From the IMG/VR virus record IMGVR_UViG_3300033148_002074, positions 1 to 34,650 of that record: a DNA stretch of 34,650 nucleotides; one strand, 5' to 3'. This document shows, piece after piece, positions 1 to 34,650 of the stretch; the stretch's first letter is position 1, and the number at the start of each line of letters is the position of its first letter. Both the position numbers and the translations under genes were made by a program. The notes beneath the pieces are model-generated. The model searched no databases. It worked only from the letters and a program-made list of their open reading frames with translations, and was not told the origin of the DNA. Source of the DNA: a virus.

Positions 1-114
1 ATACAGGACGGAGATACAGTAGTACACACTTTTGATGCAGTAGTTAATTCTGGAACAGTAACACTACTGGATGGACAAACTATTACAACTGGAAGTAATA
101 CAATAATAGCTACT
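1..114. repeat. Terminal redundancy, left copy (identical to 34537..34650)
   Basis: The first 114 bases match the last 114 bases exactly by direct reading. The repeat lies inside a coding region and keeps its frame, as expected for overlap of a circular assembly rather than a separate element. Confidence 0.97.
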
Positions 115-1365
115 AACGCACTAAGTGGTGGAGACAGAAGTTACTTTAGGTATGTAGACGCAGTAGCTTTTGATTTTGATATTATAAACGAAACAGCACA
201 AAAAGCAACGGCAACGGCTAAACACCTCTACAAATTCGACCACGATACAGACACATTCGTCTACGATGAACTCACAGACGACCAAATACAATATCATCTA
301 GGTAGAGTAAATGGCTATAGCGATGGTGCATACGAAAACAAAACCTACGGACTCGTAAACGTATTCACAGACGAACTCTCAACAGCAGACTTCAACCTTA
401 TGACAAGCGAACCCGAGGCACTTGTGAACATGGTAGCCAACGATATAGCAGACACACGCTTCACGGTTACAAAGAGTGATTGTAGAGTTTGTATGACCTT
501 GACGGAAGATGGTAGTTTTTGTCGGAATTATGCTGAGGATTTGGGGAGTGAAGAGGTTACTAACGGTGGGTTTGATACTGATACGGATTGGGTCAAGGGC
601 TCAGGCTCAACAATAAGCGGAGGAACTTTAAATATAGTCTCTGCCTCTTATAATGCGACAACAAGACAAGCCATATCTATTGAAGTAGGTAAATCATATC
701 TTATTACCTATGATACTGTAGCAGTAGGAGCAACGGGGAACAATACTTTCTATATAGGCTTTGGAGACTCAGGAGGAAATCCAACAACATACACGCCTTA
801 TGAGTTTGTGGCGGGTTCATTATCTATAAGAGAGATATTTACAGCAGTATCAGGCGATGAAACTTTTGTTATAAGGGCAAGAGATGCAGGCTCTAGCGAC
901 CTTACCATTGATAATGTATCAATAAAAGAAATTGATGTTTCTGAAATTCAAAACTATACAACCTTACCTGCCCCAGACATTCGAGCATTAAACACAAGAC
1001 TTCAAACAACACCATTCAAGCTTGACTCTATTGGAATGATTGACGGTGTTGGTGATGGCATTGAAATGCACGGAGCAGAAAAAGCAGTCACTCCTACAAG
1101 AACAAAGACAGCAGATATAACAATCGAGATAACACCAAATACGGTTGAAAGCATTTTACTTGTAGATACGACAATAGGTGACATAACAATGAACGCAAAT
1201 GGAACGGTTACGGCTTCAAGTGGAAGTGTTGATATAGACACCACAACACTACAAGCAGGAGTTAAATCTATACTGACGGTTACGGGCATATCTATAGATG
1301 GTGTTAGCACATTATTCAGCGACCTTGACGGGACAATCCATAATTACAATGAGGATACAGCATGA
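1..1365 (+). CDS. Receptor/adhesin-like virion protein, 3-prime part (continues from 34123)
   Basis: The frame is open from base 1, and it joins in phase to the gene starting at 34123 because 1..114 is identical to 34537..34650. The joined protein would be about 592 residues, of which this part gives the last 454. A segment at about residues 324-449 of the joined protein starts with VTNGGFD and ends with DNVSIKEI. That pattern is typical of jelly-roll carbohydrate-binding modules of the CBM4/9 type. The gene follows the tail-fibre gene and precedes the lysis genes, so a distal tail or receptor-binding role is inferred. A methionine at position 400 lies inside the frame and is unlikely to be the real start. 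Confidence is high for a virion gene and moderate for the domain. Confidence 0.8.
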   Translation: MQDGDTVVHTFDAVVNSGTVTLLDGQTITTGSNTIIATNALSGGDRSYFRYVDAVAFDFDIINETAQKATATAKHLYKFDHDTDTFVYDELTDDQIQYHLGRVNGYSDGAYENKTYGLVNVFTDELSTADFNLMTSEPEALVNMVANDIADTRFTVTKSDCRVCMTLTEDGSFCRNYAEDLGSEEVTNGGFDTDTDWVKGSGSTISGGTLNIVSASYNATTRQAISIEVGKSYLITYDTVAVGATGNNTFYIGFGDSGGNPTTYTPYEFVAGSLSIREIFTAVSGDETFVIRARDAGSSDLTIDNVSIKEIDVSEIQNYTTLPAPDIRALNTRLQTTPFKLDSIGMIDGVGDGIEMHGAEKAVTPTRTKTADITIEITPNTVESILLVDTTIGDITMNANGTVTASSGSVDIDTTTLQAGVKSILTVTGISIDGVSTLFSDLDGTIHNYNEDTA

Positions 1366-1709
1366 CAACATTTCCAACCAACTTTTATGTAAAAGCAATT
1401 ACGCCAATACTTGAAGCACCTATTCAGATAGACACATTCAAAAACCTTGATGAAGAAGGTAATCTAATCGACTACAACACCATACCGAGCTACTTAGCTA
1501 AACAAGGTGCAACAGTTGAACTGTTCAGCACAGACGGCTTCTTCCTGAAAGCGTTTAACTTTGACATCAAAACGCTTGACGAAGTGAGAGCAAAGTTAGC
1601 AGAGTATGGGTTAAAAGAGGGGGAGAGTTTCTTTATCCTCTCTTATGCAGAACATTTAGAAGAGTTAAAAAAAGATGAATGGAGAAATTATGAAAAAGTT
1701 ACTACTTAG
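1362..1709 (+). CDS. Hypothetical protein, 115 aa, possibly tail-fibre associated
   Basis: Its ATG overlaps the stop of the preceding virion gene in an ATGA junction, which suggests translational coupling and shared expression. The protein is soluble, has no signal peptide or membrane segment and no motif I recognise. Position right after a fibre or receptor protein would fit a small tail-fibre accessory or assembly chaperone, but this rests on position only. Confidence 0.7.
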   Translation: MTTFPTNFYVKAITPILEAPIQIDTFKNLDEEGNLIDYNTIPSYLAKQGATVELFSTDGFFLKAFNFDIKTLDEVRAKLAEYGLKEGESFFILSYAEHLEELKKDEWRNYEKVTT

Positions 1710-2010
1710 TTTAATAGCTACAGCGATACTTGCACAAGGTATCAACGCGGGAGAGTATGATGATAAGGCAAAACATGCTATGGTGGGTATGCTCATTTAT
1801 ACAGGGTGCTTCTTTGTAAAAGGTACAGGTGAAGCGTTAAAGTATGACATGGATTATCTCACTCCTACCACTTGTTTAATTCCTGTAGTAGTTGCGGGGA
1901 TAGGTAAAGAGATTTACGACTCACAACATGACGGGCATACAGCAGAGGTGATGGATGCAGTAGCTACGGTTGCGATACCTTTTGGTATTTGGACTATTTA
2001 TAAATGGTAA
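1690..2010 (+). CDS. Secreted small protein with signal peptide, YfiM/DUF2279-like
   Basis: The start at 1690 is chosen because GGAG lies just upstream and the protein then begins MKKLLLSLIATAILAQGINA, a typical signal peptide. An in-frame ATG at 1675 would bury that signal. The mature part has DDKAKHA near its start and a GIGKEIYDSQHDGHTAEVMD stretch followed by a hydrophobic end. This resembles small periplasmic or lipoprotein-like YfiM/DUF2279 proteins found near phage lysis genes. There is no clear lipobox. It overlaps the end of the preceding gene and lies upstream of holin-like and amidase genes, so an envelope or lysis role is inferred. The family match is from memory of motifs and is moderate. 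Confidence 0.7.
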   Translation: MKKLLLSLIATAILAQGINAGEYDDKAKHAMVGMLIYTGCFFVKGTGEALKYDMDYLTPTTCLIPVVVAGIGKEIYDSQHDGHTAEVMDAVATVAIPFGIWTIYKW

Positions 2011-2354
2011 AAATGCAAACTAAACTTCATGAGCTATCAGAAGCTATACATGAGTCACAAATAATGACAGCAGTTATCTTTGGGATGTTCATACAGTTTT
2101 TCTTAGGAAGCAATAAGACGATTAAAATAGCTGCGACAATTATAGCCTCAAGTATGTTTGTCGCGATGTATGTTGTTTCTCCTTTGATCGAGTTTTCTGG
2201 CATAGGTGATAATAGTAAAATAGCAATCTCACTTTATGCACTTAGTTCACTAATCAGCATGGAAGTGTTAGGCATACTCTTAACGGTTATGCCTTTGGCT
2301 TTTAGGGAAAGACTAACAAGGTATTTGGAGGTCAAAAATGGTAATAAGAAATAA
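2004..2354 (+). CDS. Membrane protein, three transmembrane segments, candidate holin
   Basis: The 116-residue protein has three hydrophobic stretches (about residues 20-36, 42-62 and 75-100) and a charged C-terminus ending EVKNGNKK. This layout resembles class I holins. It sits two genes upstream of the amidase endolysin and overlaps the preceding gene by seven bases. The start could also be the methionine at 2013, since neither has a strong ribosome site. Holin function is inferred from topology and position; I do not recognise a named family. Confidence 0.65.
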   Translation: MVKMQTKLHELSEAIHESQIMTAVIFGMFIQFFLGSNKTIKIAATIIASSMFVAMYVVSPLIEFSGIGDNSKIAISLYALSSLISMEVLGILLTVMPLAFRERLTRYLEVKNGNKK

Positions 2355-2448
2355 TAAAGAACGTATCAAAGTATGGGTTTTAACTTCATTCTCTATAGGT
2401 ATGTTTGTTGTGGCATTGGACTTTTTAAAATCGTGTATAAGGGTGTAA
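2338..2448 (+). CDS. Small single-pass membrane protein, 36 aa
   Basis: A short frame starts at ATG 2338 with a strong GGAGG-type ribosome site seven bases upstream, overlapping the end of the holin-like gene. It encodes a basic N-terminus (MVIRNNKERIK) followed by one hydrophobic segment and a short tail, ending at 2448, four bases before the next gene. This would fit a small lysis accessory or an antiholin-like peptide. Function is unknown; support is the ribosome site and tight spacing. Confidence 0.55.
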   Translation: MVIRNNKERIKVWVLTSFSIGMFVVALDFLKSCIRV

Positions 2449-2452
2449 ACAA

Positions 2453-2785
2453 ATGGATAACTTAGAGTATGTTGATGTACACGTCCACCCCGTAAAGAAC
2501 GGTTGGATAACAGTCAAAAGAATAGCGTATAAAGATATAATCATAAGCGAAGGATATTATACTAATGGTGCAAATATCCCACGATTACTATGGAGGCTCA
2601 TACCACCTAACGACCCTTCGGTGTTCCCTGCAGTTGTTGTGCACGATTATCTTTGTGAAGTAGAGACTTACGAGAAAGCAGACGACTATATGGAAGAGAT
2701 ATTGATAGCCTCTGAAATCCCTATATGGAAAAGAAAATCAATAGTGGCAGGTATTCGCTTTTATACTAAATGGATTAGAAGATGA
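2453..2785 (+). CDS. DUF1353 family protein
   Basis: The 110-residue protein carries the hallmarks of DUF1353: a YYTNGANIPRLLWRLIPP block at about residues 36-53, followed by PAVVVHDYLC. DUF1353 proteins are common in phage lysis and tail regions and have conserved His/Asp residues, but no established activity that I know of. The gene overlaps the amidase gene by an ATGA junction, so the two are probably made together. Confidence 0.8.
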   Translation: MDNLEYVDVHVHPVKNGWITVKRIAYKDIIISEGYYTNGANIPRLLWRLIPPNDPSVFPAVVVHDYLCEVETYEKADDYMEEILIASEIPIWKRKSIVAGIRFYTKWIRR

Positions 2786-3285
2786 GGCATGAAAAGTTTT
2801 CAAGCGTAGGCATAGACTTAACAGAAGAGATCAACAAAGGAAAAACCTACAAAACGAACAGAAAGATAGATAAGGTTATAGTACATTGCTCATTTAGTCC
2901 ACAAGGCAGAGGAGATGATGCTCACACGATAGACAAATGGCACAAAGAGCGATGGGGTAGTGGAATAGGCTACCACTATGTGGTTTTAGAAGATGGAACA
3001 ATACAAAAAGGAAGGTGGGTAGATTATGCAGGGTCTCATGCTAGAGGATGGAATAATCATAGTATCGGTATTTGTAGGATTGGTGGGATGGCTAATGATG
3101 GCATCGCTACCTTAGATGCTACAAGAGAGCAGATTAAAGCTATACAGAAGCTCACTAGACTGTTAATCTCAGATGATATGTATCATTTGCTCCCTAGTGA
3201 CATTCTAGGGCATACAGAGCTTCCTGGTGTTAATAAGTCGTGCCCTTTAATGAATATGAATGAGATTAGGAATATAATAATTTAA
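2782..3285 (+). CDS. N-acetylmuramoyl-L-alanine amidase (T7 lysozyme-type endolysin)
   Basis: The 167-residue protein matches the amidase_2/PGRP fold of T7 lysozyme, which cuts the amide bond between N-acetylmuramic acid and L-alanine. Zinc ligands are visible as H35 (in VIVHCS), H144 (in LGHTEL) and C154 (in KSCP). K152 takes the place of the catalytic lysine, and the GYHYVV and GSHARGWNNHSIGIC blocks are present. There is no signal peptide, so it needs a holin or similar route. T7 lysozyme also inhibits T7 RNA polymerase, but no such polymerase gene exists here. It ends the rightward late operon, four bases into the convergent leftward operon. Confidence 0.93.
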   Translation: MRHEKFSSVGIDLTEEINKGKTYKTNRKIDKVIVHCSFSPQGRGDDAHTIDKWHKERWGSGIGYHYVVLEDGTIQKGRWVDYAGSHARGWNNHSIGICRIGGMANDGIATLDATREQIKAIQKLTRLLISDDMYHLLPSDILGHTELPGVNKSCPLMNMNEIRNIII

Positions 3286-3962
3286 AAATTCCTAGTATGT
3301 TCTAAATTATTACTTATTACATAGCTATCATAGGCGTATGCTCCCGTCCATGGGTAATCAAAATATCCTAAATATCTTAACTTGCTTGAAAGTCCTATTC
3401 TTGCCATCCATTTACCTCTTTTTTTATTGAAGTAAACACCTCTATATCCACTTGTGTTTGTAGTTTTTAATTTTCTTGTATTTCTCGATTGCACAGTGCG
3501 ATTACTCCACCTACAATTTGAAGGCTCATAGTTTCCGTCGTTATCTATTCGGTCTATTGATAGTTCTTTAGAATACCCACTTGCCAAAGCCCAATCTCTA
3601 AAAATTATAAAAACATTCCACACTGGGTCTATTGATATCCCCCTCCCCCCATAATTTTCATATCCTACGATGGATGGGTTACTGCATCTTTGACGCATAG
3701 ACCCCCATATTTTATATAATTCTGTATTAGAGTCACCATGTTTTCTTTTACGAGTTTTATTTGCACATTCTTTGCATTTAGATTTAGACTTATATTTTGC
3801 AGTAGCCACTATCTTTTTGATGTGTTTGTTGCATATTGAACATTCAAAAATAGCTACTCTGTCTTTAGTTTTGCTATTCTCTGAGACATATATCATTCCC
3901 AAATCTTTTATAATTTTAAAACTAAAATCTTTTTGGTTTAACGGTTTTGGTATGTATCCCAT
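3282..3962 (-). CDS. AP2-domain HNH homing-type endonuclease
   Basis: The start at 3962 is chosen because AAAGGA lies just upstream; an in-frame start at 4034 would overlap the next gene more deeply. The N-terminal part has a zinc-ribbon-like region (CSICNKH, then KCKECANK). A central HNH nuclease core follows (WGSMRQRCSNP, NYGGRGI, LSIDRIDNDGNYEPSNCRW), and the C-terminus has an AP2-like DNA-binding domain (SGYRGVYFNKKRGKW). This arrangement is typical of mobile, free-standing HNH endonucleases in phages. It lies at the distal end of the leftward operon, meeting the endolysin gene tail to tail, as expected for a selfish insertion in a permissive spot. Confidence 0.9.
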   Translation of the reverse strand: MGYIPKPLNQKDFSFKIIKDLGMIYVSENSKTKDRVAIFECSICNKHIKKIVATAKYKSKSKCKECANKTRKRKHGDSNTELYKIWGSMRQRCSNPSIVGYENYGGRGISIDPVWNVFIIFRDWALASGYSKELSIDRIDNDGNYEPSNCRWSNRTVQSRNTRKLKTTNTSGYRGVYFNKKRGKWMARIGLSSKLRYLGYFDYPWTGAYAYDSYVISNNLEHTRNF

Positions 3963-3975
3963 CTTTATTATCCTT

Positions 3976-4146
3976 TTAGTAAAATTGAACCCATTTAGGA
4001 TCAAGTGAAGTGTTTTGGTCTGCAAAAGCTTCACGCTTCATCGTATCTAAATTCAGCACCTCACACTCTGCTCTCAATGCTATCACAAGTAAAGAGAGGA
4101 GCAATAGAAAAAAGATGATATTGTTTAATCTGTTTATATATGTCAT
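3976..4146 (-). CDS. Small membrane-anchored protein, 56 aa
   Basis: The start at 4146 is supported by AAAGGA nine bases upstream. The protein opens with MTYINRLNN and one strong hydrophobic segment (IIFFLLLLSLLVIAL), then a short polar tail, so it should sit in the inner membrane with its tail probably outside. It overlaps the end of the neighbouring membrane-protein gene by 86 bases in another frame. Nested small membrane proteins recall spanin pairs, but there is no lipobox to support that. Function unknown. Confidence 0.55.
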   Translation of the reverse strand: MTYINRLNNIIFFLLLLSLLVIALRAECEVLNLDTMKREAFADQNTSLDPKWVQFY

Positions 4147-4300
4147 TTGTTGTCCTTTTCTTTTTTTTTGTTGATTTAACAATATACCCTTGTGTAATTA
4201 ACACCATGAGTAATATATAAGGGGTTACAAAATATGCAGTAGCTCCTAAAAATATGTAATAAATAATATTCCCTACAATCATAGCCGTATATGGTTTCAT
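4061..4300 (-). CDS. Small membrane protein, 79 aa, two hydrophobic segments
   Basis: The start at 4300 has AAAGGA upstream, nearly the same start context as the overlapping gene at 4146. Two hydrophobic segments (about residues 7-23 and 26-41) are followed by a lysine run, KSTKKKKR, and a polar tail that is encoded on top of the next gene. The lysines come from a run of nine A residues. A one-base slip there would change frame into the downstream membrane protein. Function is unknown. Confidence 0.55.
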   Translation of the reverse strand: MKPYTAMIVGNIIYYIFLGATAYFVTPYILLMVLITQGYIVKSTKKKKRTTNDIYKQIKQYHLFSIAPLFTCDSIESRV

Positions 4301-4303
4301 TTG

Positions 4304-4666
4304 TTATCCTTTCTCAATTCCAGCTTGCTCTAAAAGCCTTTGCCATTCATCCTCAATAAAGGGAAGCAGCACTCCATTTTCACCAATTATCTTCAAAACA
4401 AACTCAATATGCCTTGACAGTTCTTTGCTTGTTATATCCCGTGTACTCACTTTTCCATCCTCTTCGATAGGATAATCTAAGTTCATTAATTTAAATAACT
4501 GCTTTAGTTCATCCATTGTATCGTAGTCCTCGCCTTTATAAAAGATAAGGCATCCACCCGTGTTAGTGTCTAGCCACTCACGAAATGATACTTGGCGGGA
4601 GTTATCGAATACCTGCTTTAATACCGCGCCATGCAGATATTTATTGAATTGATTTGAGATAGTCAT
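4304..4666 (-). CDS. Hypothetical protein, 120 aa
   Basis: The start at 4666 gives a four-base ATGA overlap with the upstream gene and a GGA element in front; an alternative in-frame ATG at 4681 gives five more residues. The protein is acidic and soluble (for example FYKGEDYDTMDELKQ). It has no recognisable catalytic motif. It belongs to the recombinase operon, so a DNA metabolism role is possible, but I do not recognise it. Confidence 0.7.
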   Translation of the reverse strand: MTISNQFNKYLHGAVLKQVFDNSRQVSFREWLDTNTGGCLIFYKGEDYDTMDELKQLFKLMNLDYPIEEDGKVSTRDITSKELSRHIEFVLKIIGENGVLLPFIEDEWQRLLEQAGIEKG

Positions 4667-4857
4667 GGCAAATCCATCCAAGAATTTAGCTCTTTTGTAT
4701 CTACTTCATCCCTAAAGCTACATTTGCCCTCATACATCGCATCAAATTGGCTTGTGGCTTCCTTTTGGCTCTCTGCCAATACTCTTGCCTGCTTTAGTCT
4801 TTCTCGCTCATCTATACGCTTTTTTATCCACCATTGTATCGGGTCATAGTTTTTCAC
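4663..4857 (-). CDS. Small hypothetical protein, 64 aa, charged helix
   Basis: It starts with GTG at 4857 in a GTGA overlap with the upstream gene, and AAGGA lies six bases before it. The sequence is strongly charged and helical (KKRIDERERLKQARVLAESQ). No family is recognised. It is part of the leftward chain of overlapping genes behind the ERF recombinase. Confidence 0.65.
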   Translation of the reverse strand: MKNYDPIQWWIKKRIDERERLKQARVLAESQKEATSQFDAMYEGKCSFRDEVDTKELNSWMDLP

Positions 4858-5087
4858 AAATTATCCTTGACGTATTCGATAGCTTCTGTATAAAGGTTAT
4901 AATCTTCACGCTTTGAATAGTCTCTCACATTGGTTAAAAACTCCTCGATTAAATCGTCCAAATCTTCAAACATTTCATCTTGGATTTTCTCTAACTGCTC
5001 TTCGCCTGAGCCAATACGGTTTTCATATCTCCTCAAACTTTCCAGATTTCCGTCGCAGTTTGCTATATTTTCTCTTTCTCCCATCAT
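4854..5087 (-). CDS. Small acidic hypothetical protein, 77 aa
   Basis: Its ATG at 5087 overlaps the ERF gene stop as ATGA, so it is probably translationally coupled to it. The protein is acidic and predicted helical, with an EMFEDLDDLIEEF stretch near residues 38-50. Acidic partner proteins of annealing recombinases are common, but no specific family is evident. Confidence 0.68.
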   Translation of the reverse strand: MMGERENIANCDGNLESLRRYENRIGSGEEQLEKIQDEMFEDLDDLIEEFLTNVRDYSKREDYNLYTEAIEYVKDNL

Positions 5088-5650
5088 GAAACCTTTGGCG
5101 TTTTGTTTAGGCGTGAAATGGCGGCTTTGGCTTGTTTTGCCGTCAGTTCATTAAGTTGCTTAACCTCATAAGCACCAAGTACCTTCTGTGTATCTGTTCC
5201 CGTTTGAGTGATTAGACCTTGAATAGTTAGGATGTCATCTTGGGTGGCTTTAGGCGTAGCAACTATCTCTTGCTCTCCTTGTGCGTCCATATCATCGTCA
5301 GAAGCTATACCACAAATTGAAGCCCACGAATACCGTCTATAATATGTGCTTTGTGACCCTTGCACTTGGTAGTCGTTCATTTTAGCTAACTGAATAACCT
5401 CACCTGTGAATGTGGACTCCATCCACTCCCCCGAAGTGTGTACCATCCTTGTAAGTATGCCATTAGGTATATTCATTTGAATAATTGCCAACCCGTGTTT
5501 ATGCAATATAGGTTTAGTATGCTCTATAAGCTTCTCTAAGCTCGTATAAGTATATCCGTAACCCTTGGAGTCCTTGCCTATGTTTATAAGCTCAGGGGAG
5601 CAATCTACATAAGCTTTAAATAGTTGTTCTACATTTTCACTTGTTTTCAT
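5084..5650 (-). CDS. erf: ERF-family single-strand DNA annealing protein
   Basis: The 188-residue protein has the ERF superfamily pattern. It includes YGYTYTSLEKLIEHTKPILHK near residues 31-51, a GLAIIQ strand, and a central TYYRRYSWASICGI segment typical of these recombinases. ERF proteins of the P22 type bind single-stranded DNA ends and anneal complementary strands. They promote recombination and circularisation of phage genomes, usually in partnership with an SSB; an SSB gene lies at 11018. The linker after about residue 120 is acidic, followed by a C-terminal helical part. A ribosome site, GGAGGA, precedes ATG 5650, which directly abuts the upstream stop. Confidence 0.87.
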   Translation of the reverse strand: MKTSENVEQLFKAYVDCSPELINIGKDSKGYGYTYTSLEKLIEHTKPILHKHGLAIIQMNIPNGILTRMVHTSGEWMESTFTGEVIQLAKMNDYQVQGSQSTYYRRYSWASICGIASDDDMDAQGEQEIVATPKATQDDILTIQGLITQTGTDTQKVLGAYEVKQLNELTAKQAKAAISRLNKTPKVS

Positions 5651-5878
5651 TTAGTCCTCCACATTCGTATGATGCGTTACGCTCTCAGGCTTCCAATCAG
5701 GATTTACCAACCACTCTAAATCATCGCCGCCAATCGCTTTAAGTGCAACCTCTCCCGCGTCTCTATGCCCTATCATGTAGCCTTGCAGCCATATATTATA
5801 TTCAGCTACGGTTTCTATGCCATCTGCTATCGCTTTTTTGATTGTTTCGGTTGGTGCTTCTAGTTCAATTAATTTCAT
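5651..5878 (-). CDS. Hypothetical protein, 75 aa
   Basis: ATG at 5878 follows AAAGGATTTAAA, a context nearly identical to that of its upstream neighbour. The protein has an amphipathic N-terminal part and an aromatic region (YNIWLQGYMIG, then DLEWLVNPDWKP). I recognise no family. It is the second gene of the leftward operon, directly in front of the recombinase gene. Confidence 0.68.
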   Translation of the reverse strand: MKLIELEAPTETIKKAIADGIETVAEYNIWLQGYMIGHRDAGEVALKAIGGDDLEWLVNPDWKPESVTHHTNVED

Positions 5879-5889
5879 TTTAAATCCTT

Positions 5890-6171
5890 TTATTTTCTAT
5901 ATATTCTTGTTTTTGTTTGTGTGTTTTTAGATGTACCAATTGGGCTACTTACTTGCTCTCTTCCGCCCAATATAGATAGTATTCTTTTCATGTGCGATTT
6001 GTCTATCGTATAATCACTTAAACTCTTTAAGCAAAAGTTCTGTATATCCTCTATAATTTGCTTTTGTGTGTTGATGATTTTAAATGCCTCATCCGTATTT
6101 ATCGCACATTCAGACTTGTAAATATCTGTAGTTTTCTTTATCTTCCTCACAATATCTCTTGGTATTTCCAT
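5890..6171 (-). CDS. First gene of the leftward operon, hypothetical, 93 aa
   Basis: ATG 6171 is preceded by AAAAGGATTTAAT. It lies about 120 bases downstream of the predicted leftward transcript start, behind a long hairpin-rich leader. The protein is basic and helical. The C-terminal tail is rich in Thr, Lys and Arg. No helix-turn-helix is clear, so I do not call it a repressor, although its place next to the divergent promoters would suit a regulator. Confidence 0.68.
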   Translation of the reverse strand: MEIPRDIVRKIKKTTDIYKSECAINTDEAFKIINTQKQIIEDIQNFCLKSLSDYTIDKSHMKRILSILGGREQVSSPIGTSKNTQTKTRIYRK

Positions 6172-6179
6172 ATTAAATC

Positions 6180-6293
6180 CTTTTCATTTAAATTAGAGTC
6201 AATGCTCAAACAGGCAACCCGAAAGGAGGAGGTTTAAAATCTAATTGAAAAGGGGTTAGATTTGGGTTGCCCGTGTCAACATTGAAAACTTAT
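6180..6293 (-). promoter_or_regulatory. Structured leader of the leftward operon (nested hairpin with anti-SD segment)
   Basis: Three nested inverted repeats can pair in the leftward transcript: TCAATG/CATTGA (6199-6204 with 6280-6285), GGCAACCC/GGGTTGCC (6213-6220 with 6264-6271) and AAATCTAA/TTAGATTT (6237-6244 with 6256-6263). The RNA segment left between the inner and middle stems contains CCTCCTCCT (complement of 6224-6232), which could pair with Shine-Dalgarno sequences. The exact stems are visible in the sequence. Function as attenuator, translational control or operator is inference. Confidence 0.6.
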
Positions 6294-6299
6294 AAGAGC

Positions 6300-6329
6300 A
6301 GTATAGCTAAAAATAAATATAAATGTCAA
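6300..6329 (-). promoter_or_regulatory. Leftward sigma70 promoter
   Basis: On the minus strand, a perfect -35 TTGACA (6324-6329) and a -10 TATACT (6300-6305) are separated by 18 bases. It would drive the leftward recombinase operon starting at 6171. It mirrors the rightward promoter 28 bases away, which has the same hexamers and the same spacing. Confidence 0.8.
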
Positions 6330-6357
6330 GGGTTTTATGAAAATAAATGTAATTTTC

Positions 6358-6387
6358 TTGACAATGTTGCATTTATTGTGATATACT
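6358..6387 (+). promoter_or_regulatory. Rightward early sigma70 promoter
   Basis: TTGACA at 6358-6363 and TATACT at 6382-6387 are 18 bases apart, a near-consensus promoter. The first gene starts at 6413, so the untranslated leader is short, about 20 bases. The two divergent promoters with only 28 bases between their -35 boxes form an arrangement like a lambda-type switch. Confidence 0.8.
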
Positions 6388-6412
6388 TCACTACATCAAT
6401 ATAAGGAATAAC

Positions 6413-6574
6413 ATGACAGACATAAAGATAGCAGGGCGATTTAAGATGCCAATTAGGACTTTAGCTAATTGGAAAAAACAAAAGTCTAGTAATTGGAGAC
6501 GTAAACTTTACGTGTTTATGAAAGAAAAGCTAGAGAGAGAAGATCATAATGCAAAAAGAGAGGAGCATTTTTAA
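6413..6574 (+). CDS. Small helix-turn-helix protein (early regulator), 53 aa
   Basis: This short frame begins at ATG 6413, six bases after AAGGA and about 20 bases downstream of the rightward promoter. It encodes IAGRFKMPIRTLANWKKQKS near the N-terminus, a helix-turn-helix-like pattern in which RTLANWKK would be the recognition helix, then a basic helical tail. It is the first gene of the rightward early unit, the position of Cro in lambdoid phages. The DNA-binding role is inferred from the motif and position. Confidence 0.68.
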   Translation: MTDIKIAGRFKMPIRTLANWKKQKSSNWRRKLYVFMKEKLEREDHNAKREEHF

Positions 6575-6575
6575 G

Positions 6576-6764
6576 ATGAAACAACAAGACAAATTAAAAC
6601 AAGCAATAACGATAATAAATCAGCAGAATGTAGTATTGAAAGTCATATTAGGCAGTATGGATATGGACGGCAACATAGAACTACATTTAAGAAAACAAGG
6701 CTTGATTGAAATTATAGAAGAGTCGCAGAACTTCATGAGCGTAACAAGAAAGGACACCAAATGA
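6576..6764 (+). CDS. Small hypothetical protein, 62 aa
   Basis: The start at 6576 is preferred because AGGAG lies ten bases upstream; an in-frame ATG at 6549 would add nine residues and overlap the previous gene. The protein is helical with an LKQAITIINQQNVVLKVILG segment and shows no recognisable domain. It overlaps the next gene by four bases. Confidence 0.6.
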   Translation: MKQQDKLKQAITIINQQNVVLKVILGSMDMDGNIELHLRKQGLIEIIEESQNFMSVTRKDTK

Positions 6765-6961
6765 GCCAATCACAAAACACCCTAATCAGACAGCACCTCG
6801 AAGATGGTCATAGCCTCACAGCGATGATGGCGTTAAATATGTTTGACTGCTTTAGGTTAAGCTCACGCATATTCGATCTTCGCAGCCAGGGCATGGATAT
6901 AGTCACAAGAAATATCACGCAGAACGGCAAATGCTTTGCATCATACAGTCTTGTTTTATAA
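6761..6961 (+). CDS. HTH_39-like winged-helix protein, 66 aa
   Basis: The whole protein fits a small winged-helix domain common in phages: IRQHLEDGHSLTAMMALNMF, then DCFRLSSRIFDLRSQGMDI and a closing strand. It probably binds DNA and regulates early transcription or acts in replication. Its start overlaps the preceding stop as ATGA. A hairpin terminator follows 14 bases after the stop. Confidence 0.78.
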   Translation: MSQSQNTLIRQHLEDGHSLTAMMALNMFDCFRLSSRIFDLRSQGMDIVTRNITQNGKCFASYSLVL

Positions 6962-6974
6962 ACAATAACCCCCC

Positions 6975-6999
6975 ACCGCCTAACCCAACATTAGGCGGT
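6975..6999 (+). terminator. Hairpin terminator of the early operon
   Basis: A perfect nine-base stem, ACCGCCTAA (6975-6983) with TTAGGCGGT (6991-6999), encloses a seven-base loop. It is followed by an AT-rich stretch (AACTATATTTTA) rather than a clean T run. It lies right after the HTH_39-like gene and before the next promoter. Confidence 0.7.
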
Positions 7000-7021
7000 A
7001 ACTATATTTTATGTAAAGTAT

Positions 7022-7029
7022 GGTATACT
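7022..7029 (+). promoter_or_regulatory. Extended -10 promoter for the modification operon
   Basis: TGG directly precedes TATACT (7024-7029), an extended -10 element. The -35 region is AT-rich with no good hexamer. The same TGn-TATAAT-like layout recurs near 10616, 21441 and, on the minus strand, 21373, which makes it a likely shared host-sigma promoter style. Confidence 0.6.
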
Positions 7030-7058
7030 TACGAATACCGATATAAGATATGAATTTT

Positions 7059-7142
7059 CTAGTGAGTGTCCAAGCTCTCGAAAGTCCTCCTCTCGGGGGA
7101 CATTCACTAGGTTATTCATTTAGTGATAGACTGCTTGGACAC
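7059..7142 (+). promoter_or_regulatory. Leader RNA with mutually exclusive hairpins and anti-SD loop
   Basis: One fold is a 13-base stem with a single G-U pair, CTAGTGAGTGTCC (7059-7071) with GGACATTCACTAG (7098-7110), whose 26-base loop carries AGTCCTCCTCT (7083-7093). A second fold pairs GTGTCCAAGC (7066-7075) with GCTTGGACAC (7133-7142) and allows an inner hairpin TCACTA/TAGTGA (7104-7109 with 7121-7126). The two folds compete for the same bases. This suggests a switch or attenuator ahead of the gene at 7184; the mechanism is inferred. Confidence 0.62.
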
Positions 7143-7183
7143 ACTCAATCACAAACCTAAATACAGTTGTTCCGAAAGATACA

Positions 7184-7816
7184 ATGGCAACAAAATTCGT
7201 AACGGTCGGCATAGATATTATGCACGATCAAAACCTTAGTCAAAGTCAAAAGTTTATTTTGGCAGAAATAGAACAGTTATCCTCTTTGGAAAAAGGATGT
7301 TTTGCCTCTAACCAACACTTTTCAGAACTTATAGGCATAGCAAAAGAAAGTGTTTCAAGAAGCATAAATAACCTACAGAAAAAAGGCTATATTGATATAG
7401 AAATCAAGGCAGGTTCACGCAACCATGACAGATTGTTAACCCTAAACAAAACGTCAAGACCCCCTAAACAAAACGTCAAGACCCCCTTAACAAAACATCA
7501 AGAGACTAAAGAGAATAAAACATCTAATATACATATTAATATACAAGACGGGGTAAACACAGAAGCATTTAAGATGTGGTGCAAGTATAAAGGCTCTAAA
7601 TATTCGAAACAAGCACAGATACTAAGCATGAATAAACTTGTAAGATTTGATGAGTACACGCAAAAGGAAATGGTAGAAGCTGCAATCATAAATGGATGGA
7701 AGGGACTATTTGAAATCAAAACACAAACAGCTTTTAAAGGCAAAGAACCAGAAGTAGGCTCATACGCCTGGAGAATGAAGCAACAACAAAATGAAATAGA
7801 TGTGGAGGTGATGTAG
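7184..7816 (+). CDS. Helix-turn-helix protein, possible replication initiator
   Basis: The 210-residue protein begins with a winged-helix domain (about residues 15-75) containing SNQHFSELIGIAKESVSRSI and NNLQKKGYIDI. This is the HTH_36/DnaD-like pattern seen in phage and plasmid replication initiators. After a low-complexity, Lys/Thr-rich linker, a C-terminal part (TEAFKMWCKYKG and EAAIINGWKGLFE) resembles phage replication protein C-terminal segments. It follows the structured leader and begins the operon holding the DNA-modification genes. With no polymerase or helicase gene in the window, an initiator that recruits host enzymes would make sense. The exact role is inferred. Confidence 0.72.
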   Translation: MATKFVTVGIDIMHDQNLSQSQKFILAEIEQLSSLEKGCFASNQHFSELIGIAKESVSRSINNLQKKGYIDIEIKAGSRNHDRLLTLNKTSRPPKQNVKTPLTKHQETKENKTSNIHINIQDGVNTEAFKMWCKYKGSKYSKQAQILSMNKLVRFDEYTQKEMVEAAIINGWKGLFEIKTQTAFKGKEPEVGSYAWRMKQQQNEIDVEVM

Positions 7817-8433
7817 TGCATGTTGAACAAATAAAAACAGACAAAACAAAACCATTTATACTAAAAAAGCATTATGCAAGACGTATGCCATCTATCAGCT
7901 ATGCTTTTGGACTGTTCACAGATGAGGGGATGATAGGGGTTGTTACTTTTGGGTCTCCTGCAAGTCCCCCTTTAGTAGTTGGGGTATGTGGTGAAGAATA
8001 TAAAAAATATGTAATTGAACTAAATAGGCTTGTTGTAAATAAGGATGCACCAGTCAACAGTGCTTCATTTCTTGTTTCAAATGCAATTAAAAAGATCGGG
8101 GATAAAATAGTGGTTAGTTATGCAGATAGAGGGCAGAGGCATAATGGCTATATTTATCAGGCTACAAACTTCATCTACACAGGGGCATCAAAAGAAAGAA
8201 CAGATATGGATGCAGGAGAAGGGAAACATGCAAGACATCATAATGGAGACAGAAGTAAAAGAAAACACAGAAGTAGTAAACATAGGTATATCTGTTTTGC
8301 AGGTTCAAAAACATTTAAAAAGTATGCTAGAAAAGCATTAAAATATAAGATAGAAACATATCCTAAAGAAGAGTCAAAAAAATACGAATGTATAGACATA
8401 CCAACCAAGACAACATTAATGGAGTTCATGTAA
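7816..8433 (+). CDS. mom: Mom-family DNA adenine hypermodification protein
   Basis: GTG at 7816 is the start, with a strong GGAGGTG eight bases upstream, and it overlaps the preceding stop by one base. The 205-residue protein shows the motif chain of Mom-like proteins: LKKHYARRMPSISYAFGLF, GVVTFGSPAS, a glycine-rich VGVCG, ELNRLVVNKDAPVNSASFLV, VSYADRGQRHNGYIYQATNF and SKHRYICF. Phage Mu Mom, a GNAT-related enzyme, places a methylcarbamoyl group on N6 of adenine in DNA and so blocks many restriction enzymes. A similar modification of this phage's DNA is expected. A C5-cytosine methyltransferase lies in the same operon. No Com-like translational activator is recognised nearby. Confidence 0.88.
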   Translation: MHVEQIKTDKTKPFILKKHYARRMPSISYAFGLFTDEGMIGVVTFGSPASPPLVVGVCGEEYKKYVIELNRLVVNKDAPVNSASFLVSNAIKKIGDKIVVSYADRGQRHNGYIYQATNFIYTGASKERTDMDAGEGKHARHHNGDRSKRKHRSSKHRYICFAGSKTFKKYARKALKYKIETYPKEESKKYECIDIPTKTTLMEFM

Positions 8434-8975
8434 TGATTAATATAAGAATAGCAAATTTAATGGGTTTAGACCTCAAATCAGCACAGCACTCAATCGCAAT
8501 AGATGAAGCCCTTATAGGCACAGAAGATACAGAAGCATTCTATCAATTCCTAGAAGATAAAAAGAACAGTATCGAGTATGAAACAAAGCCAGAAAGACTT
8601 TTAACACTATCACGAATGTATAAAAAGCTACAAGCAAACGCAAAGCTCCCACATGAAACCGCGATGAACTTCTCAAAGCAACTCACGCACAAAGTGGAAC
8701 AAGCCAGAATATTCATAAAGAACCAAATCGAACTTGGGAACGAAAAGCCTTTTTCTTCTTTGGTGGTGGACGGTCATTCGTATTTCACGGATAAAGAGAT
8801 CAAGACACTTTCGGGGCTTGGCAGAAGTTCGGTTATTGTTGAGTTATCGGAGCAGCATAAACTTGCAGAGAGTTTGATGCAATTGTTTTTGTCGAAGTAT
8901 ATTTCAAGAAGTAAATATGAGGCATTAAATAATAGCCAAAAAGAGGTTAGAAGATTGGTAGGAGGATTAACATGA
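8433..8975 (+). CDS. Hypothetical protein, 180 aa
   Basis: The start at 8433 has GGAG eight bases upstream and overlaps the Mom gene stop by one base; an in-frame ATG at 8388 would lie inside the Mom gene. The protein is soluble and largely helical, with EYETKPERLLTLSRMYKKLQ around residues 50-69. Its last about 24 residues (SRSKYEALNNSQKEVRRLVG and following) closely resemble the 28-residue product encoded at 9142. No family is recognised. Confidence 0.7.
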   Translation: MINIRIANLMGLDLKSAQHSIAIDEALIGTEDTEAFYQFLEDKKNSIEYETKPERLLTLSRMYKKLQANAKLPHETAMNFSKQLTHKVEQARIFIKNQIELGNEKPFSSLVVDGHSYFTDKEIKTLSGLGRSSVIVELSEQHKLAESLMQLFLSKYISRSKYEALNNSQKEVRRLVGGLT

Positions 8976-9145
8976 AATCAAACAAGCAAATAATAGAAGA
9001 GATGTTACAGAGAGATGGCTTTACTGAAAATGAAATAAAGTTAGCAAGTTTAGACACATTAGCAGACGACCTTTTAAGAGAAATGGTTTTAAACGAAAGT
9101 GATGATTATGGCACTTTTAAAGGCGAACTAGAAGCAGAGAGATGA
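8972..9145 (+). CDS. Small acidic hypothetical protein, 57 aa
   Basis: This short frame starts in an ATGA overlap with the preceding gene, and GGAGG (8961-8965) is placed seven bases ahead. It encodes an acidic, helical protein (IIEEMLQRDGFTENEIKLAS at about residues 7-26). The strong ribosome site and tandem four-base overlaps at both ends support it as a real gene. No function is known. Confidence 0.62.
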   Translation: MKSNKQIIEEMLQRDGFTENEIKLASLDTLADDLLREMVLNESDDYGTFKGELEAER

Positions 9146-9228
9146 GTAAGGATATAGCAAAGAGTAAGTATGCCACGCTATCAAGTGGTCAAAAGAAAGT
9201 GAAGAGATTAGTGAAGGGGATGGGGTGA
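9142..9228 (+). CDS. 28-residue peptide resembling the tail of the 8433 gene product
   Basis: The frame starts in an ATGA overlap and ends in a GTGA overlap with the next gene. It encodes MSKDIAKSKYATLSSGQKKV and ends KRLVKGMG, matching the C-terminus of the upstream 180-residue protein (SRSKYEALNNSQKEVRRLVG). That protein-level similarity argues that it is translated or is a remnant of a duplicated tail domain. Function unknown. Confidence 0.5.
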   Translation: MSKDIAKSKYATLSSGQKKVKRLVKGMG

Positions 9229-9455
9229 AGAAGATAAAACATATTAAATATGGCATAGGAATAGTAGATGATAATTTGCAACATAATTGTAGGGGAAACG
9301 AGGTTTTCGTAAAGTTCATTGATAATCTACCAATATTAAAATCTACGGCTATTGCTGGATATCAAGGGGGGCACTACACAGAAGAGACAATGTATGAAAA
9401 CTCAGATATAGTGGACATAAAAGATATTGTTTATTTGGATGAAGAACAAATATGA
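9225..9455 (+). CDS. Small protein, possible SH3/Tudor-like fold, 76 aa
   Basis: It begins with GTG at 9225 within a G-rich ribosome site, overlapping the preceding stop. The sequence IKYGIGIVDDN followed by EVFVKFID resembles the start of small Tudor/KOW-like beta-barrels that bind nucleic acid or polymerase. The similarity is weak and the function unknown. It overlaps the methyltransferase gene by four bases. Confidence 0.6.
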   Translation: MKKIKHIKYGIGIVDDNLQHNCRGNEVFVKFIDNLPILKSTAIAGYQGGHYTEETMYENSDIVDIKDIVYLDEEQI

Positions 9456-10543
9456 AGATAGCAACATTATTCTCAGGCATCGGAGCACCCGAACAGGGAG
9501 CAAAACGAGTTTATCTAAACCATGAGGTGGTTTTCGCTTGTGAATTTGATAAGTTTGCAAGACAGAGCTATGAAGCAAACTATGACATAGCACCGGAACA
9601 CTTCCATAAAGATGTTCACGATTTAGATGCTACGCAATACAGGGACAACATAGATATACTCGTGGGAGGAAGTCCTTGTCAGGCGTTTTCACTCGCAGGA
9701 CTACGACAAGGAACAGAGGACGAAAGAGGTCAATTAATTTATCAATACATCAGAGTAGTCGATGAGTGCAGACCAGAGATAATCGTATATGAGAATGTTA
9801 AAGGCATTATGAGTATCGACAATGGAAACACGATAAAAGATTTCGTCCAGGCACTCAGAGATATAGGCTATCATTGTCATTATGGAGTAGTGAACACCAA
9901 AGATTATGGAGTGCCGCAGAACAGAGAGCGTTTGTTTTTGGTTGGGTTTTTGGATAGCGACCTCTATCACAAGTTCCATTTTGCAGATAAACAGAAGCTT
10001 ACCAGAAGGCTGAAAGATGTGCTTGAAGATGATGTTGATGAGAAGTATTATCTAAGTGATAAAGCAGTTAATTTTTTCAAGCAAAATTCAATAAACAATG
10101 AAGCTAAAGGAAATGGTTTTAGATTTTCTCCTACAGAGGGAAACTCCCACGCAAAAGCACTCACAACACTTGCGGGCAGTAGAATGGATGATAATTTTAT
10201 AAAAGTCCAATCAGCAACCAAGCAAGGCTATGAAACAGCCACAACAGGTGACAGCATAAACCTATCAGTACCAAACAGCAAGACAAGACGAGGCAGAGTA
10301 GGCAAACAAGTAGCTCAATGTTTGGATACTGCTTGTAATCAGGCGGTGGTTGAGGAACGCATACGCAAACTAACACCAAGAGAGTGCCTAAGACTCCAAG
10401 ACTTCCCGGATGATTTTAAAATAGTAGTGTCAGACTCTCAAGCTTATAAACAAGCAGGAAACAGCATGAGCGTAAACATACTAGAAATGATATTTAATCA
10501 AATAGAAAAAGCAAGACGAGGTGAAAGTATAGGACTGTTTTAG
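9452..10543 (+). CDS. C5-cytosine DNA methyltransferase
   Basis: The 363-residue protein has the ordered motifs of the Dcm/HhaI class. Motif I is FSGIGAPEQG (7-16, AdoMet binding). Motif IV is GGSPCQAFS with catalytic C76. Motif VI is ENV (114-116), motif VIII QNRERLFLVG (156-165), motif IX RECLRLQDFP (near 310) and motif X QAGNSMS (near 336). The variable target-recognition region lies between about 170 and 305. It transfers a methyl group from AdoMet to carbon 5 of cytosine. No restriction enzyme gene is next to it, so it acts as an orphan, probably protecting phage DNA along with the Mom-like enzyme. Its ATG overlaps the preceding gene as ATGA. The target site cannot be told from the sequence. 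Confidence 0.95.
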   Translation: MKIATLFSGIGAPEQGAKRVYLNHEVVFACEFDKFARQSYEANYDIAPEHFHKDVHDLDATQYRDNIDILVGGSPCQAFSLAGLRQGTEDERGQLIYQYIRVVDECRPEIIVYENVKGIMSIDNGNTIKDFVQALRDIGYHCHYGVVNTKDYGVPQNRERLFLVGFLDSDLYHKFHFADKQKLTRRLKDVLEDDVDEKYYLSDKAVNFFKQNSINNEAKGNGFRFSPTEGNSHAKALTTLAGSRMDDNFIKVQSATKQGYETATTGDSINLSVPNSKTRRGRVGKQVAQCLDTACNQAVVEERIRKLTPRECLRLQDFPDDFKIVVSDSQAYKQAGNSMSVNILEMIFNQIEKARRGESIGLF

Positions 10544-10592
10544 TTACATATCCACACACTCTCAACAAACAAGCACAAATAACGTGGGTTAG

Positions 10593-10621
10593 TTGGTGTT
10601 GTGGCTGGAAAGTGGTATAAT
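10593..10621 (+). promoter_or_regulatory. Promoter of the SSB/packaging operon
   Basis: A -35-like TTGGTG (10593-10598) lies 17 bases before TATAAT (10616-10621), which is itself preceded by TGG, an extended -10. It stands in the 209-base gap after the methyltransferase gene and would start a transcript with a leader of about 125 bases. Confidence 0.72.
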
Positions 10622-10654
10622 TAAGTATGTGGTTATTGTAAAATAATCTCACAA

Positions 10655-10745
10655 GAGTCTTTTTTAAAGAGGACTCGGCTACTCTTCCCCTTCACGGACA
10701 CGGGTTGAGTCCTCCTCTTTAAAATGGCAAAAGTTCGTGAAGGAG
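10655..10745 (+). promoter_or_regulatory. Leader RNA with predicted pseudoknot covering a ribosome site
   Basis: Helix one pairs TTTTAAAGAGGACTC (10662-10676) with GAGTCCTCCTCTTTAAAA (10707-10724), leaving three bases bulged. Helix two pairs CCTTCACGGAC (10689-10699), inside the loop of helix one, with GTTCGTGAAGG (10733-10743), just beyond it, giving an H-type pseudoknot. The second arm contains most of AAGGAG (10740-10745), the ribosome site of the gene at 10753. A local hairpin GAGTC/GACTC (10655-10659 with 10672-10676) competes with helix one. The pairings are visible; translational control is inferred. Confidence 0.65.
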
Positions 10746-10752
10746 CTACACA

Positions 10753-11025
10753 ATGAACAAACAAAACCCATTATTAGGAAAAGGGGATTATACTCTAATG
10801 AGAGTAATAAATGAAGAGACACAAATAAGAGGCTTAGCCATAGTAAATGCAAATCGCTTTAAAACATTTGGAGAAGTAGGAGAAGAGGTGGATATTTTGC
10901 ACATAGAAAGTATAGATGATGAGAAAGATATAGCTATTTATTTTACAAACCTAGAAGGGGTAGACGCATTATTGCTCGAACTTACTTTACTAAGAGAAGA
11001 TATTAGAAAGGACAATCATGTATAA
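10753..11025 (+). CDS. Hypothetical protein, 90 aa
   Basis: ATG 10753 follows AAGGAG by seven bases. It is the first gene downstream of the structured leader and overlaps the SSB gene by eight bases. The protein is acidic with no recognised motif. Its place suggests it is expressed together with SSB, possibly under leader control. Confidence 0.68.
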   Translation: MNKQNPLLGKGDYTLMRVINEETQIRGLAIVNANRFKTFGEVGEEVDILHIESIDDEKDIAIYFTNLEGVDALLLELTLLREDIRKDNHV

Positions 11026-11509
11026 CAAAATAATCCTAGCAGGAAACCTAACAAGAGACATCGAAATACGCTACACACAGGGCGGTTCAGCTATAGGGAA
11101 CACAGGTATAGCAACTTCACGCAAATTCAAATCACAATCAGGTGAACAGAAAGAAGAAACTCTCTTTGTAGATTTAACTTTCTTTGGACGTACAGCCGAG
11201 ATAGCAAATCAATACCTACGCAAAGGCTCAAAGGTTTTAGTCGATGGACGCTTAAAATTGGATAACTGGACTGCACAAGACGGCACAAAGCGAAGTAAGC
11301 ACTCAGTCACAGTTGAGAACCTACAGATGCTAGGCAGTAAAGACGACAGCCACCAAGACGCACCACCACCAAGCTCAACACCACCACAAAGCGGATATCA
11401 AGCACCACCACAAAACTCACACGCTTCACAGCCACAGGGTGGAGCGATACCCTCAATCGATATAGACGATGACTCGATACCATTCGCTCCCATGAATTGG
11501 AGGTTATAA
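11018..11509 (+). CDS. ssb: Single-stranded DNA-binding protein
   Basis: The first about 108 residues form the bacterial-type OB fold: MYNKIILAGNLTRDIEIRYT, ATSRKF, LFVDLTFFGRTAEIANQYLR, KGSKVLVDGRL and an SVTVENLQML end. A Pro/Ser/Gln-rich linker follows. The acidic protein-interaction tip DDDSIPF is present but is followed by seven more residues (APMNWRL), whereas it is normally the extreme C-terminus. The codons of that extension carry the GGAGG ribosome site for the next gene. SSB would protect replication and recombination intermediates and work with the ERF protein. Confidence 0.94.
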   Translation: MYNKIILAGNLTRDIEIRYTQGGSAIGNTGIATSRKFKSQSGEQKEETLFVDLTFFGRTAEIANQYLRKGSKVLVDGRLKLDNWTAQDGTKRSKHSVTVENLQMLGSKDDSHQDAPPPSSTPPQSGYQAPPQNSHASQPQGGAIPSIDIDDDSIPFAPMNWRL

Positions 11510-11691
11510 TGAAACACACTATTATGACCGTTGACGGAATGTTTATAGAAGATGAAAACATCATCAAAGAAGTAAAAGACATGATGCACAATAGATTAGA
11601 CTATACCTACATCCACAACAAGAGAGTTTCAGTTTACAGCGACAAGCGTTTGCATGATGAGCGGGTGACGAGAATTGAGGTCGAGGGATGA
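11509..11691 (+). CDS. Small hypothetical protein, 60 aa
   Basis: ATG 11509 overlaps the SSB stop in a TAATG junction with GGAGG just upstream; an in-frame start at 11497 inside the ssb gene is less likely. The protein shows no motif I recognise (MKHTIMTVDGMFIEDEN start). It overlaps the next gene by four bases. Confidence 0.62.
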   Translation: MKHTIMTVDGMFIEDENIIKEVKDMMHNRLDYTYIHNKRVSVYSDKRLHDERVTRIEVEG

Positions 11692-11909
11692 AAAGAGAAG
11701 AAGCATATAAGTTACCACTTGAATGGAACACAATACAAGAACCACAAACAAAAATACTAATAGATAAAATCTACAATGATTTCGAGTCAAGGACTTGTGA
11801 AAACTGCTATCATTTTATAAAAAGGCATGGCGATTGTTTTATTCTGCCAATAGACATAAATACTCTCCCAGAAGATTTCGCTTGTAGTAAGTGGGAGAAA
11901 ATCGTATGA
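11688..11909 (+). CDS. Small cysteine protein of a three-member phage family (copy 1)
   Basis: The 73-residue protein starts MKREEAY and has FESRTCENC near residues 32-40, a later cysteine, and ends FACSKWEKIV. The four cysteines in a CxxC, C, C pattern could bind zinc. Nearly the same words occur in the product of 20399..20665 (FESRTCENC and FGCNKWEKRD) and a weaker version in 20871..21104. The family is not one I know, and its function is unknown. Confidence 0.72.
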   Translation: MKREEAYKLPLEWNTIQEPQTKILIDKIYNDFESRTCENCYHFIKRHGDCFILPIDINTLPEDFACSKWEKIV

Positions 11910-12130
11910 ATGATAAAATATACAAATCACTATCAAAAGCCTCACAAGATATTATGAGAGGCAAAATAAAAAGTTTTGCCATGATATACTCAGCAGATGA
12001 TGGGGAGTTTACTACCATATATGATAAAGATACAAACACAAGTGCTCTCGAACTTATAGGCGGGTTAGATTATCTTAAAAGTAGAGTGATGGTAGGATAT
12101 TTTAAAGATGAGGACACCAACGATGAGTAA
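11906..12130 (+). CDS. Hypothetical protein, 74 aa
   Basis: The start at 11906 makes an ATGA overlap with the preceding gene, and GGGAG is placed upstream; an in-frame ATG at 11891 would extend it by five residues. The sequence mixes polar and beta-like stretches (SFAMIYSADDGEFTTIYDKD). No domain is recognised. Confidence 0.65.
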   Translation: MNDKIYKSLSKASQDIMRGKIKSFAMIYSADDGEFTTIYDKDTNTSALELIGGLDYLKSRVMVGYFKDEDTNDE

Positions 12131-12353
12131 ATCAATCATACACACAATGTCAAAACAAGCTAGGCTTTTAATGTTCTTAGATTATGTTGACTCAAAAACA
12201 TCACACGAAAGACCAAAACTAATGGAAAAGTGGGATGAGTGCGGTCTTGCAAGAAGAGGAATTTATATGGAAATAGACAAAGGTAAGCCATGTATGGGTA
12301 AACATGAAGTAAAAAGCCTTATGCTTGATGTGATTATTGGAGCAGTACAATGA
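12123..12353 (+). CDS. Small hypothetical protein, 76 aa
   Basis: ATG 12123 is preferred because AGGA lies nine bases upstream; an earlier ATG at 12108 is possible. The protein is basic, with the segment RARPK-like helices absent and a patch ARRGIYMEIDKGKPCMGKHE near the middle. No family is recognised. It overlaps the neighbouring genes at both ends, consistent with a tightly packed operon. Confidence 0.62.
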   Translation: MSKSIIHTMSKQARLLMFLDYVDSKTSHERPKLMEKWDECGLARRGIYMEIDKGKPCMGKHEVKSLMLDVIIGAVQ

Positions 12354-12607
12354 CAATTAAAACACCCATAAAACAAAGCAAGAGAACCATGTATGAGGTC
12401 AAAGAAACGCTCAAAGCCATCCAGCACATCAATAAGGATAAATACCTAGCCGATGACCTGGATATTTCATACAACACACTACGCAACGCAGTAAGCAGAA
12501 ATGTAATAACAGCTAATATGTACGAGAAGATACTCTCATACTGTTTTGTGAAGCGTATCGACCCTATGGCAGTATTTTATAAGACAAGGAGTGCAAATGC
12601 CATATAA
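12350..12607 (+). CDS. CI-type helix-turn-helix protein, 85 aa
   Basis: The part from about residue 30 (KYLADDLDISYNTLRNAVSR, then NVITANMYEKILSYC) fits the N-terminal DNA-binding domain of phage CI-like repressors. The oligomerisation domain of a full repressor is missing, so it is a small DNA-binding regulator rather than a complete CI. It lies in the middle of the SSB-to-terminase operon, not beside the divergent promoters, so control of middle or late genes is one possibility. Confidence 0.7.
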   Translation: MTIKTPIKQSKRTMYEVKETLKAIQHINKDKYLADDLDISYNTLRNAVSRNVITANMYEKILSYCFVKRIDPMAVFYKTRSANAI

Positions 12608-13229
12608 AGACCCAAATCAAAAAAGAGCGTTTCAAAGAGAGTGGACTAAAAACAAAAGAGGGGTAAAACGATGCGTGCATTGTACCGAGATACTCCCCTA
12701 CCACCGATCAAAGTTCTGTAACGAGGGATGTTCTGATAAGTACCACAAAGAACAAGTAAGACTTAAAAGACAAAAAGAGAAAGACAGTCAAGCACCAAGG
12801 TTCTGTAAATATATCCATTGTAGAAAACTACTCCCAAAAGAAGCACATACAACAAAGAAATACTGCCAGGGTACGGATTGTGCGTATAAGATGAACCAAC
12901 TCGAAGCTAAAAAGCACAGAGACGCAAACAAGAAAGAACACAAACCTGTTTTCAGACCATGCAAACTAGAAGGATGTGATAAAACCTTTGAAGTAGAAAA
13001 GCGAAAGTCATTAACTCGATACTGTTCGGATGAGTGTAGAAAAGAAAAAAACAGGAGAGCATGGCGAAAGAACGCAATCAAAGAGAAGGACAAACTAAAG
13101 ACTACCATCGAAGAAAAGAATGTGAGAGGGAACGGAAAGCCTAAAGAGTTTAGCCTTCCTAAGAGGTTTTTAGTGAGAGGGCTTATATCTAATGGCAATA
13201 GAGCAGATAGCATAAGTGTTAACGCCTAA
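12597..13229 (+). CDS. Triple zinc-ribbon protein, 210 aa
   Basis: ATG 12597 sits six bases after AAGGA; an in-frame GTG at 12591 is less well placed. Three similar four-cysteine clusters are visible: C26/C29/C41/C45, C70/C75/C90/C95 and C122/C127/C143/C147. Each ends with a (K/R)(F/Y)C-x3-4-C pattern like treble-clef or ribbon zinc fingers. The remaining sequence is very basic and helical, starting MPYKDPNQKRAFQREW, a stretch often seen in phage HNH-associated proteins. Nucleic-acid binding is likely. It directly precedes two putative nuclease genes, so a recombination or DNA-processing partner role is inferred. Confidence 0.75.
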   Translation: MPYKDPNQKRAFQREWTKNKRGVKRCVHCTEILPYHRSKFCNEGCSDKYHKEQVRLKRQKEKDSQAPRFCKYIHCRKLLPKEAHTTKKYCQGTDCAYKMNQLEAKKHRDANKKEHKPVFRPCKLEGCDKTFEVEKRKSLTRYCSDECRKEKNRRAWRKNAIKEKDKLKTTIEEKNVRGNGKPKEFSLPKRFLVRGLISNGNRADSISVNA

Positions 13230-13546
13230 TGATAAGCAAGAAACAGCAAACCCAAAAGAACAGACAGCCTAATCTAAAAAAGATGAGCAAGACAGAGTAT
13301 CAACTCTATGTAGATTTTGTTAATGATAAGTCCTATGGATTGTGCCAAAGTGGTTGTGGTACGAAAGCCTCAGATATTCACCATGGCTACTATGGTGCAG
13401 GTGGTAGGGATGACAGATACATCACAGCAATATGCAGAGAGTGTCACCATGCGATACACCATGGTAAAGATACCGACAAGGCAAGCAGATTAAAGCTACT
13501 ATTTAAAGCTATAGGCAAACAGAACTTTAGGGGCTATCGTGAGTAA
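13229..13546 (+). CDS. HNH-like/DUF968-like nuclease-fold protein
   Basis: The 105-residue protein has a Cys/His arrangement typical of HNH-related treble-clef folds: YGLCQSGCG, then DIHHGYYG, then ICRECHHAIHHGKD. This resembles small phage recombination proteins of the DUF968/Ref-like type. It starts in a TAATG overlap with the zinc-ribbon gene. A DNA nicking or recombination-linked nuclease role is likely but not proven by the motif alone. Confidence 0.75.
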   Translation: MISKKQQTQKNRQPNLKKMSKTEYQLYVDFVNDKSYGLCQSGCGTKASDIHHGYYGAGGRDDRYITAICRECHHAIHHGKDTDKASRLKLLFKAIGKQNFRGYRE

Positions 13547-13943
13547 GTACAATAACACTAAATGTGAATACCCGTTCCAGGGCGAAATATACAAGTTTGA
13601 CTCTAAGTTGGAAAGATCACACGCTATCACATTGTTTGATAGATTGAAGCGTGGAGAGATAGAGAGGCTCACACTGCAAAAAGAGTTTACGCTATGTAGT
13701 TCACTCACATATAGGACAAACTCCACAAAGAGCGGTAAAACCAAACAGAGGGCTATCGTGTATATCTCAGACTTTAGCTATTATGAGGAGGGAAAACATA
13801 TAGTAGTTGACTCCAAAGGCTTCAAGGATAAAACATATTCTGTTAAGAAGAAACTGTTTTTATCTCAACTTAAAGAGCATAAGGTGGATGAGTTTAAAGA
13901 GCTATATAAATCGGAGTCAATAACATACAAGGAGTTGACATGA
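13539..13943 (+). CDS. DUF1064 putative PD-(D/E)XK phage endonuclease
   Basis: It starts with GTG at 13539, overlapping the preceding gene. The 134-residue protein contains KFDSKLERSHA near residues 19-29 and YISDFSYYEEG followed by HIVVDSKGF, the D...(D)xK core of DUF1064 proteins. These are viewed as phage endonucleases of the restriction-like fold, possibly Holliday-junction or recombination nucleases. It sits beside an HNH-like gene, upstream of the terminase genes. Confidence 0.82.
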   Translation: MSKYNNTKCEYPFQGEIYKFDSKLERSHAITLFDRLKRGEIERLTLQKEFTLCSSLTYRTNSTKSGKTKQRAIVYISDFSYYEEGKHIVVDSKGFKDKTYSVKKKLFLSQLKEHKVDEFKELYKSESITYKELT

Positions 13944-14194
13944 AAAGAATAGGAAAAATGAATATACCTAATAATATAGTGGAAGAAGAAAACTTCCCAG
14001 ATGTTTTGGCAACTATGCAATTTATTCCACTTAGAGTAGAGTATTTAGCATATAGAGATCAGTTTGAATATATAGGCATATCTCCAATGTTTGATGAACT
14101 ACCACTCTATTTAGAGCCAGAAACATATTTATTGATAGTTACAACAACAGAAGATAATAAGATAGAGAAAGTAGAAGTTAAAAAGGAGTTATAG
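13940..14194 (+). CDS. Hypothetical protein, 84 aa
   Basis: ATG 13940 overlaps the previous stop and is preceded by AAGGAG. The protein is acidic and beta-rich (QFIPLRVEYLAYRDQFEYIG). No family is recognised. Likely co-expressed with the nuclease genes. Confidence 0.65.
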   Translation: MKRIGKMNIPNNIVEEENFPDVLATMQFIPLRVEYLAYRDQFEYIGISPMFDELPLYLEPETYLLIVTTTEDNKIEKVEVKKEL

Positions 14195-14359
14195 ATGGAC
14201 AAGTTTGTTTTAGAGGGAGATAACGGCGATATGTGGTATGTATGCGAATGGACAAACAAGAGCAACTTCCACATAATTAAAATATTTTATGATAAGGGCA
14301 AAGCAGGCGACTATTTGGATTTATTAGAGGATATGGGTATAATAAATCATGAGCAATAA
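14195..14359 (+). CDS. Small hypothetical protein, 54 aa
   Basis: A short frame starts one base after the preceding stop with AAGGAG in good position, and ends 11 bases inside the terminase small-subunit gene. The protein (MDKFVLEGDNGDMWYVCEWT start) is acidic with several aromatic residues. No family is recognised; the gene fills what would otherwise be the only gap in this run. Confidence 0.62.
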   Translation: MDKFVLEGDNGDMWYVCEWTNKSNFHIIKIFYDKGKAGDYLDLLEDMGIINHEQ

Positions 14360-14744
14360 TAAAACAAAACCACTACTTACCGAGAAACAAGAGAACTTCG
14401 CCCTAGCATATATAATGAATGGAGGTGATGCGTCAAAGGCATATAGAGAGGCTTATGATGTAGGCGCAGACACTAAACCAACTACAATATGGAAAAAGGC
14501 ACATGAGATACTTCACTCATCCAAGGTGCGTCCAAGGGTAGATGAGCTTAGGGCAGAGAGGTATTCAGGGCATATAATGACTGTAGAAGAAAGAAAGAGG
14601 ATACTTACTGAGTGGATACAAACAGGAGATGGCAGGGCATTAGATATGCTTAATAAGATGGAAGGAGTGTACACAGAGAAGATAGACATTAAGTCTACTC
14701 AAGAAGTCCACTACTACGCACCGAAGAAAGACAAGACTAAATGA
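14349..14744 (+). CDS. terS: Terminase small subunit
   Basis: The 131-residue protein has the Terminase_2-type start (LTEKQENFALAYIMNGGDAS, then KAYREAY), an N-terminal helix-turn-helix that recognises the packaging site. A helical oligomerisation part follows (VRPRVDELRAERYSG), with a C-terminal extension probably contacting the large subunit. It overlaps the large-subunit gene by four bases, the usual order terS-terL. Confidence 0.9.
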   Translation: MSNNKTKPLLTEKQENFALAYIMNGGDASKAYREAYDVGADTKPTTIWKKAHEILHSSKVRPRVDELRAERYSGHIMTVEERKRILTEWIQTGDGRALDMLNKMEGVYTEKIDIKSTQEVHYYAPKKDKTK

Positions 14745-16057
14745 CATGGAAGCCAACACCCAAACAAGAACTTTCACTAGAAACTACAGCAGACGAGGTT
14801 CTATTTGGAGGAAGTAGAGGTGGGGGCAAGACAGACTCAGCTTTACAATGGCTACTTTATGACATAGACAATAAAGCACTAAGACAGCTCGTTATTAGAC
14901 GTAACGCAACAGACTTGGCAGACTTTGTGGACAGGGCTAGAACTAAATACTCTCCACTTGGAGCTAAGGTAGCAGGAAACCCCGCAGTAATCACTTTCCC
15001 CTCAGGTGCAACAATCTACACAGGACACTTAGCAACACCAGACGCTTACACTAAATACCAAGGTTGGGAGATACACCGCTTACTTATGGAAGAAGTCACC
15101 CATATACCAACGGAGAAACTATATGAGAAGTTACTAGGGTCATTAAGATCAACTGTTCCTGGTATCACAACACAAGTATTTTTAACCACTAACCCAGGAG
15201 GGCAAGGGCATGAATGGGTAAAAGAGAGGTTTCACATTGACAACAAGCCACACGGTACAAAATTTGAAGTGGACGGAAAGACTAGAATTTACATACCTGC
15301 CACTATCAGAGACAACATTCACTTAATGGACGCAGACCCAGGGTATCTTAAATACTTAGAGAGTTTACCGCCTGGACTTAGAGAACAATGGCTAGATGGC
15401 TCATGGGATGATATGGATATCGAAGGAGCTTACTATATTAAGCAAATGAATGTAGCAGCCAAGGCAGGACGCATAACAGATGTACCTATTGAGCCAACGC
15501 TTAAAACCTTCTCTTATTGGGATTTAGGCATGGCAGACGCAACAAGTATTTGGGTTATTCAGGCACATGGTAACGAACTGAGAGCAGTAGCATACTACGA
15601 GAATAGTGGTGAAGGTCTTAGACACTATGTAAATTGGCTACATGATTTAAGGGATACCCATGACTTTGTATTTGAAGGACACTACTTCCCACATGATATA
15701 AGAGTGAGAGAGCTTAGTACAGGACAAAGTAGAGAAGTGGCACTTAGAAAGATGGGCATCAATGTCAGAATGGTTCCAAACAAAGGGCTAATGGACGGTA
15801 TCGAAGCAGGTAGAAATATAATAGGTCGAGTATGGTTTGATGCAGAGAATTGCAAAGACGGCATTAAGTGCTTAAAGAACTATAGGAAAGAGTTTGACGA
15901 GAAGCATAATGTATTTAAGGATAAGCCCTTACATGATTGGGCTTCACATGGTGCTGACGCATGGAGATATTTTGCGTTAAGTTGGAACGATCAACTGAGT
16001 AAACAAGATAGGAGACAATCACATGGAAGCACAAATGAGTGGAGTGTCTATGACTAA
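14741..16057 (+). CDS. terL: Terminase large subunit (ATPase and nuclease)
   Basis: The 438-residue protein shows Walker A GGSRGGGKT (23-31), Walker B LLMEE (114-118), and the coupling motif TTNPGG near 149. The C-terminal nuclease domain has SYWDLGMADATSIW near 265 with acidic metal ligands, and HDWASHGADAWRYF near 410. It pumps DNA into the prohead and cuts concatemers. Length and motif order fit the Terminase_6/3-like families of short-tailed phages. The start overlaps terS in an ATGA junction. Confidence 0.95.
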   Translation: MTWKPTPKQELSLETTADEVLFGGSRGGGKTDSALQWLLYDIDNKALRQLVIRRNATDLADFVDRARTKYSPLGAKVAGNPAVITFPSGATIYTGHLATPDAYTKYQGWEIHRLLMEEVTHIPTEKLYEKLLGSLRSTVPGITTQVFLTTNPGGQGHEWVKERFHIDNKPHGTKFEVDGKTRIYIPATIRDNIHLMDADPGYLKYLESLPPGLREQWLDGSWDDMDIEGAYYIKQMNVAAKAGRITDVPIEPTLKTFSYWDLGMADATSIWVIQAHGNELRAVAYYENSGEGLRHYVNWLHDLRDTHDFVFEGHYFPHDIRVRELSTGQSREVALRKMGINVRMVPNKGLMDGIEAGRNIIGRVWFDAENCKDGIKCLKNYRKEFDEKHNVFKDKPLHDWASHGADAWRYFALSWNDQLSKQDRRQSHGSTNEWSVYD

Positions 16058-16202
16058 AGAAGAGAGAGAAGTATTCGACAAGTGGACTAAAGAGCAGATA
16101 TACGAAGCGTACATGCTAGAAGTAAGACACTCAAAACAACTCAATAAAGAGGTTAACCGACTAACGCAAAAGATAGCGGAAGTAAGGTTCTCTGTAAGAT
16201 GA
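16050..16202 (+). CDS. Small coiled-coil protein, 50 aa
   Basis: The frame is open from ATG 16023, but 16050 is preferred because GGAG lies close ahead and the overlap with terL shrinks to eight bases. The 16023 start, also with GGAG, remains possible. The protein is a single charged helix, with HSKQLNKEVNRLTQKIAEV giving heptad-like spacing. Its stop overlaps the next gene as ATGA. Function unknown. Confidence 0.6.
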   Translation: MTKEEREVFDKWTKEQIYEAYMLEVRHSKQLNKEVNRLTQKIAEVRFSVR

Positions 16203-16534
16203 TATACGAGATAGTAGATGATAGCATCAAACCTTTTATAGAGAAGAAGATGAAAGCCGTTGATAGTGAAGCATATACTCAAGAGGACTTCGATACATAC
16301 TTTTCAAACGAACACCTAAATATCGTAAGTAAGTCAAAAAGTGGTAAAATACTCGCTTTTTGTTGTATAATAGTGGTAAATAACACCAAATACATGGGTT
16401 ATTCGTGGTGCGATAATTCTTACCAAGGTGTAAAAGCCTATAGTAAAGGGTTAAAATACATCATATCTACCTATCCAGAGGTGCAGTACATGAAAGATAT
16501 TCTGCCAACATTTATAAAGAAAAGGATTTTCTAA
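16199..16534 (+). CDS. Hypothetical protein in the packaging region, 111 aa
   Basis: The protein has alternating helix and strand stretches (KILAFCCIIVVNN, then YMGYSWCDNSYQGVKAYSKG). A distant GNAT-like layout can be imagined, as in some T7-like phage proteins, but I see no acetyl-CoA binding motif. It stands between terL and the connector gene, a place often filled by small head-assembly genes. Confidence 0.65.
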   Translation: MIYEIVDDSIKPFIEKKMKAVDSEAYTQEDFDTYFSNEHLNIVSKSKSGKILAFCCIIVVNNTKYMGYSWCDNSYQGVKAYSKGLKYIISTYPEVQYMKDILPTFIKKRIF

Positions 16535-16800
16535 TGGCACCCATAATACCAATTTTAACAGCAGTAGCAGGAGTAGCAGGAGTTGTCTCTTCCGTGAGTG
16601 CAGCTAAAGACGCGAAGAAAGACGCAGCAAAACAAGCGGCATTAATCAAAAAACAAGAAGAAAAGATAGCAGCAGAAAAAGAGAAACAAGATAAAGCAGC
16701 ACAGGAAAGACGAGCTAGAATGGCTAGTAATGTTCTTTTGTCTGGTACTGAGACAGGACTCACAGGAGATACAACAGGTACACTTCTGAAAGGTACATGA
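16534..16800 (+). CDS. Small structural-region protein with hydrophobic N-terminus, 88 aa
   Basis: An Ala/Val-rich N-terminal segment (IPILTAVAGVAGVVSSVSAA) is followed by a long charged coiled-coil region and a C-terminal motif NVLLSGTETGLTGDTTGTLL. This C-terminal LLSG...G...TLL pattern recurs in small proteins near phage connector genes. Role in the virion is unknown. It overlaps its neighbours at both ends. Confidence 0.68.
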   Translation: MAPIIPILTAVAGVAGVVSSVSAAKDAKKDAAKQAALIKKQEEKIAAEKEKQDKAAQERRARMASNVLLSGTETGLTGDTTGTLLKGT

Positions 16801-17009
16801 TGAATTTTGGTAACGCATTTGAAAAAGTAAAGACGGGAAAATCCATGAGACTGCCACAATGGAATAAAGATGTTTTAATAAAGGCACAATACCCAAACGC
16901 AAATAGTAAAATGACAGCACCTTATCTATATGTAGAGTCTCGGTATGGGCTAGTTCCATGGAAGGAAACTAATATAGAACTGTTTTCAGAAGATTGGGAG
17001 GTGATATAA
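16797..17009 (+). CDS. tad2: DUF2829 protein, Tad2-type anti-Thoeris candidate
   Basis: The 70-residue protein covers the whole DUF2829 pattern: MNFGNAFEKVKTGKSMRLPQW, TAPYLYVESRYGLVPW and an ending SEDWEVI. Proteins of this family include Tad2, shown to bind and sequester the cyclic nucleotide-like signal made by Thoeris defence. The start is ATG 16797 (ATGA overlap) or the next ATG at 16800. It lies between small head-region genes, a non-standard place for a counter-defence gene. Family assignment is strong; anti-Thoeris activity is inferred from the family, and other DUF2829 members may have other ligands. Confidence 0.85.
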   Translation: MMNFGNAFEKVKTGKSMRLPQWNKDVLIKAQYPNANSKMTAPYLYVESRYGLVPWKETNIELFSEDWEVI

Positions 17010-17314
17010 TGTTTATAACCAGCGAATACTCCAGGCTATACGGAATTGAGTGTGACGATGTAGTTCTTTTGCCTAATAAGCCGTTTTGTGCGTTTAAGGG
17101 AAACTATAAAGTAGGCTCTTATGCAAGAATACTTAATGCAGACGGTAAAGAGGTAATGAAACTTAGTGCAGGGGAGACTATCAATGGTATTGGCATACTA
17201 AGCAAACCTGCAAAAGACTACTCTACAGATGAAGTAAAAGAAACGGCTAAGAATACAGTTACTAAACGTAGAACACGCAAAAAGAAAGAGGTCAAAGATG
17301 GCATCAAACTATGA
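17009..17314 (+). CDS. Hypothetical head-region protein, 101 aa
   Basis: ATG 17009 overlaps the previous stop as TAATG with GGGAGGTG ahead; an in-frame start at 16994 is less likely. The N-terminal part is beta-rich (YKVGSYARILNADGKEVMKL) and the C-terminus is very basic (TKRRTRKKKEVKDGIKL). The basic tail may contact DNA. It overlaps the connector gene by 17 bases. No family is recognised. Confidence 0.68.
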   Translation: MFITSEYSRLYGIECDDVVLLPNKPFCAFKGNYKVGSYARILNADGKEVMKLSAGETINGIGILSKPAKDYSTDEVKETAKNTVTKRRTRKKKEVKDGIKL

Positions 17315-18830
17315 AAAACTAATCAAGCGTGTAAGTGCTGCCAAGTCAAACAAGGCATTATGGGAGCACCACATCAGAGAATGTTACCGATATGCCATGC
17401 CACAACGTAACACTATAGACAAGTGGAGCAAGGGCTCAAAGAAGCGTGACTATGTGTTTGACTCAACAGCAGAGGACGCACTCGAAGACTTCGCTACTCG
17501 TATGGAACTCGAATTAGTACCACCTAATCTTAATTGGATGAAGCTAGAAGTCGGTACAGACATTCCAGAAGAGGAACAAGACTCAGTGAACGACTACCTA
17601 GAGAAAACCACTGACATAGTGTTTAACCACATAAAGTCGAGTAACTTCTCTTCTCAAATTCACGAAGCGTTCCTTGATCTCGGTATCTCAACAGGTGCAG
17701 TTATCGTTGAAGCAGGAGACGGAATACAATCATCTCTCAATTTTAGATGTGTCTCTCTCTCTGAACTAATCCTAGAACAGTCAAGCAAAGGCATAGTTGA
17801 TACAGTCTTTAGAGAGTTTCAGATACCCGTACAAGACATTGAGTCTACATGGAAAGGTGCAAAGCTCAATGAGAAGCTAAAACAACTCATCAAAGACAAG
17901 CCCACGACAGAAGTTGAAATCCTTGAGGGTGTTTACTTAGAAGGTGATAAGTACAACTCTGTAGTGGTATTCAAGGAAGAAAAGCACTATCTTATAGACC
18001 AAACGCTAGAGTCTAATCCCTGGGTAGTGTTCAGAGAGTCCACGATACCTGGCGAAACAATGGGTCGTGGTAGAGTTATGAGAGCGTTACCAGACATCAA
18101 AACTTTAAATAAGATGGTAGAAGATCACCTCAAAGCTGCAGCATTCACAGCTAATCCAATCTATACGGCAACAGACGATGGAGTAATTAACCCTTACACA
18201 GTTAGGCTACAGCCTGGTACAGTTTTGCCCGTTGGTTCAAATGCTAACGACAACCCTACACTAAGACCGTTAGCACCCGCAGGAGATTATCAAGTTCTAC
18301 AGTACGACATAAGAGCACTACAAGACAACATTAGACGTATCTTAATATCTAAGCCTTTCGGGAATGTTGAAGAGTCACCTGTTAGAACAGCAACAGAGAT
18401 GAGTATTCGTAATGCAGATATGGCTAAGAGTTCACTAGGAGCATCAGGACGCATCCAAAACGAGTTACTCGAAAGACTTGTGGCACGTTGTGTTTATGTG
18501 CTTAAACAGGCAGGTAAGATAGCAGAATTTAAAGTAGATGGCAAAGAAGTGGCAATCAAGTTTACTTCTCCATCAAGCAGAAGTCAAGATGAAAGCCAAC
18601 TAGCCGCAATAGGTAGGTTTATGGAATATATGCAAGTTCTCCCACCAGAGTTAGTCAATGAAGAAATAGCAGTTGAGAAAGTACCCGCAGAGGTGCTAGA
18701 CATTCTAGGTTTACCTGCTAAGTTCAAACGGACAGAGGAAGAGAAGATGGAAAGACAACAACAGCGACAGCAACAAGCCCAACAACAACAAGAGATGGCA
18801 GCAGCACAAGTCGCAGAGGAGCAAGCATGA
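17298..18830 (+). CDS. Head-to-tail connector (portal) protein, T7 gp8-like
   Basis: The 510-residue protein matches podovirus head-tail connectors: YRYAMPQRNTI near 28, RDYVFDSTAEDALEDFATRM near 50-69, LVPPNLNWMKLEVG, and a later PFGNVEESPVRTATEMSIRN block. Twelve copies form the portal ring through which DNA is packaged and ejected. The C-terminus is a long Gln/Glu-rich helix (RQQQRQQQAQQQQEMAAAQ), as in T7-like connectors. It lies downstream of the terminase genes, as expected. Confidence 0.93.
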   Translation: MASNYEKLIKRVSAAKSNKALWEHHIRECYRYAMPQRNTIDKWSKGSKKRDYVFDSTAEDALEDFATRMELELVPPNLNWMKLEVGTDIPEEEQDSVNDYLEKTTDIVFNHIKSSNFSSQIHEAFLDLGISTGAVIVEAGDGIQSSLNFRCVSLSELILEQSSKGIVDTVFREFQIPVQDIESTWKGAKLNEKLKQLIKDKPTTEVEILEGVYLEGDKYNSVVVFKEEKHYLIDQTLESNPWVVFRESTIPGETMGRGRVMRALPDIKTLNKMVEDHLKAAAFTANPIYTATDDGVINPYTVRLQPGTVLPVGSNANDNPTLRPLAPAGDYQVLQYDIRALQDNIRRILISKPFGNVEESPVRTATEMSIRNADMAKSSLGASGRIQNELLERLVARCVYVLKQAGKIAEFKVDGKEVAIKFTSPSSRSQDESQLAAIGRFMEYMQVLPPELVNEEIAVEKVPAEVLDILGLPAKFKRTEEEKMERQQQRQQQAQQQQEMAAAQVAEEQA

Positions 18831-19048
18831 CAGACAATCAAAGAGCAAGGAAAGGTACTGAAATCAAAAAGATAATGATTGGTACCTTTGAGACAGAAAT
18901 AGGAAAAAAATGTTTAGATCATCTCCAAAGTGTATTTGTTGATAGAGATATAGCACAAGTAGGCATGAGTGAGCTTGAAATAGGTATTAGGCAAGGCGAA
19001 GCAAATGTCATTAAGAAAATCATAAGAGAGGTACGACATGGCAACTGA
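18827..19048 (+). CDS. Bbp19-like small virion protein
   Basis: The 73-residue protein has GTFETEIGKKCLDHLQSVFV followed by ELEIGIRQGEANVIKKIIRE, matching the short Bbp19-type proteins encoded after podovirus connector genes. Its precise role in the virion is not established. It overlaps the connector and the next gene by short stretches. Confidence 0.75.
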   Translation: MTDNQRARKGTEIKKIMIGTFETEIGKKCLDHLQSVFVDRDIAQVGMSELEIGIRQGEANVIKKIIREVRHGN

Positions 19049-19643
19049 CAAGGAATTACAAACGATACTTAACTCAGGTGGTGTAAATACCATCTATTTA
19101 GGCGGAACATCAAGCACACATAAGGTACAGAAGAAAAGCGACATGACAGGTGCTAATGTATCTATCGATGATACAGGACTAGGAATATCCGCGGCATCTG
19201 TTCAAGCAGCACTAGCGATACTTGGAGAAGTAGGCTTCATGGTTATGACAGGAAACAACATAGCCCCACAAACCATAGGAACATCAGCAACCAAGGTCAA
19301 TACTTTCGATACCCTAATGATACAAGAGGGGGTGGGAGTAGAAGGAAGTGTTGCAGACGATAAAGCAATAGCCACTAAAGCAGGTGTATTTAAAATACGC
19401 TTTGAGGGGTTTGTGTCGTATTCGGTAAGTGTAGATATAGAATGGCAAATATATAAGAATGGTTCTCCTTTTGGTACAGCTATCACAGTATCAGGACAAG
19501 GGTCTACACCATTTCCTCTATTGCGATTAGCAAGTGCGAACTTGGTAGAAGATGATTATGTAGAACTATATGCTACAGCAAGTTCCTCGACAGACGTTAC
19601 AATCCACCAGTCAAGCGGAGCGATGGAGAAAACAATATTCTAG
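19038..19643 (+). CDS. Virion protein with C1q/jelly-roll-like C-terminus
   Basis: The first about 65 residues are low-structured with an ISAASVQAAL segment. From about residue 70 the protein has alternating strands (VNTFDTLM, GVFKIRFEGFVSYS, DIEWQIYKNGSPF, DDYVELYATAS) like C1q/TNF-type jelly rolls used in phage head fibres, decoration or tail appendages. It is placed between connector and scaffold, so a head-fibre or head-decoration role is inferred. Confidence 0.72.
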   Translation: MATDKELQTILNSGGVNTIYLGGTSSTHKVQKKSDMTGANVSIDDTGLGISAASVQAALAILGEVGFMVMTGNNIAPQTIGTSATKVNTFDTLMIQEGVGVEGSVADDKAIATKAGVFKIRFEGFVSYSVSVDIEWQIYKNGSPFGTAITVSGQGSTPFPLLRLASANLVEDDYVELYATASSSTDVTIHQSSGAMEKTIF

Positions 19644-19651
19644 TTTCTTAG

Positions 19652-19669
19652 TCACTTCTTCGGAGGTGA
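19652..19669 (+). terminator. UUCG-capped hairpin between head genes
   Basis: TCACTTC (19652-19658) and GAGGTGA (19663-19669) form a seven-base stem with one G-U pair, closed by the very stable TTCG tetraloop. There is no T run after it, so it may be a weak or partial terminator, an mRNA stabiliser or a processing signal in the 63-base gap before the scaffold gene. Confidence 0.45.
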
Positions 19670-19706
19670 TTATAGAGCCTAGCTCAAATTAATTTAAAGG
19701 ACACCT

Positions 19707-20402
19707 ATGTCAGAAGAAACGACACAGCCCTCAGAAACTACTGAGACAACCACAGAGGCAACAGCCGAAACAGTAGTCGAGAATAATGGAGAAGCCACAG
19801 AGCAGACAACCTCTTACGCTAACGGGAAGTATGACTCAGTAAGTGCATTAGAGACGGGATACTCAGAGCTACAAAAGAGTTACTCACAAAAATTAGGAGG
19901 GTTTGATGGAGCACCAAAAGATTATGAATTGGCAGAAGGTGTTGAGACTACACCAAGACTCGAAGCACTCCAAGCATGGGGAAAAGAAAACCAACTCAAT
20001 AACGATGCTCTAAACTCAATCGTTCAAATGGATGTGGAAGCCACAGAGAAAGCCCAGGAAGCCTATGTAACAGAGCAAAAGGAAATACTAGGCAAAGATG
20101 CAGAAACAAGACTCACAAACCTATCTGATTGGGCTAGGGCTCAAGTAGGTGAAGACATGATGGACACATTCGGGGGCATGATAACATCAGCCAAGGGTGT
20201 TGAAATGATGGAGGGATTAATGAAGCAAATGCAAGGTACGGCTCCTGCACCTGCACAACAGACACAGACGGTAAGTAAAGATACTCTTAATGAGATGAGA
20301 TTTGCGATAGATAAGAATAGTGGTGAGCGTAGAATGTCAATAGACCCTGCTTATAGAGCTAAGGTTGAAGCATTGGAAGCTGATATGGCGGGGAGGGGTT
20401 AA
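19707..20402 (+). CDS. Scaffolding/capsid assembly-like protein
   Basis: The 231-residue protein is acidic, with a Thr/Glu-rich start (ETTQPSETTETTTEATAE), no Cys, and a helical body, ending with RMSIDPAYRAKVEALEADMA. Composition, size and its place before the major capsid gene fit podovirus scaffolding proteins (T7 gp9-like). It has AAAGGA in front of ATG 19707. The link to the capsid gene is broken by a reversed four-gene cassette. Confidence 0.82.
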   Translation: MSEETTQPSETTETTTEATAETVVENNGEATEQTTSYANGKYDSVSALETGYSELQKSYSQKLGGFDGAPKDYELAEGVETTPRLEALQAWGKENQLNNDALNSIVQMDVEATEKAQEAYVTEQKEILGKDAETRLTNLSDWARAQVGEDMMDTFGGMITSAKGVEMMEGLMKQMQGTAPAPAQQTQTVSKDTLNEMRFAIDKNSGERRMSIDPAYRAKVEALEADMAGRG

Positions 20403-20665
20403 TCCCTCTTCTCCCATTTATTGCATCCGAAATCTTTACCTTTGTTAATGTGTAGTTCTTGACATCTTATTATTGTTGTCTTTGTAGCTTCTGTTTTTAT
20501 TGAGCTGTGATAAGTATGCTCTTGATAGTGCTTACAATTCTCACAAGTTCTTGACTCGAAATAATCATAAATTTTGTTTACTATTATATGCTTGAGATGG
20601 AAATAATTTATTGTTTTGTCTTGTAGTGTTTTATGAATAAAACTAAAAGCCTCTTCTCTTGTCAT
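20399..20665 (-). CDS. Small cysteine protein of the three-member family (copy 2)
   Basis: ATG 20665 overlaps the previous stop in a TGATG junction, with GGGGGA ahead. The 88-residue protein starts MTREEAF, has YFESRTCENCKHY in the middle and ends GCNKWEKRD, closely matching the product of 11688..11909. The matching DNA around FESRTCENC is also alike, which points to recent duplication. Cysteines could bind zinc. Function unknown. It is the last gene of the reversed cassette and overlaps the scaffold gene end by four bases. Confidence 0.72.
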   Translation of the reverse strand: MTREEAFSFIHKTLQDKTINYFHLKHIIVNKIYDYFESRTCENCKHYQEHTYHSSIKTEATKTTIIRCQELHINKGKDFGCNKWEKRD

Positions 20666-20883
20666 CACTTCCCCCTCTTAAATAAAGTAATCACCCACAT
20701 AATAGGAAACACCACCCAAAAAGCACTCCCCAATACAAAGAAGAACATTACGAATATAAGAGTTAAGACTCTAAGTATATCCTCCCCGCTACTTCCACTC
20801 CAATACATCGTCAACGAAATACCCACGAAAAGTATGATCGTTAATGCCGTCCATGTTTTGTCTAGTTTAATTACTGTTTGCAT
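20665..20883 (-). CDS. Small membrane protein, two transmembrane segments, 72 aa
   Basis: The start at 20883 is chosen because GGGAG lies eight bases ahead; an in-frame ATG at 20898 would overlap further. Two hydrophobic segments (about residues 12-28 and 40-65, with VMFFFVLGSAFWVVFPIMWV) are followed by a basic end KRGK. Function is unknown. Membrane proteins in moron cassettes often act at the host envelope, but this is only a suggestion. Confidence 0.68.
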   Translation of the reverse strand: MQTVIKLDKTWTALTIILFVGISLTMYWSGSSGEDILRVLTLIFVMFFFVLGSAFWVVFPIMWVITLFKRGK

Positions 20884-21104
20884 TGTTTTTTCTCCCACAT
20901 ATCACAAAATTTAATATTTTCAGTCTCGAAATAATTATTCGTCCATCCGCCGCCTGTAAAATATACAAGTTTTTCACATTCTCCCATGCTATCATATACA
21001 CAGTTATCGCAAGTCATACTCTCAGCCTCATTAAACAACTCCATGTGCTCAAGGATAATCCCTGCCTCTGTGTATAGTTTAATCTTTTGGATTAGTTCTA
21101 GCAT
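20871..21104 (-). CDS. Small cysteine protein of the three-member family (diverged copy 3)
   Basis: The 77-residue protein has ESMTCDNC near residues 28-35, a further cysteine in GECEKL, and an end FCDMWEKKQC, the same skeleton as the two other copies but more diverged. The middle part is Gly/aromatic-rich (FTGGGWTNNYF). It overlaps both neighbours in the reversed cassette. Function unknown. Confidence 0.7.
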   Translation of the reverse strand: MLELIQKIKLYTEAGIILEHMELFNEAESMTCDNCVYDSMGECEKLVYFTGGGWTNNYFETENIKFCDMWEKKQCKQ

Positions 21105-21354
21105 TTACAATAACTCCTAATACAAGAAGCTTCCCCTCTATTTCTATAATAGACTTATCAAGGCTAGATAATATTTCTAGCGATATTGTCTCTCTATCTT
21201 TATTTTTTAGCATATCATTAAACCCTATCGCCTCATCAGAGTAGTTCATTGTAATACTACATAATCCATTGATAGCAATTTTATTTCTAAGTAAAAGATA
21301 ATTTTCTCTCTCTTCTCTTAGTCGTACAACTTTATCTAAATCTTCAAGCTTCAT
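21079..21354 (-). CDS. First gene of the reversed cassette, hypothetical, 91 aa
   Basis: ATG 21354 follows AAAGGATTTAT and lies about 20 bases after the -10 box of its own promoter. The protein is highly charged and helical at both ends (VVRLREERENYLLLRNKIA and SSLDKSIIEIEGKLL), like a coiled coil. No family is recognised. Confidence 0.68.
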   Translation of the reverse strand: MKLEDLDKVVRLREERENYLLLRNKIAINGLCSITMNYSDEAIGFNDMLKNKDRETISLEILSSLDKSIIEIEGKLLVLGVIVNARTNPKD

Positions 21355-21372
21355 ATAAATCCTTTTTCTTTA

Positions 21373-21381
21373 ATTATACCA
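21373..21381 (-). promoter_or_regulatory. Extended -10 promoter of the reversed cassette
   Basis: On the minus strand TGG precedes TATAAT (complement of 21373-21378). No good -35 box is seen. It faces the four reversed genes and lies back to back with the capsid promoter about 60 bases away. Confidence 0.62.
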
Positions 21382-21437
21382 ACAATCAAACAATAATAAA
21401 AATCAATTAAACTGATTAAGTCAATCAATTATATTTA

Positions 21438-21446
21438 TGTTATAAT
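21438..21446 (+). promoter_or_regulatory. Extended -10 promoter of the capsid operon
   Basis: TGT precedes TATAAT (21441-21446). The upstream stretch is very AT-rich and has no clear -35 hexamer. The transcript would have a leader of about 145 bases before the capsid start at 21597. Confidence 0.65.
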
Positions 21447-21454
21447 GGTATCAG

Positions 21455-21596
21455 AATATTAAAACTCTAGATACCTCTTTAAGAGCCTGGTCTGTTTCAA
21501 TTGTTCAAGTGTATTTGCATTTTGAGCCTTGAGTCGGTCAAGGACACCTCCAAATGACAAAACAATCAACCATATTAAAACAGATAAGGAGACATT
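21455..21596 (+). promoter_or_regulatory. Leader RNA of the capsid operon
   Basis: Visible elements are a near-palindrome CTCTTTAAGAG, a hairpin CCTTGA/TCAAGG (21527-21532 with 21538-21543, five-base loop), an anti-SD stretch ACCTCC (21546-21551), and a long-range pairing of CTGTTT (21492-21497) with AAACAG (21578-21583) supported by ATTGTT/AACAAT (21500-21505 with 21561-21566). The ribosome site AAGGAG lies at 21586-21591. A regulatory role in late gene translation is inferred. Confidence 0.48.
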
Positions 21597-22370
21597 ATGT
21601 CACAAAATCTTTCAGGTGTAGCTGCAAAAGTAAGAAACAATGTAGTCGGAGACAAATATGACTTTAGACTAATGGGAAAAGGTACAGCAACACAAAGAAC
21701 AGGTAGTTCTGCGGATGTAGTTCCTATGGGTATCGCTCATGACTTGAAAGTAGCTACATTAGTAGATTACGAAGCACCAGAGTACACAGATATCTACGAC
21801 TCAAAAACAGTAAACTTTGATGAAGTTGTAGAACTTGCACAAACAATCGCAGGAGCTATGGGTAGAAGAGACGATCAATCAATCATTGACGCACTAAACA
21901 CTTCTACTACTACAGCAGTAGGAGACGGTACAAAAGCACTTGACCTAGCAGCTATCACAGCAGCAGCACAAGCACTCAACTCAGTTGAAGCACCAATGGA
22001 AGATAGATATTTCCTAGTAGAAGAGAAAGGGCTTAATGACCTTCTTAACGACACAGGTATCACATCAGCAGATTACAACTCTGTTAGGCTCTTAATGAGT
22101 GGTGAGATTGATACGTTCATGGGCTTTAAATGGAAAATTGTAGGTTCTGCAAGAGCAGAGGGTGGACTTCCTTACGTAACAACTGTAAGAACAGGGTTCG
22201 CGTTCCATAAATCAGCTATCGGTCACGCTGTAGGAATTGACATGAAAACTCGTGTTGATTGGGTAGCTCACAAAGCATCTTGGTTATCACTAGGTATGTG
22301 GAAAGCAGGTTCAGTAGCTATTGATATCGAGGGTATTATCCCTGTAGAATATCTTAAAACAGCAGCATAA
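21597..22370 (+). CDS. Major capsid protein
   Basis: The 257-residue protein is placed after the scaffold and has the expected capsid features: VVGDKYDFRLMGKGTA near the start, a helix LAQTIAGAMGRRDDQSIIDAL, and a C-terminal beta part TGFAFHKSAIGHAVGIDMKT followed by LGMWKAGSVAIDIEGIIPVE. It resembles compact HK97-fold capsid proteins of podoviruses that lack a long delta domain. Strong AAGGAG and a dedicated promoter fit high expression. Confidence 0.9.
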   Translation: MSQNLSGVAAKVRNNVVGDKYDFRLMGKGTATQRTGSSADVVPMGIAHDLKVATLVDYEAPEYTDIYDSKTVNFDEVVELAQTIAGAMGRRDDQSIIDALNTSTTTAVGDGTKALDLAAITAAAQALNSVEAPMEDRYFLVEEKGLNDLLNDTGITSADYNSVRLLMSGEIDTFMGFKWKIVGSARAEGGLPYVTTVRTGFAFHKSAIGHAVGIDMKTRVDWVAHKASWLSLGMWKAGSVAIDIEGIIPVEYLKTAA

Positions 22371-22380
22371 GGAGTAAGAA

Positions 22381-22632
22381 ATGGCAGGATTTACTAAAGC
22401 AAGTTTTTCAGGTAATGTTGGGGCAGGTTCAGCCGCCCCTAGTTTTTATGTTTATGGTTCGGCAACGGATGATAAAGCAACGGTTATCGCAGATGATTAT
22501 TTTGTCGGGCTGATTGGTATCGTTAAGGTTGGAGATTTTATCTTGGCAACAGCAACAGACGCTTCTGTGCTCTTAGTTGTTACCAAGTCGGACGATGACG
22601 AAGTAGATACAGGCTATGTAGCAGTAGCTTAG
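22381..22632 (+). CDS. Small virion protein, possible capsid decoration, 83 aa
   Basis: It starts ten bases after the capsid stop with GGAG ahead. The protein is Ala/Gly/Val/Asp-rich and beta-like (SFYVYGSATDDKATVIADD, then VGDFILATATD). Its place right after the capsid gene suggests a decoration or head-completion protein. I know no specific family with certainty. Confidence 0.7.
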   Translation: MAGFTKASFSGNVGAGSAAPSFYVYGSATDDKATVIADDYFVGLIGIVKVGDFILATATDASVLLVVTKSDDDEVDTGYVAVA

Positions 22633-22719
22633 TGGTTAACAGAGCCCCTGGAACCCTTGTGTTGAAAGATACATTAAGGTGAGAAGGTAGGGGGTTCGAT
22701 TATCTATTAAGGAGCAATT

Positions 22720-23277
22720 ATGACAGGAACACCATCAAGCATCTCTCTCGCTTCAAACGCTCTCCTATTACTAGGACATCAACCCATAGCAAGTTTTGAT
22801 GAGGGAACAGCAGGAGCTACAATAGCTGCTAATCTTTATGAGACTTCTTATCTAAGCTTACTAACCAACCATAGATGGAGATTTGCATCAAAGAAAGCAC
22901 AGCTAGCAAGACTCACAGAAGAGCCGCTAAACGAATACAAGTATGCTTTTCAGCTACCTTCTGACTCTATCTATCTAATCAAAACAACCTCTAGGCAATA
23001 TCAGATATATGGGAGCAAAGTATACAGCAACGATATGACTATGGAAGTTGATTATACTTATAGGGTAAATGAAGATAACCTGCCCCCTTACTTCGCAAAA
23101 ATGTTTGAGTTCTTTTTAGCTTCTCAGTTCGCACTTTCACTCACAGGAGATATGGAGAAAGGAAACTACTTTTCAAGAATGTATCTAAATGAACTAAAGA
23201 GAGCTAAGTTTGCAGACTCAACACAGCATCCTCAGGTATCGTTTATAGATAACCCTTATGTAGAGGTTCGTTACTAA
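22720..23277 (+). CDS. Tail tubular protein A (T7 gp11-like)
   Basis: The 185-residue protein begins SISLASNALLLLGHQPIASF and has NHRWRFASKKAQLARL near 50-65 and AFQLPSDSIYLIK, the pattern of podovirus tail tubular protein A (adaptor). This protein forms the ring joining the connector to the tail nozzle. AAGGAG precedes the start, and the stop overlaps the next gene as TAATG. Confidence 0.87.
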   Translation: MTGTPSSISLASNALLLLGHQPIASFDEGTAGATIAANLYETSYLSLLTNHRWRFASKKAQLARLTEEPLNEYKYAFQLPSDSIYLIKTTSRQYQIYGSKVYSNDMTMEVDYTYRVNEDNLPPYFAKMFEFFLASQFALSLTGDMEKGNYFSRMYLNELKRAKFADSTQHPQVSFIDNPYVEVRY

Positions 23278-25370
23278 TGGGTGTAGAACATGTCCAGTCA
23301 AACCTAACAGGTGGAGAGATTGCACCAGAACTTCATGCTCGTATAGATATAGACAAATACAAGACTTCGGTAGCACATGCTGAGAATGTTATCATAGTTC
23401 CTCAAGGTGGATTAAGACGCAGACCAGGGCTTGCAAAGATGGATGATGGGGTAGTCGGTGAAGATGCTAGGCTTATTCCCTTTGTCTTTAACAAAACACA
23501 ACAATACCTATTAGTATTTAAGGCGGGCTATGTAGACATATTAAGAGATGGGGAGATAGTTCTAGCTAATCTTGTTATCCCTTACGCTTCGATGGAACTT
23601 ATTAACGATTTAGATATTATCCAATCAGCAGATACAGTCATAATCACACATAAACTATACAGACCACGAATGATAGTAAGACAGGATAGTGACACAGCTT
23701 GGAAGGTCGACATAATCCCTCTTGTAGTTCCCTTGGAAAACTATGTAGGGCTACCTTATAGATATGAGAATAACGGTGAAGAGCAGAAGGTAAAATTAAA
23801 AACAGATGATATCGTATGGAACAATGATGAAAATGATGTGGACGGGGTTCATAATAGATTTTATAGGTATATAGGAACAAATACAGACACTACAATACTA
23901 CCAACACAACCTACCAACACATGGGCAGATATTGCAGACGAGAGCTATACTTCGCGAAATGTGGCGTATGTTGTGCAATTTAGAACAAACGAGGGTGAGG
24001 TGGGAGATGAAAGAAACCTTGCTACAGAAGATTTTACAGTCGGTGCAGTGTGGGAAGATTTAAATGTAGGGAAAGAGCCTGTATGGAGTGATATAAGAGG
24101 GTATCCGGTAAGTTGTACTTTTCATAAAAGTCGCTTATGGTTTGGGGGGAGTCTCGCAAAACCGACTTCTGTTTGGGGTTCAAGAGTAAGAGGCTTCTTT
24201 GACTTTACGGCTAAAAGCCTAAGTGGAACAATCCCAGACGATCATGCGGTTAGTGATACTATAGAAGCAGGACAATACAACAAGATACTTAATATCTTTA
24301 GTGGGAGAGGACTACAAGTATTCACTACAGGTTCAGAGTATTATAATAAGACGGACATCATCACACCTTCTGACTCTAATTGGGAAGTGCAAACGGGCTA
24401 TGGCTCAAAGGGGATAAGACCTATCTTTATTGATGGAGCTACTTTGTTTATAGACAGTTCAGGAAAAACCATTAGGGAATTTGTTTACAACTTTGATGAG
24501 GATGCACATGTATCGAACAGTATCACGCTTTTAGCCTCTCATTTACTAACAGACATAACCTCTGTCGCAGCAATAAAAGGAACGGATATAGACGTATCTG
24601 ACTTTGTTTATGTAGTAAATAGTGACGGAACTTTAGCAGTAATGAATACACTTAGAAATGAGGGTATCTTAGGGTGGACGCATTGGACTACAGACGGGGA
24701 GTTTCTTGATGTTTGTGTAGTTGATAAAGATGTTTATTTCCTAGTTAAAAGAGAGGGCGAGTATTTCATCGAGTTGTTGAATGAGGACTCATATACAGAT
24801 CATAGTGTAGTGCACCCAGGAACAGAGCCAACATGTTTTAATGTTATAGACGGCATATATAATGTGGCATACGAGGGCTACAATGTAATTTATACAGATT
24901 TTAGCACAGGAACACCAATCACAGAAATTGAGACTAACTTCAACGCTGTATTTGATGATACATACTTTAAAGTAATAGCAGATTTTTCTATTATGGCAGA
25001 CGCAAAACAAGAAACCGATAAATTTACAATAGATAGAGACGCATACAGATTAGAAGTTGGACTAAGCTTTGATGTAAAAGTGATAACACTACCCCTCAAT
25101 ACAGAGCTAAGAAGTGGAGCAACCTTACATCGTAGAAAACGGATAGTTAAGGCAGATATTAACGTATATGAGAGTCTAGGTGTATATGTGAGAGATATTC
25201 ATTCATCAGATAGAAAGTTTACAGTAGCATTAGACCAAGCACCAGAGCCTTTCACAGGCTTTAAAGAGTTATACCTTTTAGGTTATGATAGAATAACACA
25301 ACTAGAGATAACACAAGAGAACCCATTACCTATGCTTATTAGAGCTATTGGTTATGAAGTTGCATACTAA
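23277..25370 (+). CDS. Tail tubular protein B/nozzle (T7 gp12-like)
   Basis: The 697-residue protein starts with VQSNLTGGEIAPELHARIDI and VPQGGLRRRPGL, the well-known opening of large podovirus tail tube (nozzle) proteins. Its length is close to that of T7 gp12-type proteins (about 700-800). It includes SRVRGFFDFTAKS and TGSEYYNKTDIITPSD segments usual in this family. It forms the distal tail tube together with the gp11-like protein. Confidence 0.88.
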   Translation: MGVEHVQSNLTGGEIAPELHARIDIDKYKTSVAHAENVIIVPQGGLRRRPGLAKMDDGVVGEDARLIPFVFNKTQQYLLVFKAGYVDILRDGEIVLANLVIPYASMELINDLDIIQSADTVIITHKLYRPRMIVRQDSDTAWKVDIIPLVVPLENYVGLPYRYENNGEEQKVKLKTDDIVWNNDENDVDGVHNRFYRYIGTNTDTTILPTQPTNTWADIADESYTSRNVAYVVQFRTNEGEVGDERNLATEDFTVGAVWEDLNVGKEPVWSDIRGYPVSCTFHKSRLWFGGSLAKPTSVWGSRVRGFFDFTAKSLSGTIPDDHAVSDTIEAGQYNKILNIFSGRGLQVFTTGSEYYNKTDIITPSDSNWEVQTGYGSKGIRPIFIDGATLFIDSSGKTIREFVYNFDEDAHVSNSITLLASHLLTDITSVAAIKGTDIDVSDFVYVVNSDGTLAVMNTLRNEGILGWTHWTTDGEFLDVCVVDKDVYFLVKREGEYFIELLNEDSYTDHSVVHPGTEPTCFNVIDGIYNVAYEGYNVIYTDFSTGTPITEIETNFNAVFDDTYFKVIADFSIMADAKQETDKFTIDRDAYRLEVGLSFDVKVITLPLNTELRSGATLHRRKRIVKADINVYESLGVYVRDIHSSDRKFTVALDQAPEPFTGFKELYLLGYDRITQLEITQENPLPMLIRAIGYEVAY

Positions 25371-25379
25371 GGAGATAAA

Positions 25380-25826
25380 ATGACACCAGCATCACTAGCA
25401 CAAATATCGGGAATTAGCTCTATTGCAGCAGGGATAGGGTCGGCTTTTGCTAAATCTTCTCAATATGATATTCAAAAGATACAAGCCAAAACAAGAGCTA
25501 AGATAGCAAAAATGCAAGGTGAGGCGGATGCTCTCAATCTTCAAAGACAATTTAATCAAACTATGGCATCAAATGTGGTTATGGCAGCAGCACAAGGACG
25601 CTCAGGCGGCAGTGTTGAGCAAATGGCAAGAGCAGGTGAAGAGCAGTATAGGTGGGATGCAGACTTTACCAGGCTATCGGCACAAATTCAAGAGTCAGGC
25701 TATCAAGCACAAGCGACACAATACGGAGCAGCAGCAAGTACGGCTTTAATAGGCGGTTCTTTAGGAGCAATTTCAGGCGGTTTAACTACTATGGGTAAAT
25801 CACTCTATACAATAGGAGATAAATAA
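25380..25826 (+). CDS. Internal virion protein, T7 gp14-like
   Basis: The 148-residue protein has Ala/Gly-rich hydrophobic ends and a central ASNVVMAAAQGRSGGSVEQM segment, followed by a long helix, as in gp14-like ejection proteins. These leave the capsid first at infection and form part of the channel across the outer membrane. It directly precedes two or three larger ejection proteins. AAGGAG lies in front of the start. Confidence 0.82.
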   Translation: MTPASLAQISGISSIAAGIGSAFAKSSQYDIQKIQAKTRAKIAKMQGEADALNLQRQFNQTMASNVVMAAAQGRSGGSVEQMARAGEEQYRWDADFTRLSAQIQESGYQAQATQYGAAASTALIGGSLGAISGGLTTMGKSLYTIGDK

Positions 25827-27877
25827 TGCCATTAAAAGGATTTCAGCCAAAAGAAGTAAGAGTCGAACAAGCACCTGCGATGGTAGCACCTGCACAACAA
25901 GAGGCAGCACAGCAACTTTCTTCACTCTCTGGAAGGCTAGAGCAGTTCTCCCAAGCTATGTTTCAAAAGCAAGCCGAAGTAGTAGCAGATAAAGCTAAAG
26001 ATCAAGCGTTAAAAGACTCTGCAGCAGGAGTGCCTTTCCATAAAGAAGAAGTTTATACTGTTTACGGCAAAGCTTACAACAATACACTAAGTGCCACTTA
26101 TGCTTCAAATGCTGAACTATCTATTAGTCAAAAGGCTCAAGAGTTTTCTTTGCAATTTGAGAACGACCCTGTAGGGTATAGTGAAGCTATGGACTCTTAT
26201 GTAGGTGGACTTGTTAAAAACGCACCTACGCCCTCTTTAAAGACTGTCATAGGGATATATGGAAAGAAAACTTCTAACTCAGGCTTTGGTAGACTTGCAA
26301 TCAAGGAAAACAGAGAGCTAAGAGAATATCAGGCTCAAACATTTATAGATAGTTGGGCTAACGCAGTACCTCAAATCTCAGACATGCTACATAATGGAGA
26401 TACGGCAGGGGCATCTGTTTTCATTGAAGCTAAATTAGCTCAAGGTCAAGCGATGGTAGATGCAGGACTTTTGGAAGCTAAACAATTAGTACAACTCTCA
26501 AAAGGTTCTAAGTTTACAATAACGAATGAAACTTCACTTAAAGATTTCGATGTACTTTTAGGAGAAGGAAGCATAGACAAAGCGAGTGAAATCCTAGTCG
26601 GACTCAAAGAAGTAAACAATCCTGAAATGGATATGAACGAGAATAAAAAGACTTACTCTGATCACCTAAAGAGAATGAACAGCTATTTAACTCAGCAGAA
26701 AGCCATCAAAACAGCACAAGGTAGTACCGCAAATATAGCACTAGGTGATGGAATAAAAATCTTTAAAGCAGGGAAATACCCTGATGATATAGATGAACTT
26801 GAAAGTCAAAAACATTTAGCCTCTGAAACCAAACAACATGAGTTTGAGGTAGCCAAACAAGTACATGAAGAGACTCAAAAGGTAGACACCCTAACTATCA
26901 CAGAGAAAGAAGATGTATATAACACACTAAAAGGAACAGACGAAGCAGACCGTATAGGTGTTGAGGTTATGCAAGAAATAGGAAAAGACCTTAAAAATCT
27001 TAGAACCATGGCAGACAATGATGTAGTAGGGCTTGCAGTCCAAGATGGAGTAATCCCCGCACCACTAGGAATGGGAGTACAAGACGGAGTAGACGGACTC
27101 ATGCAAGGTTTAGACCAAATGAAAAGCTATACTCATGTACTTAAAGCGAAGTACGGAGAAGCATATAATAATATGATGTCAAAAGCAGACGCGAAAAGTT
27201 GGGCGGACTACATGAACAGTCCAAAAATACCAGTAGCACAAAAGATAGAAGTCATAGAAGCAATAGAAACAAATCATCCAGAGAACGCGACTTTGATATT
27301 TAACCAAATAGGGGGGAAGAACGCTCCTACATTTGGTTTTGCTGCGGCACTTTCAATCTCAGGGAACAAAGAAGCTGCAAGAGTGGCTATGCTCGGCAAG
27401 GGTGCAGACGTGGTTGTGCCTAGCGACTACGCGACAGAAGTAAAAACAAGGCTTGGAAACGCATTTGGAGGGTACAAAAGTGACCTTTTCAACAGATATT
27501 ACAATGGTGTTATGGATTACGCAAAAGGAATGGCACTAGAAGGTGAGGAAATCAGCTCAAGGGATAGCGATATAGACGATACTTTCGCAAACTCTATCGG
27601 AGAAATCCAAACATATAACGACAAAGATACGATTTTACCTCAAGGTGTGACTACAAATGAGTTTGAGAAATGGCTTGACAATATAGAAATACCAGGGCAG
27701 CCCGAACTGCAAGAAGGACTACAAGACATAACAGACTTTTTCGGCACAGGAGACTTACAGCTTATGTTTTATGCACCTGGCGAGTATATGATAAAATCAA
27801 GAAACAACGGAAAGCCTATAATCCACATGAACGAGGATGGAACACCATATATTTTAAAATATCCAAAGGCTAAATAA
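25826..27877 (+). CDS. Internal virion (ejection) protein, gp15-like position
   Basis: The 683-residue protein is rich in Ala, Gln and Lys and is mostly helical, with the start MPLKGFQPKEVRVEQAPAMV and a long coiled-coil-like region. It occupies the place of T7 gp15, the periplasmic part of the ejectosome. Its start overlaps the gp14-like gene stop as TAATG, and its own stop overlaps the next start in the same way, indicating coupled expression of the ejection proteins. Confidence 0.82.
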   Translation: MPLKGFQPKEVRVEQAPAMVAPAQQEAAQQLSSLSGRLEQFSQAMFQKQAEVVADKAKDQALKDSAAGVPFHKEEVYTVYGKAYNNTLSATYASNAELSISQKAQEFSLQFENDPVGYSEAMDSYVGGLVKNAPTPSLKTVIGIYGKKTSNSGFGRLAIKENRELREYQAQTFIDSWANAVPQISDMLHNGDTAGASVFIEAKLAQGQAMVDAGLLEAKQLVQLSKGSKFTITNETSLKDFDVLLGEGSIDKASEILVGLKEVNNPEMDMNENKKTYSDHLKRMNSYLTQQKAIKTAQGSTANIALGDGIKIFKAGKYPDDIDELESQKHLASETKQHEFEVAKQVHEETQKVDTLTITEKEDVYNTLKGTDEADRIGVEVMQEIGKDLKNLRTMADNDVVGLAVQDGVIPAPLGMGVQDGVDGLMQGLDQMKSYTHVLKAKYGEAYNNMMSKADAKSWADYMNSPKIPVAQKIEVIEAIETNHPENATLIFNQIGGKNAPTFGFAAALSISGNKEAARVAMLGKGADVVVPSDYATEVKTRLGNAFGGYKSDLFNRYYNGVMDYAKGMALEGEEISSRDSDIDDTFANSIGEIQTYNDKDTILPQGVTTNEFEKWLDNIEIPGQPELQEGLQDITDFFGTGDLQLMFYAPGEYMIKSRNNGKPIIHMNEDGTPYILKYPKAK

Positions 27878-30630
27878 TGGAAATGTATCAAGGTGGCGAA
27901 GAACTTGGAGACGTTAACGAAGCTTTAAAAACAGAACCATCTGGCTTTAGTGCAGGGTGGGAAACTGCTCAGCTCAGTTATGGGGGAAACCTTGAAGAAG
28001 AAACTTACAATAAAATAGTTAAAACCTTTCCCGACTACACAGAGAACACTAAAGACTATGACGCATGGATAACCTCTAATGAATGGACTATGGGGAACAC
28101 AAACATAGTCAGATATGAGAAAGCTATAGACAATGACGAGTTTAGACTTGATGCAGGGAACAATATAATCTTAGGGGCTAACGGTGTTCAAGGCATGCAG
28201 ATACTTTTTGATATGGATGCTATGAGAGGTGCTTTGCTTGCCAGGAAACACGGCTATACAAGAGATACTTTCAATACTCAATATGGAGAACTTGCAAAAG
28301 AACAAGCAGGAGCAATAGCACAACAAAGAGAAGGTACTTCTACACTAGGCTACATAGGTGGAGTGATAGCAGGTCACATGATGCAACCAGAGTCACTTCA
28401 AGAGATAGCAACAAGCCCTGCTAAAATAATGGGTTCAACTATTTTAAAAGGAATGGGTAAAGCCTTTGTAGCAGAAGGAGCAGTAGGGTTAGTCGGAGAA
28501 GTAGCAAGAGAGCAGCGTATCCGTGAACACATGGAGAAAGCAGATTTAGACTATACTTTATGGGATAGCGTTCAGCAAATCTTACTAGGTGCAGGACTTG
28601 GGGGAACTTTCAGAGCGATAGGAAGTGGGGTTATAGATGCTAAGACAGCTAGAGAAATCGGTAAACGAGTCACAGACCCAACAGACAAAACTATAGTAGG
28701 AAGATTTTTTCAAAGAGAAGAATATAAACTCACGCAAGATACCAATAAACACCTTGCTTTAATGGCTAAAGCTAAAGAGGACATGGATAACGGTATGCCC
28801 GTAGATATAGCAGATGCAACCGATATAGACATAAACACTAAAACAAATCCAGACATAGAAGAGATAAGCCTTAGAGATGAGCTAGTAAAAAGAGATATAG
28901 ATAACGGTTACGAAGTCGAAGTTAAAAAGTTTGAAGAAGAATTTGCACAAGCAGACGAGATCAAACCAAAAGACCCACTAGCCGAACCTATAGAAGATGA
29001 GTATTTTAAATATGATGGCATGGCTACAAGAGAAGAAGGAGACATTCTGTCCGAAGATTATTTATCTCCCGAAGATTTGGCAGAGTTTAAAGCGAATGAT
29101 GCAGAACTAGCACAACCTATAAAAGAGCCGACAGCTAAAGAAGTGCTACCACAAGTAACAGCAGTTACAGGTAATATAGTTGAAAGAGCCCAAGCCCTAC
29201 AAGGGAACAAATATGTATGGGGTGGAACAGACCTTAAAAAAGGTGCAGACTGTTCGGGCTTTGTTCAGTCAATCCATAAAGAACAAGGAATTAACCTTCC
29301 ACGTACAGCATGGGGTCAAGCCAAAGGAACACAAGGCAAAAACATAGCCTTTGATGATATGCAAATCGGAGATACTATCTATTTCAAGCCAAGCCAAACA
29401 GGCAAGAAATACGCACCTGTAACACATACGGGAATTATAACAGGCATGAAAAATGGTAAGTTTATAATGACTCATGCTAAGGGCAAAAAGTACGGGACAG
29501 TCACAGAGGAGTTAAGCCCTGGATACATAGATAGATTTTATTCAGCTAAGAGATTTACAGAGGACGGTGTTCCTGGCGAAAGAGTGCCGACGGAAGCACC
29601 AACCCCTAAAGAAGTAAAAGAAAGAGTTGTGATAGATGAAGATATCACACCACAGATGGAGAAAACACTCCTCAAACAAGAAGAAGCAGATTTGAATTTC
29701 TTTAATGAAGCCCAAGAAGTACCAAAGATTGAAGAAGTTGAACTAAGCCCAACAACAATAAAAGAACTAGAAAAAGAAATAGTGAAACTTAAAAAAGAAA
29801 AGGCATCTGAAGAAGAAATCAATGTACTTTTAGAAAAGATAGAAAAACGCAGGCGACCACGAATAAAGAAAAAAACAATAAGTGAAATGGCAACGATAGA
29901 AGAAGTTAAACCTGCCATTGATAAAAAAAGTAAAGAATGGGAAGAGCTTAATATAGAAAAAATAAAGAAAATTAAAGCAAAAATGAAAGAAGAGACTCCT
30001 TTTGATAAATATAAAAATATATCAAGAGAAGCATTTAAAAAAGATTTTGATAGAGTTCCTAATAAAAATATACAAATTAGTAGAAATGTAAAATATATCT
30101 ATATAGACAAAAAAAGCGGAAATGAATATATTGCACTTAACGAGCCTAAGTATTCTACAGCAAATGTTTTTTTGGAAAAAATAGATGATAAATATATAGC
30201 TGATATGAAGAAAAAATATAAAAATATAAAAATAATTTCTAATAAAGAAGCAGAGACTTTTAAAGAAGAAATAATTACAGATATAAAAAAAGAGAGATTT
30301 TATAGCGAAGCAAACAAGAAAGCAATAGATAAACTCAAAAAAGCAAAAACCGAAAATGCACGTACTAAGATTTTTGAAGAACTTGACAAAGAAACCCAAA
30401 AAGAAGTGCTGAAAGATTTGCCATCTAAAATACAAAGTAAAATAGTTTTTTATACGAAACCAGAGACAGTAGGAGCATTATATGGCTTTGAACAAGACGA
30501 AGAAGGATATTGGACTTACAATGTAGCCAAAGGTGCCTTGGGTGCTGCAGGAGTTCATATAGCAGGAAAAGCACTAACGTCCAAGAAGATGAAAGAGTTT
30601 GTAATTAAGCACATGAAGGAGTATATCTAA
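27877..30630 (+). CDS. Ejection protein with NlpC/P60 peptidoglycan hydrolase domain
   Basis: The 917-residue protein has a helical N-terminal half with Gly/Ala-rich amphipathic parts near 150-240. An NlpC/P60 cysteine peptidase domain follows at about 430-560, with catalytic C459 (in GADCSGF), H517 (in VTHTGI) and H533 (in MTHAKG). Then comes a long Lys/Glu-rich region (about 600-840) and a C-terminal part, GALYGFEQDEEGYW and GALGAAGVHIAGKAL, like the ends of other large phage ejection proteins. The enzyme would cut peptide stems of peptidoglycan during DNA entry, replacing the lytic transglycosylase that T7 carries in gp16. Function is inferred from domain and position. Confidence 0.86.
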   Translation: MEMYQGGEELGDVNEALKTEPSGFSAGWETAQLSYGGNLEEETYNKIVKTFPDYTENTKDYDAWITSNEWTMGNTNIVRYEKAIDNDEFRLDAGNNIILGANGVQGMQILFDMDAMRGALLARKHGYTRDTFNTQYGELAKEQAGAIAQQREGTSTLGYIGGVIAGHMMQPESLQEIATSPAKIMGSTILKGMGKAFVAEGAVGLVGEVAREQRIREHMEKADLDYTLWDSVQQILLGAGLGGTFRAIGSGVIDAKTAREIGKRVTDPTDKTIVGRFFQREEYKLTQDTNKHLALMAKAKEDMDNGMPVDIADATDIDINTKTNPDIEEISLRDELVKRDIDNGYEVEVKKFEEEFAQADEIKPKDPLAEPIEDEYFKYDGMATREEGDILSEDYLSPEDLAEFKANDAELAQPIKEPTAKEVLPQVTAVTGNIVERAQALQGNKYVWGGTDLKKGADCSGFVQSIHKEQGINLPRTAWGQAKGTQGKNIAFDDMQIGDTIYFKPSQTGKKYAPVTHTGIITGMKNGKFIMTHAKGKKYGTVTEELSPGYIDRFYSAKRFTEDGVPGERVPTEAPTPKEVKERVVIDEDITPQMEKTLLKQEEADLNFFNEAQEVPKIEEVELSPTTIKELEKEIVKLKKEKASEEEINVLLEKIEKRRRPRIKKKTISEMATIEEVKPAIDKKSKEWEELNIEKIKKIKAKMKEETPFDKYKNISREAFKKDFDRVPNKNIQISRNVKYIYIDKKSGNEYIALNEPKYSTANVFLEKIDDKYIADMKKKYKNIKIISNKEAETFKEEIITDIKKERFYSEANKKAIDKLKKAKTENARTKIFEELDKETQKEVLKDLPSKIQSKIVFYTKPETVGALYGFEQDEEGYWTYNVAKGALGAAGVHIAGKALTSKKMKEFVIKHMKEYI

Positions 30631-33146
30631 TGCCAATAGGTAAAATAGTAAAAGAAGCACTAGGAACACTTGCAGAAGAGGTTGTTAAAGAGGCACCCGA
30701 AGCGGTAGTCAAGAAAGCACCCAGAAAAGCCTTTAAAGAGTTAGCAGAAGTTCCAGAGCAAATCAAACAACTCCCCGCAGAAGAACGAGTCAAGGCAGCA
30801 GATAAATTCTTCAAAGAAGATAAAGTCGAAGAGTTTGCAAGAGTTCGTGAAAAAGATATTCTCAGAGAAGAGAGAGTTGCTTATGCAGAAAAAGCAAGAG
30901 TTGAAGAACGCCTCAGAATTACCCCCGAAGAGAAAGCCGACAGAGTTACAATGCTTCAAGAAAGGCAGCGTGATCTTTTCTTAAAGGCTGATAAGCTAAA
31001 AAAGGAACAAGAGAACACAAATCTTTTTATCACACAAAGAGCAGAGGGAATGACACCAGAAGATGCAATAGCAAATAGACTTGCTAGAACCCCAGGAGCA
31101 GGGAAAAGTTTTAGCTCTATTGAAGGAATGTCAGATGCTATTTACAATAGAATAAATGCAGACATGTTTGAATTAAAAGAGGGAATGAGGACTAAATGGC
31201 TTGGGTTTAAACAAGATATAGAACTAGGTAATGAAGTCATAAGATTTATCAAAGATGGTCAAATCAAAAATACAGCAAGACTAGCAGAAGTTAAGCAGGT
31301 AGCTGACCAATGGGCTAAAGGTGCGAATAAGATTAAAAATCTTAGAAATAGAGCAGGTGCAAGAGTAGGGAAGCTAGAAGATTGGGTACTTCCCCAAAGC
31401 CATGATGCAAGAAAGATAAAAAAAGCAGGCTTTGAGAAATGGAGTTATTCAATTAGAGATAAACTAGACAAGTCCAGAATTGAGGCGGAACAAAGCAGGT
31501 CTCTTGAAGATGTATTAGAGTCGTCCTATAAGAACATAACTGCACCAAATGTTGAGACAGTAGGAGGCAAAGGCACAAGCGTTCTTGCTAAAAGAGGTGA
31601 AGCTCACAGGATTTTGCATTTTAAAAGTGGTGATGATATTATAGCCTATAAAAATGAATTTGGAAATCCCGATACATTCTCAACAATGGATGCTCACATC
31701 AGACAGCAATCAAAAGAGATAGCAACCTTAAAACTATTCGGCTCAAATCCAGAGGACTCATTTAACAAAATGAAAGAACTTGCAGTTGCAGACGGCATGG
31801 GAACATGGAAGAGAGAGAAACTAGATGCACTTTGGAGAATTTCAACAGGACAAGCAGATGGAGACGCAATATTAGATAGTAGGGATGCTCTCATAGCAGG
31901 TATAGGAGGAACACATAGAGCGATGAAATCGGCAGGCTCTTTGGGTACAGCCCAAATATCGGCAGTCGCAGATGTGGGGAATATGATATTGGGAGCAGGA
32001 TATAGAGGGTTAGACACAATTCATTTATTAGGAGAAAGCCTTAAAACCTTATTGCAAGAAGCAACAACAATGGGGGGGACAGCACAAAACATACAAAGGG
32101 CAAATAGAATAGGGGTGGTGAGTGAGTTTGCATCCGCTTCTCTTACAAATAGTAGATATGCAGAAGTAGGGTACGGATGGGCACAAAAGGCTGCGGAGGT
32201 AGTTATTAGGGCTAGTGGGCTATCAGCGTATACAACATCGCTTAGATCAACGGTAGGGCTAGAACTTGCAGGAAATTTCGCAGAGAATTTCGGTAAAAAG
32301 CTAGACGACACACCGTTTTGGAAATTGTTTAAAGAGTATGGGATAACTCCCAAAGATTGGGACATTATCAGAAAAACCAAAGCAAGAGACATGGATGGAG
32401 CAAAATTCCTGGATGTAAATAAAATCTACGAAGTGGATGAGGACTTAGGATATCGAGTGGGAGAAATGATAACAAATGAAATGGACTCTTTCGTGGTTAT
32501 GGCAACAGACAGAACGAGACTATATTCAACTTGGGGAGCAAGAAAAGGAACACTAAAGAGAGAAGCAGCATCTAATATATTTCTATTTAAATCTTTTCCT
32601 ATATCAGTTTTTATGATGCACTCGGCACGAGTATCTAAAATAGACTCTACAATGGGAAAGGCTGCGTATGGAGCATCACTTCTTGGAATGAGCACTATTA
32701 TGGGTGGAATTACTCTAATGATGTATGATACTGTGACAGGTAAAACACCAAGAGACATAAAAGGAAGAGAAAAAGAATTTGTTGTCGAGTCAATTCTTAA
32801 ATCAGGAGGATTAGGAATATTTGGAGATTTAACACTAGGTGCAGATACGGACAGATACGGACATTCTTACATAACTACTCTTGCAGGAGTACCGGGAGGT
32901 ACAATAGAGGATATAGTTAAGGTTATGGGAACAGTCAAAGACCCATTAAGTCGAGAGAAATGGGCTCATAATTATAATATAGTTAAACAATATATACCAG
33001 GTCAAAATCTTTGGTACACAAGAGCCATAATGGAAAGAACAATAGGCGAGTTTTTCGGAGAACTTATAGACCCTAACTATAGAAAACGAGTCAGACGAAG
33101 AGAAAAATACATGAAGCAAAGAGGTCAAGAGTTTATCTTGAAATAA
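30630..33146 (+). CDS. Large internal virion (ejection) protein, 838 aa
   Basis: The N-terminal 150 residues are highly charged and helical (EKADRVTMLQERQRDLFLKA). The central and C-terminal parts contain amphipathic and hydrophobic stretches (LGTAQISAVADVGNMILGAG; GAVLM-rich segment around SLLGMSTIMGGITLMMYDTV), consistent with membrane insertion. No SLT or other enzyme motif is seen. It is the last gene of the ejection group and precedes the tail fibre, so it is likely the gp16-like channel component. It overlaps the preceding stop as TAATG. Confidence 0.82.
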   Translation: MPIGKIVKEALGTLAEEVVKEAPEAVVKKAPRKAFKELAEVPEQIKQLPAEERVKAADKFFKEDKVEEFARVREKDILREERVAYAEKARVEERLRITPEEKADRVTMLQERQRDLFLKADKLKKEQENTNLFITQRAEGMTPEDAIANRLARTPGAGKSFSSIEGMSDAIYNRINADMFELKEGMRTKWLGFKQDIELGNEVIRFIKDGQIKNTARLAEVKQVADQWAKGANKIKNLRNRAGARVGKLEDWVLPQSHDARKIKKAGFEKWSYSIRDKLDKSRIEAEQSRSLEDVLESSYKNITAPNVETVGGKGTSVLAKRGEAHRILHFKSGDDIIAYKNEFGNPDTFSTMDAHIRQQSKEIATLKLFGSNPEDSFNKMKELAVADGMGTWKREKLDALWRISTGQADGDAILDSRDALIAGIGGTHRAMKSAGSLGTAQISAVADVGNMILGAGYRGLDTIHLLGESLKTLLQEATTMGGTAQNIQRANRIGVVSEFASASLTNSRYAEVGYGWAQKAAEVVIRASGLSAYTTSLRSTVGLELAGNFAENFGKKLDDTPFWKLFKEYGITPKDWDIIRKTKARDMDGAKFLDVNKIYEVDEDLGYRVGEMITNEMDSFVVMATDRTRLYSTWGARKGTLKREAASNIFLFKSFPISVFMMHSARVSKIDSTMGKAAYGASLLGMSTIMGGITLMMYDTVTGKTPRDIKGREKEFVVESILKSGGLGIFGDLTLGADTDRYGHSYITTLAGVPGGTIEDIVKVMGTVKDPLSREKWAHNYNIVKQYIPGQNLWYTRAIMERTIGEFFGELIDPNYRKRVRRREKYMKQRGQEFILK

Positions 33147-33171
33147 TGATATAATAACATAAAGGATAATC

Positions 33172-34113
33172 ATGTCATTCAATTCCGCAGCACCACGAAC
33201 AGAATACGAGGCAACAGCAGGTCAAACTGTTTTCCCGTTTGTATTCAAAATATACGCAGACTCAGATATAGTAGCTTATAAAACCGTAGGCTCTGCAGAC
33301 CCACTACTACTACAGCTCACAACCGACTTCACCGTAACCATAAACGGAGACGCAGGAGGAGAACTGACTCTTAACTCTGGGGCGGATGAGGATGATGTTA
33401 TAACCATACTCCGCGATCTTCCAATCACAAGAGAAACAGAATATCAGACAAGCGGTGACATGAGGGCAGAAACACTCAATATAGACCAAGAATACCAAAC
33501 ATATCTAATAGCCGACCAAAACGACCAAATAGCAGCACTTGAGGCAGGTGATGTGGGAGTATCTTCTTTCGTTCAAAGAACAGGTGACACCATGACGGGT
33601 CAACTCAAAGGCATTACTCCTGTAAGTGACGAGGACTTCACAAGGAAAGACTATGTAGATGATGCAGATGCTTTAAGGTTACTAAAGACAGGCGGAACAG
33701 TAACAGGACAAATAAAAGGTATCACTCCTGTAGCAGCCGCGGACTTATCGAGAAAAGACTATGTAGATGGAATAACAGCCACAAAACTTAATGCTTCAGG
33801 AGATGCTCCAATGTTTGCATGTAGAGCTTGGATAAACTTCAACGGTACAGGCACGATAGCAATCAGAGACAGTGGAAATGTAACAAGCATCACAGATAAC
33901 GGAACAGGAGACTACACAGTAACCCTTACGGAAGCACTAGAAGATACAAATGCTTGCGTAGTTGCAACACAAGCAATAGGCTCAGGTTCACACACAAGAG
34001 GATGCGAGGCATATATGTTAACTACTACTACAATTTCAGTCAAAACATACGGTGGTGGCTCTTCTCAAGTAGCAGAAGATATGGAATATATTTCTTTAGC
34101 AGTATTTAGATAA
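33172..34113 (+). CDS. T7-type tail-fibre protein
   Basis: The 313-residue protein starts with the T7 tail-fibre attachment domain: PRTEYEATAGQTVFPFVFKI, then LTTDFTVTINGDAGGELTLN and a closing helix with LNIDQEYQTYLIADQNDQIA. Two 27-codon repeats follow (33580-33660 and 33688-33768, T-G-x-x-V/M-T-G-Q-x-K-G-I-T-P-V and RKDYVD). The C-terminal beta region (from about 210) probably forms the end of a short fibre. The fibre is short compared with T7 gp17, so receptor contact may be passed to the next gene product. Confidence 0.88.
   Translation: MSFNSAAPRTEYEATAGQTVFPFVFKIYADSDIVAYKTVGSADPLLLQLTTDFTVTINGDAGGELTLNSGADEDDVITILRDLPITRETEYQTSGDMRAETLNIDQEYQTYLIADQNDQIAALEAGDVGVSSFVQRTGDTMTGQLKGITPVSDEDFTRKDYVDDADALRLLKTGGTVTGQIKGITPVAAADLSRKDYVDGITATKLNASGDAPMFACRAWINFNGTGTIAIRDSGNVTSITDNGTGDYTVTLTEALEDTNACVVATQAIGSGSHTRGCEAYMLTTTTISVKTYGGGSSQVAEDMEYISLAVFR
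33580..33768 (+). repeat. Two 81-base coding repeats in the tail-fibre gene
   Basis: 33580-33660 and 33688-33768 encode two alike 27-residue units with TGQLKGITPV / TGQIKGITPV and RKDYVD. Such DTMTG...K.YVD units are common trimer-forming linkers in phage fibres. They could change in number by recombination. Confidence 0.75.
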
Positions 34114-34122
34114 AGGAAAACT

Positions 34123-34650
34123 ATGACACAGCAAAGATTAAGTGAAACAGACGCAGAGTATGAAAAGCGGAAGAAAAGAGTAACTGCAACATATAGGATG
34201 CTAGGGTTTGGACTTGCTCATGGTGGAGGTTCAACGGTCTTGGCTGCCATCATCTATGATGGTACACTTTTAAACATAGCGAGTGAACGCTTCCTTAAAG
34301 ATATTGGAGCTTCACCAAGAGATAACGCAACACTCTACAGCGGAAGAGCTAAACAGTTCGCTACGGATATGAGTATGCCTATCGATATTCCTTATACTTT
34401 AGGGAGTGATATATTTGCTTCAAGAGGAACTTTTACATCTCCACCTTTAACACAAACTGCAATTACAGACGGGTATAACTATGTACATGATGGTACATCG
34501 GGTACTGCTGAATGTTTTGCTAATTTGTCTCCTGCAATACAGGACGGAGATACAGTAGTACACACTTTTGATGCAGTAGTTAATTCTGGAACAGTAACAC
34601 TACTGGATGGACAAACTATTACAACTGGAAGTAATACAATAATAGCTACT
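34123..34650 (+). CDS. Receptor/adhesin-like virion protein, 5-prime part (continues at 1)
   Basis: ATG 34123 follows the tail-fibre stop by nine bases with AAAGGA in front. The frame is open to the end of the window, and the last 114 bases repeat as the first 114 bases, so the gene continues in phase to 1365. The N-terminus (MTQQRLSETDAEYEKRKKRV, then GFGLAHGGGSTVLAAIIYDG) may attach to the tail or fibre; the middle is Ser/Thr/Gly-rich and beta-like. The carbohydrate-binding-like domain lies in the other part. Confidence 0.8.
   Translation, partial: MTQQRLSETDAEYEKRKKRVTATYRMLGFGLAHGGGSTVLAAIIYDGTLLNIASERFLKDIGASPRDNATLYSGRAKQFATDMSMPIDIPYTLGSDIFASRGTFTSPPLTQTAITDGYNYVHDGTSGTAECFANLSPAIQDGDTVVHTFDAVVNSGTVTLLDGQTITTGSNTIIAT
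34537..34650. repeat. Terminal redundancy, right copy (identical to 1..114)
   Basis: Exact copy of the window start. If the ends are joined, the unique length is 34,536 bases and the split virion gene becomes whole. Confidence 0.97.

Follow-up and report, generated by a model that had tools for sequence, protein, structure and literature searches.

The window, that is, the whole stretch of 34,650 nt of viral DNA analysed here, carries three units, referred to as ssb, rep and leftward, whose leaders each sit between a sigma-70-like −10 element and a start codon. The ssb unit has a TATAAT −10 box on the plus strand (positions 10616-10621; extended form GTGGTATAAT, 10612-10621), and its leader is followed by a first gene of 90 amino acids and unknown function (10753-11025) and by the gene for a single-stranded DNA-binding protein (SSB; 11018-11509, PF00436). 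The rep unit, also on the plus strand, has a TATACT −10 box (7024-7029) and encodes a RepO-like replication initiation protein (7184-7816), while the leftward unit is read on the minus strand from a TTGACA-18-TATACT promoter (6300-6329). As judged by SSB, the nearest isolated relatives infect Campylobacterota. No close DNA similarity of the window to isolated phages was found, a query with the 90-aa first gene of the ssb operon found no relative, and a search of GTDB genomes for a prophage or host with the capsid and first-gene proteins returned none.

An earlier note on this DNA had drawn attention to a CCTCCTC segment in the three structured leaders. The sites are indeed there, at 7086-7092 and 10711-10717 on the plus strand and at 6226-6232 on the minus strand, and all three leaders fold better than their shuffled versions (z = −2.3 for ssb, −3.4 for rep and −4.4 for leftward). 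When the Shine-Dalgarno (SD) sequence was held fixed, 0 of 1000 shuffles matched the score of the ssb leader, and the same was true of the leftward leader.

The ssb leader (10653-10752) is predicted to fold as an interlocked double pseudoknot with the helix order A B A′ C B′ C′. Helix A joins AAGAGU (10653-10658) to ACUCUU (10681-10686). The 5′ strand of helix B (10663-10676), divided into a lower (10663-10671) and an upper part (10672-10676), pairs with positions 10707-10723, which include both a conserved 3-nt bulge (10712-10714) and the CCTCCTC segment. The actual anti-SD loop is the 5′ strand of helix C, CCUUCACGGAC (10689-10699), which is predicted to pair with GUUCGUGAAGG (10733-10743), the strand that contains the SD upstream of the start codon at 10753. 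The knot is preceded by a 5′ hairpin, P0 (10629-10652; 10629-10637 with 10642-10652), and most relatives of this type have a hairpin at this place.

This architecture, here called type I, was recognised in 13 leaders from 12 phages that are 28-87% identical, and a bulge of 3-4 nt is present in 12 of the 13. A descriptor scan of 2.6 Mb yielded 13 type I matches at a score of at least 28; each of two shuffled sets gave 0. Because MAFFT alignments shifted or scattered the strands, a padded hand alignment served for the type I counts and a script for those of type II (see below). In the type I alignment, which like that of type II was fitted to the structure by hand, with some members coming from the structural scan itself, 32 of 36 pairs are altered on both sides, giving 117 double-change cells compared with a mean of 32.5 in shuffles and at most 28 in slid versions. 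Helix C ends 5-9 nt upstream of the start codon in all 13 members. Helix A has only 3-6 bp and is weak in phages G038 and G068. Six type I leaders head ssb operons, and among relatives picked by gene homology the architecture lies at the ssb-operon head in G001, G038, G052, G055, G056 and G002 (G052, G055 and G056 were picked by the first-gene protein, and G002 carries the architecture one gene upstream). Elsewhere, type I leaders precede HTH_39-repO, CII-like and MUG113/T5orf172 genes.

The rep leader (7059-7183) represents a second type, type II, which has the same helix order as the ssb leader and was analysed in 15 phages. Its predicted helix P1 is formed by CUAGUGAG (7059-7066) and 7103-7110, and helix P2 by UGUCCAAGC (7067-7075) and 7133-7141; hairpin P3 (GUCCUCC/GGGGGAC, 7084-7101) includes CCTCCTC, and its sequence is not conserved. 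Two further helices, P5 (GUGAU, 7123-7127, with 7148-7152) and P6 (AGGUU, 7109-7113, with 7154-7158), have their 3′ strands side by side at 7148-7158, and because P6 shares nucleotides with the end of P1, the full set of helices cannot coexist. The conserved weak SD, GUUCCGAAAG (7169-7178; start codon at 7184), is not sequestered by the last helix. In the hand-fitted alignment, 24 of 26 pairs are altered on both sides (143 double-change cells against a shuffle maximum of 54), and six phages have 114-117 nt between a point near the P1/P2 boundary and the start codon. The descriptor scan gave 11 matches at a score of at least 33 and 0 and 0 in the shuffled sets, and when sequence patterns of the rep leader were run over viral contigs, phage G007 was the sole genuine match, the remainder looking like chance. 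The genes after type II leaders are RepO, DUF6291 (as in G007) and AntA, and in G001, G002, G052 and G055 a noncoding stretch of several hundred bases takes the place of a rep gene after the element. The helix order of type II brought an HDV-like ribozyme into consideration, but this was not supported, the HDV families of Rfam giving no match in the window at E ≤ 5.

Long stems near a replication initiator gene might also be inverted repeats acting at the DNA level, as terminators, a replication origin or protein sites, rather than as RNA. However, the helices are interleaved, their spacing to start codons is fixed, no T-run follows the stems, and the top type II matches lie in the sense orientation in a scan that did not require a start codon, all of which leaves such a reading scarcely credible. 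An intrinsic terminator or attenuator was rejected as well, with four terminator-like sites in 5800-11200 and none of them within the leaders.

A simpler pseudoknot is predicted for the leftward leader. Its outer stem pairs GGGCAACCC (6264-6272, minus strand) with 6213-6220 and varies in its single relative, G001. The inner hairpin (AAAUCUAA/UUAGAUUU, 6237-6263; 6256-6263 with 6237-6244) exposes the loop strand CCUUUUCA (6246-6253), predicted to pair with the leader's own SD strand, UGAAAAGG (6179-6186; start codon 6171-6169). The 3′ bulge holds CCTCCTCC (6225-6232), and G001 has a similar sequence. The capsid leader (21441-21596, plus strand) is a different conserved leader RNA; the ACCTCC that had been noticed in it is present at 21546-21551 and is clade-specific, most homologs having ACCC.

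The CCTCCTC segment itself had been read as a common anti-SD that mimics the 16S tail and either occludes ribosome sites on its own transcript or, as a small RNA, targets GGAGG-type starts in trans. Its occurrence in three leaders favours this, as does the leftward CCUCCUUU, which is kept in G001 and could pair with its own SD, AAAGGA, as an alternative to the loop. However, the motif is not enriched: the window holds four copies, the fourth at 13785-13791 on the minus strand and outside the ssb, rep and leftward leaders, compared with 1-8 in shuffles, and CCTCCT occurs 13 times against 15 expected. The exact 11-mer AGTCCTCCTCT does exist in precisely two copies, at 7083-7093 and 10708-10718, and as had been observed they lie in different structural elements; nevertheless, a single common 11-mer carries little information because 931 11-mers are repeated in the window (about 540 in shuffles). 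The positions of CCTCCTC within the three leader structures are not equivalent, as it forms the stem B 3′ strand and bulge in the ssb leader and the base-paired 5′ strand of hairpin P3 in the rep leader. Relatives keep the structures and lose the motif: it is present in 3 of 13 type I leaders and absent from the other 10, and CCTCC in P3 is missing from all five alignable type II relatives, the equivalent hairpin reading CUUAGAC/GUCUAGG in G007 and CCUACC/GGUAGG in G054. The leftward leader alone retains CCUCCUUU, and survival of CCUCC is limited to it and to that one relative. CCTCCTC was thus rejected as a conserved element, and there is no support for it as the shared or active one; its presence in the ssb and rep leaders is incidental, and the common anti-SD reading is very improbable. 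Where the earlier note had expected compensatory changes around a conserved CCTCCTC, the stems of the ssb and rep leaders do covary and the motif is not conserved, and where it had named loss of both stems and motif as evidence against the family, only the motif is lost. Its proposal of a cis block by an anti-SD segment was right in kind for the ssb and leftward leaders and wrong in the segment. For action in trans we found no support, nor any sign in the sequences of a separate small RNA from these leaders.

Comparison of the relatives shows the predicted helices, their covariation, the SD within helix C and the position of the element, and we infer that translation is controlled in cis by the RNAs. 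Our best reading, with a probability of roughly 0.7, is that the leaders would gate the translation of early replication operons in cis; for the ssb and leftward leaders, predicted cis regulation by pairing with the ribosome site is well supported. The knot starts no more than about 40 nt from the promoter-like −10, where one is visible, and its end keeps a nearly fixed distance to the start codon. Since type I helix C locks the SD, the folded RNA should hold the first gene of the operon untranslated, and translation of this gene would begin once the pseudoknot is opened; the simpler pseudoknot of the leftward leader would have the same end effect. In type II, the weak SD (GAAAG) lies about 10 nt downstream of the end of the last helix, so that the element probably controls access by ribosomes or the stability of the mRNA instead of directly masking the SD.

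That type II leaves the SD uncovered and that the structures begin close to the promoter would also suit a stability element, in which 5′ knots shield early transcripts from a 5′ exonuclease, interlocked folds being suited to exonuclease blocking, and SD pairing is secondary. Yet helix C tracks the SD in 13 of 13 type I members, which a pure stability role would not need, and we regard this explanation as rather unlikely. A ligand- or metabolite-sensing riboswitch, with the double pseudoknot as aptamer and helix C as expression platform, would account for the conserved bulge and architecture, and an SD-sequestering pseudoknot is a known riboswitch design. With type I identities of 28-87%, no conserved unpaired core seen, different downstream genes and no Rfam match, a riboswitch appears quite unlikely. 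The Rfam 15 covariance models at the gathering score gave no match in the whole window, none to the leaders in the loci of 14 relatives (only tRNA and abiF RNA elsewhere in these loci) and none in six capsid-leader loci.

Under the translation-gate reading, a trans factor may open or stabilise the leaders, be it an RNA-binding protein of the phage or the host or the conditions of early infection. A special case would be an autogenous operator bound by the phage's own single-strand-binding or replication protein, as the six ssb-operon leaders, the RepO, DUF6291 and AntA genes after type II leaders and the recognition of a leader pseudoknot by the T4/RB69 Ssb (PMC535899) would suggest. However, type I leaders also precede the HTH_39-repO, CII-like and MUG113/T5orf172 genes, and such variety counts against a single product that simply regulates its own synthesis; moreover, the SD is locked in structure here, whereas that of T4 lies in an unstructured tract. 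We regard autogenous control as somewhat unlikely.

The ssb and rep leaders belong to a class of knotted RNA, apparently not described before, that lies at the start of phage replication messages and is used by a diverse set of phages; an open-access literature search found no report of such leaders. Judged by the aligned leaders, the class is defined by shape and not by sequence, namely by two interlocked pseudoknots in the order A B A′ C B′ C′. We lean towards the view that it is large, conserved in shape only and made of interchangeable modules before many early genes, so that a single switch would come in a different sequence version in every phage and in every operon within a phage. It is mostly sequence conservation that brings RNA families to light, and this class is nearly invisible to sequence-based searches and absent from Rfam, yet occurs in more than 20 phage genomes. 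The class points to translation, controlled by knotted leaders, as the step at which these phages time their early genes, and the 28 natural variants provide a ready comparative set on pseudoknot gating of a ribosome site. The case also shows that, where pairing is the conserved property, a short leader motif that catches the eye can be misleading.

One of the closest known systems is the translational operator of T4/RB69 gene 32, where a leader pseudoknot is recognised by Ssb; in T4 this pseudoknot comprises about 28 nt, and a less structured UUAAA tract containing the SD comes after it (PMC535899). In both cases a phage leader pseudoknot lies upstream of ssb and structure outweighs sequence. 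Unlike the T4 operator, the ssb leader is an interlocked double pseudoknot of about 100 nt with the SD inside helix C and not in a separate UUAAA tract, and type I leaders also precede non-ssb genes. In the SAM-II and preQ1-II riboswitches, the 3′ strand of the pseudoknot helix contains the SD, as it does here, and the ligand-contacting cores are conserved, whereas the phage leaders keep almost no sequence. Type II leaders share with the HDV-like nested double pseudoknot its element order P1, P2, P3, P1′, (P4), P2′; unlike it, P1 in the window begins with C, no catalytic core was recognised in type II, and an extra helix, P6, leads to the start codon. The CU-rich-loop small RNAs of Campylobacterota likewise have a C-rich strand complementary to the SD, but the partner of the leader strand is its own SD and both strands change together. 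Finally, the isolated Nitratiruptor phages NrS-2 and NrS-3 have a similar SD-locking hairpin ahead of a DUF6291 gene.

The earlier note had placed CCTCCTC in three leaders, and its positions proved correct for the ssb leader (10653-10752, plus strand), the rep leader (7059-7183, plus strand) and the leftward leader (minus strand). Promoter-like sequences precede all three, which fold better than shuffled sequences (z of -2.3, -3.4 and -4.4, respectively). The motif itself is not enriched in the window: CCTCCT occurs 13 times versus 15 expected, and CCTCCTC 4 times, within the 1-8 given by shuffles. Repeated 11-mers are frequent (931 versus approximately 540 in shuffles). The note had named compensatory changes in stems with a kept motif as support for its reading; stems with such changes were found in two RNA types, described here as I and II, but the CCTCC of rep hairpin P3 gives way to other letters in relatives.

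The ssb leader represents type I. In the nearest relative of the phage, G001 (IMGVR_UViG_3300033141_001404; capsid 90%, SSB 83%), the transcript is near-identical to that of the window over its first ~40 nt, as is the promoter, and most of the following ~90 nt are altered, yet the long stem and a loop pairing with the Shine-Dalgarno (SD) sequence are retained; G038 shows both again in a third sequence. The anatomy was drawn from 13 leaders of 12 phages. A 5′ hairpin is present in most, and helix A reads AAGAGY/RCUCUU in most and UAAACC/GGUUUA in G063, a GC-rich phage, being weak in G038 and G068. Helix B has 13-17 bp, with a 3′-strand bulge of 3-4 nt in 12 leaders and a 1x1 mismatch in the remaining one, and helix C has 7-11 bp, its 3′ strand containing the SD 5-9 nt upstream of the start codon. 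With its strands in the order A B A′ C B′ C′, the leader forms two interlocked pseudoknots. Among 12 structure-aligned leaders, both sides had changed in 32/36 pairs, with 117 double-change cells; shuffles gave 32.5, and sliding the partner gave no more than 28. Because this alignment was hand-fitted to the structure, giving 100% pairing by construction, the weight rests on these controls, on a descriptor scan of 2.6 Mb (13 matches scoring at least 28 versus 0 and 0 in null sets) and on six relatives selected for their homologous genes (G001, G002, G038, G052, G055 and G056), each of which carries a type I leader at the start of the operon or close to it. Capsid-clade phages (L035 8499, L036 2717) have a similar-looking leader below the type I threshold, with GGUA/UACC, a long stem and CCUUGU pairing with an ACAAGGA SD.

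The rep leader, upstream of the RepO-like gene, represents type II. A MAFFT alignment of six rep leaders (window, G007, G054, G071, G068 and G051), made without structure input, revealed the strands of P1, P2, P5 and P6 and an almost invariant 3′ end, UGUUCCGAAAG-N-AUG. P3 contains CCTCC in the window but reads CUUAGAC/GUCUAGG, CCUACC/GGUAGG or CCCUUAC/GUGAGGG in the others. A scan that did not require a start codon detected further members (11 matches scoring at least 33 versus 0 and 0 in null sets). Across 15 members, both sides had changed in 24/26 P1/P2 pairs, with 143 double-change cells against a shuffle maximum of 54. Measured from near the P1/P2 boundary, the start codon lies 114-117 nt away in the window, G007, G054, G049, G058 and G014. 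Since the helix order P1 P2 P1′ P6 P2′ P6′ corresponds to A B A′ C B′ C′, the two types share a common topology, though not necessarily ancestry. P6 overlaps the end of P1, and the two may therefore be alternatives, i.e., a switch. In G001, G002, G052 and G055, the element is followed not by the rep gene but by a stretch of several hundred bases that lacks any large ORF (L079, L211 and L077, all minus strand, and L206). This stretch, partly conserved (AAGCAGAAAATAGAGT...) and without an Rfam match at L079 and L077, is possibly a long phage noncoding RNA.

The leftward leader (SD strand at 6179-6186, start codon 6171-6169) is common to the window and G001 (81% DNA identity). As different genes follow it (5890-6171, minus strand, in the window; L093 15837 in G001), the leader persists or moves independently of its gene. 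Its outer stem changes from GGGCAACCC/GGGUUGCC to GACCCAAGC/GCUUGGGUC in G001, the inner hairpin AAAUCUAA/UUAGAUUU is retained, and the hairpin loop CCUUUUCA pairs perfectly with the SD UGAAAAGG. The bulge CCUCCUCCUUUC (CUUCCUCCUUUU in G001) holds the only retained CCUCC, in a comparison of two sequences, too few to judge; it could alternatively pair with AAAGGA of its own SD. G001 also carries ~300 bases between divergent promoters (L093 15395-15702), with inverted repeats AGCTCTTATAAGTGGTGTAG/CTACACCACTTATAAAAGCTC and CTTGGACAC/GTCCAAG words, a region missing from the window.

The capsid leader (21441-21596, plus strand; loci L009-L071) is a conserved RNA distinct from the pseudoknot leaders. 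A GAUACC motif recurs in two copies, CAGAUACCUC..GAGCCUG and GGAUACCCAAAGC, in ~40/50 capsid upstream regions; ACCTCC (21546-21551), which the earlier note had placed in this leader, is ACCC in most. Rfam held no counterpart. The isolated Methylophilales phage MEP301 shows a GGCATACCAAAGCG trace upstream of its capsid gene.

The phage, a 34,650-base IMG/VR record, encodes Erf, RepO-like, Mom, SSB, terminase, portal and capsid proteins; Mom, of a DNA-modification protein family (PF25680), lies at 7816-8433, immediately 3′ of the rep gene. Because its closest isolated relatives by SSB, Nitratiruptor phages NrS-2 to NrS-5, infect Campylobacterota (PMC9723563), its host likely belongs there too. 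In NrS-3 (L224 18545-18655) and NrS-2 (L225), the SD strand AAGGACCAA ahead of a DUF6291 gene pairs with a hairpin loop, TTGGTCCTT. Phage record G049 contains an abiF RNA (RF03085; L003 2599-2635).

In all type I members, helix C stays with the SD: the spacing is constant and the sequence free to vary, the pattern expected of a translation gate. Downstream of the leaders lie genes for replication and early regulation, namely, the SSB operon, RepO, DUF6291, AntA, HTH_39 and CII-like genes. No Rfam family matched the pseudoknot leaders, and we found no report of these leaders in the open-access literature. T4 gp32 provides a precedent for an Ssb that binds a leader pseudoknot (PMC535899); however, the layout of the leaders described here is different and their gene set is broader.
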